Origin: Haloferax elongans ATCC BAA-1513
GTDB taxonomy: Archaea > Halobacteriota > Halobacteria > Halobacteriales > Haloferacaceae
Assembly (NCBI RefSeq): GCF_000336755.1
Contig: NZ_AOLK01000002.1
Location: 1 to 62,303 of the forward strand
Direction: 5' to 3'
Length of the DNA: 62,303 nucleotides
Shown: one piece after another, positions 1 to 62,303 of the stretch
Layout of the letters: each line of letters begins with the position of its first letter
Numbering within the stretch: position 1 is the stretch's first letter
Notes under the pieces: generated by a model
What the model was told of the DNA's origin: nothing
The model's database searches: none
The model's input: only the letters and a program-made list of their open reading frames with translations
Made by a program: the position numbers and the translations under genes

Positions 1-268
1 GCGAACTCTTCAGAAAACCCGGTCGAGAAGCACTCAAACACGCTGTCAAAGCGACTCTCTGAAATCAACAATCTGCTACACATGAGCGTTGCGACTATTC
101 TTGGACAGACAGACAGCTCCGAACCCAGAGCTTGTGGACGCGATTCGTCGGGTTGTAGTTCCCCACGAGAGCGGTGCGCAGGGATGTAGCGCGCGCTCGG
201 ACTGAGCGCTGCACCACTCTCAGCCCCGAGAAAATCGCAGCCAAGCGATTGAGGCCTCGAGTCGAACG
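1..268. other. No recognisable gene; window-edge sequence
   Basis: Frame 1 on the plus strand is open from the window edge to a TAG at 187-189, but its translation is rich in Ser, Arg and Cys and resembles nothing I recognise. Other frames are broken by stops within 60-180 nt. It may be decayed coding sequence, since nearby features are also broken. No tRNA or repeat was seen. Confidence 0.2.
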
Positions 269-514
269 TTATGTTTGGTCGAGTATCTGCTCCCACAACC
301 CCGGCAGGTCGTCGATCTGCTGCCACCCGGCGGCTTCGTCGATGTCTTCGTCGACGACCGTAATCTCGGTGAAGTAGTCGTCAAGCACTTCGGCACGCTC
401 CATCGCTAGCGGCGGGGCACAGTAGTCCTCCTCGATCCAGACTGCCTCTCCACTCGCCGGGTCGAATCGTGCGTTCTCTAACGCCGTCGTCATCGCGCGG
501 CCGAACGGCTCCAT
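269..514 (-). CDS. Hypothetical small acidic protein, probably 5'-truncated
   Basis: The 81-residue acidic reading frame starts at the only ATG and ends at the minus-strand stop at 269. Protein-like sequence continues upstream in the same frame to an in-frame TGA at 602-604 (for example VELVRVRPKHERLL), but there is no ATG or GTG in that extension. The simplest reading is that a longer gene has lost its original start, or that an uncommon start is used. I do not recognise the family. The composition (many Asp and Glu, few Lys) supports a genuine haloarchaeal coding frame. Confidence 0.45.
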   Translation of the reverse strand: MEPFGRAMTTALENARFDPASGEAVWIEEDYCAPPLAMERAEVLDDYFTEITVVDEDIDEAAGWQQIDDLPGLWEQILDQT

Positions 515-734
515 CGCTTCAATCTCACCGCTTTCGAGTCGGTCTTGGAGGTCTAGGAGTCGCTCGTGCTTCGGGCGGACTCGAACGAGTTCGACATCAC
601 CTCACCGGCGACCTCTGGAAGTGGCGCACCCCACGAGACATGGGTGGCCAATTAAACTAATCATTCCCTCCCAGACTGGCTGAATTGGGGAGTGTCTCCA
701 GCGCTAAATTTGTTACCAATTCTATAATTCAGAA

Positions 735-740
735 TATTTA
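735..740 (+). promoter_or_regulatory. TATA box for the secreted protease gene
   Basis: TATTTA lies 28-33 nt before the ATG at 768, the normal distance for a leaderless haloarchaeal transcript. It decides the start at 768 over the upstream in-frame ATG at 753. Confidence 0.5.
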
Positions 741-767
741 ACAAGTAGCGCTTTGATTGGACAAGCG

Positions 768-2033
768 ATGACAGGTCGAAAACCTGGAAGTAAGCGTCGT
801 ACTGTACTTCGAAATCTCGCAAGTATCGCTACTGGGTCGGCTCTGTTCGCTGGTACTGTCGGAGCAACAAGCAAGCGCCAGCAGAAGGCTGAAACTACGG
901 AATTTGGGGAACGCGTTCCATTTGGACAAGCCAAGAAAGTTGCGACGGCTGCTCGTCAACGATATGCGCACCGGGCGTATCAGTCATGGAAGGGCGCCAC
1001 GGTTGGGAAGCCACGGAAGTTCTTCACCAAAATCAAACTGAACACACGCAAGCAGTACGTCCCGACAGCCTACGTTTTCCCCGTCCGCAGTTCTCACAGT
1101 CCCGTAGGTTACCTCACTATCTCGGCCCGCAAGAAGTGGTCCCCCGTTCTTGAAGCAAGTACTGCTGATCCGCCCGGGTTGGATGAGCACTCCGTGAAAA
1201 ATATGGCACGTCAGCAAGGAGAACGTCCCACTGGAACATACCTCTACCGAGGAGCAACAACCTACAGTGTTGAACTTGAGTCTGGAAAACAACTCTATCT
1301 CAACACTGGTCTAAAAGAAGGGATGACGGCTGAGACACCTCAATTAGAGGTCGAAAAGCACGGAGAGAGTGTCGAAAGCCAGTGGTCGACAGCAGATACA
1401 ATTCCAACTGGCGATGTCCAGATTCAGGGTAGCTACGGGATAGTCAATGGCATTGAGCCGTGGGATGCTAACGGTGGCTCCGGATCCCTTTCCGGTAGCG
1501 ACGAGGGTGGGGCAGATACGTCCGTCCCCGAACTCTACGGCAACACACCAGACAAGTGGGAGGAGTGGGACGGGTGTGCACCGTTCGCAGGTGCACAAAT
1601 CCTCATGTATCACGAAGGTATCTCAGTTTCAGACATTGAGCAACGTGAAGAGATAGCTGACCGGCTTCACGTCTTGATGGAAACTGACCCTGACGGGTGG
1701 ACAGGATATCGAATGCCGCGTAAGGGGATCACAAAATATCCAACCAGTGAGGTCGAGCATGACTATACAGGTCATGATGAACTGTGGCTCTCAAAAAAGA
1801 TGTTCCGCAATGAGATCGACGCTGAGCGGCCATTTATGCTGAACATTCCGAGTAACAAGGGTGTGAAGAGCGATGAGAAATCGTATACGGGCCACACTGT
1901 TGTCGTCCACGGCTATTACGAGAGTGACAATGGATTCGATGTGATCCATTACAACAGTTGGAACACGAACGAGCACAGGATGCAGTTCGGAAACTGGCCC
2001 ATCAACACGTGGGGGACACGGGTCGTCCACTAA
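768..2033 (+). CDS. Tat-exported papain-like (C39/C10-type) cysteine peptidase
   Basis: A 421-residue secreted protein. The N-terminus has a Tat motif (KRRTVLRNL) followed by a hydrophobic stretch ending near Ala-Thr-Ser. Residues about 50-215 look like a propeptide with a PepSY-like GYLTISARKKWSPVLEAS segment. The C-terminal half carries a papain-type triad: Cys270 in WDGCAPFAGAQ, His376 in YTGHTVVVHGY and Asn396 in HYNSWN. This is the pattern of C39-like and streptopain-like peptidases that act outside the cell. The small membrane protein gene 41 bp downstream may be co-transcribed. The exact peptidase family is inferred from motifs, not from a search. Confidence 0.75.
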   Translation: MTGRKPGSKRRTVLRNLASIATGSALFAGTVGATSKRQQKAETTEFGERVPFGQAKKVATAARQRYAHRAYQSWKGATVGKPRKFFTKIKLNTRKQYVPTAYVFPVRSSHSPVGYLTISARKKWSPVLEASTADPPGLDEHSVKNMARQQGERPTGTYLYRGATTYSVELESGKQLYLNTGLKEGMTAETPQLEVEKHGESVESQWSTADTIPTGDVQIQGSYGIVNGIEPWDANGGSGSLSGSDEGGADTSVPELYGNTPDKWEEWDGCAPFAGAQILMYHEGISVSDIEQREEIADRLHVLMETDPDGWTGYRMPRKGITKYPTSEVEHDYTGHDELWLSKKMFRNEIDAERPFMLNIPSNKGVKSDEKSYTGHTVVVHGYYESDNGFDVIHYNSWNTNEHRMQFGNWPINTWGTRVVH

Positions 2034-2074
2034 CAATACACCTCCAAACCTACATTCTGTAACAAGTTTTCACT

Positions 2075-2383
2075 ATGACACCACCCCAATCAGGACCACG
2101 TGACCTCAGCCGCAGTAGTGTAAAATACGTGGGCATTGTGTGTGTCGCTACAGTTCTCGTCCCGGTGCTCTTCGTCCTCGTAAGCCTCGCTTTTACCCCT
2201 GCCCCACTTTGGCTGTATGATAATCGACTCATCGCGGCACTCGCAGTGCTGTTGGCTGCCGGTGCTGGCTATTGGAGTGCGCGAACCATTGGGACGGCCC
2301 GTGCAGCGGGCTGGACTGCACTCCTCATCTGTGTGGCTGGGAGTGTTGTTGGATGGGTCACAGTCCATGCATTCGGAGTCTGA
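2075..2383 (+). CDS. Small three-helix membrane protein
   Basis: 102 residues with three hydrophobic segments (about 17-39, 49-67 and 76-98) and a short charged N-terminus. No family recognised. It follows the secreted protease in the same direction with a 41-bp gap, so a helper or self-protection role is conceivable but unproven. Codon use and composition fit a real haloarchaeal membrane protein. Confidence 0.6.
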   Translation: MTPPQSGPRDLSRSSVKYVGIVCVATVLVPVLFVLVSLAFTPAPLWLYDNRLIAALAVLLAAGAGYWSARTIGTARAAGWTALLICVAGSVVGWVTVHAFGV

Positions 2384-2465
2384 CCACGTGTTCAGTCCGA
2401 CCCTTCAGGAAGACGGGGTTGGTGGGGCCACCGGGCACAGCTGCCATATGTGTAGACGTAGCTAG

Positions 2466-2842
2466 GGCACCGTCTAGATAAGGAACGAGCAGGTCGAAGA
2501 GTTAGTTTCCTATGCTACTCTCAAACCTGCTCAAGGGACTTTAGACACTGCTACGATTGAATGTTGGCAGCGTGAGCGGACGGCGACGTGACGAGACGCG
2601 TTGCGTCTCGTTCGCATCTCGCATAATCAGAGATTCTGCGGACTCATCGGAAACCGCTGGTTTCCGAGACACCAGAGATCAGAGGTTTCTGGGGACGCCC
2701 GTCAGGGCGTTCGCCGACCGCTCACGCTCCCACGTTTCTGCTCAATCCGTCGCAAAGCACTCGCTGAGCAGGTCTGAGAGCATCGTCCCAAACTAACTCA
2801 ATGACCTGCTCATTCCTCACACTGGCTTAACTAGACAGTGCC
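2466..2842. mobile_element. MITE-like inverted-repeat element of about 377 bp
   Basis: The two ends are imperfect inverted repeats. The left end reads GGCACCGTCTAGATAAG and the reverse complement of the right end reads GGCACTGTCTAGTTAAG. Further in, both arms share GAGCAGGTC, GAGTTAGTTT and a CTCAAACCTGCTC-like block, so the arms run about 80 bp. The centre (about 2547-2760) has no intact ORF but several short palindromes, such as one around 2595-2612 and one around 2648-2670. The GGCACTGT start resembles IS6-family ends, so it may be a non-autonomous derivative; this is inference. No clear target-site duplication was seen (gtagctag on the left, aatatctg on the right). Confidence 0.55.
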
Positions 2843-2903
2843 AATATCTGATTTCCCCACCACCGTGAGTAAGGCATTTATTCCAAGCCGTATTATGAAC
2901 AAT

Positions 2904-3236
2904 ATGACGCAAAAAGTACGAACCATTATCTCTGGGACTGCTGCTCTACTGCTGGCGGCAGTAGTAGCATGGGGCTGGTTTGAAGGAGTTCAAATTCCAG
3001 AATTGGTAGTTGTCAGCGCATACATGATTGTATTTCTTGGGGCCGCAGTATCCTCAGTTTATAACGCAATTCCGAATTACAGAAACATTGCGTTCATTAT
3101 TGTTGGTGTTGTCAGTGTTTTCTTGTATTTATTTGTATCAGCTAGTAATCTTCTCCTTTTAGCAATTATTCTTGGAATGGCACATTTATTGGATTTTCTG
3201 TATCTCATGAGAAAAAGAAAAATTGGCACTAACTGA
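2904..3236 (+). CDS. Small membrane protein, four hydrophobic segments
   Basis: About 110 residues when started at the ATG at 2904 (MTQKVRTI). That ATG sits about 27 nt after a TTTATT TATA-like box at 2877-2882; the ATG at 2895 is an alternative. The protein is almost entirely hydrophobic helices with a basic C-terminus (MRKRKIGTN), giving a likely positive-inside tail. No family recognised. It lies directly beside the right end of the inverted-repeat element, so its promoter may have been altered by that insertion. Confidence 0.6.
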   Translation: MTQKVRTIISGTAALLLAAVVAWGWFEGVQIPELVVVSAYMIVFLGAAVSSVYNAIPNYRNIAFIIVGVVSVFLYLFVSASNLLLLAIILGMAHLLDFLYLMRKRKIGTN

Positions 3237-3269
3237 AATTTATGATGGTCTTGTTCAGAACTAGTATTT

Positions 3270-3689
3270 AGCAAAGGACAGAACGTGTCATAGAATTCTC
3301 CTCATACCCTGAGCATCTCCCGTCCCGGGTTGTCACCTTGTTCGTCGTTGGGTTCGTCCCTGGCTTCCTGTATACTCAGAATCGGACGTTTTCGCCGATT
3401 GTTGCTACGGGAGGACTGTTGGGGGGGTAACCGCTTTCTCGACGTGGCAAACTGTTCAGGCTGGAGCCACGCCGGTGGACCCAACCCCCTTCGGATGGTA
3501 CATGCTGTTCTGGATTGGGGTTCTGGTTCTCGACGTTGCCCTTGGTAGCGTTGAGTTCTGGATGCGACGTTCGCCGAATAGTCAAAATACGATCCTGAGT
3601 CCTACCGGATCGGCGTGGCAACGGCGGATGGCGCGCTGTACGTTTCTCACCGCGACATCGGTGGTCTGGCGCGACTCTCAACTGGGTGA
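3270..3689 (+). pseudogene. Frameshifted membrane-protein gene relic
   Basis: Three pieces in different frames join into one plausible protein. The first (VTLFVVGFVPGFLYTQNRT..., about 3320-3420) stops just after a run of seven G at 3421-3427. Adding one G restores the frame into TAFSTWQTVQAGATPVD and a helix (YMLFWIGVLVLDVALGSVEF). A second shift near 3580 leads to YDPESYRIGVATADGALYVS, ending at the TGA at 3687-3689. No ATG precedes the first piece. Two shifts and no start make this a decayed gene, although the poly-G tract alone could be a sequencing or phase-variation site. Family unknown. Confidence 0.6.
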
Positions 3690-3881
3690 CACGAGGTTAT
3701 AATTTATACCTATATCTCATATCTATACTTTCTAGCTATAGTATAGTCCCCCGGAGTCGTAGCATGTCGTCGTCGAGTGGGGCGTTCGAGACGTCAGTGT
3801 CGTTTCAGTCACATCCAGTCGAACAGCGTGTCTCGCAGTGACCGGTGGAACTTACGCATTGGACGTTCGTAGTCTCTCCTC

Positions 3882-4205
3882 ATGACCGAATCCCCGTTCG
3901 ACGTAACAATCCGCGTTGCCACCGTCAAGAAAGCGGAGGCGTTCCCCGAAACGAACAAGCCGAAGATGGTCAAACTCTGGCTGGACCTCGGCGACGAGAC
4001 GCTTCAATCGGCGGCCCAACTCGGTTACCATCACGACGTCGACGAACTCGTCGGGTTGCAGGTGCTCTGTGCAACGAACCTGGGTTCAGTTCGGATTGCA
4101 GGCTTCAAATCCGAGGCGTTGACTGTGGGCGTCCCTGGTGACGATGGCAATCCCGTCCTCGTCACTCCCGAGAAGGAGGTACCGGCCGGTGGGGCGCTTT
4201 ATTGA
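3882..4205 (+). CDS. csaA: CsaA-type tRNA-binding domain protein
   Basis: A 107-residue single-domain protein of the CsaA/tRNA_bind (OB-fold) family. The diagnostic pattern is present: IRVATVKKAEAFPETNKPKMVKL near the N-terminus, SAAQLGYHHDVDELVGLQVLCATN in the middle and RIAGFKSEALTVG near residue 80, closing with VTPEKEVPAGGALY. Family members bind tRNA as homodimers in the cytoplasm and have been described as export chaperones in Bacillus; the role in archaea is unclear. The length equals the usual family size. It stands alone and convergently faces the rhodanese gene. Confidence 0.85.
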   Translation: MTESPFDVTIRVATVKKAEAFPETNKPKMVKLWLDLGDETLQSAAQLGYHHDVDELVGLQVLCATNLGSVRIAGFKSEALTVGVPGDDGNPVLVTPEKEVPAGGALY

Positions 4206-4261
4206 ACGGGAGCCCTACAGCTGACGACACCGGTTCTCCCTGGTCTGCAACGGGTGGGCGC

Positions 4262-5347
4262 CTAGCTGTTCCACTGCCACGAGTACGACAAACTACTCGT
4301 CGCGTCGTCGGATGCCGTGCTGGTGGTCGCCGTGGTGTCGCCAGTCGCCGTCGTGTTCGTCGATGCCGACGTGGATGTTGTGTTTGTCGAGTTCGTCGAG
4401 TTCGTTCCGGTGGTTTTCGTCGCCGGCACTGGTGACCCGGTCTCTGCGGTGACCGTCCCGCTCGTCACCTCACCGAGTGGTGCTTGGATGGCGTAACTCG
4501 GCGTCTCGATTTGAATCGTGCTCTGTGCGTCCACTTGGACGAACCGAAGTTCGAGCGTGTACGACCCATCCGAGTCGATTTTGGTCGCTTCGACTTGGCC
4601 GGTCCGCGGGTGGAACGCCCAGACCGTTCCGTTCGCGTCACGTTGGCTCGTCGTCCCCTCGATGGTGCGCACATCGTAGGTGTGGCTGGTGTCGCTCCCC
4701 GCGAGTGGGTAGTCCCGGTCGAGCCAGGCCTCGTAGCCTTCGTCGATAGCGTACACCTCTTCGAACCCCGCGTTGAGCAGTGCTGCCGCGCGAAGGGAAG
4801 ACAGGAAGTGCGGGCATTGACAGTAGGTGACGACGCGGTCTGCTTTGTTCCAGTCTTCCGTGGGGTCGTACGCTCGACCATCTGGTGCGGAACTGAGGAC
4901 CGAGCCGAAGATGTGGGACACGTCGTGGTTGGTCTCGCTGCGTGAATCGACGAATCGGGCTTCTCCTCGCGCATACCAGTAGTAGGCGTCTTCGATTGGC
5001 ACGAGTGGAACTTCGACGGACGTCTCGTCTATCTCGCGGACGACCGTGTCGTACGAACTCGTGTCGATTGCCCGCTCTTCCGGCACGGTGTCGAACTCCG
5101 GTGGATACCCGTCAGCGGGGTTGGTATCCTTCGGCAGGTCGTCACCCTTTCGCGGGCCCTTCTGTTGGTCCTGTGGAGTGGCGGTTGCCGTATCTGTCGA
5201 TGTCGTCGAATTCGTCTCGGTCGCCGTCGTAGCCTCTGTCGTCTGGCGTTGCTCGGCCGCGCCACCCGAACAGCCAGCGAGTCCTGCGAGTGTTGCTGCA
5301 CCGGTCAGTTGGAGGAACCGCCTCCGGTTCGACTGTCGTTCTGACAT
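4262..5347 (-). CDS. Tat lipoprotein with rhodanese domain and Ser/Thr-rich tail
   Basis: 361 residues. A Tat motif (NRRRFLQLTG) and lipobox LAGC (Cys26) indicate a lipid-anchored extracellular protein. A Thr-rich spacer (about 30-60) leads to a rhodanese fold (about 112-215) with the active-site loop TYCQCPHFLSS (Cys176 and Cys178) and the typical ending GFEEVYAIDEGYEAW. Residues about 218-300 are an unknown beta-rich part. The last 60 residues are Thr/Ser/Asn with many N-x-T/S sequons, likely a glycosylated stalk. It could handle sulfur or thiol groups outside the cell. Its promoter carries the 22-bp locus motif, with the ATG 27 nt downstream. Confidence 0.8.
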   Translation of the reverse strand: MSERQSNRRRFLQLTGAATLAGLAGCSGGAAEQRQTTEATTATETNSTTSTDTATATPQDQQKGPRKGDDLPKDTNPADGYPPEFDTVPEERAIDTSSYDTVVREIDETSVEVPLVPIEDAYYWYARGEARFVDSRSETNHDVSHIFGSVLSSAPDGRAYDPTEDWNKADRVVTYCQCPHFLSSLRAAALLNAGFEEVYAIDEGYEAWLDRDYPLAGSDTSHTYDVRTIEGTTSQRDANGTVWAFHPRTGQVEATKIDSDGSYTLELRFVQVDAQSTIQIETPSYAIQAPLGEVTSGTVTAETGSPVPATKTTGTNSTNSTNTTSTSASTNTTATGDTTATTSTASDDATSSLSYSWQWNS

Positions 5348-5372
5348 CGACAGGGCATTGCGCTCAACTGGT

Positions 5373-5394
5373 GTTTATTATTTTTAGAGTAAGG
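5373..5394 (-). promoter_or_regulatory. 22-bp locus promoter motif (site 1)
   Basis: On the coding strand CCTTAC-N7-ATAATAA. The last A lies 27 nt before the ATG of the rhodanese lipoprotein gene, so the ATAATAA part fits a TATA box for a leaderless transcript. Confidence 0.6.
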
Positions 5395-5464
5395 AAATCA
5401 CCCCTCAGGGGCCGAAATTGTCCCGCACAGATGCTGATAGTTCACTTTCACGAAACAGATGTCG

Positions 5465-5779
5465 TCAGGCCGTTTGTCTCACGTAGCGTTTTTCCCAGCG
5501 CTGACGATTCCTGACCGCTTCGCGTCCCTCTTCTGTGAGGGAATACTCGTTCGTCCGGCCATCCCGACTGCCTTTGTCGATGAGACCACTGTCCACGAGT
5601 TCGTTCAGATTCGTGTAGACCCGCCCCGCAAGGAGACTTCGCCCCTGGGTCTGTTCGAGTTCCGATTTAATCGCTTGCCCCGAAGACTCGTCCATCCCGC
5701 TCACAACGAAGAGCAAATCGCGTTGAATCGCGGTCAATTTGTGTACATCCATGGTTGCCGACACGGGTCCGTCACACAT
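5465..5779 (-). CDS. PadR-like winged-helix regulator
   Basis: 104 residues, or about 95 if started at MDVHKLTAIQRDLL. The pattern LTAIQRDLLFVVSGMD, GQAIKSELEQ, GRVYTNLNELVDSGLIDKG and TNEYSLTEEGREAV is the haloarchaeal PadR-like winged helix: helix 1, recognition helix, then a wing ending in the TEEG motif. It is a cytoplasmic DNA-binding repressor-type protein. A TTTAA box about 25 nt before the upstream ATG favours a leaderless start at 5779. It sits between the rhodanese gene and glmM, but no target can be read from the sequence. Confidence 0.8.
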   Translation of the reverse strand: MCDGPVSATMDVHKLTAIQRDLLFVVSGMDESSGQAIKSELEQTQGRSLLAGRVYTNLNELVDSGLIDKGSRDGRTNEYSLTEEGREAVRNRQRWEKRYVRQTA

Positions 5780-6038
5780 GAACCACCCAGATTGTTGCCC
5801 CGGTTAAAGGACTCTATAAGCTCTGAAACTATCGTTATCGAGCAATTACTCCCCACCCAACCACTGTCGACCCCCGGTTCTAGCCTCCCGATAGTAATGG
5901 TGGTGCCTGCAAATCATAGACGTGGGTCGACACACACCGTCCCCCCTCCGGTACGTGCCGACCTGCGAACTGGGGCTGTCGGGGTGCCGGAGCCTGCCCC
6001 TGCGCGTGGGTGGGCTACTCTCCCCTCCCGTTTCTTCT

Positions 6039-6060
6039 CCTTACTGATATCATAGTAAGG
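6039..6060 (+). promoter_or_regulatory. 22-bp locus promoter motif (site 2, palindromic)
   Basis: CCTTACT and AGTAAGG form a 7-bp inverted repeat around an 8-bp centre. The ATAGTAA part ends 26 nt before the glmM ATG at 6085. This is the most symmetric copy of the motif. Confidence 0.65.
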
Positions 6061-6084
6061 AATGCGGAGTTCTTCGTCCGAACC

Positions 6085-7410
6085 ATGTTTGGAACCAGCG
6101 GTGTCCGTGGAACAGTCGGCGAAGACATCACAGCGGAACTTGCAGTCGCAATCGGCCGTGCGCTCGGGAGTGAAGGATACGACCGCGTCGTCGTCGGACG
6201 CGACGCACGAGAGAGTGGCGTCGTCTTCGAGCATGCACTCGCGGCCGGGCTTCTCGAATGTGGGTCTGACGTTATTCGCGTCGGAACACACCCGACACCG
6301 ACTGTCGCGCGGGCTGCCGAGTGGTTCGACGCCGACGCCAGCGCCGTCGTGACCGCCTCGCACAACCCGCCAACCGACAACGGCGTGAAGCTATGGACGA
6401 ATTCTGGCCGTGCGTTCGGCACTGACAGACGGAACGCAATCGAGCGCCGTGTTCGGGAGTCGGACTACGAACTTGCGGCCTGGGACGGCGTCGGCAGCGA
6501 ACGACACCGAGACATCGGCGACCGCCACCGACAGGCGCTCCGCGAGAGTATCGACTTGGAAGAGTCCCTCTCGGTCGTCGTCGATATCGGAAACGGAACC
6601 GGACGACTCACCGCAGATGTCCTCGCCGACCTCGGCTGTTCGGTCACGACGTTCAATGGACAGCGCGACGGGCGGTTCCCCAGCCGACCGAGTGAACCGA
6701 CCGCGGAGACGTGTCACGACCTTCAGACCCACGTTGCCCTGACCGGCACAGACCTCGGAATCGCCCACGACGGCGATGCAGACCGGATGATGGCGGTCGA
6801 CGAGTACGGAACGTTCGTCGACGGCGACACACTCCTCGCGTTGTTCGGGCGGGAAGCGGCCACTGAAGGCGACCGAATCGCAGTCCCCGTAAATACGAGT
6901 CTCGCGGTCGACGACGCACTCGCGACGGTCGGTGCAGACGTCGTTCGAACCCGCGTCGGTGACGTGTTCGTCGCCGAGAAGTGCGCCGAACCGGACGTGG
7001 TCTTCGGTGGAGAACCCTCCGGTGCGTGGGTCTGGAGTAGCGAAACGCCCTGCCCCGACGGCCCGCTCGCGGCCTGTAAGCTCGCCGAACTCGTCTCGAA
7101 ACGAGGGTCGTTAGGCACGCTTGTCTCCGAAATCGAGACCTATCCCCTCCGGCGCGAAAGCATCGAGACCAATGACAAAGCCGGCGTCCTCGAACGTGTC
7201 GAGACGCTCGTTCGCGAGCGGTACGACGACATCGACGACCGCGATGGCGTCCGTGTCGCAACTGACAGTGGCTGGTTCCTCGTCCGTGCGAGTGGGACAC
7301 AACCCCTCGTCCGCGTCACCGCAGAGGCACGCACCGAGAGTGATGCGGACGACCTCTTCGACGAGGCGATAGGAGTCGTCGAACAGGCGACACAGTTGCT
7401 CTCAGTGTAG
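6085..7410 (+). CDS. glmM: Phosphoglucosamine mutase (GlmM-type phosphohexomutase)
   Basis: 441 residues, standard for archaeal GlmM. It interconverts glucosamine-6-phosphate and glucosamine-1-phosphate in the cytoplasm, on the way to UDP-GlcNAc. All four functional loops are visible: TASHNPPTDNG with the phosphorylated Ser92, HDGDADRM (Mg binding), FGGEPSGAWVW (sugar specificity) and RASGTQPLVRV (phosphate grip). The start at 6085 (MFGTSGVRGT) matches the family N-terminus and lies 26 nt after the promoter motif. GlmU and GlmS partners follow within 7 kb. A degenerate paralogue lies at 41.65 kb. Confidence 0.93.
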   Translation: MFGTSGVRGTVGEDITAELAVAIGRALGSEGYDRVVVGRDARESGVVFEHALAAGLLECGSDVIRVGTHPTPTVARAAEWFDADASAVVTASHNPPTDNGVKLWTNSGRAFGTDRRNAIERRVRESDYELAAWDGVGSERHRDIGDRHRQALRESIDLEESLSVVVDIGNGTGRLTADVLADLGCSVTTFNGQRDGRFPSRPSEPTAETCHDLQTHVALTGTDLGIAHDGDADRMMAVDEYGTFVDGDTLLALFGREAATEGDRIAVPVNTSLAVDDALATVGADVVRTRVGDVFVAEKCAEPDVVFGGEPSGAWVWSSETPCPDGPLAACKLAELVSKRGSLGTLVSEIETYPLRRESIETNDKAGVLERVETLVRERYDDIDDRDGVRVATDSGWFLVRASGTQPLVRVTAEARTESDADDLFDEAIGVVEQATQLLSV

Positions 7411-7560
7411 ATACTCCCCGCACCGCCACGCTCAACCCGGGTTCTCCGCACTTCTAACCCATTCTGATGGAATGCTAATATCACACATGGGTATTTCAAT
7501 GCTGTCCATATGAAGACTGAATTTCACACTCTAGTGTATTGTACATCTAATTGAAGATTC

Positions 7561-8928
7561 ATGGAGCCTAGAACAACTCGCCGAAACATACTGACTGCCG
7601 CTGGCGGACTCGCCCTACTGGGCACGGTCGGTACTCGAACTGCAACTGCCGGATTCAGCCCGGGAGTCGTCGGAACTGCACCCACGCTGAGCGACCGTCT
7701 CCACCCGACGATGGGGACGAACGACACCAACCCGACGCTCGTCGTCTACGTGAACCTCCTCTCGGAGGAATCGCAGTACTTCGTCCAGCACAACCTCGAA
7801 GACATCGTTCGCGAGTACGTCCTCACCGGCGACCTCAACGTCGAACTCCGGTTCCTGTCGTACCAGCCCGGGTCGCCAGACTCCTATCTCGTCGGCGACG
7901 ACGAGGGTGAGGCCCGTGCTTCTCGTGCCGCCTATGGGGTCTGGGACGTCGAACCGGAGAACTTCTGGCCGTTCTTCGAGTTCATGTTCTGGAACTTCAC
8001 GACCAAGACCTACACCCACGCCCGGCTGGAGTCCTCCATGGACCAGGCGGGCGTTCGGAACATCACGAAGATTGCAAACCGCGCGTACAGGGGGCGATAC
8101 AACAGTCTCGTCCGTGCGGCGACCGAGGAGGCTGTTCGGTACGGCATTTCGGACGTGCCCCGAGTACGCCTGCTTCGGGACCACAAACACGGAAACTACG
8201 CGGATATCCTGGGCTGGACCCAGACGCGCTTCGACAGAGTCTCCGATGGGAGTGTCGAGATTCACCCGCTCCTCCCGGACACGAAATACGAGACGCCCGT
8301 GTACGTCATCGATTCGGGGAAACCCGGTCCCACGGCGTTCGTCGTCGGCGGGATGCACGGTGAAGAGCCACAGGGGTACATCGCCGCCGCACACATGACT
8401 CGGTTCCGCCCGACCGGTGGCAAACTCGTCGTGATTCCGCATGCGAACCGGCCAGCGGTCGATATCGCTGCGCGATACACCGAAGACGGCGATCTCAATC
8501 GCCAGTTCCCCACCGGGTCGGACCCGACCAGCACGCTCGCGCAGGCTATCTGGGACGAACTCCTCGCGCACGACCCCGATGTCGTCGTCGACCTCCACAG
8601 TTCGAGCGGTATCTACAAGCACGACGGAAAAGTCGGACAGGCCATCTTCCCGACTCGTGCGACCCCACAGAACGCGGTCGACGCCTGCGACCTCGCCAAC
8701 GACCACTACATCGAGCTGTCTGACTACCCGTCGTACTACGACTTCAAGTGCGGAAACACGCTCGATGGGTCTCGACCGCTGTTCATCCACAAGGTGTACG
8801 GCGACCTGCACCTCCCGGGATACCTCGTCGAGACGACGCGAAAAGAGACTCACATCGAAGATGCGGTCATGTGGGGGGTCGCTCTCGCCCGCGACCTGCT
8901 GTGGCGACACGACGTCCTCCTCGGATGA
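7561..8928 (+). CDS. Tat-exported fusion: DsbA-like domain plus M14/AstE-like metallopeptidase
   Basis: 455 residues. The Tat signal (TRRNILTAAGG) is followed by a thioredoxin/DsbA-like domain (about 55-215). It has the beta1 strand LVVYVNLLSEES where the CxxC would be (replaced by SEES), a helical insertion and the cis-proline motif ISDVPRVRLL. The second half (about 245-455) is a succinylglutamate-desuccinylase/aspartoacylase (M14-type) domain: VGGMHGEEPQGY gives zinc ligands His266 and Glu269, and VVDLHSSSGIY is the later conserved strand. It would hydrolyse an amide or peptide bond outside the cell. The redox-dead first domain may bind substrate. I know of no named family with this architecture. 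Confidence 0.7.
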   Translation: MEPRTTRRNILTAAGGLALLGTVGTRTATAGFSPGVVGTAPTLSDRLHPTMGTNDTNPTLVVYVNLLSEESQYFVQHNLEDIVREYVLTGDLNVELRFLSYQPGSPDSYLVGDDEGEARASRAAYGVWDVEPENFWPFFEFMFWNFTTKTYTHARLESSMDQAGVRNITKIANRAYRGRYNSLVRAATEEAVRYGISDVPRVRLLRDHKHGNYADILGWTQTRFDRVSDGSVEIHPLLPDTKYETPVYVIDSGKPGPTAFVVGGMHGEEPQGYIAAAHMTRFRPTGGKLVVIPHANRPAVDIAARYTEDGDLNRQFPTGSDPTSTLAQAIWDELLAHDPDVVVDLHSSSGIYKHDGKVGQAIFPTRATPQNAVDACDLANDHYIELSDYPSYYDFKCGNTLDGSRPLFIHKVYGDLHLPGYLVETTRKETHIEDAVMWGVALARDLLWRHDVLLG

Positions 8929-8985
8929 ACCGCACCTACGACGGTCCTAAATTCTCCAACAGTCGGGTTTTCTACCGTCCCAGCC

Positions 8986-9007
8986 GCTTATATTGCGTAT
9001 AATAAGG
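8986..9007 (+). promoter_or_regulatory. 22-bp locus promoter motif (site 3)
   Basis: GCTTAT-N7-ATAATAA-GG. The last A lies 26 nt before the ATG of the GlmU-like gene at 9032. Confidence 0.65.
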
Positions 9008-9031
9008 CCGTTCGTTCGACTACGTCAGTCC

Positions 9032-10213
9032 ATGCAGGCTATCGTACTCGCTGCCGGCAAAGGCACTCGAATGCAGCCCCTGTCGAACGAGGTTCCGAAG
9101 CCGATGCTGTCGGTTGTGGGGCGTCCAATTGCGGCCCACACGGCCGACGCCGCGGTCGAAGCCGGTGCCGACGAACTCGTGTTCGTCGTCGGCTACGGTG
9201 AACAGACCGTTCGGGAGTTCTTCGGGGAATCCTATCAGGGAGTCCCAGTCTCCTACGTCGTCCAGGACGAACAGCAGGGAACTGCTGACGCCGTCCGAGC
9301 GACGAGCGACCACATCGACGGCCCGTTCGCGGTTCTCTACGGAGACAACCTCTACGACCCCGAGGGAATCTCGCGACTGTTCGAGGAAGCGCCCAGTATC
9401 GCTTCGTTCCGCGTTCCCAACCCCTCGAACTACGGTGTGTTGAGCGTCGAAGACGGTGCAGTCGCGGAAATTATGGAGAAACCCGATGCGCCACAGAATG
9501 ACCTCGTAAACGGCGGTGCGTACGTCTTCCCCGAGGACGCGCGCGACATGCTCGATGTCCCGCTGAGCGAGCGCGGTGAGCGTGAACTCACCGACGTCCT
9601 CGACCGAGTCATCGCGGAGTTCACCGTCACTCCTGTCACTCTCAGTCGATGGATGGACGTCGGCCGACCGTGGGAACTCCTCGAAGCGAACGAGTGGAAA
9701 CTCGGAACTGTGGAACGCCGCGTTGAGGGCGACGTCAGCGGGAACGCAACCATCCAGGGGAGCGTCGTCGTCGAAGAGGGAGCCACCATCCGCGATGGGA
9801 GCGTCGTCGAAGGACCAGCGTACATCTCCGAGGGTGCGACCGTCGGGCCGAACGCCTACATTCGGGGCTGCACGTACGTCGCACCCGACGTGTACGTCGG
9901 ACACGCCGTCGAAGTGAAAAACAGCGTGCTCCTCGAACGGACCACTGTCGGCCATCTCTCGTACGTCGGTGACAGCGTCGTCGGGCGTGACGTGAACTTC
10001 GGTGCTGGAACGAACGCCGCAAACCTTCGTCACGACGGCGATGTCGTGTCGATGACAGTGAAAGGCGACGATGTTCCGACTGGTCGGAAGAAGCTCGGTG
10101 CCATCGTCGGCGACGGTGTCAAGACGGGAATCAACACCTCGCTCGACCCTGGCGTGAAACTGTCATCGGGTGCACGAACGAAACCCGGAGAAGCCATCTA
10201 TCAGGACCGCTAA
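9032..10213 (+). CDS. glmU: GlmU-like bifunctional sugar-1-phosphate nucleotidyltransferase/acetyltransferase
   Basis: 393 residues. The N-terminal nucleotidyltransferase has the signature LAAGKGTRMQPLS, KPMLSVVGRP and LYGDNLYD. From about residue 230 a left-handed beta-helix of hexapeptide repeats follows (GNATIQGSVVVEEGATI...), ending with an acetyltransferase-type tail (GAGTNAANLRHD, GVKTGINTSL). This is the archaeal GlmU architecture, making GlcNAc-1-P and then UDP-GlcNAc, although a glucose-1-P thymidylyltransferase-like specificity cannot be excluded. The start at 9032 (MQAIVLAAGKG) is the family start and fits the promoter spacing. The AsnB-like gene converges on it. Confidence 0.88.
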   Translation: MQAIVLAAGKGTRMQPLSNEVPKPMLSVVGRPIAAHTADAAVEAGADELVFVVGYGEQTVREFFGESYQGVPVSYVVQDEQQGTADAVRATSDHIDGPFAVLYGDNLYDPEGISRLFEEAPSIASFRVPNPSNYGVLSVEDGAVAEIMEKPDAPQNDLVNGGAYVFPEDARDMLDVPLSERGERELTDVLDRVIAEFTVTPVTLSRWMDVGRPWELLEANEWKLGTVERRVEGDVSGNATIQGSVVVEEGATIRDGSVVEGPAYISEGATVGPNAYIRGCTYVAPDVYVGHAVEVKNSVLLERTTVGHLSYVGDSVVGRDVNFGAGTNAANLRHDGDVVSMTVKGDDVPTGRKKLGAIVGDGVKTGINTSLDPGVKLSSGARTKPGEAIYQDR

Positions 10214-10299
10214 GGTCGTTTTACCGTAGTAGATTCTTCTCGAAGTAGTTGTCCGGTCGGACCCCGAACTCCCGTCGGCGCAGAAACAGCCCGGCTGGG

Positions 10300-12009
10300 T
10301 TAGAGGTTCGAGAGAAGTTGCTCCGGTGGACAGAGCACGTCGTTCGGCGTCAGGAGCGACGTATCGACGGCGGAGTTCATCCACGTCGTGATGTCGTTGA
10401 TGCGGAGTTTGACTCTGACCGGGAGTTCGTGGATTCTGGGGTACCCAGGGAAGAGTTTGCGGTCGAGTTCGTTCTCTGCGTACTGGGCGTCCATGTCCGG
10501 CCACGGCGTGCTGAACGGCTCGATACCGGGGAGTTTCCGTCGCAGGAACTTCTCTATCTGGTTCTTCCTGAAGGAGTGGTGCGGACGGTCAGGCGGGCGA
10601 TGTCGGAAGATGTCTGGGTTCAGCTTCCGCATGGCCTCCTTCATCGTCTCCGTGTTCCGCTCTTCGGGCGGCGTCTTCAGGTGCCAGTCGATGAGTTCGG
10701 CGTCGGCCGCGACGAACGACTCGATGTAGTTGTCGGAGAGCTCGAAGTGGAACGGAAGCGTCGGCTGGTTCTGGATTCCGACGAGTGCGATGCTGTCGTA
10801 GATGTTGTCGTAGCGGTTCGACCACTTGTCGAGTTGCTCGTGGACGACCTCGTCGATGAACCCCATGCTCGTGTCGAACTCGTCGTAACACTCGGGGAAG
10901 ACGTGGTCACACGCCGGGTGATAGCCGAACTTCGACGACAGCACCTTGGTCGGGTCGGGGTTCGGGTCGAGACCCTGAAGCGGGAACTTGTTCCCCAAGA
11001 TGTCGACGACGTTCCGGGGGAGAAAGTGCCCCCGAAGGAGCGTGTCGAAGAACAGGCCGTGGAAGACGGTGTCGGCGTCGAGCTTCCCATCGCACCCCGC
11101 GTGGTGGACGTGGACTGATTCTCGCGTCCCGAGGCAGTACTTGATGACGCTCTCGTCGACGTTGAGATAGTCCTCGTTCGCGACGAGTGTCTCGTGGTCC
11201 GCGCCGTACTGGTTCGCGATGTTCCGGGCGACGACGACTTCTGGATGGTCCGGCGTCCCGAGTGTGTAACACACGTCGATACCGGGATGCTGCGCGACGA
11301 TTGTCCGCGAATCGTAGCCGCCGCTCAGGAGGACTCCCTGTTTCCCCGGATAGTTCGACCGACGGGTGATGGCACGTTCGAGCCGTGCTGCGAGTTCGTC
11401 CACGTAGTCGAATTCGTCGGGGCCTGCCGGGTCGTAGATGAACCGAGACAGGGTTCCAGCCTCGTCGGTGGTCAGGAAGCCGTCGAACGGGACGGCGTTG
11501 AGTTGGTCGAAGACGGTTCGTTCGTCGACGACGACCCCCATGTGGACGTATTCGAGCAACCCACGTGTGTCGACGTCCGTGTGCGGAACCGCAGAGACGA
11601 CTCGTCTCGGGTTCGTTCCGAAGACACGACCCCTCGGCGTGTCGGCGTAGAAACACTGCCACGTTCGAATCGGGTCGGTCGCAACGATTGCGTCGCCGTC
11701 CAGTTCGACGAACACGAGGAACGACCCATTGAGTTCCGAGAACGCATCGCGGCCGATTTCTTCGTATCGGTCGAGTGTGTACTCGGCGACCGGGGTCGAA
11801 ACGTCGTCCGGGGGGAAGACCTCACCCCAGAGGACGCAGTAGCCTCGCTCGTCGCTGTAGGTCGCCGACCGACCGGGGAAGCCAAGCGCAGGGTCGCGAA
11901 TCGCGACCGTCGCGTTTTCACCCGCACCGACCCAGTCGAAACTCGACCGTGAGGCGAGTTCGTCGAACGCGCCGTCGTCTTCGAGGACGCCAAACAGTTC
12001 TTTGTTCAT
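10300..12009 (-). CDS. AsnB-like amidotransferase lacking the N-terminal catalytic Cys
   Basis: 569 residues from the ATG at 12009 (MNKELFGVLEDD), 29 nt after the glmS stop and so probably in the same operon. The C-terminal half is an asparagine-synthetase domain with the PP-loop LLSGGYDSR. The N-terminal part is a glutaminase-2-like fold (ELNGSFLVFVELDGDAIVATDP), but the chain does not begin with Met-Cys, so it has no Ntn nucleophile. Such proteins in polysaccharide loci are proposed to amidate uronic acids, using ammonia or a partner glutaminase. With two uronate-forming dehydrogenases nearby, that role is likely here. True asparagine synthesis is the alternative. Confidence 0.8.
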   Translation of the reverse strand: MNKELFGVLEDDGAFDELASRSSFDWVGAGENATVAIRDPALGFPGRSATYSDERGYCVLWGEVFPPDDVSTPVAEYTLDRYEEIGRDAFSELNGSFLVFVELDGDAIVATDPIRTWQCFYADTPRGRVFGTNPRRVVSAVPHTDVDTRGLLEYVHMGVVVDERTVFDQLNAVPFDGFLTTDEAGTLSRFIYDPAGPDEFDYVDELAARLERAITRRSNYPGKQGVLLSGGYDSRTIVAQHPGIDVCYTLGTPDHPEVVVARNIANQYGADHETLVANEDYLNVDESVIKYCLGTRESVHVHHAGCDGKLDADTVFHGLFFDTLLRGHFLPRNVVDILGNKFPLQGLDPNPDPTKVLSSKFGYHPACDHVFPECYDEFDTSMGFIDEVVHEQLDKWSNRYDNIYDSIALVGIQNQPTLPFHFELSDNYIESFVAADAELIDWHLKTPPEERNTETMKEAMRKLNPDIFRHRPPDRPHHSFRKNQIEKFLRRKLPGIEPFSTPWPDMDAQYAENELDRKLFPGYPRIHELPVRVKLRINDITTWMNSAVDTSLLTPNDVLCPPEQLLSNL

Positions 12010-12037
12010 CGTTCGGAGATTCGATATTCGGTCGAGT

Positions 12038-13846
12038 TCATTCGACGGTGACGCTCTTTGCAAGGTTCCGTGGCTTGTCTATCGCGCGGTCGAGTTCGGT
12101 CGCACAGTAGTACGAGAGCAACTGCAACTGGACGTTCGCCAGGAGGTTCGAACAGACGGGATGCATGTCGGGGACCGAGAGGTGCGCGTCGGCCGTATCC
12201 ACGATTTTGTGGTTCGGTGGCGAGACGGCGACAATCGGTGCGCCGCGCGTCTGGGCCTCTTTGGCGTTCGTCACCGTCTTGTCGCAGTCGTCAGCACAGA
12301 CTGCGAACACCGGCGTCCGGTCGGTGACGAGCGCGAGCGGGCCGTGCTTGAGTTCGCCCGATGCGAATCCTTCAGCGTGTTCGTAGGTGATCTCCTTGAA
12401 CTTGAGCGCCCCCTCCTTGGCGACCGAACAGCCGAGTCCGCGGCCGATAAAGAAGTACGCGCTCTTGTCGAGATGTTCCTGAGCCAGGTCGGCGGCGTCG
12501 CTCGACTGGAGGATTCTATCGACAGCGCTGGGGAGCGCTCGCAGGTCCGAAAGCAGTTGCCCGACGTTGTTCACGCGGGTCGCCGTCTCGTTGACGCGAG
12601 CGATGTGCTGGCTGAGCATCGTGAGCATCACCGCTTGCGAGGAGAACGTCTTCGTCGCGGCGACGCCGATTTCGGGACCGGCACGGATGTAGAGTGGTTC
12701 GTCCGCTTCGCGTGCGACGGTCGACTGCACGACGTTCGTCACGGCGAGCGTCGAGGCTCCCACGTCGTTTGCCTGCCGCAGTGCTTGGAGTGTGTCGGCC
12801 GTCTCGCCGCTCTGGGTTACTGCGACGAACAGTGTGTTCTCCGGCGGCGTTCCGGTGTTGACGTCGTATTCGCTGGCGCGAATCGCACGCGCCGACACGT
12901 CACACCGGTTCAAGATGCCCGACCCGAAGAGGGCGGCGTGGTACGAGGTTCCGCACCCGACGAGGTGAACGGTGTCGATACCGGTGAGGTCCAAATCCAC
13001 GTCGAGGTCGGTCACGTGCTCGTCGGCGTCGATTCGTCCCTCGATGGTCTTCTGCAGCGACGTCGGTTGGGTGTGAATCTCCTTGAGCATGAAGTGGTCG
13101 TACTGGCCCTTGCCGGTCTCATCGGGTTGCCAGTCGACCTCTTGTACCTCGCGCTGGACGTGCTCGTCGTTCTCGTCGACGATGTCGACGCCGTCAGTGC
13201 GAACCTCGACGGTGTCACCGTCTTCGAGGTAGACCACGGTGTCGGTGTAATCGAGGAACGCCGGCACGTCGCTCGCCAGGTAGTAGCCGTCTTCCTCGAC
13301 GCCGAGGACGAGCGGCGACCCCTGTCGGGCAGCGAAGATGGAGTCGTTTTCGTCGACGACCACGGCGATTGCGTAACTCCCTTCGAGGTCTGTGACCGTG
13401 TGCTTGAACGCAGCGAGCGGTTCGTTCCCTCGGTCGAGGTAGTACGCGATGAGGTTCGGAATGACCTCTGTGTCGGTGTCGCTCGTGAACTCGTAGCCCT
13501 CAGAGAGCAGTATCTGCTTGATAGACTCGTAGTTCTCGATGATACCGTTGTGAACGACCGCGACGCGGTCGCTCTCGTCGGTGTGGGGGTGTGCGTTCTC
13601 GTCGCTCGGCGGTCCGTGCGTACTCCACCGGGTGTGGCCGATGCCGAGCGTCGCACTGCTCTCGACGGTGTCGATGGTGTCTTTGAGTTCCGAGACCTGA
13701 CCCGAGCACTTCCAGACGTCGAGTCCGTTCCCGTTTTTGACTGCGACCCCAGCCGAGTCGTAGCCGCGGTATTCGAGCTTTTCGAGCCCGGTCACGAGCG
13801 GACCGAGAGCGCGGTCAGCGCCGACGTGCGCGATGATTCCACACAT
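12038..13846 (-). CDS. glmS: Glutamine-fructose-6-phosphate aminotransferase
   Basis: 602 residues, full length. It starts with MCGIIAHVG, whose Cys is the glutaminase nucleophile, followed by GLEKLEYRGYDSAG. The C-terminal half has two SIS domains (LVGCGTSYHAALFG, VTQSGETADTLQAL) and the end KSVTVE typical of GlmS. It makes glucosamine-6-phosphate from fructose-6-phosphate and glutamine, feeding GlmM and GlmU in this window. The AsnB-like gene follows with 29 nt between. Upstream, a short leader ORF ends 1 nt before this ATG, and a copy of the locus promoter motif lies at 14022-14043. Confidence 0.96.
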   Translation of the reverse strand: MCGIIAHVGADRALGPLVTGLEKLEYRGYDSAGVAVKNGNGLDVWKCSGQVSELKDTIDTVESSATLGIGHTRWSTHGPPSDENAHPHTDESDRVAVVHNGIIENYESIKQILLSEGYEFTSDTDTEVIPNLIAYYLDRGNEPLAAFKHTVTDLEGSYAIAVVVDENDSIFAARQGSPLVLGVEEDGYYLASDVPAFLDYTDTVVYLEDGDTVEVRTDGVDIVDENDEHVQREVQEVDWQPDETGKGQYDHFMLKEIHTQPTSLQKTIEGRIDADEHVTDLDVDLDLTGIDTVHLVGCGTSYHAALFGSGILNRCDVSARAIRASEYDVNTGTPPENTLFVAVTQSGETADTLQALRQANDVGASTLAVTNVVQSTVAREADEPLYIRAGPEIGVAATKTFSSQAVMLTMLSQHIARVNETATRVNNVGQLLSDLRALPSAVDRILQSSDAADLAQEHLDKSAYFFIGRGLGCSVAKEGALKFKEITYEHAEGFASGELKHGPLALVTDRTPVFAVCADDCDKTVTNAKEAQTRGAPIVAVSPPNHKIVDTADAHLSVPDMHPVCSNLLANVQLQLLSYYCATELDRAIDKPRNLAKSVTVE

Positions 13847-13847
13847 T

Positions 13848-13961
13848 TCAGAACACCGCCATGTGGGTGTCGGCGTCTCGACTGTCGTGCGTAACCGAGG
13901 GCGTCGAATGGCGCGGTTCGATTGCTGTCGTCTCGTTCGAGTGTTGGGTCCGACGTATCAT
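13848..13961 (-). CDS. Possible 37-codon leader ORF before glmS
   Basis: It starts at the ATG at 13961 (MIRRTQHSNETTAIEPRHST...) and ends with a TGA at 13848-13850, one nucleotide before the glmS ATG. The promoter motif about 60 nt upstream would put the transcript start near 13995, so the ORF would be the first thing translated. Composition is unremarkable, and coding is inferred only from position. In-frame readthrough is impossible; coupling by termination-reinitiation is possible. Confidence 0.3.
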   Translation of the reverse strand: MIRRTQHSNETTAIEPRHSTPSVTHDSRDADTHMAVF

Positions 13962-14021
13962 GGTTTCGGGGTGCCAGTGGGCGAGAGGTTGCCCTTGCAA
14001 ACCCCCATGTGCTGAAAGTCC

Positions 14022-14043
14022 CATTACTATAGACGCGCTAAGC
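14022..14043 (-). promoter_or_regulatory. 22-bp locus promoter motif (site 4)
   Basis: Coding strand GCTTAG-N7-ATAGTAA-TG. It faces the glmS-asnB operon and lies about 60 nt before the small leader ORF. Confidence 0.5.
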
Positions 14044-14298
14044 CGCGGCTTCGACGCCGAAACCTGGCGAATTCGCGACGAGTCGGACGAGACACACATT
14101 TGGCAGTGCGTGCTCGTAGACCCCCTGATTTTCACACTTTACGCTCCCTGGAAACAGTCGAAGGACGGCTTACAGTACTGATAAAATACCGTCACAGCAC
14201 GTGTTTGGTGTGTCGCGGGCGAGGAGCACCTTCGTCGCGCTTTGTGGGTGCGCTGGGTAGTCGAAACAGAACCACGCCCGGCGAACTGACGGTCTCGG

Positions 14299-16266
14299 TC
14301 AGGGGACCGGACGCGTACAAATCGTGACGTGGCCGTTCGAGTAGACGTAGTTCGTCGCCCCCGGACACACCTCGGTCTTCGATGGATTCAGATTCCGAAC
14401 CGACTCGGTCTGATTCCGCTCGAAGTACGACGCGCTTTCGGATTGGTACGACCGATACGCCGTGATTCCCTGTGGCATCGGTTTGCCGTCGCTTGTGGGC
14501 AGCGGTTCGGCAGGGTAGGCATCTGTTCGCTCCCACACCGTTCCGTACGGGAGGTCGGTGTACAGTTCACCGCCTTCACCAGTCGGGCGAGCCGAGCTGA
14601 ACGTCTCTACTGCGGCGAGTTCTTGGTCAGTGTACGAGAGGCGTTCGTGCTGGTCGGTGAACACTGGACTGTCCATCGCCCCGTCGTTCGACATAATCAT
14701 GACGTTCGGGTAGACCAGTGTGAAGAGGAGTAAGACGACGCCGATGACCTTGAGTGTGGTTCGGTTGGCGAGGTGCCGAAATCCGACGACGCCGACGATA
14801 GCGAGCAGGGCGTAGAGGAACCCGACCCATCGGCCCGGGACGAAACTCTCGATTCCGAAAAGCGGGAGGCCGAGCACGACGAACAGCATCGTGACGATAC
14901 TCCCGACGAAGGTGTACGTCGTCTGGTTCGACCGCGACCGCTTGAGTACCGTGAGACAGCCAATGACACCGGCGAAGAGCAGTAGCAGGAACCCCGCTTC
15001 GGTGACGTACGTCGATACCTGTGAGAGGAACGTCGGCCCGGCGCTCCCGGTCGTGCCGGATGCACCGGTCGAGCCACCACTTCCACTGACTCCAGTCAAA
15101 AACCCGGCGTTGAACAAGTTCACGTAGAAGTAACTGAGCACCGTCTCGAGGAAGGTATCTCCCTTGTACGGAGTCAACGACCACGTAAACACGATGAGCC
15201 CGAGGTTGAACACCACGAGTCCTGCGAGATTCACTGGATTCGACCCACCACCTGTAAACGAGAGGGGGTCGGGATTCTCGGTGAAGAAGTCGAATCGGAG
15301 GAGAATTTGAGCGAGGAAGCCCGAGATGAGAAGCACCAACATGATGAACGACGACACCTGGTGGGTGAGGATGACGGCGGTGCTGAACAGCACGAGCAGT
15401 CCGAAGTCACGCCATCGTTCGCTCGCGTGCGTGATTCGGACGAGGCTGTAGAGACATGCGAGGAAGAACACCAGCCCCATACTCGTCGGGATGAGATGCA
15501 TCCCCCAGCGGACCACCTGGTCGCCCATCGCGTAGAGCGTGGTCGCGACGAGTGCCCAGCGAAGCGGGACGAGGAGCCGCGCAGTCCCGTAGACGAAAAG
15601 CGGGATGAGCGGCATCACGACACCGAGAGAGAGGTACAACCCGTTCCGAAGCGACACGTCGAGCAGGTTCGTCGCCGCGGCCGTGACAAGGTGGAAAAGC
15701 GGCGAGGCGTAGTACTTGACGTCGCTGATTGCAGCCAGCGAATCCGCTTCGAGTACCATCTGGACGAACGTCGTGTGCGACCAGATGTCGATTCCGATGT
15801 ACCCAGTCGTCGTGTAGAGCGCAGCGAATCGGACGACGAACGAGTACACGAGGATTTGGGTGAGGAACACGCTCGGGCGGAGTTCTTCGGCCGGTGAGAG
15901 GAGTATCTGGCCGAGCAGCACGGCACCGACTACCCCACCGACTTGCAGGAAGAGGACACTCCGTTCGCCTTGCTTGACGGCGATGACGAGTATCGCGGCC
16001 AGCCCCAAGAAAATCCCAGCAGACAGGAGTCTACTGATTGATGGTGCCAGTGTTGGAAGACCAGTTGTCGTTCCTGTCCCTCGGGCTGCGAGCAGATACA
16101 GTACACATCCCGTCCCTAGTATGAGCGGCAGCGTCACGATGAAAATCTGTGACGACAGGAACCGCAGTGGGAACAGTCCGATGGCGAGTACGAGACCAAC
16201 GACTGCCGTGAGTACGTCGAGCTCTGCCTGTTGCAATCGACCGTATAGTGATGAGAGTAGGTTCAT
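14299..16266 (-). CDS. Multi-spanning membrane protein, GT-C-like glycosyltransferase candidate
   Basis: About 655 residues from the ATG at 16266 (MNLLSSLYGRLQQ), with 12 or more hydrophobic segments and a soluble C-terminus of about 130 residues. After helix 5 the loop GYIGIDIWSHTTFVQMVLE puts Asp and His just after a membrane segment, as in GT-C enzymes that use polyprenyl-linked sugars. A loop with Gly/Ser/Thr repeats (about 405-425) is also visible. It follows the ATP-grasp gene by 54 nt. It may transfer a sugar on the outer face or polymerise repeat units; a Wzy-like polymerase is the alternative. Confidence 0.6.
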   Translation of the reverse strand: MNLLSSLYGRLQQAELDVLTAVVGLVLAIGLFPLRFLSSQIFIVTLPLILGTGCVLYLLAARGTGTTTGLPTLAPSISRLLSAGIFLGLAAILVIAVKQGERSVLFLQVGGVVGAVLLGQILLSPAEELRPSVFLTQILVYSFVVRFAALYTTTGYIGIDIWSHTTFVQMVLEADSLAAISDVKYYASPLFHLVTAAATNLLDVSLRNGLYLSLGVVMPLIPLFVYGTARLLVPLRWALVATTLYAMGDQVVRWGMHLIPTSMGLVFFLACLYSLVRITHASERWRDFGLLVLFSTAVILTHQVSSFIMLVLLISGFLAQILLRFDFFTENPDPLSFTGGGSNPVNLAGLVVFNLGLIVFTWSLTPYKGDTFLETVLSYFYVNLFNAGFLTGVSGSGGSTGASGTTGSAGPTFLSQVSTYVTEAGFLLLLFAGVIGCLTVLKRSRSNQTTYTFVGSIVTMLFVVLGLPLFGIESFVPGRWVGFLYALLAIVGVVGFRHLANRTTLKVIGVVLLLFTLVYPNVMIMSNDGAMDSPVFTDQHERLSYTDQELAAVETFSSARPTGEGGELYTDLPYGTVWERTDAYPAEPLPTSDGKPMPQGITAYRSYQSESASYFERNQTESVRNLNPSKTEVCPGATNYVYSNGHVTICTRPVP

Positions 16267-16320
16267 ATGTAACGAATACGCGCGCCCGAATCGGCGTTCG
16301 ATGCCGACTCGGGACTGCAA

Positions 16321-17424
16321 TTAGATTGTCGTCGTCTCTCTGCCGCTGGTGGAGAGCACGTCCTGATAGTTTTGCGTCGCGTGGACGCCCCATTCGATGT
16401 CAACCTCGGGGAGGTCCTGTCCGAGGGCGTACTGGACACCGAGCGCCGGCATATTGACCCCTGCGTCGATGCAGGCTGAACTAGACCTAGAGACACGGGG
16501 ACTGAGTTCGAAGAGTTTCGGGTGCCCGGTGGCGTCCTGCTTGAATCGAAACGTGGCGTTGTATTCGATGCCGAGTGCCGAACTGAGTTCTCGCGCATAC
16601 CGGATGAGGCTCGGGCACTCCTCGATGGTGCTCTCGAAGCGTTCTCGGTCGCTGGTCTCATCGTGAGTGCGCGAAACCGCCACTGGAACGTCGTCCGCTC
16701 CGGCGAGCACGTCGACACAGTACTCCTTACCGGGCAGGTATTCCGTCACGACGAGGTTCGGAAACTCGGCCGTCTCTTCGAGGACTGGGAAAGCGTCGTC
16801 TAGGGTTGTCACGAGACTGCTGGGCGTCTTCTCCGCCACGGTATCTGTCTGGTCGGCGTCTGGGTCGAGAATTCGAAGCCCGCGCATCTCGCTTTCGACT
16901 GGTGGCTTGAAGCAGACGCTCCGAGTGGGATAGCCGAGTGCGTAGACTGCGTCGATGAACTCTTTGGACGTCGAGACGCGGTAAAACTCAGGCGTGATTG
17001 GGAGACACTGCTTGACGAGTGCGCCATAGAGTTCCCCGCTATCGCACGCAACAGCGAGCGTGTCCGGGTCGGAGACCATCACTTCGACTCCGAGTTCTTC
17101 GAAGGTGTCTGTGGCCTCTGAGAGCGGTCGTAGTTCCGATGCGACGAGTGGAAGCAAGACATCGACTCCCTCGCGACGAGCAATCTCCGCTACAGTCGGG
17201 ATGAACTCGCCGCTATCGGCCGTCGGTACAGTAGCCGCCGTATCGACGAGACGAAATCCGCACGCATCTGGGTCGGTATCGACACCGACGATACGGGCGT
17301 CGAACGCGTCGGTCTGGCGGAGTACACTGATGATGCCCGACGTGGCGGGGTATCCCACGCCGGTCACCAGCACGGTCACGCCGTCGTCCCGACTCGAAGG
17401 CCGAGTGGTATCCAGCAGTGTCAT
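16321..17424 (-). CDS. ATP-grasp carboxylate-amine ligase-like protein
   Basis: 367 residues. The N-terminal Rossmann-like domain (VTVLVTGVGYPATSGIISVLRQ) is as in carbamoyl-phosphate-synthase-type ATP-grasp proteins. The central ATP-grasp region includes VCFKPPVESEMRGLRIL and VVTEYLPGKEYCVDVLAG. The metal site FELSPRVSRSSSACIDAGVNMP is close to the usual E-x-N-P-R-x-S-R. Such enzymes in surface-glycan loci are thought to attach an amino acid or small acid to a sugar. The substrate is unknown. The gene is the first of its operon and starts 27 nt after the promoter motif. Confidence 0.75.
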   Translation of the reverse strand: MTLLDTTRPSSRDDGVTVLVTGVGYPATSGIISVLRQTDAFDARIVGVDTDPDACGFRLVDTAATVPTADSGEFIPTVAEIARREGVDVLLPLVASELRPLSEATDTFEELGVEVMVSDPDTLAVACDSGELYGALVKQCLPITPEFYRVSTSKEFIDAVYALGYPTRSVCFKPPVESEMRGLRILDPDADQTDTVAEKTPSSLVTTLDDAFPVLEETAEFPNLVVTEYLPGKEYCVDVLAGADDVPVAVSRTHDETSDRERFESTIEECPSLIRYARELSSALGIEYNATFRFKQDATGHPKLFELSPRVSRSSSACIDAGVNMPALGVQYALGQDLPEVDIEWGVHATQNYQDVLSTSGRETTTI

Positions 17425-17449
17425 CGGCAGATGTGGGTCCCCGGAGGGT

Positions 17450-17471
17450 CCTTATTATATAGTCGATAAGA
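17450..17471 (-). promoter_or_regulatory. 22-bp locus promoter motif (site 5)
   Basis: Coding strand TCTTAT-N7-ATAATAA-GG, ending 27 nt before the ATP-grasp ATG at 17424. Confidence 0.65.
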
Positions 17472-17593
17472 AGCGTGAGACAACGAAACTCGGTGCAATT
17501 GCAGAACGTCGCGAGAATCCGCGACCCGACAATCGTCAGGGGACGCTCCCCGGAAGTAACCAGGAGATGCTCCCCGGCGGTCGCTAGGAGACG

Positions 17594-18619
17594 CTACCCG
17601 GCAGTCGCCAGGATGCGCTGGACGACAACGTCCGTCGCATCGACTTTCTGCCCGAGTAGTGCGCGCCGACGCCCGTCCCAGTCGATACCGGGCGATTCGA
17701 GGATTTTCACCGCCTGCTTCGCTGCGTGTTCGTTTCGTCGCTCGCCGTGGAAGCCGAACAGCAGGTCGAACGAATCGAGGTCACGCATGAGTCCGGGATT
17801 CGCGCTGTGGACGTACACAGTCGGCGTTCCGAGCACCGCGCTCTCTGACGCCATCGTCCCGCTTTCCCCGACGAAGAGGTCGGCAAAGGCGAGCACGTGA
17901 TGGATGAGGTGCGGCTCGATGTTCATCCCATAGCCATCGAGTTCCGGAGGTAGCGCGTCGTCTTCGGCTGAGACGAGGACTTCTGCCCCCGTGTCTTCGA
18001 TTTGTTCGACTAACGCAGACAGACTGTCGAGTCCTTCGTCGCCGATGTCGTGTGCTGCACCCCAACTGACCAACCGGAGGACGGCGTACGTGTCGTCCGG
18101 GTCGACCGGGAGGTCGTCGAGGGCCGACGGATCGGGTTCGAACTGGTCCGGGTGGAGGTACGCCAACTCGTGATAACTCGGGTACTGATAGTGGTTCGGC
18201 CCCGCGTCGTCGTGGTAGCAGTCGGGCGTCACGATTTCGTCGGCGAAGGGGAACGTCAACGTGTTCGACAGCGTCGCGTGCTCCGTGTCGGTGAAGACGA
18301 CACACCGTGCGTCGACGAGTTGGGCGACGTGCGACGCTTCGAAGCCGCCGATAGCCGCAATCACGTCCGGGTCGATGGCTTTCGCGTCACGGTAGAGCCG
18401 GTACTCGATTGCGAGCGTGGACAGCGCGACGCGCGGCAGCGACCCGCCACGAGACCCGAGGACGTCGTAGTCGATGTCGTACTCGTCGAGCAGCGACAGC
18501 GCCACGTCCTTGTCGAGCGCCCGAACGTGAACCTCGTGGCCGCGGGCGTCGAGTTCCTCGATTGCGTGTTTGAAGAAGTGGACGTGAGCAGGATGCTGAA
18601 TCGTGATGAGGATGTCCAT
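17594..18619 (-). CDS. DUF354 family protein (GT-B fold)
   Basis: 341 residues. MDILITIQHPAHVHFFKHAIEELDARGHEV is the DUF354 N-terminus, and LFVGESGTMASESAVLGTPTVYV is the GT-B nucleotide-sugar-binding region. DUF354 proteins are related to UDP-GlcNAc 2-epimerases and MurG-type transferases and are common in archaeal polysaccharide loci. It is the last gene of the operon starting at the 45-aa leader ORF, 10 nt after the second dehydrogenase. Role: transferase or epimerase on the UDP-sugars made by its neighbours. Confidence 0.8.
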   Translation of the reverse strand: MDILITIQHPAHVHFFKHAIEELDARGHEVHVRALDKDVALSLLDEYDIDYDVLGSRGGSLPRVALSTLAIEYRLYRDAKAIDPDVIAAIGGFEASHVAQLVDARCVVFTDTEHATLSNTLTFPFADEIVTPDCYHDDAGPNHYQYPSYHELAYLHPDQFEPDPSALDDLPVDPDDTYAVLRLVSWGAAHDIGDEGLDSLSALVEQIEDTGAEVLVSAEDDALPPELDGYGMNIEPHLIHHVLAFADLFVGESGTMASESAVLGTPTVYVHSANPGLMRDLDSFDLLFGFHGERRNEHAAKQAVKILESPGIDWDGRRRALLGQKVDATDVVVQRILATAG

Positions 18620-18629
18620 TGTCAGTGTC

Positions 18630-19916
18630 TCACAACTGAGCGTACTGGAAGCCGTAGTTGGTGGCGTTCTCGCCGTCGAAGACGTCCGCGACGTCGATCA
18701 TCACCGGGTCGGTCCCGAGCGCGTCGGCCATCTCTCCGAGGTCGTAGTCGACGAACTCCTCGTGTCCGGTGGCGACGACGACGCCGTCGTACGCCTCGAA
18801 ATCGACGGTTTCGACCACGTCGATACCGAAGACCTCTCGGGACTCCGCCGGGTCAGCGTGCGGGTCGTAGCCGACACAGTCGATGTCGAACTCTTGGAGT
18901 TTCTGCACCATCGTATCGACTTCCGAACTTCGGATATCACCCACACCGGGCTTGTAGGCGAGTCCGAGCACGAGCAATCGCGTCTCGTTCAGCACGCGGC
19001 CCGAGTCGTTGATGGTCTTGACCGTCTTTCGGGCGGCGTGGACGGGGACGTACTCGTTGATTTCACGGGCCTGCAACACGAGCTTCGGTGAGAAGCCCTC
19101 GCGCTTGGACCGGTACGTGAGGTAAAACGGGTCGACAGGGATGCAGTGGCCACCGACGAATCCCGGCGAGTACCCGTCGTGGAAGTTCCACTTGGTGCCT
19201 GCCGCTTCGAGCACGTCCGACGTCGAGAGGTCCATGTGGTCGCACGCGATGGCCAGTTCGTTGACCAGTGCGATGTTCATGTCGCGTTGGACGTTCTCGA
19301 TAACTTTCGACGCCTCGGCCGTCTCGATGTCCGGTGCGCGGTGGATACCCGCATCGACGACACTCTCGTAGAGGGTTGCGAGGTCCTCGCGAACGTCGTC
19401 GGTGTTCGCGCCGACGACCTTGACCACGTCGCGGACGCCACGACCGGTGTCACCGGGCGAGGCGCGTTCTGGCGAGTACCCGACGAATATGTCTTCGCCG
19501 ACAGTGAACGGTGACGTCGATTCGAGTGCGGGAACGAGCACGGACTCGGTCGCACCCGGGTAGACGGTCGATTCGAGGACGACGGTGGTTCCGGGCGAGA
19601 TGTACTCGCCGATAGTCTCACCGGCCGACTCGACGAACTGGAGGTCGGGGTTCTCCATGCTGTCGACCGGTGTTGGGACCGTCACGATGACGAAGTCGGC
19701 ATCAGAGATGTGCGCCGGGTCCGTGGTGAACAGCACGTCGGACTCCGAGACGCCCTCGTCGGTCACGTCTCCAGTTGGGTCGGTCCCGGCGTCGAGCGCG
19801 TCGACCTTCGATTGGTCGACGTCGTAGCCGATGACAGACTTTCCGACGCGGTCGAACTCGATGGCCAGCGGCAGGCCCACGTATCCGAGTCCGACGATAC
19901 AGACTGTCTCAGTCAT
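18630..19916 (-). CDS. Nucleotide-sugar 6-dehydrogenase (WbpO/TviB-like)
   Basis: 428 residues in three blocks. A Rossmann domain (VCIVGLGYVGLPLAIEF) is followed by a central domain with VLESTVYPGATE and SKVIENVQRDMNIALVNELA, and the catalytic Cys in GFVGGHCIPVDPFYL. The C-terminal domain contains LVLGLAYKPGVGDIRSS. It oxidises C6 of a UDP-HexNAc to the uronic acid using two NAD. The ENVQRDMNIAL and K/N-rich active-site set match the VipA/WbpO/TviB group acting on UDP-GlcNAc or UDP-GalNAc. It overlaps the other dehydrogenase gene by 8 nt. Confidence 0.88.
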   Translation of the reverse strand: MTETVCIVGLGYVGLPLAIEFDRVGKSVIGYDVDQSKVDALDAGTDPTGDVTDEGVSESDVLFTTDPAHISDADFVIVTVPTPVDSMENPDLQFVESAGETIGEYISPGTTVVLESTVYPGATESVLVPALESTSPFTVGEDIFVGYSPERASPGDTGRGVRDVVKVVGANTDDVREDLATLYESVVDAGIHRAPDIETAEASKVIENVQRDMNIALVNELAIACDHMDLSTSDVLEAAGTKWNFHDGYSPGFVGGHCIPVDPFYLTYRSKREGFSPKLVLQAREINEYVPVHAARKTVKTINDSGRVLNETRLLVLGLAYKPGVGDIRSSEVDTMVQKLQEFDIDCVGYDPHADPAESREVFGIDVVETVDFEAYDGVVVATGHEEFVDYDLGEMADALGTDPVMIDVADVFDGENATNYGFQYAQL

Positions 19917-21297
19917 GGAGACCGATTCCTTCGTAGACGACGTTTTCGTGGTCTCGGTACGTAGTTGCGGCCTGTCGTCCGTCGACGAAGACGACGGGAC
20001 GTGACTCGTGGCTGAGTGCCGGAATATCGATATCCTCGAACGCCTCGTGGGCTGTCACGAGAACGACGGCATCGACCGTCAGGTCGTCCGTATCGACATC
20101 GTCGACGATAGTCGCACCCGCGTCCTCGAAGGCGCTCGTGTCGTCGAGAATTGGGTCGGTCGCGAGCACGTCCACACCCACCTCTGCGAGGTGCTCGACG
20201 ATGGGGAGCGCTGGCGCTTTTCGAATCTCTTTCACACCGGCGCGATAGGTCAGTCCGAGGACGAGGACAGAGGCGTCTTCGGGGTCGACACCCAGTGTCT
20301 GCAGTTCGTCGAGTGCCGACTGGGCCGTAACGTGCGGCATCCCGTCGTTTACGTCCCGTGCGGTCTGCATGAGGGGTGCGTCGGTCTCGAACTCGTTGAT
20401 GAGGAACTGCGGGTAGTAGGGGATACAGTGCCCGCCGACGCCAGCACCCGGCGTGTGTAGCTCACAGAACGGTTGGGTGTTGGCCACGTCGATTGCCTCG
20501 GTCACGTCGATTTCGAACTCGTCGGCGTGGGTGGCCAGTTCGTTCGCGAGCGCGATGTTGACGTCGCGGTAGACGCCTTCGAACACCTTGACAGCCTCTG
20601 CTGTCGTCGTGTCCGAGACAGTGATAACCTCGTTCGAGGAAATCTGGTCGTAGACGAGCGCCGCAGCGCGGGTGCTCTCTTCGTCGGCACCGCCGACGAC
20701 CTTCGGGTATGCGCCCCGAATATCCTTGAGGGCGCGACCGGAGGCAGTTCGTTCTGGGCAGAACGCGAGACCGAACTCGCCGAGTGAGAGGCCGCTCTCG
20801 GCTTCGAGCGTCGGCAGGAGAACGTCACGACACGTCCGGGGCGGAAGCGTCGACTCGAAGATGACGAGGTCGCCCTCGTCGAGTCCTGACGCGATGTCGT
20901 TGGTGACGGCTTCGATGACCGAGAGGTCTGGATGCCCTCCGTCGTCGACGAGCGTCGGGACGATGACGACGTGGATACCCGCTTCGGCGGCAACGTCGCG
21001 TGGCTCGGTAGCCGCCGCGAGCGCGTCGTCTTCGACGAGTTCGCCGACGAGTTCGTCGAGGCCGGGTTCGCCGACGATGTGGCTTCGCCCGGCGTTGATT
21101 CCCTCGACTACGTCAGGGTCGATGTCGGCACCCGTCACGTTGCCGGTCGTTTCGGCGTACACGGCGGCGAGTGGCAGACCCATCTTACCGAGTCCGTAGA
21201 CGCCAACGGGAACGTCACCGGAGGTGAGGGCAGTAATCTGTTCATCTTCGGGGCGGGTGGAACCGTACAGGCGTGTGGCGGAGACGTTCGAACTCAT
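19909..21297 (-). CDS. Nucleotide-sugar dehydrogenase (WecC/WbpA-like)
   Basis: 462 residues, same family as the next gene but clearly diverged: N-terminal extension of about 30 residues, then PVGVYGLGKMGLPLAAVYAETTG, FESTLPPRTCRDV and catalytic Cys in GVGGHCIPYYPQFLI (Tyr-Tyr in place of Val-Asp). VKVFEGVYRDVNIALANELA replaces the usual ENxQRD pattern. The likely product is a UDP-HexNAc uronic acid such as UDP-ManNAcA or UDP-GlcNAcA. Having two dehydrogenases suggests two different acidic sugars in the glycan, or division into GlcNAc and ManNAc branches. Its ATG overlaps the end of the acetyltransferase gene. Confidence 0.85.
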   Translation of the reverse strand: MSSNVSATRLYGSTRPEDEQITALTSGDVPVGVYGLGKMGLPLAAVYAETTGNVTGADIDPDVVEGINAGRSHIVGEPGLDELVGELVEDDALAAATEPRDVAAEAGIHVVIVPTLVDDGGHPDLSVIEAVTNDIASGLDEGDLVIFESTLPPRTCRDVLLPTLEAESGLSLGEFGLAFCPERTASGRALKDIRGAYPKVVGGADEESTRAAALVYDQISSNEVITVSDTTTAEAVKVFEGVYRDVNIALANELATHADEFEIDVTEAIDVANTQPFCELHTPGAGVGGHCIPYYPQFLINEFETDAPLMQTARDVNDGMPHVTAQSALDELQTLGVDPEDASVLVLGLTYRAGVKEIRKAPALPIVEHLAEVGVDVLATDPILDDTSAFEDAGATIVDDVDTDDLTVDAVVLVTAHEAFEDIDIPALSHESRPVVFVDGRQAATTYRDHENVVYEGIGLHD

Positions 21298-21875
21298 ATC
21301 GAATTTTCTCCCTGTAACTTCGGTGGGAGTGGGCGGTGTTCAGCGGGCGCTCCAACTGCGAGTGTCTCGGGTGGAACGTCCTCGGTGACGATGGCTCCGG
21401 CGGCGACGAACGCGTCCGCTCCGACAGTTACGTCGGGGAGAACCGTCGCGTTCCCGCCGATAGAGGCTCCGTCTTCGAGGGTCGGGCCAGTCATCTCGAC
21501 GTCCTGTCGAACTGGGTACGGGTCGTTCGTCAGAACTGCACCGGGACCGACGAAGACGTTGCTTCCGATGGTGGTGTTGGTCGGAACGTAGACTCGACTC
21601 TGGAGGCTCACATTGGACCCGATGACGGACGTTCCATCGATAACGGTCTTGGTTCCGACGACCACGTCGTCACCGATTTCGGTGTCTTCTCGGACGAGCG
21701 CGTCGTGGCCCGTGATGAACCCATCACCAATGTTCACGTCGCTGTAGATTATCGTCCCCGAGCGAATGCGGGCGTCGTCGCCGATGACAGTCTGGTCCGG
21801 GTCATCACCTGCAGCGTACCCGATAGTGACGTCGTCGTCGATATCACATCCAGCTCCCGTGACGTACATCCTCAT
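21294..21875 (-). CDS. Left-handed beta-helix acyltransferase (WbpD-like)
   Basis: 193 residues of hexapeptide repeats (VTIGYAAGDD, IGDDARIRSGTIIYSDVNIGDGFITGHDALVREDTEIGDDVVVGT...) ending in GAIVTEDVPPETLAVGAPAEH. This is the WbpD/WlbB/PglD-type N-acetyltransferase that acetylates the 3-amino group of a UDP-2-acetamido-3-amino-uronic acid. The matching oxidoreductase and aminotransferase lie 16 kb away at 37-39 kb. Translation is coupled to the short ORF upstream by an ATGA overlap. Confidence 0.82.
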   Translation of the reverse strand: MRMYVTGAGCDIDDDVTIGYAAGDDPDQTVIGDDARIRSGTIIYSDVNIGDGFITGHDALVREDTEIGDDVVVGTKTVIDGTSVIGSNVSLQSRVYVPTNTTIGSNVFVGPGAVLTNDPYPVRQDVEMTGPTLEDGASIGGNATVLPDVTVGADAFVAAGAIVTEDVPPETLAVGAPAEHRPLPPKLQGENSI

Positions 21876-22009
21876 GCAGACGTCGAACTCGCAAGCGCTT
21901 CGTCTTCGTCCTCGTCTCTGGGCAGACTACTACTCCCGGTCGAACGGAGCGTGGTGACGACGACGAGCAGTGCAACGAGTATCGCGGCAAGTTTGGTTTT
22001 CGTGCGCAT
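21872..22009 (-). CDS. 45-aa leader/small membrane protein, overlaps next gene
   Basis: Starts at the ATG at 22009 with a strong ribosome-binding site (GGAGGT, 5 nt before). MRTKTKLAAILVALLVVVTT is a basic N-terminus plus one hydrophobic helix, then a Ser-rich stretch and a DEDEDEA acidic run. Its TGA overlaps the acetyltransferase ATG as ATGA. It is the first gene of an operon whose promoter motif is at 22069-22090. It could be a real single-span protein or a leader that sets translation of the enzyme genes. No family recognised. Confidence 0.65.
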   Translation of the reverse strand: MRTKTKLAAILVALLVVVTTLRSTGSSSLPRDEDEDEALASSTSA

Positions 22010-22068
22010 AAGTTACCTCCGCGGACCGCCGTGGCCCGCGATTCGAAATTCAGGTCACGCGAAACGGC

Positions 22069-22090
22069 CATTATTATCGGGCGGATAAGG
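22069..22090 (-). promoter_or_regulatory. 22-bp locus promoter motif (site 6)
   Basis: Coding strand CCTTAT-N7-ATAATAA-TG, placed 58 nt before the small leader ORF, leaving a short 5' UTR that carries the GGAGGT site. Confidence 0.6.
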
Positions 22091-22309
22091 TGGCTGGCCA
22101 CCCACGGTCGCGCGATATTTGGGACTCGATAGTGTGTCCGCCGGGCCACCCCGGACTGAGAGTTCGCGATGTATCGAACTATCGCCTCTCGAACGGGTGA
22201 GTCGGGAATTCAGAACTGACTTATCAGCCGCGTAAGCTCCGTGATCCGGTCTTTTTCGACCGTGAACGGTCGCCTCCATTTTTGAGCACGGAACGACAAG
22301 CCGCGGGCG

Positions 22310-23389
22310 ATGAAGTCGTCTCACCGTCGCTGGACGCTCGATTTGTTCCTCGTCGTCGCGGGGTCGGTTGCCGCACTCGCGGTCCTGCTTCTCGACGTCT
22401 CTGGGTCGGTCGTCCGGAGTCTGTTCGTCGTCCCGTTTATCGTCTTGTATCCGGGGTACGCGCTCATGGCTGCTGCCTTCCCCGAGCGACGTTCGGACGT
22501 CGACTCGGACACGATGCCGAAAAAAGAGACACTGACGCGACCGACGCCTCACACTGCGGGGCTCCTCTACCCTGTTCGGCTCGTTCTCTCGGCGGCGTCG
22601 AGTCTCGCTATCGTCGGCGGTATCGCCCTTCTCACGAACTTCCTCGGGTTGGGGTTTTCTGCAATCAACACCAGTCTGGGTGTGTTCGCGGTGACGATGG
22701 TGCTGACGGCCAGTGCGTTCGTTCGCCGCGCGATGCTTCCGGCCGAAGTCCGAAGCGGGCTCCCGCCGTTTTCGATTGCGTACTCAAGTGCAGCGACGGC
22801 CGCGGGCCACATCAAGTCACCACTCTCCACCGAGCCCCGAGACTCGCCGGTCCCACTTCTCGTCAACGTCCTCGTGGTTCTGAGCGTCGTCGCGTTTCTC
22901 AGTAGTGTGGGCTTTGCGATGGTCGAAACCCAGAACCCCGAGTCGAATTTCACCGAAGTCTATCTCGTGACCGAAAACGGCTCGGAGTACGATGCGAGTG
23001 ACTACCCTCGAACACTCTCTCAGAGGGACGAGACGCCGATAACGCTCGCAATCGAGAACCACGAACACCGGACAGTAACCTACACGGTCGTCACCGAGAT
23101 TCAGCGACTCGAGCGCACGAACAATAGTTCGCGGGTCGTCGAAGAACGCGAACTCTCTCGAACAGAGCGTCCGGTCGAAAGCGGTGAGACGGCCTATCTC
23201 CAGCGTGACGTGCGGCCGACGTTGTCTGGTGACTCGCTGCGACTCGTCTTCTTCGTCTACGCCGGTGAGGCTCCCGACAACCCGGACCGAACGTCTGCCT
23301 ACCGAACGGTACAACTCATGGTCGACGTCGGTGACGACGCCACCGGACAGTCGAGCCGGTCGCAGAATACTGGAGGCGCGCGTAGCTGA
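22310..23389 (+). CDS. DUF1616 family membrane protein
   Basis: 359 residues. Four helices (about 10-30, 35-52, 85-106, 112-130) are followed by a charged cytoplasmic or luminal stretch, a fifth helix near 185-205 and an extracellular beta domain (TEVYLVTENGSEYDASDYPRTLSQRDETPITLAIENHEHRTVTY cut here for length). LFVVPFIVLYPGYALMAAAFPE at the start is the DUF1616 hallmark. The family is frequent beside S-layer and glycan loci in haloarchaea but has no assigned function. It overlaps the next gene by 1 nt, suggesting co-expression. Confidence 0.8.
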   Translation: MKSSHRRWTLDLFLVVAGSVAALAVLLLDVSGSVVRSLFVVPFIVLYPGYALMAAAFPERRSDVDSDTMPKKETLTRPTPHTAGLLYPVRLVLSAASSLAIVGGIALLTNFLGLGFSAINTSLGVFAVTMVLTASAFVRRAMLPAEVRSGLPPFSIAYSSAATAAGHIKSPLSTEPRDSPVPLLVNVLVVLSVVAFLSSVGFAMVETQNPESNFTEVYLVTENGSEYDASDYPRTLSQRDETPITLAIENHEHRTVTYTVVTEIQRLERTNNSSRVVEERELSRTERPVESGETAYLQRDVRPTLSGDSLRLVFFVYAGEAPDNPDRTSAYRTVQLMVDVGDDATGQSSRSQNTGGARS

Positions 23390-23958
23390 TGTGGCCGTGG
23401 GAGCACTTGCTCTTCGGGTACATCTGGTATTCGATACTGAACCGCACCCTGTGGCGAACACCAATCACTGACGGAATTGGACTGACTATCGCTCTCTCTA
23501 CGCAGGCCCCTGACCTCGTCGACAAGCCCCTCTCGTGGACGCTCGGCCTCGTCACGAGTGGCTACGGGCCAGCACACTCGCTCCTGGTCGGTGTTCCGGT
23601 AGTACTCGTCGTCGCAGGACTCGCGTGGACGCGAGACAAAGCACGTGTGGGGGTCGCGCTCGTCGCTGGGTATTGTTCACACCTCGTCGGCGACGTACTC
23701 GCCCTTCGCGCGAATGGCCCTATCGTTGGTCGCGTGCTGTGGCCGCTCGTCACCTACGAACCGTACGCCAGCGACCTCGGGTTCGTAGAGCGATTCGCCG
23801 TCTATCTCGTGACGTTCGTCGCCCAGATGACGGCCCCTGAAAACACGGTTCTCGTCCTCGGATACGTCGCTCTCTGTGGCGCTGTCGCCGTCCTTTGGAT
23901 TCTAGATGGAACGCCGGGACTCCGATGGGCCAGACGTATTGTTACCACGAATCGATAG
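23389..23958 (+). CDS. YdjM/DUF457-type membrane metal-dependent hydrolase
   Basis: 189 residues with four to five helices. The conserved polar positions of the family are present: EHLLFGYIWY near the N-terminus, STQAPDLVDKP, GPAHSLLVGV and YCSHLVGDVLALR. These His/Asp residues are predicted to bind metal at the membrane face. The substrate is unknown. It is translationally linked to the DUF1616 gene (TGATG overlap), which suggests a shared envelope function. Confidence 0.8.
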   Translation: MWPWEHLLFGYIWYSILNRTLWRTPITDGIGLTIALSTQAPDLVDKPLSWTLGLVTSGYGPAHSLLVGVPVVLVVAGLAWTRDKARVGVALVAGYCSHLVGDVLALRANGPIVGRVLWPLVTYEPYASDLGFVERFAVYLVTFVAQMTAPENTVLVLGYVALCGAVAVLWILDGTPGLRWARRIVTTNR

Positions 23959-24109
23959 ATGGGTGTCACCGAGTGTCGTAAAAACTAAGCGAATCGGAGC
24001 TACTCTTCAAGTAAATACTATTCAACTGTCCAGAGATTTCGTAGTAACAACTGAATAATACGATAGACGCCAAAAAAGTTCAAGACACAGAGGTAGAGAC
24101 AGTTCTCCA

Positions 24110-25630
24110 ATGCAAGACGAGAGTGGAAACACAGACCGAACTATTTTATCACGGAGAAAATTACTCGCGGGAATTGGCGGGTCGGTCGCAGCGACCTCAT
24201 TTTCGAGGAAGGCAACGGCGGACGGTGAGTGGATAAACGTCGTCGACGCCGGTGCCGACCCGACCGGGGAGGAATCGATTTCTCCAATCTTGGACGCCCT
24301 CACGACTGAGGACGGTACGACGTTCTACTTCCCGGAAGGCGAATATTTGATGGACGATATGTTCCGCCACGTCGGCTTCAACGGGTTCGAACTCCGTGGC
24401 GACAACGCGACTATTGTCCCCGCACCCGATTACGATGGGCGGTGGCTGTTCAAGTTAGGGACGTACGAGGAACCTGGTGAAGACCTCTACATCGAGGGGT
24501 TGACGTTCGACTTTTCTGCCGACGAGACGGGTCTTCGCGTCGTCCAAGCACAGGTCAAGGACGACCTCCTCGTTCAGGACTTGGCAGTCACCGGTAGACA
24601 CGACAGCGGGAAGTACGGACCTTTTTGCTTCGACGTCACACACCCGGATGGTATCGGGTCGATAGAGAACGTTCGGCTTCCAGACGGCGGGGAGTTCTCC
24701 GAAAACACGCCGGGTGATATCAACGTTGGACCGACTGGGATTCTCGTCTCGCAGTACCACGAGGGAAAACTCTGGGTCCGTAACTGCGATGTCGGGCCAT
24801 GGCCGGACAACGGACTCTACTGTTCGACTGAGACCGGGCGGGTCGTCGTCAAAGGAGGGCTGTTCAAGAACAGTAACATCACGAGTATCCGACTCTCGGG
24901 TGACTACAGCTCTATTCACGATGCGACAGTCATCGTGGACAACCAGCGTGACAACGATACCAACCAGCGTGCCATCCGGCTCGATGGTGGTGCGTACAAC
25001 TGGGTCGAAAACACTGACGTCTATCTGAAACAGCCCAACGGACGCGCAATTAGCATCCAGAACGACGTCAAGTGGGCGCGGATTCAAGACTGTCGCGTCG
25101 TCGTCGAGGACGGCGCACCGACACGGGCGATTTGTGTCTCACCACAGGCGGGGAAAGTCGATATCCTCAACAGTGAAATCGAGTTCAACGCACCCGGGCA
25201 GGCACTCCACCTCGAAGGACCGAGCAGTGCAGACGCTGACCCAGTGTACGTTCTGAAGACCACTATCACCGGGAGCGGCGACGGCTCGCACGGCCGCCAT
25301 GCAGTTCGTGCAGAACGCGGAAACTGTCTGTTCGACCGTCTCGATATCGAACAGACCGGAGACGACTATCGGCGTGGAATCAAGATTCTCGGAGACGGGT
25401 GTACGCTGAAATGGGGTGACTACAACACGACGCACATCCCCATCGTCAACGACGCTGACGAGACGACGTTCCACGGTGTCTCCGCTCGCTCACTCGACGG
25501 CGACCAGGGAATGAAGATTCTCGATGGATCTTCCGGCGTCGAACTCACAGAATCGACAATTCACAACGGAATCTGGGAAGACGGAGAGGTCAGTGTGACC
25601 TACGACGGGAATTGGTACCCTGAGCGATAG
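24110..25630 (+). CDS. Tat-exported right-handed beta-helix protein, copy 1
   Basis: 506 residues. The Tat signal (LSRRKLLAGIGGSVAAT) is followed by INVVDAGADPTGEESISPIL, the opening of pectate-lyase/epimerase-type beta-helix proteins, and then repeated coils (VRNCDVGPWPDNGLYCSTETGRVVVKGG cut here). It is a paralogue of the protein at 27.7 kb, sharing NVDAGADPTG, GDNAT, TFDF, GDIN-GPTGI and PDNGLY blocks. It probably binds, cleaves or epimerises the polysaccharide outside the cell. The promoter lacks the locus motif. Catalytic residues cannot be assigned by eye. Confidence 0.75.
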   Translation: MQDESGNTDRTILSRRKLLAGIGGSVAATSFSRKATADGEWINVVDAGADPTGEESISPILDALTTEDGTTFYFPEGEYLMDDMFRHVGFNGFELRGDNATIVPAPDYDGRWLFKLGTYEEPGEDLYIEGLTFDFSADETGLRVVQAQVKDDLLVQDLAVTGRHDSGKYGPFCFDVTHPDGIGSIENVRLPDGGEFSENTPGDINVGPTGILVSQYHEGKLWVRNCDVGPWPDNGLYCSTETGRVVVKGGLFKNSNITSIRLSGDYSSIHDATVIVDNQRDNDTNQRAIRLDGGAYNWVENTDVYLKQPNGRAISIQNDVKWARIQDCRVVVEDGAPTRAICVSPQAGKVDILNSEIEFNAPGQALHLEGPSSADADPVYVLKTTITGSGDGSHGRHAVRAERGNCLFDRLDIEQTGDDYRRGIKILGDGCTLKWGDYNTTHIPIVNDADETTFHGVSARSLDGDQGMKILDGSSGVELTESTIHNGIWEDGEVSVTYDGNWYPER

Positions 25631-25707
25631 GACGACGACTATTCGAATGGCGACGGTTGGGACGTTTGGTTCGTCAGGGTACTACCCGGTGCTTCGACGA
25701 GTCACGA

Positions 25708-26376
25708 TTACGGTGCTAACGTCGCTTCGACGAGCCGTGAGATAGCACGGCGAATTCGCTGTGAGACCCCCGACTTCGAGATACCGAGGCGGTTCGCAAT
25801 CTCGCTTTGTGACTCCGTCCGTGGGACGTCGAAGTACCCGTTTTGATACGCCACGACGAGTGCCTCGCGCTGCCCCGGCAGGAGAACCGTCTCGGCCCCG
25901 ATGTCGGTCTCTCGTGCGACGTGGAGGCGTTTGACGTGGAACGTGATGTTCTGGTCGTGGTAGTGTGATTGGATTCGATGGAGTGCCGAGTGAACTGGGA
26001 GGTGCATCTGGACGTGCCACGAGTTTTGGTCGTATTGGATGGAAATGAGCCGAACACCCAACTGCGTCGTCTCTGGCGGAACGAGCGGGACACCTCCCGA
26101 GGTGAGCACTTTGAATCTGTGGTCCTCACCAATCGACCCGAGATACGCTGCGCTCTCGACTGTCGGGTCAGAATCGAAGTCAGCTAGCAACGACGAGACG
26201 TCACCACCCTCGGCGGTCACGAACACGCAGTCCCACCCCTGGCCCTCGGTGGGTTGGTACTCGAGTTCGAGTGGTTCGGGGCGCTCTGTAGTAAACGACG
26301 ACAGAACCAGTTGTGGGTCTTCGAAGAGAATCTCCAAATAAATCGGCCGGGGATCTGACGCGGGTCCCTCGTTCAT
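25708..26376 (-). CDS. HTH_10 (Bat-type) regulator, copy 1
   Basis: 222 residues. A long N-terminal sensor-like half precedes the conserved C-terminal HTH_10 helix-turn-helix: LPGQREALVVAYQNGYFDVPRT and SEIANRLGISKSGVSQRIRRAISRLV. Members of this family are one-component regulators in halophilic archaea; the ligand is unknown. The gene is transcribed from a promoter carrying the locus motif (ATG 30 nt downstream), so it may be part of its own regulon. It is divergent from a glycosyltransferase gene. The window holds a second member at 40.8 kb. Confidence 0.88.
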   Translation of the reverse strand: MNEGPASDPRPIYLEILFEDPQLVLSSFTTERPEPLELEYQPTEGQGWDCVFVTAEGGDVSSLLADFDSDPTVESAAYLGSIGEDHRFKVLTSGGVPLVPPETTQLGVRLISIQYDQNSWHVQMHLPVHSALHRIQSHYHDQNITFHVKRLHVARETDIGAETVLLPGQREALVVAYQNGYFDVPRTESQSEIANRLGISKSGVSQRIRRAISRLVEATLAP

Positions 26377-26404
26377 CGATAGTCCGTTATCTCGGTGCGA
26401 TAGG

Positions 26405-26426
26405 GGTTATTATGTAGATGATAAGG
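26405..26426 (-). promoter_or_regulatory. 22-bp locus promoter motif (site 7)
   Basis: Coding strand CCTTAT-N7-ATAATAA-CC, 30 nt before the HTH_10 regulator ATG at 26376. Confidence 0.6.
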
Positions 26427-26481
26427 GTCTAAGCTGGGTGAGACGACGAACGCGCCCTCGACGTCAGTTCGCGGCACTCCC

Positions 26482-26503
26482 GACTACGGTGCACATAATA
26501 ACG
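26482..26503 (+). promoter_or_regulatory. 22-bp locus promoter motif (site 8, weaker)
   Basis: GACTAC-N7-ATAATAA-CG, matching the ACTAY variant seen at site 11. It ends about 42 nt before the glycosyltransferase ATG at 26544. Together with site 7 it forms a divergent pair. Confidence 0.4.
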
Positions 26504-26543
26504 GCACCCAGACCACCACACTTCGGTACCTCTCCCGACCACA

Positions 26544-27569
26544 ATGTACAAAGACAACTCAATCGCCGTCGTCGTACCAGCGTACAACGAAGAGGGATAC
26601 GTCGGAGCCGTCATCGACACGATGCCTTCGTTCGTCGACGTCGCGTACGTCATCGACGACGGGTCCACAGACGGGACGTGGGACGAAATCGTGAGCCACG
26701 CCGAGGCGTTCAACGCCGAACACACGCCGGAATCGCCCGCCTACGACGACGTCATCGTGCCGATTCAACACGAGGAAAACCGCGGTGTCGGCGGCGCACT
26801 CAAGACCGGGTATCTCCAGGCGCTGGAAGACGAGGTCGACATTACGGCGGTGCTGGGTGGTGACGGCCAGATGGACCCAGACGAACTCGCGAAGTACCTC
26901 GACCCAATCGCCGAGGGAGACGCTGACTACGCCAAGGGCAACCGCTTCATGAAGCGTGAAGACCTCGAAGCGATGCCTAGTTTCCGCCTCGTCGGTAACT
27001 CGATGCTCTCGTATCTGACGAAGATTGCCAGTGGCTACTGGAAGACGATGGACCCGCAAAACGGGTACACGGCAATCTCGTACGAGGCCCTGAAGGAGGC
27101 CGATATCGAGAACATGTACGAGTACTACGGATACTGCAACGACCTCCTCGTCAAACTCAACGTCGAAAATCTCCGCGTTGCCGACGTGGCGTGTTCTGCC
27201 GAGTATCTCTACGACGACGACTGGAAGAGTCATATCGACTACGGTGAGTACATCCCACGCGTCTCTGGCATGTTGCTCCAGAACTACTTCTGGCGAGTGA
27301 AGAACAAGTACTTGCTTCGGGACTTTCACCCCTTGGCGGCATTCTACCTCCTCGGGACCGCAGTTTCAGGTATCTCACTCATGGGGCTCGTCGCGGCGGG
27401 CGTAGTTGGGGACGAAGACACCCCGTCAGGGCTCGGTAGTTGGGTGCTCGGCTTCCTTTTCGGTGCTATCTTCCTCCTTCTCGGGATGGTTTTCGACCAC
27501 GACGACAACGAGACACTCGAAATTCAGGTCGACGACACGACTTACGATACCGCAGTTCCCACTGAATAA
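26544..27569 (+). CDS. Membrane-anchored family 2 glycosyltransferase (DPM/AglJ-like)
   Basis: 341 residues. GT-A domain: SIAVVVPAYNEEGYVGAVIDTM, YVIDDGSTDGTWDEI, VGGALKTGYLQALEDEVDITAVLGGDGQMDPDEL cut here, giving the GDGQMDP metal motif. Two helices at about 265-285 and 295-315 anchor it. The pattern matches dolichyl-phosphate hexosyltransferases such as AglJ, which load the first sugar onto dolichyl phosphate on the cytoplasmic face. It probably starts the lipid-linked glycan of this locus. The gene lies between the HTH_10 regulator and the second beta-helix gene. Confidence 0.85.
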   Translation: MYKDNSIAVVVPAYNEEGYVGAVIDTMPSFVDVAYVIDDGSTDGTWDEIVSHAEAFNAEHTPESPAYDDVIVPIQHEENRGVGGALKTGYLQALEDEVDITAVLGGDGQMDPDELAKYLDPIAEGDADYAKGNRFMKREDLEAMPSFRLVGNSMLSYLTKIASGYWKTMDPQNGYTAISYEALKEADIENMYEYYGYCNDLLVKLNVENLRVADVACSAEYLYDDDWKSHIDYGEYIPRVSGMLLQNYFWRVKNKYLLRDFHPLAAFYLLGTAVSGISLMGLVAAGVVGDEDTPSGLGSWVLGFLFGAIFLLLGMVFDHDDNETLEIQVDDTTYDTAVPTE

Positions 27570-27675
27570 CGATGGATCGATAGCACGCCCACTAGTCGTT
27601 TGGTCTACAACTAGTATTTAAATGCTGGCTATATGAAGGCACAGGCACTGGTTATGATTGGCCGTAGTTCTGATT

Positions 27676-29319
27676 ATGAACGAACCAGATTCGGAGAACC
27701 CATCGGGCAGTGGGGGGCCACGTGTCGGTTCGGTCGGGTCGAAAGTCACCAGACGGACGTACCTCTTGGGTACGGTCGGTGCTCTCGGCTTCAGCGGCTA
27801 CGTAGCGACCTCGACCGAGGCCGTTCGGGCTGATACACTCACCGTGGAACTTCCACAGGAGTACCTCGACCGGTTCGACAACATCGTGAACATCGTCGAT
27901 GCGGGTGCAGACCCAACTGGCACGGAGCCTATCGACGATATCCTCGCTTCGGCCGTCGCAGACGACACACTCGTCGTGTTTCCCGAGGGGCGGTACCTGA
28001 TGCACAGCCAACTCCGAAAGACGGGGTACAAAAACCTCGGCTTTTACGGGGATAATGCGACACTCACTCACGGCCAAATCGACGCGATAGAAAACAACGT
28101 CGTGACTGACGGTGAGTTCACGGGTGCTGCCCGGTTCTTCCGGCTCGGTGTCATCTACGCGCCTGGAAAGGACTTGCTTTTCGAGGGGTTCACGTTCGAC
28201 TTCGTCCCGGAACAAACTGGGATTCGCGCTATCGAAGCCTACGTCACCGATGGGTTAGAGGTTCGTGACATCACTATCGTCGGCGAACACGACACCGGAA
28301 CCTTGGGTCCTGCGCTGTTTAGCGTGACCACAGCGAATGGGTCTGGCGTCGTCGAGCGGTTCAAGGCACCTGACGGTGCGGCGTTCACTAAAGATACTAT
28401 CGGAGACATCAACCTCGGGCCGACCGGGATTCTCATCGATCCTAACAGCGCCGGGACGCTTCGAATAGTCGACTGTGAACTCGGGCGGTTCCCGGACAAT
28501 GGGCTCTATGTCTCGGGGGCGAATGGGACGGTTCACGTCGAGGGTGGCACGTACAAAAACAGCACTGTGACGTCGATTCGGCTCAAGGGCTATCGGAGTA
28601 GCATCCGGGGTGTCGATATCATCATCGACGAGTTGGTGTCTGGAATTAGTCAGCGCGGAATTCGCCTCGACGACGGTGCGGACTTCCTCGTTGAAGAGAC
28701 GACGGTCACGGTCACTGGGCCAGCGGAAAACGCGATTCGCGTCCTCAACGACGCCGAAACCTCGACAATCAAAAACTGCTCTATCGTTCTGAACGACGCC
28801 AAGGGAAGTGCTCGGGGAATCCAATTGACCGAAAACGCCGGGCGCGTCGAGGTCTTGGATACGACCATCGAGGTTTACGGGTCTGAGTTTGCGGTGTACC
28901 TTCAGGGGAACAACGACTCACAGGACTCGATGGCGTTGTTGAGGAACGTCACCATTACCGGGCCCGCACCGGGTGATTCAGCACGCGAAGCGATTCGTGT
29001 CGAGCGCGCGAACGGACGATTCGAGAATCTGGTTGTCGACCAACCCGGAGACAACTACCGTCGGTGCGTCGAAATACACGCAGACGACAACCTGTTCATC
29101 GGTGGGACCTACCAGTCGACCCACCATCCCTTCATCAACAAGGGGAACAGAACCCGATTCGACGAAGTCACTGCGCGTTCGTACGGTGGGTGGCAGGCGG
29201 CCAAACTGTACGCCGAGGGAACCGACGTAGTCGTCATGGATTCCACCCTCTACGGTGGCTACATCGACAAGGGCGCAGAAGGTTTCATCGTCGACAACAC
29301 CGAGATGCCCCCTGCCTAA
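27676..29319 (+). CDS. Tat-exported right-handed beta-helix protein, copy 2
   Basis: About 547 residues from MNEPDSENPS at 27676; an ATG at 27658 is possible. The Tat motif is VTRRTYLLGTVGALGFSG. The mature part begins NIVDAGADPTGTEPIDDIL and continues as coils with TSIRLKGYRSSIRGVDIIID and similar turns, parallel to copy 1 (24.1 kb) along nearly the whole length. A TATTTAAA box at about 27613-27620 is the likely promoter. It may be a polysaccharide lyase or epimerase acting on the exported acidic glycan. Confidence 0.75.
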   Translation: MNEPDSENPSGSGGPRVGSVGSKVTRRTYLLGTVGALGFSGYVATSTEAVRADTLTVELPQEYLDRFDNIVNIVDAGADPTGTEPIDDILASAVADDTLVVFPEGRYLMHSQLRKTGYKNLGFYGDNATLTHGQIDAIENNVVTDGEFTGAARFFRLGVIYAPGKDLLFEGFTFDFVPEQTGIRAIEAYVTDGLEVRDITIVGEHDTGTLGPALFSVTTANGSGVVERFKAPDGAAFTKDTIGDINLGPTGILIDPNSAGTLRIVDCELGRFPDNGLYVSGANGTVHVEGGTYKNSTVTSIRLKGYRSSIRGVDIIIDELVSGISQRGIRLDDGADFLVEETTVTVTGPAENAIRVLNDAETSTIKNCSIVLNDAKGSARGIQLTENAGRVEVLDTTIEVYGSEFAVYLQGNNDSQDSMALLRNVTITGPAPGDSAREAIRVERANGRFENLVVDQPGDNYRRCVEIHADDNLFIGGTYQSTHHPFINKGNRTRFDEVTARSYGGWQAAKLYAEGTDVVVMDSTLYGGYIDKGAEGFIVDNTEMPPA

Positions 29320-29345
29320 ACGCGTCTCTCAGTGAGACGAGGGGG

Positions 29346-29367
29346 CCTTACCCACCCGATAATCATG
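29346..29367 (+). promoter_or_regulatory. 22-bp locus promoter motif (site 9)
   Basis: CCTTAC-N7-ATAATCA-TG, with one mismatch in the TATA part, 31 nt before the GT4 ATG at 29397. Confidence 0.55.
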
Positions 29368-29396
29368 AGTCGGGAGTGAGCACCGTGCAGTAACGC

Positions 29397-30617
29397 ATGG
29401 ACACCGACCGGTTAGCCGATAAGAACCTCCTCGTGGTCTCACACGGCTACAAGCACTTCGTCAAGTCGCAGGTAGACGTTCTCGCATCGTACTTCGACAC
29501 GATTACCGTCTGCGTCAGATACAACTGGTTCGCAGACGTGGCATCGCGACTTCCGATAGACGCCGGTGATGGGTTCGGAAAGGACGCGAAAATAGCACGG
29601 GACAACGTCCCTGACAACGTCCACGTCGTCGAGACGCCACTTCTGTACCTCCCGGTCGATATCCAACGCGAGCATCTTCTCGGACAACAGCACGTCCGTA
29701 AAGTTCGGAAGAAACTCGAAGACTACCCCATCTCGTTCGACCTGATTCACTGCCACATGTCGTGGACTTCGGGCTACGTTGGTGCGCGACTGAAAGACGA
29801 ACTCGATATCCCGTATCTCCTCACTGTCCACGCCAACCGCGACTGGTTCGAGCGACAACTCCAGTCCGACAACGACCGACTGGAGACGGCGTGGTCCGCC
29901 GCCGACCGCCTCATCCGCGTCAACCGTCGCGACCGCTCGAAGCTCGACCCGTACAACGACGACGTGGTCCACGTTCCGAACGGCTACGACACGGATATCT
30001 TCGAGCGAATCCCCACTGACGAGGCGCGAAAGAGACTCGGTCTCGACGACGACACCCCGGTCGTCTTCGCTCTCGGGACGTTGAAGCCGCGGAAAGGATT
30101 CCAACACCTGATGCGTGCGATGACGCGGGTCCACGACAGCGACCCCGGCACTCGCCTCGTCATCGGCGGACAGGGTGGCATGCGCGACGAACTCGAATCG
30201 CTCGCGTCCGACCTCGGCATCGCCGACCAAACCGCCCTCCTCGGCTACGTGGAGTCGGAGACGCTGAACGACTGGATGAACGCTGCAGACGTGTTCGTCC
30301 TCCCGAGCTACAGCGAGAGTTTCGGCGTGGTCCAACTGGAGGCGATGGCGTGCGGAACGCCTGTTGTCGCCACCAAAAATGGCGGGAGCGAAGAGGTTGT
30401 CACGAGCGAGGCGTACGGGCTCCTCGTGGACGGGCCGGAATCACACGACGAACTCGCCGACGCCGTCGTCGAGGCACTTCACCGTCAGTGGGATGCCGAC
30501 GCCATCGAGTCCTACGCGAACGAATTCACGTGGGAGAACGTGTGTGAGGAACTCGCCGACCTGTACGTAGACGTACTCGACGAGTCGCAGAAATCGACCG
30601 TCTCGACGGTCCACTAG
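29397..30617 (+). CDS. Family 4 glycosyltransferase
   Basis: 406 residues, GT-B fold. The N-terminal half has LLVVSHGYKHFVKSQVDVLA and FDLIHCHMSWTSGYVGA. The C-terminal half has VFALGTLKPRKGFQHLMRAM and the GT4 donor motif FVLPSYSESFGVVQLEAMACGTPVVAT (cut), with Glu spacing E-x7-E. It transfers a sugar from a nucleotide donor in the cytoplasm, retaining the anomeric configuration. The flippase gene converges on it. The acceptor is unknown but is presumably the lipid-linked glycan. Confidence 0.9.
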   Translation: MDTDRLADKNLLVVSHGYKHFVKSQVDVLASYFDTITVCVRYNWFADVASRLPIDAGDGFGKDAKIARDNVPDNVHVVETPLLYLPVDIQREHLLGQQHVRKVRKKLEDYPISFDLIHCHMSWTSGYVGARLKDELDIPYLLTVHANRDWFERQLQSDNDRLETAWSAADRLIRVNRRDRSKLDPYNDDVVHVPNGYDTDIFERIPTDEARKRLGLDDDTPVVFALGTLKPRKGFQHLMRAMTRVHDSDPGTRLVIGGQGGMRDELESLASDLGIADQTALLGYVESETLNDWMNAADVFVLPSYSESFGVVQLEAMACGTPVVATKNGGSEEVVTSEAYGLLVDGPESHDELADAVVEALHRQWDADAIESYANEFTWENVCEELADLYVDVLDESQKSTVSTVH

Positions 30618-30697
30618 GGGTACGCGGCCGGAATTAAGAGCGCCGCCGTCTTCTTTCTCACTCTCGTCTGTTCAGTCTCGGACGAAAAGGGTCGCAG

Positions 30698-33304
30698 TTA
30701 GAGCGCGCTCCGTCCGGCGAGTGCGACGACACCGACGAACAGCATCGACTGGTACCACACCGCACCAGTCGGTAGCCACCCCGCCGAAAGCCACTGTATC
30801 GGCAGCAAATCGCTTACGGCTGCCGGAGTAGCCATCAACAGCGTCGACCCATCGGTCGAGTCCGTGGGAGTACTCTCCCCCGCTGAACTCGACGTCGTGG
30901 AGTCAGTCGCCGTGGTCTCTTCCGTCGATTCGGTCGTCTCGGCCGTTGTGTCACTCGACGTTTCGGTCGTGGTGTCCGTGGCTGTGGTGTCTGTCGTCGT
31001 GTCTGTACTAGTGGTCGTCTCAGTGGTCGTCGTCTCAGTCGTAGTCGTCGTGTCGGTGGTGGTGTCTGTGGTGGTCGCAGTGGTCGTGGTGTCCGTAGTT
31101 GTGGTGTCAGTCGTCGTGTCTGTACTGGTGGTCGTCGTTGCCGTGGTCCCTGGGGTTCCGGTCGTGGTGGTGGTCGTTGTGGTGTTATTCCCCGGCGAAT
31201 CAGTCGTCGTTGTTGCGGTCGTGGTCGTTGTCGTCGTGTTGTTTCCGGGCGAGTCGGTCGTGGTGGTAGTGGTGGTTGTTGTAGTGTTGTTCCCCGGCGT
31301 GCCGGTCGTCGTTGTCGTCGTGTTGTTGGTCGGCGAATCTGTGGTCGTCGTTGTCGACGTGGGCGCTTGGGTTGGCGTGTCGTCATCGCCACTGTCGTCA
31401 TCATCCTCATCGTCGTCATCGTCGTCGCCACCACCGCCGAAGAACCCGCCGTCGTCGGTTGTCGTCGTGGTCGGTGAGCTAGTCGACGTGGTCTGGTTGC
31501 TCGCTGTCGTCGTCGCTGGGGTCCTTGTCGGGAGCGCTCTGTCTATTATCGACGGCGTGTCTGTCACGGGGGGCATCGGTGTATCCGTGACCGGAGAGGT
31601 GTTGTTGACCTCGGGAACCGGTGAGTCGCCGTCGATAGACGGCCCGACGTCGACGCTGGGGACGCCCATCGCGAGTGCGACTCCCGAGAGGGAAAGCAAG
31701 ACACCGACAGCGAGCAGTACGTACTGAAGCGTGTCTTTGTGGCGTTCGGCCCACGACTCGTTGCCCCACGCCGGGTCGCTCGTCGTTTCGATTTCACCGC
31801 GGCGTGCTTGTGCTCTCGTCGCCCACGAACCGAGTGGGTCGGGAAGCGACGCCATCACGTCGAGTGCTTCGTCGACGCCGACAGCGCCGACCATGAATGC
31901 CACCGTCACGTACACGAGAAATCCAATCGGTGGCACGACTACCAGCGCGACGAGGCTGTGTTCGAGCGTCATCGAGAGCAGGAATATCGGAACACCGGCG
32001 ATGAATCCCGTCGCGAAGATTCGACTGATTCGGGCGTCTGAAAACGGTTTGAACCCGAGATACCGGGCACTAAAGAGGTTGAAAAGGGGCAGCGACGAGT
32101 AGCCAGTCGTCGTCGCGATTGCCGCGCCGAGAATCCCGTATCGAGGGATGAGAAGCGCGTTCAACCCGAGGTTCAGCGCGGCTGCAGCGCCTGTCGCCGT
32201 GATGAGCGGTTTCATGTCCGCTTTCGCGTGGCTAATTGCGAGAATCGGCCTGACGACTGCGAACCCAATCGTTCCGGGAAGAAGGATGAGAAGCGGTGTG
32301 ACCACTGGCATCGAGCCGTCGCCGAGATAGAGCGGAACGAAGTCCTTCGCGAGCGCCCCGAGTCCAATCGACAGCAGGACGACGACGAGCATCCCGTAGC
32401 GCGTGACACGCGATGCGATTTCGTTAATCTGCTCGATGCGGTCTTCGGCCCAGAGATCCGAGACGGATTGAATGAGCATCGACTGAATCGAACGCGGGAT
32501 GACCCAGAGGAACTGCGTGATGACAAGCGCAGATTTGTAGTATCCGACCTGCGTCTCCGTGACGAACGACGCGAGCATCAGGACGTCGACGTGGTACATC
32601 GACGTCAGGAACAACATATAGACCACAGAGAGGTGGTTGAAGCTGAACAGTTCCTTCGTCGGGAACTCCTGTGGCGGCGTGGAGACGACGCCACGAAGCG
32701 AGATACTACTTCTGAGCCACCACATCGCGAGGAGGGCCACGAGTCCGTTGACGACGATGAGGCCTACCATCAGCCCCCCGATTTCGAACCCGAGATAGGC
32801 GATACCGATGAGTGCGATTCTGGAGCCGACTTTGTTGAACACCCGGAGTGGCTCCGAGAGGTGTTCTTGCTTGAGTCCCATCAGCGACCGTCGCGAGTAC
32901 TCGCGGAACTGTGTCGCGATAGTCAACCCGGCCAGCCCGTAGAACCCGATGACGTACTCTCTTCCGAGGAATCGTGTGACGAGTCCCGACCACGCCGCGA
33001 GGGCAAACGCGATTGCAGTCAGCACCGCCAGAACAGTTCCAAGTCGGAAGTAGTAGCCGAAGACGTGCGACTTCCAATCGCTAATCGACCGGTCCTCGGC
33101 GAGGAACTTCCGAGCCCCGCTGTTGATACCCGAACTCATCAATATCGTCGAGATACCGAAGACCGCAGTGAGAGTACTGTACCGGCCGTAGAGTTCGAAT
33201 CCGAGGGTCGTGATGAGAATTGGCGTCAGAACCACCGAGGAGAGGACGATGAAGATTCGGCCGCCGACGATAGAGAGAAACGCCGTGACCATGTTACGGC
33301 TCAT
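30698..33304 (-). CDS. Wzx-type flippase fused to a long Thr-rich tail
   Basis: About 868 residues from the ATG at 33304 (MSRNMVTAFLSIVGG), which has a GAGGGGGTG ribosome-binding site; the ATG at 33439 would start inside the promoter motif. Residues 1-500 are a 12-14-helix polysaccharide flippase (RIFIVLSSVVLTPILITTLG, SGINSGARKFL). One more helix (about 525-545) follows, then some 260 residues of Thr/Asp/Ser/Gly low complexity with many N-N-T sequons and an acidic DDDDDDEDDDD run, then a final hydrophobic segment. Normal flippases end after the helices, so the tail is unusual. It presumably moves the glycan-lipid outward. Confidence 0.8.
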   Translation of the reverse strand: MSRNMVTAFLSIVGGRIFIVLSSVVLTPILITTLGFELYGRYSTLTAVFGISTILMSSGINSGARKFLAEDRSISDWKSHVFGYYFRLGTVLAVLTAIAFALAAWSGLVTRFLGREYVIGFYGLAGLTIATQFREYSRRSLMGLKQEHLSEPLRVFNKVGSRIALIGIAYLGFEIGGLMVGLIVVNGLVALLAMWWLRSSISLRGVVSTPPQEFPTKELFSFNHLSVVYMLFLTSMYHVDVLMLASFVTETQVGYYKSALVITQFLWVIPRSIQSMLIQSVSDLWAEDRIEQINEIASRVTRYGMLVVVLLSIGLGALAKDFVPLYLGDGSMPVVTPLLILLPGTIGFAVVRPILAISHAKADMKPLITATGAAAALNLGLNALLIPRYGILGAAIATTTGYSSLPLFNLFSARYLGFKPFSDARISRIFATGFIAGVPIFLLSMTLEHSLVALVVVPPIGFLVYVTVAFMVGAVGVDEALDVMASLPDPLGSWATRAQARRGEIETTSDPAWGNESWAERHKDTLQYVLLAVGVLLSLSGVALAMGVPSVDVGPSIDGDSPVPEVNNTSPVTDTPMPPVTDTPSIIDRALPTRTPATTTASNQTTSTSSPTTTTTDDGGFFGGGGDDDDDDEDDDDSGDDDTPTQAPTSTTTTTDSPTNNTTTTTTGTPGNNTTTTTTTTTTDSPGNNTTTTTTTATTTTDSPGNNTTTTTTTTGTPGTTATTTTSTDTTTDTTTTDTTTTATTTDTTTDTTTTTETTTTETTTSTDTTTDTTATDTTTETSSDTTAETTESTEETTATDSTTSSSAGESTPTDSTDGSTLLMATPAAVSDLLPIQWLSAGWLPTGAVWYQSMLFVGVVALAGRSAL
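30880..31480. repeat. Low-complexity repeat tract in the flippase tail
   Basis: On the plus strand this is a long run of gtcgtg/gtggtg-type triplets encoding mostly Thr on the minus strand, with sub-repeats of the unit DSPGNNTTTTTT. Length changes by slippage are likely. Confidence 0.7.
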
Positions 33305-33439
33305 AGAGGCCACCCCCTCGTGGCACGCCTGACTCGTGGTCTCAGGTTCACCGTCCACGACTGGTGGCAACGTATCGAACGCAGGTAACGTTTCACTGTC
33401 AATCCCATCTGCTGTTGACCACCTATCACACCGACCCAT

Positions 33440-33461
33440 CCTTATTATCGAGTAGATAGTT
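33440..33461 (-). promoter_or_regulatory. 22-bp locus promoter motif (site 11, variant)
   Basis: Coding strand AACTAT-N7-ATAATAA-GG. It drives the flippase gene with a 5' UTR of about 110 nt to the ATG at 33304. Confidence 0.5.
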
Positions 33462-33537
33462 CGAACTTATCGCTCGGGTAAGACGATACGCAGGCGCACC
33501 ACCGTCCGAATTGATGTAGATTGACGCCCCGACGAGC

Positions 33538-33559
33538 CGTTACCAAATCGATAATAAAG
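33538..33559 (+). promoter_or_regulatory. 22-bp locus promoter motif (site 10)
   Basis: CGTTAC-N7-ATAATAA-AG, ending 34 nt before the GT2 ATG at 33592. It forms a divergent pair with the flippase promoter about 80 bp away. Confidence 0.55.
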
Positions 33560-33591
33560 GCCACAGAGTGGTGAGTAGCAGTCGATACTCG

Positions 33592-34506
33592 ATGCCGACA
33601 GTGAGCGTCATCATTCCAACGTACAACCGAGCGGACGTGTTACCACGGGCAATCGACAGTGCTCTCGACCAAACGCTGTCTGACGTCGAGGTAATCGTCG
33701 TCGACGACGCCTCGTCCGACGAGACAGAGCCGGTCGTAACCTCTTACGACGACCCACGCGTGATTTACCGCGCCCACGAGACGAATCAAGGCGGGAGCGC
33801 GGCACGCAACACCGGAATCGAAATTGCGGAGGGAGAGTACATCGCGCTTCTCGACTCCGACGACGAGTGGGCGCCGACGAAACTCGAACGACAGGTCGGG
33901 ACGCTCGAACGGCGCTCCGACGAGTGGGTCGCTGCGTACTGCGGGACGACCATCGTCGACGACGAGGAGGCAAACCCGCTGTGGGAGCGCTTCAAATCGC
34001 TCGTCGGGAGACACAGTTCGAGAGAGGGTGCGGAAGGCGGCGAGGAACTCGTCAAGGAAATTCTCATGGAGAACCTCCACACCAGTGCTGGCTCGACGCT
34101 CATCGTCGAGAAATCGGTCGTGGACAAAATCGACGGCTTCGACGAGTCGTTCGACCGCTATCAGGACACCGAGTTTCTGATTCGAGTCCTCAAACAAGGC
34201 AAACTCGCATACGTCGACGAACCGCTCTTACTTCGGTATCCGTCGGGTGGTCCGAGTGCTGATGCTGTCCGACAGGCGAACAGCCACTATCTACAGACGT
34301 TCGCCGAAGACGTCGTCGAACTCGAAACCCGAGGATACGACGTCACAGGCACCCACCACTACGCCCTTGCGTCGTTGTATCTCCGAGAAGGCCGCTTCGA
34401 ACCCGGACTTGCATTCCTCCGCTCGGGCACGACACCCGGCATCGGTCAGCTTCCGGGTCTCTTATTCAGCGTGGTCAAAGGATTTCAGAATCGAATGAGC
34501 GCCTGA
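33592..34506 (+). CDS. Family 2 glycosyltransferase
   Basis: 304 residues from MPTVSVIIPTYNRADVLPRA. GT-A motifs: VEVIVVDDASSDETEPVV, GGSAARNTGIEIAEGEYIAL and the metal motif LLDSDDEW. Middle region SFDRYQDTEFLIRVLKQGKLAYVDEPLLLRY cut; the YQDTEF Asp is the likely base. It has no membrane anchor and probably works on the inner leaflet with the other transferases. The gene is divergent from the flippase and convergent with the transmembrane regulator gene. Confidence 0.88.
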   Translation: MPTVSVIIPTYNRADVLPRAIDSALDQTLSDVEVIVVDDASSDETEPVVTSYDDPRVIYRAHETNQGGSAARNTGIEIAEGEYIALLDSDDEWAPTKLERQVGTLERRSDEWVAAYCGTTIVDDEEANPLWERFKSLVGRHSSREGAEGGEELVKEILMENLHTSAGSTLIVEKSVVDKIDGFDESFDRYQDTEFLIRVLKQGKLAYVDEPLLLRYPSGGPSADAVRQANSHYLQTFAEDVVELETRGYDVTGTHHYALASLYLREGRFEPGLAFLRSGTTPGIGQLPGLLFSVVKGFQNRMSA

Positions 34507-34515
34507 CTGTCGGGG

Positions 34516-35847
34516 CTACTCTTCGAGGGGAGAGGCGACTCCTTCGGGCATCGACCCCTTCTCGGCGACGATATTTTGCCTGCCGACGCTAATCTTCTCT
34601 ATCGTCCCATCGTCACACATCCGGGAGAGCAGCCGACTCACTTTCGACTTCGACCAGTTGTTGCTCTCGACGATTGTGCTCTGGTACACCCAGCCGTCGT
34701 TCTCTCGAAGCAACTGCACGACTCTGTCTTCGTCGGTCAAGATTGGTTTCGATGGTTCCTGGGTGTCTGACAACCCCGGGCGCTGTGAGGACTGATGGGT
34801 GTCTGGTTTGGTTTCGGGTCTGGGTTCGGATTCCGGTTCGACAGCCGCGTTGTCGTCGGCTTTCTGATTACTCATCACCCTGTTCAGCAACCCACTGGAC
34901 GGATACATCTCGGCGGCTCGAACCCACCGCGTTCCGACCGTGACGACGCCGAGCAGTGCCCCGCCTGCGAACAGGAGCAATGGTGTGGTTCTGGCATCGT
35001 CGATTTTCGTCCCGAGTTTGGTTTCGAGCCCGTCGCGGAGACCATCGCCATCTGTGTCGGCGACGACGGGGTTGCTATCGTGTGCGTACTCGTACGCATC
35101 GTTCAGTCCATCGTTGTCGGTGTCGGCCGTGGGGTCTTTCGGTGGCGTTCCGAGGCGGTTCTCGACACCGTCTGGGATGCCGTCTCCGTCTGTATCAGCG
35201 TTTGTCGGTGACAGCGAGTTCGACAGCTCCATCGCGTCCCCCAGATTGTCACCGTCGGTGTCGGCGTCTGTCGGTGAGGTTCCGTAATTTTTCACCTCGG
35301 CACCGTCTTCGAGACTGTCTTTGTCGGTGTCCATGAGAAACATCGAGGTGTTGTTCGACAGTTCGTTTACATTGGAGAGTTCGTCACTGTCGATGTCTCC
35401 TTGCTTCTCGATGATACTGACGTTGACTGTGTCGGTACCGAGTTTCTCGGGCTGGCCGGGATAGTTGTTCCACAGGACGACTGTGACGTTTGTCGATTTC
35501 TCGAACGCCGAGAGGTTCTCGTACTCGAACGTCACGCTCTGTGTGCCTTTAGCTGCACTCTTGTCTTGACAGCTAATCTGCTCTCCGTCTTCGTCTTGGA
35601 CACAGAGCTTGTAGTGGTTCGACTCGTTCAAAGCGTTGAACGTCACTTCGAGGGAGTTAGATTCCGCTTCCCAGAGGTACGCTGAGTCACTAGACTGTTT
35701 GACTGGGACCGTATTCGTGAACTCGCCTTCGACGAACGTCGTAGCCCCTGTCCCGTCCGGCGACGCGGCGACAGAGGCTGGAGCGACGAGCGTGGTCAGA
35801 ATACAGATACCTATCACGAACAGGGCTCGTCTCTGTGTCATCGTCAC
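34516..35847 (-). CDS. Transmembrane regulator: TSP3 calcium repeats outside, winged helix inside
   Basis: 443 residues. A Sec-type signal (RRALFVIGICILTTLVAPASVAA) is followed by a beta-rich domain (30-150), then about five thrombospondin-type-3 repeats (DTDKDSLEDGAE, DADTDGDNLGDAME, NADTDGDGIPDGVE, DTDNDGLNDAYE, DTDGDGLRDGLE) at about 155-275. A transmembrane helix (LLLFAGGALLGVVTVGT) comes next, a Pro/Glu linker, and a C-terminal winged helix (DRVVQLLRENDGWVYQSTIV, SKSKVSRLLSRMCDDGTIEK). The order implies sensing outside (calcium or cell-wall state) and DNA binding inside without a cytoplasmic partner. Targets are unknown. Confidence 0.78.
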   Translation of the reverse strand: MTMTQRRALFVIGICILTTLVAPASVAASPDGTGATTFVEGEFTNTVPVKQSSDSAYLWEAESNSLEVTFNALNESNHYKLCVQDEDGEQISCQDKSAAKGTQSVTFEYENLSAFEKSTNVTVVLWNNYPGQPEKLGTDTVNVSIIEKQGDIDSDELSNVNELSNNTSMFLMDTDKDSLEDGAEVKNYGTSPTDADTDGDNLGDAMELSNSLSPTNADTDGDGIPDGVENRLGTPPKDPTADTDNDGLNDAYEYAHDSNPVVADTDGDGLRDGLETKLGTKIDDARTTPLLLFAGGALLGVVTVGTRWVRAAEMYPSSGLLNRVMSNQKADDNAAVEPESEPRPETKPDTHQSSQRPGLSDTQEPSKPILTDEDRVVQLLRENDGWVYQSTIVESNNWSKSKVSRLLSRMCDDGTIEKISVGRQNIVAEKGSMPEGVASPLEE

Positions 35848-36165
35848 GGCGAGTGTACTCCAATACTGGCGTATCTACTCTGGAGAGCATGTAATCCGAC
35901 ACCATCATCTATCTCTCGCGTATCGGACCTACTCGGGTCTCGGTCAGTTTGGCGGGGGGTGTCTGTACTCATAGTACTAATTGTGCGATATGTCCCAAAA
36001 TCATACTTGACCAATATGAATCTCACGGCAGAATGCGCTTGTGACTCAACCGGTGACAGCGTAAACGACACGAACTAATCGGCTCGATGACCGGGCACAT
36101 CCACAGAATTCTCTGATGAGTGGCTCACAAGCAGTGTCGAATACGCGGTCGGAGCTCGTGAAACG
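35848..36165. other. Intergenic region without gene
   Basis: 318 nt between two minus-strand genes. It contains AT-rich stretches that could hold the promoter for the TSP3 regulator. No ORF with coding character and no copy of the locus motif was found. Confidence 0.4.
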
Positions 36166-36777
36166 TCAGTTGTCGTCTGCCATCTCGAATTCGTCGAGGA
36201 CTTGCCAGAAAGTAAGTGCCGTGTAGGCACTCATGATGGCGAGGGCAACAAAGAGGTGCGAGACTGCCTCGAATCCGGGAAGACCGAGCCCGGTCGCCCC
36301 GATTGCGACTGCACTGAGGGCGGACACTGCCAGATAGTACGTTCCCCACGAACGTTCCGTGGGTGACTCTTCCGCTTCCTCGTCGCTCTCAGAGTCGTCC
36401 GGCCGCTCAAGATACTCGATGAGTCTGTTTGCATGTGGGTTCTTCTCGACGATACCTCGACTCTGGTTGTAATCGATGATTCCTTCCTCGTCGAGTTTTG
36501 GAAGGTGGGCCTGATACAGTGCGATGTACACGCGCTGACGCTGGTCGGACATCAACGCCTGTACTGTCGTATCGTGTTCCCACGCAGCGACCTGCTCTGC
36601 GATGTCGCGCATCTGGACGGGGCCTTCGCGGCCACGCAGATACCTGAGTACGTTCCGCCGACGCTCGTTCTGGAGGAGATGGTATATCTCGTCTTTCCCG
36701 AGGTCGGTCGGCTCTTCGTCCGCATCGGTACGTTGGTTGACTAGCGATTCACCTGGGGCAGTAACTTGGGCAGACAT
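36166..36777 (-). CDS. DUF7344-type winged-helix membrane protein
   Basis: About 203 residues from MSAQVTAPGES at 36777, 27 nt after a TTTATT TATA box. The N-terminal half is the haloarchaeal DUF7344 winged helix: KDEIYHLLQNERRRNVLRYL, REGPVQMRDIAEQVAAWEH and RQRVYIALYQAHLPKLDEEGIIDYN. Two helices (about 142-160 and 168-186) follow near the C-terminus. This family often lies beside glycan and archaellum loci and probably regulates them from the membrane. It has no locus motif. Confidence 0.8.
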   Translation of the reverse strand: MSAQVTAPGESLVNQRTDADEEPTDLGKDEIYHLLQNERRRNVLRYLRGREGPVQMRDIAEQVAAWEHDTTVQALMSDQRQRVYIALYQAHLPKLDEEGIIDYNQSRGIVEKNPHANRLIEYLERPDDSESDEEAEESPTERSWGTYYLAVSALSAVAIGATGLGLPGFEAVSHLFVALAIMSAYTALTFWQVLDEFEMADDN

Positions 36778-37039
36778 CTTCGCCCAGACCGTTATTTCGG
36801 TACCAAATAAATCGGTGACTTCGTTTCTTATTTTCCAAATGTTGCAGCCCACTTACGATTTGAGTTACTACTAATTCTGTTAATTGCACTACTGTTTCGA
36901 ACTGTTTCACGCGAGAAAATCGACAGACAGCGCCAATGTTTGGCATTTGATGATTGTCTGACGACACTCCTGTGGTCACTAACGGAAATCGAATTGTTGC
37001 AGCGGTTATCGGTGGTCCCCTACGGTGAGTGACCCTCGA

Positions 37040-38029
37040 TTACTGGGCGTCGACCTGCACCCGTCGCTTCTGGTCCGGTGTTGATTTCGCTTCCTCGTCG
37101 AGTTCCTTCGTCAGTTTCAGCACACGCAACCCCTGTTCTCCATCGACGACGGGTTGCGAGTCTGTCTTCGCAGCGTTCGCGAACGAACTCAGTTCGCTCT
37201 TCAGTGGCTCTTTCTGCTCGACGGTGAGCGTCTCGACGAAGTTCTCGTGGCGATGGCGTACGAGCGAGCCATCGTCGATGTGTGCCGGGACCGACGAGCG
37301 ATGAATCTCGATGCTCTGGTCGATGTAATCGACCTTGACCCGGCAGTCTTCTGCCGAGATTGTGAGTCCCCGGACCTTCTCTTGTGTGACGCGACTCGTC
37401 GTGAGCGACGCAGTCACACCAGTGTCGAATCGGAGTGTCGCGTTCGCGTAGCGACAGTCGGGCGTCCCGACGGCGTTGTACGAATCGACGTCGCCATCGA
37501 CGATATCCAAGACGATGTCGAGGTCGTGAATCATCAGGTCCATCACGACCGAGTCGTCGATTGCGCGGTCGATTGGTGGACCCACCCGTTCGGTCGAGAC
37601 AGCATAGATATCGAGGTCCTCGACGAGGTCTCGGAGCGTCTGTACGACTGGATTGAACCGCTCGATGTGCCCGACCTGTAACGTGAGGTCACGGTCGTCC
37701 GCGATATCGATGAGTTCCCTTCCGTTTTCGGGGTCGTCGACGAACGGTTTTTCGACGAGAACGTGGACGTCTGATTCCAGCGCCCGCTTGGCGTTCTCGT
37801 AGTGGAACTGCGTCGGCACGGCGATAGAGACGATATCGGCGGCTTCGAAGAGACTCTCCATCGACCGGGCGGTCGTTCCGTACCGTGCCGCCACGCTCGA
37901 CGCGCGCTCGTCGTCGACGTCGAAGACTCCGACGAGGTTCGTTCCCGGGAGTTCGTCGTAGACGCGAGCGTGGTTCTGCCCCATGCTCCCGACCCCGATG
38001 ACGCCTGCGTTCACGACTTCGTCAGTCAT
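37040..38029 (-). CDS. Gfo/Idh/MocA oxidoreductase (WbpB-like)
   Basis: 329 residues. N-terminal NAD domain VNAGVIGVGSMGQNHARVY and the EKP motif in VHVLVEKPFVDDPENG; C-terminal alpha/beta domain with DLMIHDLDIVLDIV (the HD pair). In the WbpA/B/E/D route this enzyme oxidises C3 of UDP-GlcNAcA to the keto sugar. Its 8-nt overlap with the aminotransferase gene upstream supports a joint reaction on the same sugar. Other sugar substrates remain possible. Confidence 0.88.
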   Translation of the reverse strand: MTDEVVNAGVIGVGSMGQNHARVYDELPGTNLVGVFDVDDERASSVAARYGTTARSMESLFEAADIVSIAVPTQFHYENAKRALESDVHVLVEKPFVDDPENGRELIDIADDRDLTLQVGHIERFNPVVQTLRDLVEDLDIYAVSTERVGPPIDRAIDDSVVMDLMIHDLDIVLDIVDGDVDSYNAVGTPDCRYANATLRFDTGVTASLTTSRVTQEKVRGLTISAEDCRVKVDYIDQSIEIHRSSVPAHIDDGSLVRHRHENFVETLTVEQKEPLKSELSSFANAAKTDSQPVVDGEQGLRVLKLTKELDEEAKSTPDQKRRVQVDAQ

Positions 38030-39164
38030 TGGTCACCTCCATGATTTCCTTCGTCGGACTGCTCGGTGGCTCGATGGAAACCTCCTCTCGAAGTACGGTT
38101 CCGACTCGTTCGATTTCGTCGTCGTCGAGCGCTGGGTGGACCGGAAGCGACAGCACTTGGTCACAGACAAGTTCGGCCACGGGCGCACGCACGTCAATGT
38201 CGGCGTATGCGGGCTGGTCGTGGATGCACCGCGGATAGTACACGCCACTTCCGATGCCGTGTTCGTCGAGTTGGTCGGCGACCGCATCTCGGTTTCCGAC
38301 ACGGATTGTGTACTGGTGATAGGAGTGACCGTATTCGTCTGGGGCCGTCGGGGTCACAGCATTCGTCTTCGCGAGCGCGTCGTCGAGGTGCATCGCGTTC
38401 TCACGACGGCGTTCCACAAAGCCTGGGAGGCGTTCGAGTTGCGCTCGCCCCATTGCGGCGGCGATGCTCGTCATCCGGAAGTTGTGCCCGAGGGAAACGT
38501 GCCGGTAGCCATCGGTCTCGCGGCCGTGGTTGATGAAACTCGCCGCGTTTTCGGCGACGTGTTCGTCGTCGGTGACGACGATTCCGCCTTCGCCGGTCGT
38601 CATGTTCTTCGTCGGGTAAAACGAGAAACACGCGGCTTCGCCGAGCGACCCGACTGGACTTCCGAAGTACGTCGCACCGTGTGCTTGTGCAGCGTCTTCG
38701 ATAATCGTCACGTCGAACTCGTCTGCGATTTCGCGTAGCTCTCCCATCGGTGCCGGGAGTCCATAGAGGTGCACGACGACCATCGCTTCGACGTCGCCGT
38801 CGAGCGATTCGAGTTTCGCAGCCACAGCGGCCGGGTCGAGGTTGAACGTCTCTGGGTCGATATCCGCGAATACAGGTTCTGCACCGGCGAACCGAATCGC
38901 GTTCGCGGTAGCGACAAACGAAAACGGGGTGGTGAGTACCCGGTCACCATCGCTGACGCCGATTGCTTCGAGGGCCGTGTGAAGCGCGGTGGTACCATTC
39001 GACGTCGCAACACCGTGGTCGACGCCGCAATCGTCCGCGAACTCCGATTCGAACTCCCGAACTTCTGGGCCGTCCGCAATCATCCCGGACTCGACGACAG
39101 TCTTGATTCGAGAGAGTTCGTCGTCTCCAAGTATGGGGGCGGCAATGTTGATATCATCGCTCAT
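38022..39164 (-). CDS. DegT/DnrJ/EryC1 aminotransferase (WbpE-like)
   Basis: 380 residues. The PLP lysine lies in FSFYPTKNMTTGEGGIV, preceded by IIEDAAQAHGATYFG. The start INIAAPILGDDELSRIKTVVESG and end HPALDDDEIERVGTVLRE are typical. It transfers an amino group from glutamate to a 3-keto UDP-sugar, giving the 3-amino-uronic acid that the LbH transferase (21.3-21.9 kb) would acetylate. A GGAGG site lies about 12 nt before the ATG. A 29-codon ORF overlaps its start. Confidence 0.9.
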   Translation of the reverse strand: MSDDINIAAPILGDDELSRIKTVVESGMIADGPEVREFESEFADDCGVDHGVATSNGTTALHTALEAIGVSDGDRVLTTPFSFVATANAIRFAGAEPVFADIDPETFNLDPAAVAAKLESLDGDVEAMVVVHLYGLPAPMGELREIADEFDVTIIEDAAQAHGATYFGSPVGSLGEAACFSFYPTKNMTTGEGGIVVTDDEHVAENAASFINHGRETDGYRHVSLGHNFRMTSIAAAMGRAQLERLPGFVERRRENAMHLDDALAKTNAVTPTAPDEYGHSYHQYTIRVGNRDAVADQLDEHGIGSGVYYPRCIHDQPAYADIDVRAPVAELVCDQVLSLPVHPALDDDEIERVGTVLREEVSIEPPSSPTKEIMEVTND

Positions 39165-39250
39165 CGGTCGTTTCGTCCTCCCATCGTACTATTCACAGCA
39201 CAGCTAGACCATTGCGTGTGGCTATCGAGGGTCTGGTGTAGCTCTTTCAT
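39161..39250 (-). CDS. Possible 29-codon leader ORF before the aminotransferase
   Basis: Begins at the ATG at 39250 (MKELHQTLDSHTQWSS...) about 50 nt after the promoter motif and ends with a TGA overlapping the aminotransferase ATG (ATGA). The same arrangement is seen before the acetyltransferase gene. No Tat or membrane signature. Coding is inferred from the overlap alone. Confidence 0.35.
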   Translation of the reverse strand: MKELHQTLDSHTQWSSCAVNSTMGGRNDR

Positions 39251-39301
39251 AGGGTATCCCGCGGTTCTGTTACCGCTGTGGGTAGCCAGACACTATCAGG
39301 G

Positions 39302-39323
39302 CATTATTATGGGCAAGATAAGG
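39302..39323 (-). promoter_or_regulatory. 22-bp locus promoter motif (site 12)
   Basis: Coding strand CCTTAT-N7-ATAATAA-TG, upstream of the leader ORF and the aminotransferase/oxidoreductase operon; the main ATG is about 140 nt away. Confidence 0.6.
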
Positions 39324-39628
39324 GGTTTGAGGAGCTGAAAGGACAGAATCCCGGTGTCGACGCTTCCGAGGCTACGACTCTGGTGTTTCCTCGCGTGGCT
39401 TATCACATCTGTAAGGCCAGCGTGCTCGACTGTAAGATCCATTTGTTCCCGACTCGAACGTTCTTGGTGGGTGTCTAGGACAGCGACTCGACCCACGATA
39501 TGGTTCTTCGACGGACTTACACCCAACATAAGCAAGTAGTGATGGACTCAATGAACGTTCATGAACGATACGAGGGAACTCGGCTGTGTCGATACACAGG
39601 AAGCAACCATCCCAACGAGGTGTGACTA
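39324..39628. other. Intergenic region without gene
   Basis: About 305 nt between the promoter motif of the aminotransferase operon and the small plus-strand ORF. Short open frames exist on both strands but lack haloarchaeal coding character. Nothing else was seen. Confidence 0.35.
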
Positions 39629-39790
39629 ATGCTTACAGGACAGTTTGTTCCGGTGAGTGCTGCTTTCGTCGGGCTTGCGCTGGTCACGTCGGGTTTGGGA
39701 CACGCTCGTCAGGTCGACCTATCGATGGTTCGAGCCCGACGCTTCGTATTCTTATTTCTACTCTGCGGAACGGTGACGCTCGCTCTTTGA
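39629..39790 (+). CDS. 53-aa two-helix membrane protein
   Basis: ATG at 39629 with a GAGGTG site 7 nt before. VPVSAAFVGLALVTSGLG and RFVFLFLLCGTVTLAL are two hydrophobic segments joined by a basic loop (HARQVDLSMVRARR), an arrangement typical of small membrane proteins. Its end overlaps the 3' end of the winged-helix gene on the other strand. No family recognised. Confidence 0.5.
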   Translation: MLTGQFVPVSAAFVGLALVTSGLGHARQVDLSMVRARRFVFLFLLCGTVTLAL

Positions 39791-40357
39791 ACGGACACGC
39801 TGACGTGGTTTCCCACGACTTTGCGGAAGGAAGACTCGCTTACCATTCCCCTGTCGATGTCGTTCGATTCGTTCTTGGGTTTCCATCCGGCAGAGCGTTC
39901 GGCTAATCGTCGATTCAGACCAACGAGTGTGCTCGACCAGTGCAGACTGTTCGAGACTTCCTCCTTCGATGTGGAGGAGTTGGAGGATTCGCCGTTCGGG
40001 ATTGAGTAGCTCGGGGTTGACCCCTAGCAGCGGATGGTCAGAGTCGCCCTCGACGTGATTCGGACCCGAACCGAAGTGGTTGCCAGATTGGTCGCGACCG
40101 GGTGTGTCTGACCGAATCTCTGTTTGAGGCTGCTCTGCCTCCGATTTTGTCGCCGAAACCGACTCTCCTTTTGACTTCGAACTCGTTCGAGAACTAATTA
40201 GTCCGAGACAGAACAATACAACCTTGCAGAGTCTCCGACTGAGTTTCGCGATAGGAGAACGTGGAGAAAGACGCTGAGCCGTGAAACGAGAATCGCTCTC
40301 TGTCCGTTCGGTCCCCTGGACAGAAGATTGGGTGTCATCTTCAGTTCGATTCGACAT
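39758..40357 (-). CDS. Winged-helix regulator with one membrane segment, related to the TSP3 regulator
   Basis: About 199 residues from MSNRTEDDTQ at 40357. One hydrophobic stretch (LCKVVLFCLGLIS) lies near residue 50, then a polar linker and a C-terminal winged helix: PERRILQLLHIEGGSLEQSALVEH and SESTISRTLCRMETQERIERH, which aligns with the DNA-binding part of the TSP3 regulator at 34.5-35.8 kb. It lacks the extracellular part, so it is either a trimmed paralogue or paired with the small membrane protein beside it. Confidence 0.6.
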   Translation of the reverse strand: MSNRTEDDTQSSVQGTERTESDSRFTAQRLSPRSPIAKLSRRLCKVVLFCLGLISSRTSSKSKGESVSATKSEAEQPQTEIRSDTPGRDQSGNHFGSGPNHVEGDSDHPLLGVNPELLNPERRILQLLHIEGGSLEQSALVEHTRWSESTISRTLCRMETQERIERHRQGNGKRVFLPQSRGKPRQRVRSKSERHRSAE

Positions 40358-40375
40358 GGAGAAATTATCTCTCAC

Positions 40376-40761
40376 TCACTCTGATAGATGGTATCCCAAT
40401 CATATTTGGGTTCCATTCGTTCACCTGCGTACTGTCATCCGATACTGTGGGCTTTCGCATAGTCAGATTCACCTTGGTAAAGTCACCTTCGCACGCTCCG
40501 TACGCGGTTGAGGGTAGAGAGAATGGGTACCGTCGAGAGCGAACAGCCTCCAACTCTGTTTGAATCCTCTGTGTTGGCACGCGATTCAAGACTGGCGAGA
40601 TGGCAGCCAAACGGACTGCCGGTGGGAGTCAGCGATTGGGACACACTGGACACAACGCCAGGGGCAGGGAGTGTCGAGTCTGTCGCCGCACGTTAGGTAC
40701 CCATTCCGGTTCCATATTGATACGGTGGGACCCTCGTAGTTGGGGTTGCATGTGCAAGGTA
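40376..40761. other. Intergenic region; one weak plus-strand ORF
   Basis: 386 nt. A plus-strand ORF from 40523 to 40696 (57 residues, MGTVESEQPPTLFES...) follows a GAGGGTAG stretch and might be real, but nothing else supports it. No motif copy was seen here. Confidence 0.25.
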
Positions 40762-41430
40762 TCAAAATGGGAATTCTGGAGTGAGGCGTTGGACGAGTGC
40801 GTTCTGAACGAGTCGTTCGTGGCCTCTACGGAGTCGTTGCGACGTCGCCTGATGACTGACACCTAATATACTAGCCACGTCGGTTATATCCGAGTCGCGG
40901 GGGACCTCGTAGTATCCCTCTCTGAACGCAGTTACGAGTGTTCGATGTTGTGCCTCAGTGAGTCCGAAGCGGGACGAGTCCGAGGCCTCCGTACAGTCGG
41001 AAATGCGCTCGACAGTGTGTGTAAGCCCGTTTTGTTCCCACGTTTCTATTAGCGCGCGCAGCGAGTCGCGCTTTTCGGCGAGGACGTGAAACACCCACTC
41101 ACTACCTTGCGCATACGAATCGACGACCGTCAGCCGTGTATCCGCGAAGAGTCGAAGGATTGGGTCCGAAAACGCCTCGAATCCGATGCGGTAGACACCC
41201 CCTTGTTTCGACGAAAAGACCTTCGAGTGAGCCGAGACACTCGGGTCGCTACGGAGCGCCGGTTCGACCGATGTCGCGTCATCACCTCGAACCCAAATCG
41301 ATGGTGTCGTACTCGCGCTATCCACCTGTACAGACCGGAGTAGTCGTGCTTCGATGCTCGGATGATGGGCGAGGGTATCGTCGAGGATGAACGTCGATGC
41401 GGGAACACGGAGGGTAGCAACAGTGCTCAC
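40762..41430 (-). CDS. HTH_10 (Bat-type) regulator, copy 2
   Basis: 222 residues, the same length as copy 1. The N-terminal half (ATLRVPASTFILDDTL, RLLRSVQVDS) is a HTH_10-associated ligand or effector module. The C-terminus has LTEAQHRTLVTAFREGYYEVPRD and DVASILGVSHQATSQRLRRGHERLV. It starts 25 nt after a copy of the locus motif and is divergent from the degenerate GlmM paralogue, which has its own copy. It may be a regulator of the locus, or one controlled by it. Confidence 0.88.
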   Translation of the reverse strand: MSTVATLRVPASTFILDDTLAHHPSIEARLLRSVQVDSASTTPSIWVRGDDATSVEPALRSDPSVSAHSKVFSSKQGGVYRIGFEAFSDPILRLFADTRLTVVDSYAQGSEWVFHVLAEKRDSLRALIETWEQNGLTHTVERISDCTEASDSSRFGLTEAQHRTLVTAFREGYYEVPRDSDITDVASILGVSHQATSQRLRRGHERLVQNALVQRLTPEFPF

Positions 41431-41453
41431 ACGAGCACTAGGTTCTTTTCCGT

Positions 41454-41475
41454 CGTTATTATCGGGGCAGTAAGC
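41454..41475 (-). promoter_or_regulatory. 22-bp locus promoter motif (site 13)
   Basis: Coding strand GCTTAC-N7-ATAATAA-CG, ending 25 nt before the HTH_10 ATG at 41430. Confidence 0.65.
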
Positions 41476-41604
41476 GATTCGAGCGACTTCGCGGCTTCTT
41501 GTGGCAGAGAAACCACCAGCCGGGGGCCGATTTCGTCTCTTGCATAACGGACAGTATACAGTCTGAAACTGTTGATTTGGTTGGTGCTAAGGACTACTAT
41601 CGCA

Positions 41605-41626
41605 CATTACCCGGGCGATAGTAAAC
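41605..41626 (+). promoter_or_regulatory. 22-bp locus promoter motif (site 14)
   Basis: CATTAC-N7-ATAGTAA-AC, ending 25 nt before the pseudo-GlmM ATG at 41650. An overlapping 8-bp inverted repeat (TACTATCG at 41595-41602, CGATAGTA at 41616-41623) is also present. Confidence 0.65.
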
Positions 41627-41649
41627 ATCTCAAGACCCGATGTTGCAGT

Positions 41650-42984
41650 ATGTTCGCACCCTCACGCATTCGCGGTCCATACGGTTCCCACATGACCGCT
41701 GAACTTGCTCTCAAAGCCGGCCGGGCACTTGGTGACTGGCACGAAGCGGTCGCGCTCGGACACGACCCGAGAGAGAACGCTCGACTCCTCGCAGACGCTG
41801 TCGCGACAGGCATCCGTGAAGCTGGTGGCACCGTCTATCGACTCGGTACAGTCGCGAGCCCCGCGGTTTCGACTGCCGTCAGGCAACAGGACCTCGACAG
41901 TGGAATTGCCGTCACGGCGGCACCTGACCCCTCCGAAGACGTCGGGTTGAAACTGTTCGACAGCGACGGGTCGCGCCTCTCGTGGGAACGCCAACGGCAC
42001 CTCGTTCGGCGCGTCAACGGAACGACTGCCGATTTGGCATCGTGCGACAGTATCGGCACTGAGCAGTGGCTGGAGGACGCAGCAGAAGACTATATCGAAC
42101 GTCTCTGTGACGGACAGCCGTCGTTCGACGAGACACACGCCGTCGTCGATGCCGGTGAACATCGTGTCGATACCGTCGCTGAGACGCTCGAACGGCTGGG
42201 GTGTACTGTCGACCGTGTCACCGAATCGTCTTCCGACGTATTCCCGCGGCGACGGGTCGCCCAAGGTGATTCTGTGTGTTCGGCACTCTGCGATGCCGTT
42301 GCAACGTCTGCTGCGGACTTCGGTGTGGCTCACGATCCCGATGCAGACCGAATCGTTGCAATCGACGAGCGTGGGACCGTCATCAGCGGGGATACCCTGT
42401 TAGCCCTCCTCGCGAAACAAACGGTCGAACAATCGGACAAGTGCGGACGGGTCGCGGTTCCTCTCGAGGCAAGTCGACGTATCGAAGAAGTCGTCGACGA
42501 CGCTGGCGGCGAGATTGTTCGAACACAGATGGACGGGATGCCTGGTTCGGGACCAGCGTCCTCGACTGATGTCGTCTTTGGTGGTGAACCAAGCGGCGTT
42601 CATCAGTGGCCTGCCGAATCACCCTGTCCAGACGCTGCACTGTCGGCGATTCACCTCGCACGCCTCGTCGACGATAGGGTGCGTCTCTCTAAGCAGGCCC
42701 AACGAATCAACGACAGTTCTCTGTATTTCGACTCGTTTTCCGTCGAAAAGCCAACCCGAGCGATGTCTCGAATCACTGACGATGCACAGGACCAGTTCGA
42801 AGACGTTCAGACAGACGATGGCCTCTTCGTCGAGGTCGACGAGGCGTGGTTCGTCGTTCGACCGAGTCGGACGACAGGTGAACTCCGGGTAACGGTCGAG
42901 GGGACGTCGAACCGGAATGCAAAGCGGCTCTTCGACCGAGTGACCAGACTTGTCTGTACCGGGGAACCCACTGCTGTCGTGTAG
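41650..42984 (+). CDS. Phosphohexomutase paralogue with a lost catalytic serine (pseudo-GlmM)
   Basis: 444 residues, collinear with GlmM at 6.1 kb from MFAPSRIRGP onward. The active-site serine loop TASHNP is TAAPDP here (Ser replaced by Ala91, His by Pro). The phosphate loop RASGTQP is RPSRTTG. The metal loop is HDPDADRI, keeping the three Asp, and FGGEPSGVHQW keeps the sugar loop. It can hardly cycle phosphate, so a binding or regulatory role is likely. It carries the locus promoter motif and is divergent from a HTH_10 gene. Normal length and frame argue against simple decay. Confidence 0.82.
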   Translation: MFAPSRIRGPYGSHMTAELALKAGRALGDWHEAVALGHDPRENARLLADAVATGIREAGGTVYRLGTVASPAVSTAVRQQDLDSGIAVTAAPDPSEDVGLKLFDSDGSRLSWERQRHLVRRVNGTTADLASCDSIGTEQWLEDAAEDYIERLCDGQPSFDETHAVVDAGEHRVDTVAETLERLGCTVDRVTESSSDVFPRRRVAQGDSVCSALCDAVATSAADFGVAHDPDADRIVAIDERGTVISGDTLLALLAKQTVEQSDKCGRVAVPLEASRRIEEVVDDAGGEIVRTQMDGMPGSGPASSTDVVFGGEPSGVHQWPAESPCPDAALSAIHLARLVDDRVRLSKQAQRINDSSLYFDSFSVEKPTRAMSRITDDAQDQFEDVQTDDGLFVEVDEAWFVVRPSRTTGELRVTVEGTSNRNAKRLFDRVTRLVCTGEPTAVV

Positions 42985-43442
42985 ATTTGACCACAGAACA
43001 TTCACAAACGCAGACACATTATCGAAGATACAAAAATCAGCAAGAAGATTTGGGAGTGGACCTGTTCTAATCAGTCACAAATCAGTCAGTTATTCCTGCA
43101 AGTGGGTGGGCATTACAGGTGTACGTGTGTAACGATTGTTGAGACAAATCCTAATTGCTGTCAATAGTGTGGAAACCACTGTAATCGGTCGAAAGTCAGA
43201 ACAACAACTCGTCTTTACTGACGCTGAGGTTGCTATTTGTGGGATACAATCACATACCTCTCCGGGAAATATTTCTCATAAGTCTGCCAAATCACGCTCG
43301 GTTTTTATTTCTAAGAACGCCAGATGCGCTACTAACACTGTGGCTAGTGGGTGCAACATTCCACGATCGAAACGTCGATGACTGACTCTTGTCACATCAG
43401 TCATCAATACACAAGATTGTCGAGCTTACTCCACGACTTCAG
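42985..43442. other. Intergenic region; composition shift begins
   Basis: 458 nt without a credible gene. From here on the sequence is clearly more AT-rich than the glycan locus. No tRNA or direct repeat marking an integration site was seen. Confidence 0.4.
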
Positions 43443-44006
43443 TTAGTGTCTTTTATCTGGAATCTCGATAGAATCGTCAGTCTTCGCTTGCGCAAGCACT
43501 GACGCACAGAAATCATTCTTCGCGGCATTATACTCGTTGAGATTATTTGGATGGGATTCCGCAGCTTTCTGCTTTATAGTCCCGTACTGATCTCGTACGT
43601 CTGGATTAGCACGCAAGTATTCTCGGAAACGGAGGTCGTTTTTCCACTGCTCGTTGGATTCTCGGATAAGATGGAGATTATACGATTGACTGAAATCATC
43701 GGTACGGAACTGGCCGGTATCACCAGTACACTGAAGGAAAAGCCAGTCGGTTGGGATGTGACTCAGTTGATACCCAAGCCCAGCGCTAAGTTTATCCAAA
43801 TCTCCCCATAGTCCTTCCACATCAGTCACAACCGCCGTGATGTCGATAATTGGTTTCGCACTCAACCCTTCGACTGACGTACTCCCGATATGCTCAATTC
43901 GGCTCGTGTACTCATCTAGTACTTTGTTGAGCCGTTGCCGCTCGGGTTCGAACTGATTGGCCCAGTTAGGATTGTACTCGACGATTCTGATTGGTGTTTC
44001 ATCCAT
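43443..44006 (-). CDS. GrpB family protein
   Basis: 187 residues. PIRIVEYNPNWANQFEPERQRL, RIEHIGSTSVEGLSAKPIIDI and NLHLIRESNEQWKNDLRFREYLR are the hallmarks of the GrpB/UPF0157 family, a nucleotidyltransferase-like fold of unknown substrate (the HIGSTSV-PIID signature). Members occur alone or fused to dephospho-CoA kinase. It has no evident operon partner and may be a passenger gene of the AT-rich island. Confidence 0.9.
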   Translation of the reverse strand: MDETPIRIVEYNPNWANQFEPERQRLNKVLDEYTSRIEHIGSTSVEGLSAKPIIDITAVVTDVEGLWGDLDKLSAGLGYQLSHIPTDWLFLQCTGDTGQFRTDDFSQSYNLHLIRESNEQWKNDLRFREYLRANPDVRDQYGTIKQKAAESHPNNLNEYNAAKNDFCASVLAQAKTDDSIEIPDKRH

Positions 44007-44432
44007 AACAGGCTACTCACATACTGGAAAGAAAAAGCTCTGTGGATGTCAACAATTCACGATTTCTATTTGGTATTGATACAGACTAGATTTGTTTATA
44101 AGTGACATTATTAGTGAAGGAAATAGCTGTACTTTCGCATCTAAACAACGCCCAGTACCCGAGTTCTCTCATGAAGATGATACTTGATGTCGGCAACAAT
44201 CATGTCATATATTGTGAGTTATATCCAACTCCAAGATCTCGCAACAGAGCAATTACGCACCTCTCACCATTCGAACTGGTGAGCAGAATCAGTTTTCGCA
44301 GTAATCCGACTATAATACAGTATATATGATATTACAGCAGTACTTGTGTAATTGTATATTGGACATCAATATGTATGTGGATTGACGACGTGGTAGACAA
44401 TTGAAATGTAAAGTTAAGACACTCGCTCGTAT
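44007..44432. other. AT-rich region without gene
   Basis: About 425 nt between grpB and the GNAT relic. Short frames only. It includes the 3' surroundings of the broken acetyltransferase. Nothing recognisable. Confidence 0.35.
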
Positions 44433-44770
44433 TCAGCAGGCGGTTGTCTCCGAGATACGTCGAAGCGTCTCGCTTCTGCACTTGAATTGGTTCGAACTCC
44501 CGCTCGTTATCGAAGTCGTTTTTCCACAATTATCCTCTCGTAATGTCGATATTCTGGAGGGCATACCAACCCCCTCGTAGCCGTGCCGTCGGTACATCTT
44601 CGGAAGAAATGGATGCTCCGGTGGTGTCACCAACCAGATGGACTCGTACCCTTCGTCTCGGAGCAGCGTCTCTGTGTGTTTGATGAGTCCCGTTCCAAGT
44701 CCGGGCTCTGTCGCGTCCCCGAAACCAGCACCCGACTGAACTTCACACGACCGTCTCCGGTCCGGTCCAG
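44433..44770 (-). pseudogene. GNAT acetyltransferase fragment
   Basis: Reading upstream of the only ATG gives a GNAT core: EPGLGTGLIKHTETLLRDEG and YESIWLVTPPEHPF, then LPKMYRRHGYEGVGM. GLGTGLI is the acetyl-CoA loop. The N-terminal half of a normal GNAT is missing, no start codon is present, and the end trails into Ser/Thr-rich frame-shifted sequence. It lies just behind a small membrane protein gene, so it is probably a remnant cut by rearrangement. Confidence 0.65.
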
Positions 44771-44824
44771 CCGAGCACTGCCCCGGATAGTCTACAGATG
44801 AGCAAGGCGAGTTCCCTTGGGTAG

Positions 44825-45025
44825 TTACGACCCAATACCATAGTAGATGTACGCTGCACCGACAATTGAGATACTGATGAGTCCGAGACCGGCCGCTGCC
44901 TGTACAGTCTGAATTGCCTGTGGACCGTTTTGTACCACGGAGACGATGAGGTCACTCTGGGCGCTAGACAAGGCCACGGCCGAGAGGAGGAGGGCAATAG
45001 CCACTAATGTCTGTTCGCGAACCAT
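44825..45025 (-). CDS. 66-aa protein with signal and one membrane helix
   Basis: MVREQTLVAIALLLSAVALS looks like a cleavable signal ending SSAQS. A short polar part and a second hydrophobic stretch (GLISISIVGAAYIYYGI) follow. The layout (two hydrophobic segments, about 65 residues) is shared by TrbC/VirB2-like pilins but is not diagnostic. It is divergent from the hypothetical gene at 45.15 kb. No family recognised. Confidence 0.5.
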   Translation of the reverse strand: MVREQTLVAIALLLSAVALSSAQSDLIVSVVQNGPQAIQTVQAAAGLGLISISIVGAAYIYYGIGS

Positions 45026-45150
45026 ACCCCAGATAAAAAGAGACGGAACATATGCCTTGCGTGATATACGCTATTTCACGTTCCATATGATGTCCTATCG
45101 TGTTCTGATATCCAAAAATTGATAACAACATGACTATTTGTGAAAACCGC

Positions 45151-46101
45151 ATGAAAATCGACGTGGTTGACTCCCTCCATCAGCCGGAATACACCGGGGA
45201 CAACCGGTGTGAACCGTGTACGGTGTTGAATCTCGTTATCGCTGGACTCCTTGGCTCTCTGGTGGCTCGGAAGTCCAAGCTTGGCGGGCTCATCGCGGTT
45301 GGCGTTTCGATAGGTCTCATCTACCTCCGTGGGTATCTCGTCCCGGGGACCCCGACGTTGACGAAACAGTATCTCCCGTCAACCGTTCTCGAATGGTTTG
45401 GAAAAGACCCGGAACCGAACCTTGCATCTGGGTTCGGTTCGACCACGACGGAGAGTGACTCGACGACCGACTCTCACACGACTTCGACCTCTGAGTCGAT
45501 GTCGCAGACACCACCGGCGTCAACGTCGGAACCAGTCGCCGACGAGCGTGACGAACCCGACTCCGCACAGGACGCCCCCGGTGATGACCTCGAAGAGTTC
45601 TTTATGAACCACGACATTCTCGAACCCTGTGCGGACTCCGACGACCTCTGTTTGACCGACGACTTCGAGAACGCGTGGACTGACGAAACCGAAGCACTCG
45701 TCGACACAGATCTCACCGCAGAGATGGTTGCGGACGCCTTTGGGATCGACGAGTCGGACCAGACGTTCGAACTCATCACCAACGACGAAGCACGAATCCT
45801 CAAATCGGAGACTGCGTCTCTCGGACAATGGCCCTCCCGTGCAGCGCTTCTTGCAGATGTCGCAGCGAGTCGCGTCCTCCAGGCTCGAATCCTCGGCTGG
45901 AATGAGTTTGCTCCCGAAGATCGAGGGCCGATTCTCAACAGTCTGCGGATGTTCATCGAGACGTGTCCGACGACGGGTGGTGACATCGAACTCGGCGAGG
46001 AAGTCGTCGAGTCGTGCTGTAGCTCTCACAAAGTCATCGCTGTCAGCTGTGAGGATTCGGGTGAGCGTCTTTTCGAACACCCGCTTCCAGATTCTGAGTA
46101 G
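45151..46101 (+). CDS. Hypothetical membrane-anchored protein with Cys-rich C-terminal domain
   Basis: About 316 residues from MKIDVVDSLHQPEY. One or two helices (about 28-60) precede a Ser/Thr-rich linker, then a soluble domain (145-316) with ordered Cys pairs (LEPCADSDDLCLTDD, MFIETCPTTGG, VESCCSSHKVIAVSC), suggesting metal binding or disulfides. The ATG at 45130 is an alternative start. No family recognised. It precedes the DUF368 gene in the same direction. Confidence 0.6.
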   Translation: MKIDVVDSLHQPEYTGDNRCEPCTVLNLVIAGLLGSLVARKSKLGGLIAVGVSIGLIYLRGYLVPGTPTLTKQYLPSTVLEWFGKDPEPNLASGFGSTTTESDSTTDSHTTSTSESMSQTPPASTSEPVADERDEPDSAQDAPGDDLEEFFMNHDILEPCADSDDLCLTDDFENAWTDETEALVDTDLTAEMVADAFGIDESDQTFELITNDEARILKSETASLGQWPSRAALLADVAASRVLQARILGWNEFAPEDRGPILNSLRMFIETCPTTGGDIELGEEVVESCCSSHKVIAVSCEDSGERLFEHPLPDSE

Positions 46102-46232
46102 TCTACGAGGAGAGATTTCATACACTTCGCTTTTCGCTCGGCTTCGGCGCGCCTTTGGAGAGATACAAAGACGTAGTTGACCATTTCACCCTGCCAAAAG
46201 GCACTTGTGACAATAGTATAACAGATACTCGA

Positions 46233-47249
46233 ATGACGTCATCGCCCGACAAGTCACGCGAGACGATGACACTCCCTGAAACGTTGCCGCCCCCTCAGGA
46301 GTCGATGCAGACGTTTCTAATTGGGTTATTGATGGGGACTGCCGACGGCGTACCTGGCGTTTCAGGCGGAACAATTGCTCTCATTACAGGTATCTACGAA
46401 CGGCTTCTGGCAGCGATTACTGCCGTTACTCCCAGCCGTGTCGGAAACTGCCTTCGTGCAGTTTCTCCACTGCACGGTGGCATCTCACCAGCCCAAATCA
46501 CTCGAGTTCTCGACGAAGTCGACGGCTGGTTCCTGCTTACCTTACTCGGGGGAATCAGTACAGCGATTATCCTCGTCGGTCAAGCAGTCGAGTGGGCAAA
46601 CGAACACACGCCAGTTCTACTCTTCGGACTATTCTTTGGTTTCATCGGTGCATCGGCAGTCATTCTCCTTCGAGCAGCCGCAATCCGTACGCTCCCCGAA
46701 GCAACCGCAGCTGTCTTGGGTGTGACTGCTGCCTTCGTTATCTCGGGGCAATCGCAAGCACTACTTGAAACAGGAAGTCTCCCCGTACTCTTCGTCGCAG
46801 GGGCAATTGCCATCAGTGCGATGATTCTTCCCGGGCTTTCCGGGTCACTATTACTCGTAATCCTAGGCCAGTACACATACATGTATGGGAAGTTAGGAGA
46901 GTTTCTCGATGGGATTGTTACAGCAGCGACGACTGGCTCTCTCGATACCCTCGTTACTGCGAGTGACGAGGTGACGATATTTATTCTTGGAGGCCTCGTT
47001 GGCCTCTTTACGGTCGCCAGAGTAATTCGCCGCGCCCTCGACGCATACCAGGACATCACCTATGCGTTTCTCATCTCGCTTGTCTTAGGCGCACTTCGAG
47101 CGCCAATTACGACACTCAACAGCGCTGAATACTCGGTGACGTGGAACACTGCTACGATACAAGCCTTCGCCATGACTGCTCTCTCTGGCGCACTCATCGT
47201 GTTCGTCCTCGACTGGTACGCCGTCGATATCGACCTCGAAACTGTCTGA
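46233..47249 (+). CDS. DUF368 (PopT-type) polyprenyl-phosphate carrier
   Basis: About 338 residues with 8-9 helices. The DUF368 signature GLLMGTADGVPGVSGGTIAL is at residues about 29-48, and a second copy-like motif MILPGLSGSLLLVILGQYTYMY is in the middle, giving the two re-entrant halves of the family. Bacterial members (PopT) return undecaprenyl phosphate across the membrane. In this archaeon the cargo would be dolichyl phosphate, released after glycan transfer, which ties it functionally to the glycan locus. The start at 46233 was chosen by family length. Confidence 0.88.
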   Translation: MTSSPDKSRETMTLPETLPPPQESMQTFLIGLLMGTADGVPGVSGGTIALITGIYERLLAAITAVTPSRVGNCLRAVSPLHGGISPAQITRVLDEVDGWFLLTLLGGISTAIILVGQAVEWANEHTPVLLFGLFFGFIGASAVILLRAAAIRTLPEATAAVLGVTAAFVISGQSQALLETGSLPVLFVAGAIAISAMILPGLSGSLLLVILGQYTYMYGKLGEFLDGIVTAATTGSLDTLVTASDEVTIFILGGLVGLFTVARVIRRALDAYQDITYAFLISLVLGALRAPITTLNSAEYSVTWNTATIQAFAMTALSGALIVFVLDWYAVDIDLETV

Positions 47250-47250
47250 T

Positions 47251-47306
47251 AGTCGCTATTGTGCTCATTGGTGGGTGGACACATCTAGCATGTCATCGTC
47301 ACGAGT
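47251..47306 (+). repeat. 56-bp relic of the 3' end of the 50.1-kb gene (copy 1)
   Basis: 49 of 56 positions match 50400-50455. In the same frame it reads VAIVLIGGWTHLACHRHE and a stop, against VAIVLIGGWTLLARRRPE and a stop in the intact gene. It begins 2 nt after the DUF368 stop codon. Confidence 0.75.
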
Positions 47307-47401
47307 AGGATGGTGCCGTCGTGACTACTCCACAAATGATAATAAATCAATAATTTCATATAATGTCACCCAAGATGGATTACCGAAGTTAACAGATCAA
47401 C

Positions 47402-48532
47402 ATGTCTGATAACAACGATTCAAGTAGCAGTTTCAGCCGCCGCAACATTCTCAAATCAGCCGCTGGAGGTGCTGCAGGTCTCTCCGGTCTCAGTCAGGTT
47501 CCAGTCGCGTGGGCACAGCCCACGGAATCGGAACTCGACGAGCTAGAGGCCAAACCAAACGTCCAGGCTGTCCTCTCCGAACTTGGCTTGGATTCCCTCC
47601 CCGACGACATGCAAAAGCTCTCCAATTCCTTCGGTGATGGTGAGGATGTGGTGGAGTTCGAAATTTGGGAAGGTGAACTGTCATATGGGACCCTCCACGT
47701 CGGACAACTCGATGACCTCACGAACGTTGTTGTCGAGTTCTCAACGGACTTCAGAGCTACGGCACCGCGACGATACCGGTCGATTCCCGACGGAACTGAG
47801 CCACTCGTCTCAGCCAGTGAAGGCGAAGCATTCGTAAAGCGTTCACCGACAGAGGGTGAAAAAAGAGCTATCAGTGACCTTCTCCCAGAATCTGGGTCGA
47901 TGGTTGCTTACACCGCAACGAATCAGGAAGGTTTTCAGGTTAATCTCGTCCGCTACAACGAGAGCAAAAATGAGCTCGAGCAACAACAGTTCAGAGCGCC
48001 TGTCGATACCAAGAACGGCGTACACCCTGTGTTCAAAGAGTCTACGGGTGCACTGCGAAACGCTTCGCTAAACAAGGTTATCCAACCAAAGGGAATCATC
48101 GACGGTGCGACGGAAGTAGTGCAAGACGTCGCAAAAGGAATCCAAAATGGATACTTCGATTGGGACGGTGATTTGGGCGATGCCAGGTGGCATCTCGAAA
48201 ATACCCACAAACCGTGGAAGAAGATTCCAGACGACGTGAAAAATATCGATAATCTTGGAAAAGGTGCTATCAAAAGCATCATTATCGCAGAAGCCGCCGA
48301 GGAAGGTGCAGAAGAACTCTTTGGCCAGTGTGGTGAACCGTGCTCAGACTGCGCGATGACTGCTTCAGATATCCTTCTTAACTGCCACAAGTGTCGGTTC
48401 TTCCTTGGGGCAGGAATCTCTTCGACCGGACCTGCCGGTTTAGTATTGTTTGTCGTCTGTGTCTGGAGTTTCTGTAACTTCCCAGGGGCGATCAACAAGT
48501 GTTCAACTTGTATAGACTGTTACACTAAGTAG
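47402..48532 (+). CDS. Halocin-C8-like precursor (Tat signal, Cys-rich C-terminal peptide)
   Basis: 376 residues. A Tat motif (SRRNILKSAAGG) is followed by a long acidic middle part (about 40-305), as in the immunity portion of halocin C8 precursors. The last 67 residues hold all ten cysteines (310, 314, 317, 328, 331, 353, 358, 367, 370, 373) with a hydrophobic core GLVLFVVCVWSFC. Mature halocin C8 is likewise a C-terminal, ten-Cys, protease-stable peptide released from a Tat-exported precursor. No halocin-specific transporter genes lie directly beside it, so export would rest on Tat. Confidence 0.78.
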   Translation: MSDNNDSSSSFSRRNILKSAAGGAAGLSGLSQVPVAWAQPTESELDELEAKPNVQAVLSELGLDSLPDDMQKLSNSFGDGEDVVEFEIWEGELSYGTLHVGQLDDLTNVVVEFSTDFRATAPRRYRSIPDGTEPLVSASEGEAFVKRSPTEGEKRAISDLLPESGSMVAYTATNQEGFQVNLVRYNESKNELEQQQFRAPVDTKNGVHPVFKESTGALRNASLNKVIQPKGIIDGATEVVQDVAKGIQNGYFDWDGDLGDARWHLENTHKPWKKIPDDVKNIDNLGKGAIKSIIIAEAAEEGAEELFGQCGEPCSDCAMTASDILLNCHKCRFFLGAGISSTGPAGLVLFVVCVWSFCNFPGAINKCSTCIDCYTK

Positions 48533-48805
48533 ACAGAACCATAGCAATTTCTTCAGCAGATAGGGCTCTGGTTCTCTTCGATGGTCGTCCCTTGCTCGTT
48601 TGTGTCGGTGCCACTACGCTTGCGTACCATTAACAGTAGTTGGTCATACGGATTCTTTATTCAGATTCGATTGTGGAATAAGCCCCTGAGAATTCATCGC
48701 GGAGTGTCCGGTTTTTTCTCTACTGTCGTTGAACAACCCGACTATATAATAGATGCCTTCTTCCCATAATAACCTTTAATAGAGTATGTAAAGACTTCTT
48801 TTACA
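48533..48805. other. Intergenic region holding the left inverted repeat
   Basis: 273 nt between the halocin gene and the toxin-antitoxin pair. The right part contains a TTTAAT TATA box at about 48773-48779. No gene. Confidence 0.5.
48628..48677. repeat. Left arm of 50-bp inverted repeat around the MNT/HEPN pair
   Basis: Matches the reverse complement of 50020-50069 at 48 of 50 positions, with 37 identical bases in a row (48641-48677 against 50020-50056). Similarity continues weakly for about 10 more nt inward. Confidence 0.85.
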
Positions 48806-49498
48806 ATGATAACAGAATCGAACAGTAACATGGGAGACAGGATTCGGATAACGCTCGATATACCTCTCCAAGACAGTCGCTTATTCAAAGGAAAGGCCAC
48901 AGATGACATCCTTTTATTTTTAACCCGACATCCCAGCGAGTCGTTCTCAATAACCGATATATCAAATATAGTCAACTACAGCAGACCGACAATCACCAAA
49001 ACGGTCGATGTTCTCTCTAACAATGGCCTCGTTGTCGAGGAACGAGACGGGGCAAGTCGTCTCATACAGATCAACCGCGGCCGACTAACCATCCCGGACA
49101 ACCCCTACCTCGAAATCCCACAATCTGAGTTCCAACCCCCAGTAAAAGCGGCAACTGAGGCGATACTGGACGAGCTTGATGGCGTTCTTGGTGTTGTCCT
49201 CTATGGAAGCGTCGCCCGTGGGGATGCCGACAGACGCAGTGACATTGACCTCTGGGTGTTGGTGCGTGAGGACAGGATGCGCAACCAGCGGAAGGCAAAC
49301 CAAGTCAGGAAATCACTTGAAAAAGACACATTCGACAGTAACCGCTATGCCTTCGAGATTGATGTTGAGGGTGTGAAAGCAGTTCCGAACTACATGGAGG
49401 ACCTGCAAGAAATACTCCGAGATAGCATCGCAGTCCACCAAACAGAGGAGTTCAAAACGGTCTGTAACATGGTCCTGCACGGTAATATTGATGAGTGA
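48806..49498 (+). CDS. MNT-type nucleotidyltransferase antitoxin with N-terminal winged helix
   Basis: 230 residues. Residues about 30-90 form a winged helix (DDILLFLTRHPSESFSITDI, RPTITKTVDVLSNNGLV). The C-terminal part is a minimal nucleotidyltransferase: LGVVLYGSVARGDADRRSDIDLWVLV, with the GS-x10-D-x-D catalytic pattern. In HEPN/MNT systems this protein is the antitoxin, inactivating the HEPN RNase by nucleotidylation; the winged helix would add autoregulation. The ATG lies 27 nt after its TATA box. Overlaps the HEPN gene by 8 nt. Confidence 0.85.
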   Translation: MITESNSNMGDRIRITLDIPLQDSRLFKGKATDDILLFLTRHPSESFSITDISNIVNYSRPTITKTVDVLSNNGLVVEERDGASRLIQINRGRLTIPDNPYLEIPQSEFQPPVKAATEAILDELDGVLGVVLYGSVARGDADRRSDIDLWVLVREDRMRNQRKANQVRKSLEKDTFDSNRYAFEIDVEGVKAVPNYMEDLQEILRDSIAVHQTEEFKTVCNMVLHGNIDE

Positions 49499-49997
49499 CC
49501 CAAATGCCGTCAGAGAGGCGCTTGACGCGGCTGTTGACGCCTTCAACGAGGAGGGTCACGGCATACCAACACGAGAGCCGGAAATTGATACGAATGCTGA
49601 CTGGAAGACACAACTAACCAAAGGATGTCGTCTCCTTGCTGCCGTTGAGGAAATCGAGGGCGGCGGCTATTACACCGCTTCCGTCGAGTTATGTTTCGGC
49701 ATAATCGAGCGGTCTCTGGAAGCGTTTGCCATCGTGGAGGGCGGCGATACATTGCGAGACTTCCAGACAGATTCACACGACCGTTGCTATGACCGGACGG
49801 CACAATTGGGTCTCTTCACGCGAGAGTTGACGCGTGAACTCAAAGACTTGTACGGAGATAATCGGACGGACAGCTACTACGGAGGTCGCCATCCAACGAA
49901 GCGGCAAGCCAAAACGATGTATAAGCTGTCGCGTGAAATCCACCGACACGTCACCAACCAGATTCGTGAAGGTGGCGTCTGTAGTTGCGGCGATTAA
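49491..49997 (+). CDS. HEPN-domain toxin candidate
   Basis: 168 residues, all-helical. Residues about 40-150 carry the HEPN pattern with an Rx4-6H-like motif (NRTDSYYGGRHP) near residue 122-132. Its 8-nt overlap with the MNT gene is the usual antitoxin-toxin coupling. HEPN toxins are RNases that cut RNA when unmodified. The ending GGVCSCGD is unusual. The exact catalytic His is judged by eye. Confidence 0.75.
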   Translation: MSDPNAVREALDAAVDAFNEEGHGIPTREPEIDTNADWKTQLTKGCRLLAAVEEIEGGGYYTASVELCFGIIERSLEAFAIVEGGDTLRDFQTDSHDRCYDRTAQLGLFTRELTRELKDLYGDNRTDSYYGGRHPTKRQAKTMYKLSREIHRHVTNQIREGGVCSCGD

Positions 49998-50019
49998 CTG
50001 TGAAATTACGGTGGCTTCT

Positions 50020-50069
50020 TCCACAATCGAATCTGAATAAAGAATCCGTATGACCACCTACTCTTAATG
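50020..50069. repeat. Right arm of 50-bp inverted repeat
   Basis: Partner of 48628-48677. It lies just upstream of the 50.1-kb membrane protein gene and may contain part of its promoter. Confidence 0.85.
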
Positions 50070-50094
50070 TAAGCACACCATAGAACCATCACGT

Positions 50095-50457
50095 ATGAGT
50101 GATTTCCTGACGCGCGTTAAGTTCGGTGTCGCGGGTGGACTTTCGATTGCTATCTTCGCTGCAGCCATGTTCGTGGGGCTGTCCGATACCGGTCCCGGGC
50201 CGGTCAAAGCCTTCGTGGGGGCAATCCTCCTTATCGGATACGCCGTACATAGGGGAGTACAAGAGTACCTCTCGCGTCGACAGGAGAACGTTCTCACAGG
50301 CGGGGTCTTCCTTCTCGGTTTCGGGGCTGTCGCGTGGGGTGTCTTCGTTAACGGCGCGAAAGTGAGTCAGGAAGACCTCATTGCTTGGGGCGGCCTCGTG
50401 GTCGCTATTGTGCTCATTGGCGGGTGGACGCTTCTAGCACGTCGTCGTCCCGAGTGA
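50095..50457 (+). CDS. Small membrane protein (paralogue pair, copy 1)
   Basis: 120 residues with four hydrophobic segments and a basic C-terminus (LLARRRPE). It is similar in plan to the next gene: MSDFLTRVKFGVAGGLSIAI and KKDLTRIKFAVVGVISLLIV, then RRQENVLTGGVFLLGFG and TRQEGVALAVLILLCLG. A relic of its 3' end sits behind the DUF368 gene. No family recognised. Confidence 0.65.
   Translation: MSDFLTRVKFGVAGGLSIAIFAAAMFVGLSDTGPGPVKAFVGAILLIGYAVHRGVQEYLSRRQENVLTGGVFLLGFGAVAWGVFVNGAKVSQEDLIAWGGLVVAIVLIGGWTLLARRRPE
50400..50455 (+). repeat. 56-bp direct repeat (copy 2, intact gene)
   Basis: The counterpart of 47251-47306 inside the last codons of the 50.1-kb gene. It marks the right boundary of the segment holding the halocin and toxin-antitoxin genes. 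Confidence 0.75.
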
Positions 50458-50517
50458 AGTGTCGCCGTTCACGCGAAATCGTCGTCATTTATTGTCGTGA
50501 GCCGTCGGGACGACAGT

Positions 50518-50883
50518 ATGAAAAAGGATCTAACGCGCATCAAATTCGCTGTCGTCGGGGTGATTTCGCTCTTGATTGTCGGTGTACTGATGCGCTCTGG
50601 TCTCGCTGAGGGTGGCCCGTGGGGGCCATTCGAGGCCGCTGCAGTCGCGATTACCATGGTCGCTATTCTGCTGTTCAAATCGACCGAGGCTCACCTCTCT
50701 ACTCGGCAGGAAGGTGTCGCACTTGCGGTGCTAATCTTGCTGTGTCTCGGAATCGTCGCTGTGGATGCACTCATCACTGGTGAGGCGATATCCGGGGACT
50801 TGCTCGGCAAGATTGGTATCGGTCTCCTCGTCGCACTGGCGTTCGTCGTATGGCCGTCTCTGTCGCGTCGCGGTACTGAGTGA
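50518..50883 (+). CDS. Small membrane protein (paralogue pair, copy 2)
   Basis: About 121 residues from MKKDLTRIKFAVVGV. It is a tandem duplicate of the preceding gene with the same charge and helix layout (basic start, TRQEGV turn, basic end RRGTE). The pair suggests a hetero-oligomeric membrane component. No function is evident. An ATG at 50497 is an alternative. Confidence 0.65.
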   Translation: MKKDLTRIKFAVVGVISLLIVGVLMRSGLAEGGPWGPFEAAAVAITMVAILLFKSTEAHLSTRQEGVALAVLILLCLGIVAVDALITGEAISGDLLGKIGIGLLVALAFVVWPSLSRRGTE

Positions 50884-50913
50884 GAGGCATGCTCTCGCTC
50901 CCGTCGGTCTAAC

Positions 50914-51681
50914 TCAGTCGCTCTGTGGAATGTCGAGCAGGTGTTGGGCGAGTTTCTGAGGGACAGATACCATCGGCCAGTGGCCGGTCTCCAATTCAGA
51001 CAACTCCCACGCTCGTTCGGCACAGAGTTGACGGACCATCTCTAGTACACTCTCGTCCATCCCGTTGTCTCGACAGAGGATGTACGAATGCGGGACAGCC
51101 TGTGTCTCCGGGTTCTCGGCCGCCACTGTCTGTCTGAACGTATTCAGTGGATGGGGTGTCGCCTTTTTTCGCATCCACGCCGTGTCTTCGTCCGAGATAC
51201 CGACCCAGCCAGGGTGGTCGTCTAGCAGTGGCCACCCGCCGTCGTTGTCGTCCGCGACTTCTTCCATCGCCGTCCACTCCTCCGGTGGGTAGAAGTCAGC
51301 GGCTGAGACGGGGTTGTCGTCCATCGGGACCAGCGCGTCGAGGTAGACGACGTGCGCGAGTCGTTCCGGGACTTCCTCGGCGACTCCCAAAACCACCAGT
51401 CCAGCGTAGCTGTGGCCAACGAGAACGACATCTTCGAGGTCTTCGTATGTGAGGACGTTTACGATGTCGCGAATGTGTGTGTCGAGGTCCGTGCCAGGGC
51501 GAGCGAGGTGTTCTCGTTCACCGAGTCCCGTCAGTGTCGGTATGTACACTTCGTGTCCGTCTTCCCTTAGGAGGGGAGTGAGATATTTCCAACACCATCC
51601 CCCAAGCCACGCACCGGGAACGAGTACGAACGACGTCCCACTATCAGTGCTGCCACCCTGTGCTGGTGATTCTTGGATCAT
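50914..51681 (-). CDS. Alpha/beta hydrolase (EstC/SABP2-like)
   Basis: 255 residues. FVLVPGAWLGGWCWKYLTPLL gives the oxyanion region, VVLVGHSYAGLVVLGVAE the nucleophile elbow (Ser in GHSYAG), and LETGHWPMVSVPQKLAQHLL the His at the end. This is the plant-esterase-like (methylesterase/hydroxynitrile lyase) group of cytoplasmic esterases. Substrate unknown. It stands alone, with no operon partner. Confidence 0.88.
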   Translation of the reverse strand: MIQESPAQGGSTDSGTSFVLVPGAWLGGWCWKYLTPLLREDGHEVYIPTLTGLGEREHLARPGTDLDTHIRDIVNVLTYEDLEDVVLVGHSYAGLVVLGVAEEVPERLAHVVYLDALVPMDDNPVSAADFYPPEEWTAMEEVADDNDGGWPLLDDHPGWVGISDEDTAWMRKKATPHPLNTFRQTVAAENPETQAVPHSYILCRDNGMDESVLEMVRQLCAERAWELSELETGHWPMVSVPQKLAQHLLDIPQSD

Positions 51682-51944
51682 TGGTTCGGTCGATATCGAC
51701 TGTGGACAGTTGTCTTCGGGTCGAAAGGTGGAGTCGGTGAGGACCTACCAGGGGCGAATATGTTTGCGTTCATCGGTTGTTTGTCTGTAGTGTTGTCGAC
51801 GAATCCGCCACGTAAATACGCGAGCCTAGTGGGGTGGAAGTGGTCGTTCCAAGGTCCATATATTTTGGAGGCGACCGTCACCGTCGCTATCGGTTTCTCT
51901 CAACGTAAATCTCTCTCCTCGAAAGAACTTCTCTACGTTGCTAC

Positions 51945-52337
51945 TCAATTGTCGCGGCTATCAAACGGTTCTAACAGCATCCCCTCTTCGACGTTATCTA
52001 TACCGTCAGAGTGCATCGCAGCGTCGAGTCGAGTGACCGCTTTACAAACGTCCGAATCAAGATTGAATTGGTATCGTTGTGGCTTCGTTCTTTGGACCTT
52101 ATCGAGTACCCCTATCTCAATGAGAAGGTCAATATGGTTGAGCACCGACTGCCTGCTCACACCTGAAATATCTGCTATCTCTGATTTATTCATCTCACGA
52201 CGGACTTTTTTCTTGATAAGGGCATCAATTATTTTCGCCGCGCTATCGTTTTGTGTCAGGACCAACCACCCAGCTGGATCCTCGGCTCGCGTGCGATCTA
52301 CAACGTTGTTGGGGTCGTTCGAAGTATCACGTGACAT
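51945..52337 (-). CDS. Winged-helix DNA-binding protein
   Basis: 130 residues. The core AAKIIDALIKKKVRREMNKS, EIADISGVSRQSVLNHIDLLIEIGVL (cut) is a clear winged helix (ArsR/MarR-like size), and QRTKPQRYQFNLDSD is the wing. No ligand domain. It may control the M23/peptide cluster that starts 180 nt further on, by position only. Confidence 0.75.
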   Translation of the reverse strand: MSRDTSNDPNNVVDRTRAEDPAGWLVLTQNDSAAKIIDALIKKKVRREMNKSEIADISGVSRQSVLNHIDLLIEIGVLDKVQRTKPQRYQFNLDSDVCKAVTRLDAAMHSDGIDNVEEGMLLEPFDSRDN

Positions 52338-52515
52338 TATACTACACTGGGTCTCGGTCGCTCATACCTATGATAGCATAATAACACTTCAAAGTTAAAT
52401 TTTTTGAGTAGGTGGAATCCAAGTGGGCATAGTATCGCTTCCATCAATAATCTGGAGCGCAGTTGTCTCTCTTTCCCATGAGAAGCGCGATGTTCTTCTC
52501 TCATCTCTGTGCGCT

Positions 52516-53598
52516 TCAGACTTCGTTGTCTGAATCGGATGAGAACCTGCGTAGTTGATTTTGAACTAACTGGCCACAGTGAATGTACGCGCTTTGCTTC
52601 CGTTCTGCGTCTCTATCTCGGTCCTCAACAGCGATTTCAGTGAATTGGAATGGGAGGCTCATCGAAAGATAGAACCGGGGGTTGTCCTGAACCTGGAAGT
52701 GAAGATGTGGTTCGGTTGAATTTCCAGAGTGGCCACACCGACCGATTACCTCGCCGCGGCTTACTGTGTCGCCCTCGGACACACAGACACTCCCTTGCTT
52801 AAGATGTCCAAGGAAACTGTACTCTGCTGGAGCGTGCTTAATAATAACACAGTTTCCAGCTAAGCGGTACTGTAGCGGGTCAAGCCAGCCGGTCGTACGG
52901 TGATGGTCCCTGTGACCATCCAGCGACCTAATTACAGTACCATCTGCAGGTGCAGTAACGGGCTCGTCAAAACAGTAGAACGATTCTGGGCCACCAGTTC
53001 CATCATGCGTATTTCCTTGCTCATCGGTTTTCACGAAGTCGTATGCATACCGCTGCTGGACCGGGAACCACGAATGTGAATATTCAGGATCTGGGCTACC
53101 GGAATGCACCGTCCATTTACCTCGGAATGGTAGTGTATAGTCCACCGCCGTCTCGTATTCGGATGGGATTGGTAGGTGACCTCGATATCGAATGAACACG
53201 ACGAGGCTGCCAAATAGTTGCACGGTGCCTCTTACCACCGTGTTCGGGTGGAGCATGAAAACAAACGTCTGGAGTAATTTGAGAGGGTTCGGCTCGTAGC
53301 CGGTTGTCATCCAGTCTGTGGGGTCATCATCGTTACTGGCCTCAGCCTGCTCGATCTTGGACCGACTATACTTCCACATGTATTGAGCAGATCCCAAGAT
53401 TGGGGGGACAAGAAAAAACAGAAACAGAGCGTTGAAGACCTGCGCGAGTTCGAGGGGTTGCCAGAGACTTTGAAGGTGTTCCAACAGACCAAGGAATCCC
53501 AAAAAACCGAGTCGCCAACAAGCGTTCCCAATTCGGGAGATTGTTCTGTCGATCGATGAACCACTCGTGCCAAATGGGTGTGATATACTGGTGGACAT
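52516..53598 (-). CDS. Membrane-anchored M23 (LytM-type) metallopeptidase
   Basis: 360 residues. Two to three helices occupy the first 75 residues, and another segment (VQLFGSLVVFIRYRG) precedes the catalytic domain (about 150-310). The domain has the M23 pattern: RYAYDFVKTD (first metal ligands), APADGTVIRS, GNCVIIKHAPAEYSFLGHL and HSGNSTEPHLHFQV (HxH). Archaea have no murein, so the substrate is probably a peptide or protein. It lies 85 nt after the small Ala/Gly-rich protein gene. Confidence 0.82.
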   Translation of the reverse strand: MSTSISHPFGTSGSSIDRTISRIGNACWRLGFLGFLGLLEHLQSLWQPLELAQVFNALFLFFLVPPILGSAQYMWKYSRSKIEQAEASNDDDPTDWMTTGYEPNPLKLLQTFVFMLHPNTVVRGTVQLFGSLVVFIRYRGHLPIPSEYETAVDYTLPFRGKWTVHSGSPDPEYSHSWFPVQQRYAYDFVKTDEQGNTHDGTGGPESFYCFDEPVTAPADGTVIRSLDGHRDHHRTTGWLDPLQYRLAGNCVIIKHAPAEYSFLGHLKQGSVCVSEGDTVSRGEVIGRCGHSGNSTEPHLHFQVQDNPRFYLSMSLPFQFTEIAVEDRDRDAERKQSAYIHCGQLVQNQLRRFSSDSDNEV

Positions 53599-53682
53599 GT
53601 ACGGAAAGTTCTATTGTAGATTCCTAAATTCTCTGTTGACTTAGTAGAACTCTCTACCAAAAAATTCTGTCGAGGTTGGGTC

Positions 53683-54045
53683 TTAGTTCTTCGTCTGCTT
53701 GTGAGCCGACAGAAGCTCTTCAGCCGACGAATGCTTGGAAACACCGGAGTCGAGGTCGTTTTCCGAGATTTCAGAAATTAACCGCCCGCCAGAAACGGCG
53801 TCAACCACTGCGTCACCAGCGGCCTCACCGACGGTCGTTCCTGCCGCATACGCAAACCCTGCCGCGCCGACGTACGCAACGGCCGCAGGGTAAACGTCGG
53901 GTTCTGGGTCCGGGGCCGAGAAAACCGCACCTTCCATGTCATCTGGAATTGAGGTGGACGCAACCTCTTGGACCTCGACATTGCTGGTTTCAATCAAATC
54001 CATTCCTCCTTTACTGTCGTCGGCAGCTGACCTATTGTCAGACAT
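53683..54045 (-). CDS. Small Ala/Gly-rich protein, candidate secreted peptide precursor
   Basis: 120 residues. A polar, acidic N-terminal 40 residues (MSDNRSAADDSKGGMDLIE) precede a Gly/Ala-rich amphipathic centre (YPAAVAYVGAAGFAYAAGTT, VGEAAGDAVVDAVSGG) and a polar Lys/Ser tail. No Tat or Sec signal and no cysteine. GxxxG/AxxxA spacing in the centre is a feature of some pore-forming bacteriocins. Its TATA box (CAATAAATT) lies 28-30 nt upstream. Neighbours (peptidase, ABC exporter, DCC protein) fit a processed and exported peptide. The role is inference. Confidence 0.6.
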   Translation of the reverse strand: MSDNRSAADDSKGGMDLIETSNVEVQEVASTSIPDDMEGAVFSAPDPEPDVYPAAVAYVGAAGFAYAAGTTVGEAAGDAVVDAVSGGRLISEISENDLDSGVSKHSSAEELLSAHKQTKN

Positions 54046-54226
54046 GCAAATGTGTTCTCACCCACACTTAGCATGAATTTATTGTAATAAAATTGACATT
54101 AGGTGTACGAAATAATTCGATTTTGAAAAGCGTGTAAAATAAAATTGTGATTGGTGTATAACTCGTTTGGAGCTATTTTCTGCTTCCTGCGGCAGGTTTA
54201 ACATCTCACCATATAATGTTGTTTTT

Positions 54227-54670
54227 ATGAGTAACTCGGGCTCTGACGCGCACAAAGACATCGACGCGCCGATTGTGCTGTTTGATGGAGTCTGTAATCT
54301 CTGTAATGGCTTCGTTCAGTTTCTCATTGAGAACGATGAAGATGCAAATCTTCGGTTTGCATCACTTCAGTCAGAAGTTGGTCAAGAGCTCCTACGATCC
54401 ATAGACCTTCCAGATGATAAGAACGACTCAATCGTGCTCATTGAAGACGAGACGTACTATGAGAAGTCCGACGCCGCGTTAGCTATCGCTGGGTATCTGG
54501 ATGGTCTGTATGGTCATGCCCCCTATCTTCGATTCATTCCACAATCAATCCGAGATAGAGTGTATATGCTGGTAGCAAATAACCGCTATTCGATATTTGG
54601 AAAACAAGACCGGTGCATGATGCCAACGCCTGACCGACAGGGCCGGTTTTTAAGTTCGAGTGATATCTGA
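54227..54670 (+). CDS. DCC family thiol-disulfide oxidoreductase (DUF393)
   Basis: 147 residues from MSNSGSDAHKD. IVLFDGVCNLCNGFVQFLIE contains the CxxC of the DCC motif, and LRFASLQSEVGQELL with the following DSIVLIEDE and SDAALAIAGYLDGLY are family features. DCC proteins often sit beside HTTM membrane proteins and DUF5819/SdpA-like proteins, as here. Probably a cytoplasmic or membrane-associated redox helper. The ATG lies 27 nt after a TTTAACA box. It converges on the ABC exporter gene. Confidence 0.88.
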   Translation: MSNSGSDAHKDIDAPIVLFDGVCNLCNGFVQFLIENDEDANLRFASLQSEVGQELLRSIDLPDDKNDSIVLIEDETYYEKSDAALAIAGYLDGLYGHAPYLRFIPQSIRDRVYMLVANNRYSIFGKQDRCMMPTPDRQGRFLSSSDI

Positions 54671-54779
54671 GTACCCAATTACCTCTGTCCAGTGTGAGTA
54701 CCTACTCGCTTTGCGAGAGGTCTTGTGTGTTTAGGCATGCTAAAGAGATATCGCCCATACTTGAGTGTTGATCTGTTAT

Positions 54780-56651
54780 TTATTGTTGAACCGGTTCAGC
54801 ACGTTGATTGTCTCCAATGTGAATCGACCACAACTGTGCGTACTTTCCATTTTGGTTGATCAGGTCCTGGTGTGTCCCCTGTTCAATAATCTCGCCGTCA
54901 TCAAGAACAACGATCTGGTCTGCATTCCGAATCGTCGAGAGCCGATGTGCGACTGCAAACGTCGTCCGGTCCTGAACAACAGTTTCGAGACTGTCTTGTA
55001 TCTGCCGTTCAGTCTCATTGTCGACGTGCGAGGTAGCTTCGTCTAATAGCAGTATGTCTGGGTCGGATACCAGCGAGCGAGCTAACGCAATACGCTGTCG
55101 TTGTCCGCCGGAGAGCTTTGCTCCACCTTCCCCTACATTCGTCTCGTACCCATCGGGGAACTCCATAATGAAATCGTGTGCATTCGCTAACCGAGCTGCT
55201 CGTTTAATGTCTTCTTCGGTCGCTTCGGCTGCTCCGTATCCTAGGTTCTCTCCGATCGTACCGGAGAATAGATGCGTGTCTTGGTGAACAATTCCGATTC
55301 GTTTTCGAAGGTCGTTGATTTTTATGTCTTTGATATTGTGATCGTCCACCCGGATTTCACCTTTGTCTGGCTCGTAGAAGCGTAGCAATAGTTTCAGTAG
55401 GGTAGATTTACCGGACCCCGTGGAACCGACGATCCCAATGAAGTCGCCAGCGTTGGCAGTGAAGTTGACATCAGTAAGTACCGTGTTATCGCGATATCCA
55501 AAGGACATATCATCGAACTCGATGTGACCGTCGAAGTGGTCGACTGTGATAGCATTCTCCGAATTATGCTCCCGTGCCTCATGATCATGCAGTGAGAGCA
55601 CACGAACTGCCGATGCGCGGGCACCATAGTATTGGTCGATTAACTGGCCAGTCTGGATGATGGGTTGAATAAGGCGTTGCTGATAAACTAGAAATGCCAC
55701 CAGTGTCCCCTCTGAGAGTGGCTCAGAGAACAGTAGCGGAGGACCCTCGACGATCCAGATCCCACCCAGAACCAGCATGAGCGTGAAGCCAGCAGTGTTC
55801 AAGACATTCAGGCTCGGTTGGAATCGAATCCGAAGATCGATGACGTTCCAAAACTTATCGTAAAGTCCTCTCGAAACCGAAGCAACGCGGTCACGCTCTT
55901 GAGTCTCGCGAGTATACGACTTGATTACGTGCATCCCGCTAAGATTGTTTTCTATCTTGGAGTTCACAACCCCAATACGCTGCTTCACGGCTGCGTGCTC
56001 AACCTTTAGTCGTCGAATGAAATACCGAGTTACGAGGACAATTGCTGGGACAAAGAAGAGCGAAATCAGTGCAAACTCCCAGTGTAAGATGAATAGCAGC
56101 ACAGTCACACCAACAATCGTCGCTGAAGTGCTCACAACTTGCCCAATGAACTTGCCCAGAACATTGTTCAGACTCCTCACGTCGTTATTTAACACAGTCA
56201 TTATCTGTCCCGTCTGTTCGGATTCGTAGAATGGCATCCCGAGCTTCTGGGCTTTCGTATAGGTATCTACTCGAACCTTGTGTTGAACTTCCTGGGAGAA
56301 TCTCCCCCAAACCCATCCCGCAGACCAGCTTAGAATAGCACTGACGATTCCGATTATTGCAAGGATGCCTCCGAGTAGATACAACTGGTCAGCCTGACCG
56401 ACGGGAAACAGACCTGATCGAAGTCCGAATAGGGCGAACGGGCGATTATCTAATAAGACCGAGTCAATTGCTGTTTGCAGGATGTATGGTGGAAGAATAC
56501 CGATAATCGGCGCGACTAGGGAGGTCAAGACGCCAAATAGTATCCACCATTTGTGCTCTCTACTGTAGCGAGAAAACAACTCAAGTAAGGGTCGTTTGAC
56601 GTTGCTGATTCCACTTGAGAGCAACATCCGGTCTCCTGATTCTTCTGACAT
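54780..56651 (-). CDS. ABC exporter, one-chain (MsbA/LmrA type)
   Basis: 623 residues from MSEESGDRMLLS. Six helices in the first 330 residues are followed by an ATPase domain with Walker A (GIVGSTGSGKSTLLK), signature LSGGQRQRIALARSL and Walker B (ILLLDEATSHVDNE). It works as a homodimer to export lipids, peptides or drugs. It lacks a C39 peptidase front, so a peptide substrate would need another protease, possibly the M23 protein nearby. The ATG lies about 25 nt after an AGTATAAAG box. Confidence 0.92.
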   Translation of the reverse strand: MSEESGDRMLLSSGISNVKRPLLELFSRYSREHKWWILFGVLTSLVAPIIGILPPYILQTAIDSVLLDNRPFALFGLRSGLFPVGQADQLYLLGGILAIIGIVSAILSWSAGWVWGRFSQEVQHKVRVDTYTKAQKLGMPFYESEQTGQIMTVLNNDVRSLNNVLGKFIGQVVSTSATIVGVTVLLFILHWEFALISLFFVPAIVLVTRYFIRRLKVEHAAVKQRIGVVNSKIENNLSGMHVIKSYTRETQERDRVASVSRGLYDKFWNVIDLRIRFQPSLNVLNTAGFTLMLVLGGIWIVEGPPLLFSEPLSEGTLVAFLVYQQRLIQPIIQTGQLIDQYYGARASAVRVLSLHDHEAREHNSENAITVDHFDGHIEFDDMSFGYRDNTVLTDVNFTANAGDFIGIVGSTGSGKSTLLKLLLRFYEPDKGEIRVDDHNIKDIKINDLRKRIGIVHQDTHLFSGTIGENLGYGAAEATEEDIKRAARLANAHDFIMEFPDGYETNVGEGGAKLSGGQRQRIALARSLVSDPDILLLDEATSHVDNETERQIQDSLETVVQDRTTFAVAHRLSTIRNADQIVVLDDGEIIEQGTHQDLINQNGKYAQLWSIHIGDNQRAEPVQQ

Positions 56652-56823
56652 GCTTACACAAGCAAATGTGGAACACTTTATACTTTTGCACCAAATGAAA
56701 AGTGTTGATAAAGAACCTTGAACCAACCTTGGTGTGAATCACCGTGGCATATGTCTATCTAGGATTTAAACCTAAGAAAAGCTTATCAAGTGTGATACAA
56801 CATTGAATCGTGTTGGTAGAATA

Positions 56824-57429
56824 ATGAGTGTGTTTCAATCACCTCAATGGTTGCAAAGTATCTTCACGTGGGCGGTAATTTCCACGTTGACAATTTGGAC
56901 AGTGGCGACCTCCACGCGGGTTTTTGATCCCGTCCGTGAGAGACTCAAAGCCGTTATCGGGGAGCCCGGTCTATCGCTTATTCCATCATATCGGTTCTTT
57001 GCTCCAGAACCCGCTAGGTATGACTTCCACCTGCTATACAGAACAAAGACAGAGGATGAACGTGTCACAGACTGGCAACACTGCGACGAATTCATCGACT
57101 TTCCGTCTCAACTTCACTGGGCCTGGAATCCACAATTATACGATACGAAAGCGATGTTCGACTATGCCCAGTCGCTGTACGAAGCAGTAAAAGACGAGAA
57201 GGAGAAAGACGACGATGCTGAGGTGACTGATGATGTCTCCACCTCATCTTTACAGCAAATCGATATGGAGGATTACGTTGTTTCCACACCATACATTGCC
57301 TTGCTGAATTACGTGTCACATTTACCTGGGGTATCTGACTCAAAAGAGGTTCAGTATCTGATTGTACGGGGTTCTCTCCGAGAAGAGGAAAGTAAACCGT
57401 TCTTCCTCTCGTACTTCCACGAGGTGTGA
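56824..57429 (+). CDS. SdpA/DUF5819-like membrane protein
   Basis: About 201 residues from MSVFQSPQWLQ. One N-terminal helix (WAVISTLTIWTVATS) is followed by SYRFFAPEPARYDFHLLYRTK, the W/FFAP-P motif typical of SdpA- and DUF5819-like proteins that accompany HTTM partners. A charged loop (KDEKEKDDDAEV) and a C-terminal beta-rich part follow. In Bacillus, SdpA works with SdpB to mature the killing peptide SdpC. Homology here is by pattern only. The next gene starts 1 nt after its stop. Confidence 0.6.
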   Translation: MSVFQSPQWLQSIFTWAVISTLTIWTVATSTRVFDPVRERLKAVIGEPGLSLIPSYRFFAPEPARYDFHLLYRTKTEDERVTDWQHCDEFIDFPSQLHWAWNPQLYDTKAMFDYAQSLYEAVKDEKEKDDDAEVTDDVSTSSLQQIDMEDYVVSTPYIALLNYVSHLPGVSDSKEVQYLIVRGSLREEESKPFFLSYFHEV

Positions 57430-57430
57430 G

Positions 57431-58240
57431 ATGATCAGTACAGGTCTCACCATTCGGCTTGTTGCAGGGATCATCGGAATCCATGCGGTCTACTCCGGGT
57501 TTGAGATGATCAGTGTCAGAGAACGCTATGGAAAAGCGGGGATTATGAGATGGGAACCCACGCGTCTGTACATCGAGCACATTCCGGGTTTCTCTCTGAT
57601 TGAACCCCTGTTGAATCGAATAGTTGGTGTCGCAATTGTTCGTGTCGTAGTTGGGGTTGGGTTGGCCATCGCTGCCACTCTGAATGCACCAGTACTTATT
57701 CTCGGAACATTCGCAACAGGACTACTTGCCACTGATTTTGTGATCGTTCTTCGACACAGCGTCGGTCTGAGCGGTGCACATCAGATGTCGCTTGTTGTCA
57801 GTGCAGGACTGACCGTTGCTGTCCTTGCTCCGAGTGGGAGCCTCCTCGAACTAGCTGGAATTGGGTTTATCGCTGCTCAGGGTATCTTAGGGTACTTCAT
57901 CTCTGGAGTAACGAAGGGGATGGGCAATGCCTGGCGCAGTGGTGATGCCGTCCTACTAGTATTGTCAACAACGACGTGGGGTCATCCATGGTTCTACGAA
58001 AAGGCACGGTCATTTCCTGGTCTGACGGCGCTCGCCAGTCATGGCGTCGTCCTGTTTGAAATTGCGTTCCCTGTGATCTTGTTGCTATCTCCACCCCTGG
58101 TCGCAGCAATATTCGGGGTCGCACTTGCGATGCACATTTCGATTGCCTTTGCAATGGGGATTAATGGATTTATCACCAGTTTCTCCTCAACGTATCCAGC
58201 GATCTACTTCGTTTCGAGGCAAGTCCCGACTATACTGTGA
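57431..58240 (+). CDS. HTTM/DoxX-like multi-spanning membrane protein
   Basis: 269 residues with 7-8 helices. The N-terminal RLVAGIIGIHAVYSGFEMI and the later WGHPWFYEKARSF and ALASHGVVLFEIAFPVILLL are patterns of the HTTM/MauE/DoxX group, with His residues at a membrane face. SdpB and vitamin-K-dependent-carboxylase-like proteins belong to the same broad group. It is coupled to the preceding SdpA-like gene and the following transferase, with a 1-nt gap upstream. Confidence 0.7.
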   Translation: MISTGLTIRLVAGIIGIHAVYSGFEMISVRERYGKAGIMRWEPTRLYIEHIPGFSLIEPLLNRIVGVAIVRVVVGVGLAIAATLNAPVLILGTFATGLLATDFVIVLRHSVGLSGAHQMSLVVSAGLTVAVLAPSGSLLELAGIGFIAAQGILGYFISGVTKGMGNAWRSGDAVLLVLSTTTWGHPWFYEKARSFPGLTALASHGVVLFEIAFPVILLLSPPLVAAIFGVALAMHISIAFAMGINGFITSFSSTYPAIYFVSRQVPTIL

Positions 58241-58272
58241 AAAGTCAGAAACCACCTAATCCAGAACTTAAT

Positions 58273-59217
58273 ATGAAAACTATCGACGCGATCGTAACCA
58301 CGTATTACCGAAATGAATACCTCAAGACTGCCATCGAGAGTCTCCTCGCATCGAAAGGAGTGGTGGTAGAAGTGTATGTCGTCGACATGTCTTGCGAGCG
58401 ACACGCTGAGGAAGTCGTACGAGAATATGATGTGAATTACGTTCCGATACAGTCCTACGATACCGACCATACACTCAAACAGATCGCTAAGGCACGGGAT
58501 ATCGGGGTCGCACTCTCGACTGAAGACTACGTTTTCTTCCTCGACGATGATGACACCGTCACGCCTGATGGATTATCGAAATTGGTCAACTCTCTGAATG
58601 GCCAATGTGGTGTCGCATTTGGGATGCCTGACTCTCTTCTTTCACCGGAGATGATCAAGCCGTTCTACACCAATGAGAACCCACTCAATCCTGAAAGGCT
58701 TCGTTCGTTCATGCTTGGGCTGTTGACTACTCCTCTATCAACGTGCGCAATGGTCGTTGAACGGGAGTCGATCGAATCAATTCCTCCGATTGCGAGTCTC
58801 CCTCATGACGACATTGCCACAGTCTTTGAACTCTCAACTACAACGAACATCGCGACTATTGACGAGGTCATCGTCCACTCACAACAAAAAGAGCCAGATG
58901 CCGGTCTCTCTAAAGAATCTCTGTATGGCCAAGCAAATATTTTCACAGAGTATCAGGACTATTACGATGAGATCCCAACTGAGTTCAGACTGACCGATAG
59001 GCAGTACGAAGCGGCGAAGTCAGAATATCACCGCTACAAAGCAATGGCAGCACTCAGCGATCGCTACTGGTCTTCCTCAGCGATCTACCAGTACTACAAT
59101 TCCGCGAAGACTCGTCCGTACGGCATCACATATGGATATCTACGGTTTCTCGCGTCGCTATTTGGGTCGCTTGGGCTATTCTTATTTGCCAAGATACAGG
59201 GGAAGAAAGTCGCATAG
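58273..59217 (+). CDS. Family 2 glycosyltransferase with C-terminal anchor
   Basis: 314 residues from MKTIDAIVTTYYRNEYLKTA; a GTG at 58237 overlapping the previous stop is the alternative start. GT-A features: VYVVDMSCERHAEEV, DYVFFLDDDDTVTPDGL (DxD) and HDDIATVFEL. A hydrophobic C-terminus (FLASLFGSLGLFLFAK) probably anchors it. It lies at the end of the SdpA-like/HTTM operon, so it may glycosylate the exported product rather than the main glycan. Confidence 0.85.
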   Translation: MKTIDAIVTTYYRNEYLKTAIESLLASKGVVVEVYVVDMSCERHAEEVVREYDVNYVPIQSYDTDHTLKQIAKARDIGVALSTEDYVFFLDDDDTVTPDGLSKLVNSLNGQCGVAFGMPDSLLSPEMIKPFYTNENPLNPERLRSFMLGLLTTPLSTCAMVVERESIESIPPIASLPHDDIATVFELSTTTNIATIDEVIVHSQQKEPDAGLSKESLYGQANIFTEYQDYYDEIPTEFRLTDRQYEAAKSEYHRYKAMAALSDRYWSSSAIYQYYNSAKTRPYGITYGYLRFLASLFGSLGLFLFAKIQGKKVA

Positions 59218-59285
59218 GTGTAGTCTACGGAGATGAATATATCACATCCACAAGTAAATCGGAGCCCAGAGTCAACCTCACCTCC

Positions 59286-60323
59286 TCACGTGCGCATCCA
59301 GAGGCTAGATGGAATGCCGTTCGGACGTTCGAAGCCATACTGTGACCCAAGGGCCTCGTAGCTCTCGAATGCCTCCTCGAGGAGTTCGGGATACTCTTTG
59401 TGTAGATAATATGTTGCCCAGAGCACTTCTATGTCATTTCCAGCTAACAATGCACGGAGGAGGTACTGTTCGTTGAAGAACCAGCGGAATTGCGTAATCC
59501 AAGGTTTGGGATACTCGTACGGGAAGAAGATGTCATGACAGTGTACTAACACCCCATCATCTAGTCGGGGGATAATGTCGAGATATTCATACAGTACGTC
59601 GCTGCCAATTCTTCCAACGTGTGACGAGTCGATGAATAGTAAGTCGTCTTCCTCGAGTGAGTTAAAGACCGACATCGGCACATCCTGAACCTTTGCTTGG
59701 ATGAGGTTCGCGTCGATTCCTTTGATCGTTTTCTTGGGGTCCGGGTCGATAATGAGGTGCTCTGACCGCTGATCGTTTTTCTGTAGTGCTGCGCTGGCAA
59801 CCTGAGTCGAATTCCCCCCACCGATCTCAATCACCCGTTTCGGCTTATTTTCCCGAATCATTGAATACAGCACTTCAGTGTCGACTGATTCGAAGAGGTG
59901 GTTTTTGATTGCGAACCCGTTAAACTTCTCTGAGCGTTCGTATATCGGGAACTCACTGTACTCATCCCGATATTTGGATTTGAATGTTGAGAGCCGGTCA
60001 AGCTGTTCGTCGACCCGGAGGTCGATAGCTGGCATTTCTGATGGCTCTGTCCAGAGTTCGTCTGAGAGGCCTTGCACATTTGCGATCGGAGAAGACCAGT
60101 GAACTGGAGTCATATGGACACCAATAGCCTCCCAGAAGTCGAACATATCCACGTCGACGAACTCGGGAATCGACCTCAGAAAGTCAGCTCCAGGTCCGTC
60201 TTTGGCCATCGTTTCACGGATCTGTTTTGCGATTCCTGGATACTTCTCGTCAATGGCCTTCGCGAGTTCATGGACCTCCTCATCACTGAGTTCATCTTTG
60301 AGCCACAATTCCAAATTGTGCAC
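59286..60323 (-). CDS. Class I SAM-dependent methyltransferase (Methyltransf_24-like)
   Basis: 345 residues. The N-terminal 150 residues are helical and unknown. Motif I is in RVIEIGGGNSTQVASAALQK, followed by HLIIDPDPKKTIKG, EEDDLLFIDSSHVGRIGSDV and LDDGVLVHCHDIFFPYEYP. DSSHVGRIGSDV and HDIFFP are typical of Methyltransf_24 proteins acting on glycans or sugars. It converges on the glycosyltransferase gene and probably modifies the same product. Confidence 0.82.
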   Translation of the reverse strand: MHNLELWLKDELSDEEVHELAKAIDEKYPGIAKQIRETMAKDGPGADFLRSIPEFVDVDMFDFWEAIGVHMTPVHWSSPIANVQGLSDELWTEPSEMPAIDLRVDEQLDRLSTFKSKYRDEYSEFPIYERSEKFNGFAIKNHLFESVDTEVLYSMIRENKPKRVIEIGGGNSTQVASAALQKNDQRSEHLIIDPDPKKTIKGIDANLIQAKVQDVPMSVFNSLEEDDLLFIDSSHVGRIGSDVLYEYLDIIPRLDDGVLVHCHDIFFPYEYPKPWITQFRWFFNEQYLLRALLAGNDIEVLWATYYLHKEYPELLEEAFESYEALGSQYGFERPNGIPSSLWMRT

Positions 60324-61120
60324 ATTCGTTCTTGTTATTTGAGAGTAATATATGCGTTTTCATGTTGGTTATATCTAGTTATAAATACAGACGGATGCTG
60401 TCCGCTGGAGTATTTGCTGCCGCTCTCACCAACAATAGTATTTCAGGTAACCAGCCCCGTAATCGGGTGGCCAGTGTCGTTGACTAACGGATACGTCGTC
60501 GGGAAGGAAATGATGAAACTGCTGTTGACACAATCGACGTATTCAGTATATAATATGGACGTTAGTCTAAATTTCGCCACAACCTTGGAGGATGGGTCTG
60601 ACACGCGACCACGTGTCAATTTATTGTGCGGTTGTGCAGTGATATGCTGTATCGGTCTCATCGTGAGACGGCAGTACTGTTGTAACTGTAGATGCAATTT
60701 GATTATTGAATGTCTATTAGTGGCTACGATATTTCAGAATGATTCTGATGAAACGTCACCCAACTACGAAACGCAGCCACCGATAGGGTCCGCAGCAAAC
60801 CCCCTCGTCGATGCAGGCTTCGCACTCACCAATCCCGAAAGCATCGCTGAATCAGTTGTATTCCGAATAGCCATCCGAACGACCCAGTGACTGGTCGGAA
60901 AGGAAATCAGCCTCAGCACTAGTATGCTGACGCGGTTGGGGTCGGTGATATAGGTTTGTGGACTGTGGCCGTTCGGGAAACTATGAGGTACCACAACCTC
61001 GAAAGATGAGTTTGATGCGTGGTTTGAGTACACTGTAGTTGTGAGTGAAATGGTCGCCCAGTACTATGGTCGAACGTACCGAAGGAATATTTATCATAAG
61101 GCGAGACGAATAATCACGTA
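60324..61120. other. Long intergenic stretch with decayed sequence
   Basis: About 800 nt. An open plus-strand frame runs through part of it, and its end (about 60750-60890: PPIGSAANPLVDAGFALTNP) reads like coding sequence, but there is no credible start and the rest is low quality. It may be a gene remnant. A TATA box for the small gene at 61.1 kb lies at about 61089-61095. Confidence 0.35.
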
Positions 61121-61330
61121 ATGTCACCAACTAATTCCAATGCGGGAGGATTGAGGTCTTCCCTCCGCACTGTGATTTTAGTTGTCCTCTCCCTGTTCGT
61201 TTTCCACCTTGGAAGGGGGTGGGCACGGGGACTTGTGGAAGGGAACTATCTGATAGGCATAGTAGGATTGATTCTTGTTCTCGCTCCGATAGTCTGGTTC
61301 CTGCTTATAATCAAAGATGAATATTTCTGA
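61121..61330 (+). CDS. 69-aa two-helix membrane protein
   Basis: MSPTNSNAGGLRSSLRTVIL precedes two hydrophobic segments (VILVVLSLFVFHLG and LIGIVGLILVLAPIVWFLLI) joined by a basic loop. An ATTTAT box 27 nt upstream fits a leaderless start. No family recognised. Confidence 0.65.
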   Translation: MSPTNSNAGGLRSSLRTVILVVLSLFVFHLGRGWARGLVEGNYLIGIVGLILVLAPIVWFLLIIKDEYF

Positions 61331-61404
61331 AGGTATCTAAAGAACGATTTTCGATTGGCTGCAGATACTAAGCCCAATGAAACTGGGATCATACTTTTTG
61401 ACGA

Positions 61405-61977
61405 TTATGAACAATCTAGTGTAGCGGATATTTCTTCGACCTGTTCTTCATCGTCATCAAAAAGCAATATTTGACGCGTAGCCATTTCCCCTTTGTTCAG
61501 GTCAGCTAGTTCAAAATAAACCCCAAGCGCTGAATCTGGAACGTCTGGACCAAAACTCGGATTATTAGCAGAGGGTGTCTGAGTAACCCCTACAAAAACA
61601 TCTTCACTATCACTTGCGGAGGTTTTGCTCTCATTCGCCATCGGTCGTTCAGACTCAGATGTACTGTTCGTGCTCCATCGGGCTACGATCTCGTTATCTG
61701 GTGCTTGGACTTCAATTCTATTAATGACCGCTGTATTGATCCACAACGTTATCTGGAAACAACTATTGGCTGTCCACCGGCTACAGTTACCACCTTTATT
61801 GACATTGTTGCTCGTGGTGCCAAGATCATACATATATACGTGATCCTCTTCTTCGTTATGGTCATACGATAGTGAGCAATCTGGCCCATTACTAAACGGA
61901 GCCATACATCCTGAGGTGACTACAGTAAGGCCAGTCGCGAGAATAGCCCGGCGTGATGGCAAATCTTGGTTAGTCAC
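61405..61977 (-). CDS. Secreted Tat lipoprotein, Asn/Ser-rich
   Basis: About 190 residues from a GTG at 61977 (VTNQDLPSRRAILATG). Ser-Arg-Arg-Ala plus the lipobox TSGC give a Tat lipoprotein. A beta-rich acidic part contains four Cys, sequons, FGPDVPDSALGVYFELADLN and an acidic end. The reading frame continues far upstream but without signal-like sequence, and a TATA-like ACATATT 27 nt before the GTG supports this start. No family recognised. Confidence 0.65.
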   Translation of the reverse strand: MTNQDLPSRRAILATGLTVVTSGCMAPFSNGPDCSLSYDHNEEEDHVYMYDLGTTSNNVNKGGNCSRWTANSCFQITLWINTAVINRIEVQAPDNEIVARWSTNSTSESERPMANESKTSASDSEDVFVGVTQTPSANNPSFGPDVPDSALGVYFELADLNKGEMATRQILLFDDDEEQVEEISATLDCS

Positions 61978-62137
61978 ATTGGATCGTTTTATTGAACAAT
62001 ATGTAAATGAATTGGCCACAATGATTCCGTTATCGAGTTGGTGAGGCGCGTCATGGGATGGGTTACTCAAGAGCTGAGTTAGGTGATTAGACACAAAGAG
62101 GATAATATATTCATGAATAAACCCACTCCTTTGAGGT

Positions 62138-62303
62138 ATGGCAGCCCTCCAACCAAGTGAAGCGGCAACGAGGAAGTCGGTTTCAACTAGTCTCCTCACT
62201 GGTGTGATCCATGTCGTCCTTGCAGCCGTTTTATGGAGTACGTTTGGTTTTGAAGACTTAGTCGCTACATTTAGCGCTGAACCGCTGTATGTCACCTACG
62301 TAG
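62138..62303 (+). CDS. Membrane protein, cut by window end
   Basis: ATG at 62138 (MAALQPSEAATRKSVSTSLL) with an AATATATT box about 30 nt upstream. One hydrophobic segment (GVIHVVLAAVLWSTFGF) is visible in the 55 residues inside the window. The frame is open at the edge. No family recognised. Confidence 0.55.
   Translation, partial: MAALQPSEAATRKSVSTSLLTGVIHVVLAAVLWSTFGFEDLVATFSAEPLYVTYV

Follow-up and report, generated by a model that had tools for sequence, protein, structure and literature searches.

The window analysed here comprises 62,303 nucleotides of Haloferax elongans ATCC BAA-1513 (contig NZ_AOLK01000002.1, positions 1 to 62,303). It contains a minus-strand gene in which a predicted flippase is continued by an additional transmembrane helix and a long Thr-rich tail. 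The gene is flanked by two glycosyltransferase genes, of which one is convergent and the other divergent:

27658..29319, (+): exported β-helix protein (PF13229/PF12708), with a second copy at 24110-25630
29397..30617, (+): convergent GT4 glycosyltransferase (PF00534), present in 16 of the 51 loci compared
30698..33304, (-): fused flippase-stalk gene, 868 aa; open reading frame and start confirmed by homologues, seven Haloferax genomes
30704..30763, (-): C-terminal hydrophobic helix, residues 848-867 (model helix, conservation)
30764..31663, (-): disordered Thr/Ser/Asp-rich tail, predicted extracellular, residues 548-847, with all sequons (pLDDT, composition, sequon statistics)
31178..31340, (-): N-N-T repeats (TPGNNTTTT, SPGNNTTTT) within the tail (sequence)
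31380..31457, (-): Gly/aromatic and poly-Asp block DDGGFFGGGGDDDDDDEDDDDSGDDD (sequence), with a similar block in the full-tailed Haloferax relatives
31664..31753, (-): extra helix TM15, residues 518-547 (model helix, conserved motif)
31754..31849, (-): predicted cytoplasmic linker, residues 486-517, with Arg/Lys beside helix 15 (ATRAQARRG, AERHKD; positive-inside rule)
31850..33304, (-): flippase core, residues 1-485, 14 transmembrane helices, MOP/Wzx fold (Pfam PF13440, Foldseek)
33568..34506, (+): divergent GT2 glycosyltransferase (PF00535), present in 25 of the 51 loci compared

Besides several glycosyltransferases, the locus encodes two UDP-sugar dehydrogenases, a GlmS-like protein, a nucleotidyltransferase, a DegT aminotransferase, a UDP-GlcNAc-3-dehydrogenase-like protein, a phosphomannomutase-like protein and winged-helix regulators; PGA_cap, polysaccharide deacetylase and phosphomutase genes are found in related loci elsewhere. 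The exported β-helix family, which is pectate-lyase-like, occurs near the flippase in 30 of the 51 loci across Halobacteria. Elsewhere in the window (46155-47249, plus strand) lies a PF04018 gene (polyprenyl-phosphate translocase-like, VCA0040 family), whose product could recycle the lipid carrier. The sequence TCGATAATAAA at 33548-33558, upstream of the GT2 gene, recurs upstream of a stand-alone stalk gene in another genome (G073, locus L199) and is possibly a shared promoter element.

The only STT3/AglB that we found in the genome (994 bits) is located at 636718-639633 of another contig (C15 of G000; the fused gene is on C2). About 5 kb from it, at C15:630103, there is a flippase, but this is another gene, tail-less and 26% identical. 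The fused gene does not adjoin aglB, as the flippase of a canonical AglB cluster would. Judging from the set of glycan-synthesis genes and the location of STT3 elsewhere, the locus most likely serves a surface polysaccharide, or a secondary glycan, that is acidic and contains amino sugars, rather than being a canonical agl cluster.

The fused gene runs from an ATG at 33304 to a stop codon at 30698-30700. An extended frame of 913 aa was rejected, because the homologues begin at the Met of the shorter form (M-K/N-R-N-M-V). The same start had been proposed in an earlier reading made from the DNA letters alone (the sequence-only reading), which had left out the strand. That reading had also described the encoded protein as a Wzx-like transporter, and our comparisons agree with it: Polysacc_synt_3 (PF13440) matches residues 38-329 with an E-value of 2e-10 and 40.8 bits (Pfam cut-off 23), an AlphaFold model of the 868-residue protein, built from 46 sequences, shows the 14 core helices at high confidence, and the best solved relatives in Foldseek are WzxE (9g9p, TM-score by target 0.83) and MurJ (7waw, 0.78), at E-values of about 1e-8. 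By these similarities the protein would be a Wzx-type flippase of the MOP superfamily for lipid-linked glycans.

Both hydrophobic segments that had been noticed beyond the core, an extra helix and one at the C-terminus, are present in the model, at residues 518-547 (pLDDT about 50) and 848-867 (pLDDT about 65); local confidence is low to moderate at both, so their exact ends are uncertain. The pLDDT is below 50 across residues 545-849, and 548-847 are unstructured. The extension past helix 15 measures about 320 residues, not some 260 as first estimated, and includes a tandem repeat with a period of about 48 bp (31217-31328), in the region of the N-N-T repeats. TM15 carries the motif LLxxGxLLFxxGxxxAxGxP, which is conserved across Halobacteria. 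The C-terminal helix is likely a second membrane anchor. Its motif ...W(F/Y)xSxLxVGxxALAGR is conserved in Haloferax and similar in Halobellus; its hydrophobicity is weak (1.25 over 17 residues), and the helix is absent in Halogranum and Saliphagus.

Lys and Arg are distributed very unevenly over the predicted topology, with 22 in 171 residues inside and 5 in 402 outside. Since this bias (positive-inside rule) and the helix count, 14 in the core plus one, agree, we infer that the tail lies outside the cell.

The full fused form is found in 7 of 15 Haloferax genomes. Haloferax mucosum has a shortened tail and has lost the C-terminal helix, five genomes have only distant tail-less relatives (31-41% identity), and in the remaining two no relative was found at the threshold used. 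The relatives include those of H. larsenii (98% identical), H. gibbonsii, H. prahovense, H. massiliensis, strain Q22, H. mucosum and Halobellus rufus, and Haloferax shares the conserved fusion with Halobellus and other Haloferacaceae. All 25 of 25 tail indels between close pairs are multiples of three, substitutions between close tails favour third codon positions, and helix 15 and the C-terminus are conserved. It is extremely improbable that an assembly or frame artefact has joined a flippase gene to an unrelated Thr-rich gene: one relative, from H. larsenii, does hold an assembly artefact inside its tail, but other Haloferax species and Halobellus, assembled independently, have the same fusion, and the tail indels preserve the frame. 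We therefore reject a sequencing or frame error for the lineage of the window and consider the fusion, as claimed in the sequence-only reading, to be genuine. The H. larsenii artefact (L018:12404-12425; strain JCM 13917, NZ_AOLI01000017.1) consists of one N and, right after it, a Nextera adapter sequence; it reads MCIRDS and gives the frame in this tail a false early stop. In H. mucosum (L012/L021), the end of the shortened tail runs into the convergent GT4 gene.

The 321 residues from position 548 on consist of 40% Thr, 9% Ser, 15% Asp and Glu, and only 1% Lys and Arg, and the net charge of the disordered tail of about 300 residues is −44. Across the tails compared, Thr makes up 25-47%; they are usually acidic and nearly lack Lys and Arg, while their sequence and length differ (range about 160 to 380 residues). 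Thus, among the relatives compared, composition is kept but sequence, which evolves fast, is not. All 11 Asn of the H. elongans tail are part of N-x-S/T sequons, compared to 5.1 expected from shuffling. As a Thr-rich sequence makes sequons by chance, we used a stricter control, which compares Asn to other residues of the same tails for how often they precede x-[S/T] (x not Pro). In 35 tails from many genera, this applies to 78% of 285 Asn, against 25% of Asp, 34% of Glu, 33% of Gln and 34% of Asn read backwards. In five Haloferax tails 59 of 59 Asn are in sequons and, tail by tail, the sequon share of Asn exceeds that of D, E, Q, G and A in 24 of 26 tails. There are also tails with few or no sequons (L040 with none, L117 and L111 with one each). 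Low-complexity tails expand easily, and since repeat expansion copies sequons, the tails are not fully independent observations; the excess is nevertheless seen in many genera with unrelated repeats. With the Asp, Glu, Gln and reversed-Asn controls we reject the view that Thr richness alone produces the sequons, leaving repeat copying as a possible contributor. By these sequence statistics, the Asn of the tails are selected to be sequons.

The tail thus combines a Thr/Ser-rich, disordered stretch, predicted to lie outside, with sequons above chance, as one would look for in an S-layer or mucin-like stalk. Its description as a heavily glycosylated stalk in the sequence-only reading is a fair one, as the tail is predicted to be outside and its Asn are selected as sequons: N-glycosylation at many of the sequons would be expected, and the genome encodes an archaeal oligosaccharyltransferase, the STT3/AglB named above. 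The Thr residues are probably O-glycosylated, by analogy with haloarchaeal S-layer glycoproteins, in which a membrane-proximal Thr-rich stretch is O-glycosylated and has been proposed to act as a spacer (PMC2913515); the S-layer of Haloarcula hispanica bears an O-linked disaccharide (PMC9943897).

Relatives of the flippase are found in 177 of 391 genomes of the class Halobacteria. Of the best matches listed, some 150, we read out and checked a long tail in about 33. In some lineages, mainly of the Natrialbaceae, helix 15 is followed by only a few residues, and others have neither helix 15 nor tail. On a tree of 89 flippase cores, a sample enriched for long-tailed proteins, so that its counts are not frequencies, the tail label needs 10 changes, compared to 28.7 with shuffled labels. 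Long tails are thus clustered but do not trace back to a single event, and the long-tailed flippase is a recurring architecture of the class, gained and lost repeatedly. As several clades of the same family lack the tail and that of H. mucosum is short, the stalk is not essential for flipping. Two candidates with long reading frames (L116:8316-10268 and L134:7293-9044) were rejected as long-tailed flippases; they belong to the same family, but lack TM15 and have charged, coiled-coil-like C-termini that are apparently cytoplasmic. A third (L139) was rejected because the protein has 499 aa in spite of its long frame.

To find split forms, we looked in the flanks of the flippase genes for helices with low-complexity sequence behind them, before searching with a profile of helix 15. 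Stand-alone helix-plus-tail ORFs, in loci whose flippase is tail-less, were found in Halegenticoccus soli (L025:2948-3649, 233 aa), Haloarcula amylovorans (L029:16331-16972, 213 aa) and Halalkalicoccus paucihalophilus (L030:13042-13785, 247 aa), and two more (L026:13839-14591, L135:11729-12286) occur alongside a fused tail in the same locus. The stand-alone ORFs score 16 to 27 bits with the profile, the next match 8. In G073, a stalk ORF follows a tail-less flippase at a distance of about 0.1 kb, on the same strand and in another frame, and this pair closely resembles that of Halalkalicoccus. A TM15 match in G048 was rejected as a separate stalk, since it is what remains of a broken flippase C-terminus.

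In a sample of 106 genomes, 14 have a flippase and a non-flippase TM15-like protein, and in 12 of these the two are within 70 kb of each other; we read nine of the 12 individually, the other three being G039, G102 and G042. As most linked cases belong to one Natrialbaceae-type CarboxypepD_reg family, lineages should be counted rather than genomes, and about six in all have a flippase-linked separate TM15-like protein. The Natrialbaceae-type family (G046, G116, G096, G075, G098, G070 and G058; loci L197, L188, L189, L198, L191, L192 and L193) comprises proteins of about 300-350 aa with a helix-15-like anchor, a very acidic disordered linker and usually two CarboxypepD_reg/PEGA-like domains, encoded about 20-70 kb from the flippase. 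In Halegenticoccus soli, another contig (L165) encodes a weakly similar anchor that leads through a low-complexity linker into a malectin (carbohydrate-binding) domain, so that this type of anchor is not exclusive to the flippase locus. TM15-like anchors may be a general haloarchaeal type: the proteins that bear them include some with CarboxypepD_reg, CARDB or malectin domains, and one such anchor lies 724 kb from the flippase.

Tail and flippase are thus not always fused, a point on which the sequence-only reading had asked for a check in related genomes: they are split in Halalkalicoccus, in Halegenticoccus, in a Haloarcula and in G073. That reading had named tails in separate ORFs as evidence against its proposal; such ORFs exist in some lineages, yet the fusion is no error. 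Separate ORFs in flippase loci rather point to a modular tail, able to work in cis as well as in trans, and the linkage kept after the split supports a functional partnership of stalk and flippase. We regard the split form as the most useful new fact, as it turns the fusion into evidence of such a partnership.

We found no description of a flippase with such a stalk in the open-access literature, and the known systems that come closest differ from it. WzxE and other Wzx structures (PDB 9g9p, 9g9n) share the core fold, the Polysacc_synt_3 domain and the place among glycosyltransferase genes, but the solved chains have about 410 residues and lack helix 15, the Thr-rich tail and the C-terminal helix. 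MurJ of Mycobacterium tuberculosis (MviN, Rv3910) is also a MOP flippase with 14 conserved helices and a long C-terminal extension, and has a further helix and an outer domain as well. Its described extension, which regulates or recruits partners, is however intracellular and contains a pseudokinase domain (PMC6180346), whereas the one in Haloferax is disordered, rich in Thr and sequons and by prediction extracellular; the two are not homologous. The S-layer spacer, likewise an O-glycosylated stretch beside a membrane helix (PMC2913515), is part of the S-layer subunit, whereas here the stretch belongs to a transporter, is anchored at its N-terminus by TM15 and often at its C-terminus too; the two may share a working principle, with the flippase-stalk protein outside the S-layer glycoprotein family. 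Agl15 and AglR, the (predicted) flippases of N-glycosylation in Haloferax volcanii (PMC5867893), resemble our protein, by description and not by sequence comparison, in that they are proposed to move lipid-linked sugars in Haloferax; here, the flippase near STT3 is another gene and tail-less. Substrates of archaeosortases with a PGF-CTERM also have a hydrophobic C-terminal helix and a basic end behind a Thr-rich stretch, but we rejected such a sorting signal, since eight proteins gave no NCBIfam CTERM match at E-values up to 1 and have no PGF motif.

Our preferred explanation builds on the computed architecture and its conservation, the selection for sequons, the class-wide distribution, the split forms and their linkage. 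In it, to which we give a probability of about one half, a surface-polysaccharide flippase carries, in cis or in trans, a glycosylated extracellular stalk that serves as a spacer or tether. Helix 15 would place the long, disordered, acidic and Thr-rich stalk outside the cell, where many sequons would bear N-glycans and the Thr residues probably O-glycans, as in the S-layer spacer. In Haloferax, its end would probably be re-anchored by the C-terminal helix, so that a glycosylated loop would lie above the exit side of the flippase. The stalk would most likely act as a hydrated brush of negative charge, which keeps space free beneath the S-layer where the glycan leaves the flippase, and may also hold partner enzymes there. 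Where it is separate, a helix-plus-tail protein from the same locus would do the same in trans.

Of the other explanations, none of which we consider likely, the foremost is that the tail is nearly neutral, a tolerated low-complexity outer extension whose acidic and Thr residues keep it soluble and which has no specific job. The fast evolution of the tails, their range of lengths and the several relatives without a tail would fit this, but the frame, the composition, the sequons, helix 15 and the Haloferax C-terminus are all kept, tails recur on several branches of the tree and separate ORFs stay near the flippase gene. Ranking after it, and unlikely as well, is the stalk as an acceptor or primer, to which a glycan from the core or from another flippase is attached by AglB or another transferase, so that the flippase carries or anchors the exported polymer. 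The very dense sequons under selection, the predicted place of the stalk at the exit side and the linkage preserved in split forms all speak for it. On the other hand, some tails have few or no sequons, and the only STT3 found is on another contig near a different flippase, so that the sequons do not have to carry the glycan flipped by the fused core; moreover, in H. hispanica the DolP-glucuronic acid step of the acidic exopolysaccharide was found to be separate from N- and O-glycosylation of the S-layer (PMC9943897). We therefore rate a spacer or tether, as the inferred role, above an acceptor.

A bolder proposal, which we hold to be doubtful, makes the helix-plus-stalk a distinct and so far undescribed subunit of the haloarchaeal machinery for Wzx export, which most lineages have fused to the flippase and others encode separately, with the stalk as attachment point or template for the exported surface glycan. 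Least probable among the functional readings is an assembly platform, on which the stalk holds or recruits partners such as a polymerase, the exported β-helix proteins or an S-layer subunit instead of acting as a spacer. The roughly 340-residue Natrialbaceae proteins, in which a TM15-like anchor and an acidic disordered linker precede two CarboxypepD_reg domains, and the proximity of β-helix proteins to the flippase would agree with a platform, but the fused tails have no conserved folded domain or linear motif except the Gly/aromatic-Asp block, and no known partner.

To our knowledge, how archaeal glycans pass from the flippase through the narrow space under the S-layer is poorly understood. 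Flippases with a predicted glycosylated stalk of their own, whether attached or supplied by a second gene, offer a defined gene pair, in fused and split form, in which this passage can be tested. By our sequence analysis, they would also mean that an outer domain of mucin-like type can be carried by a MOP flippase, and that it appeared and disappeared repeatedly within a single class of archaea.
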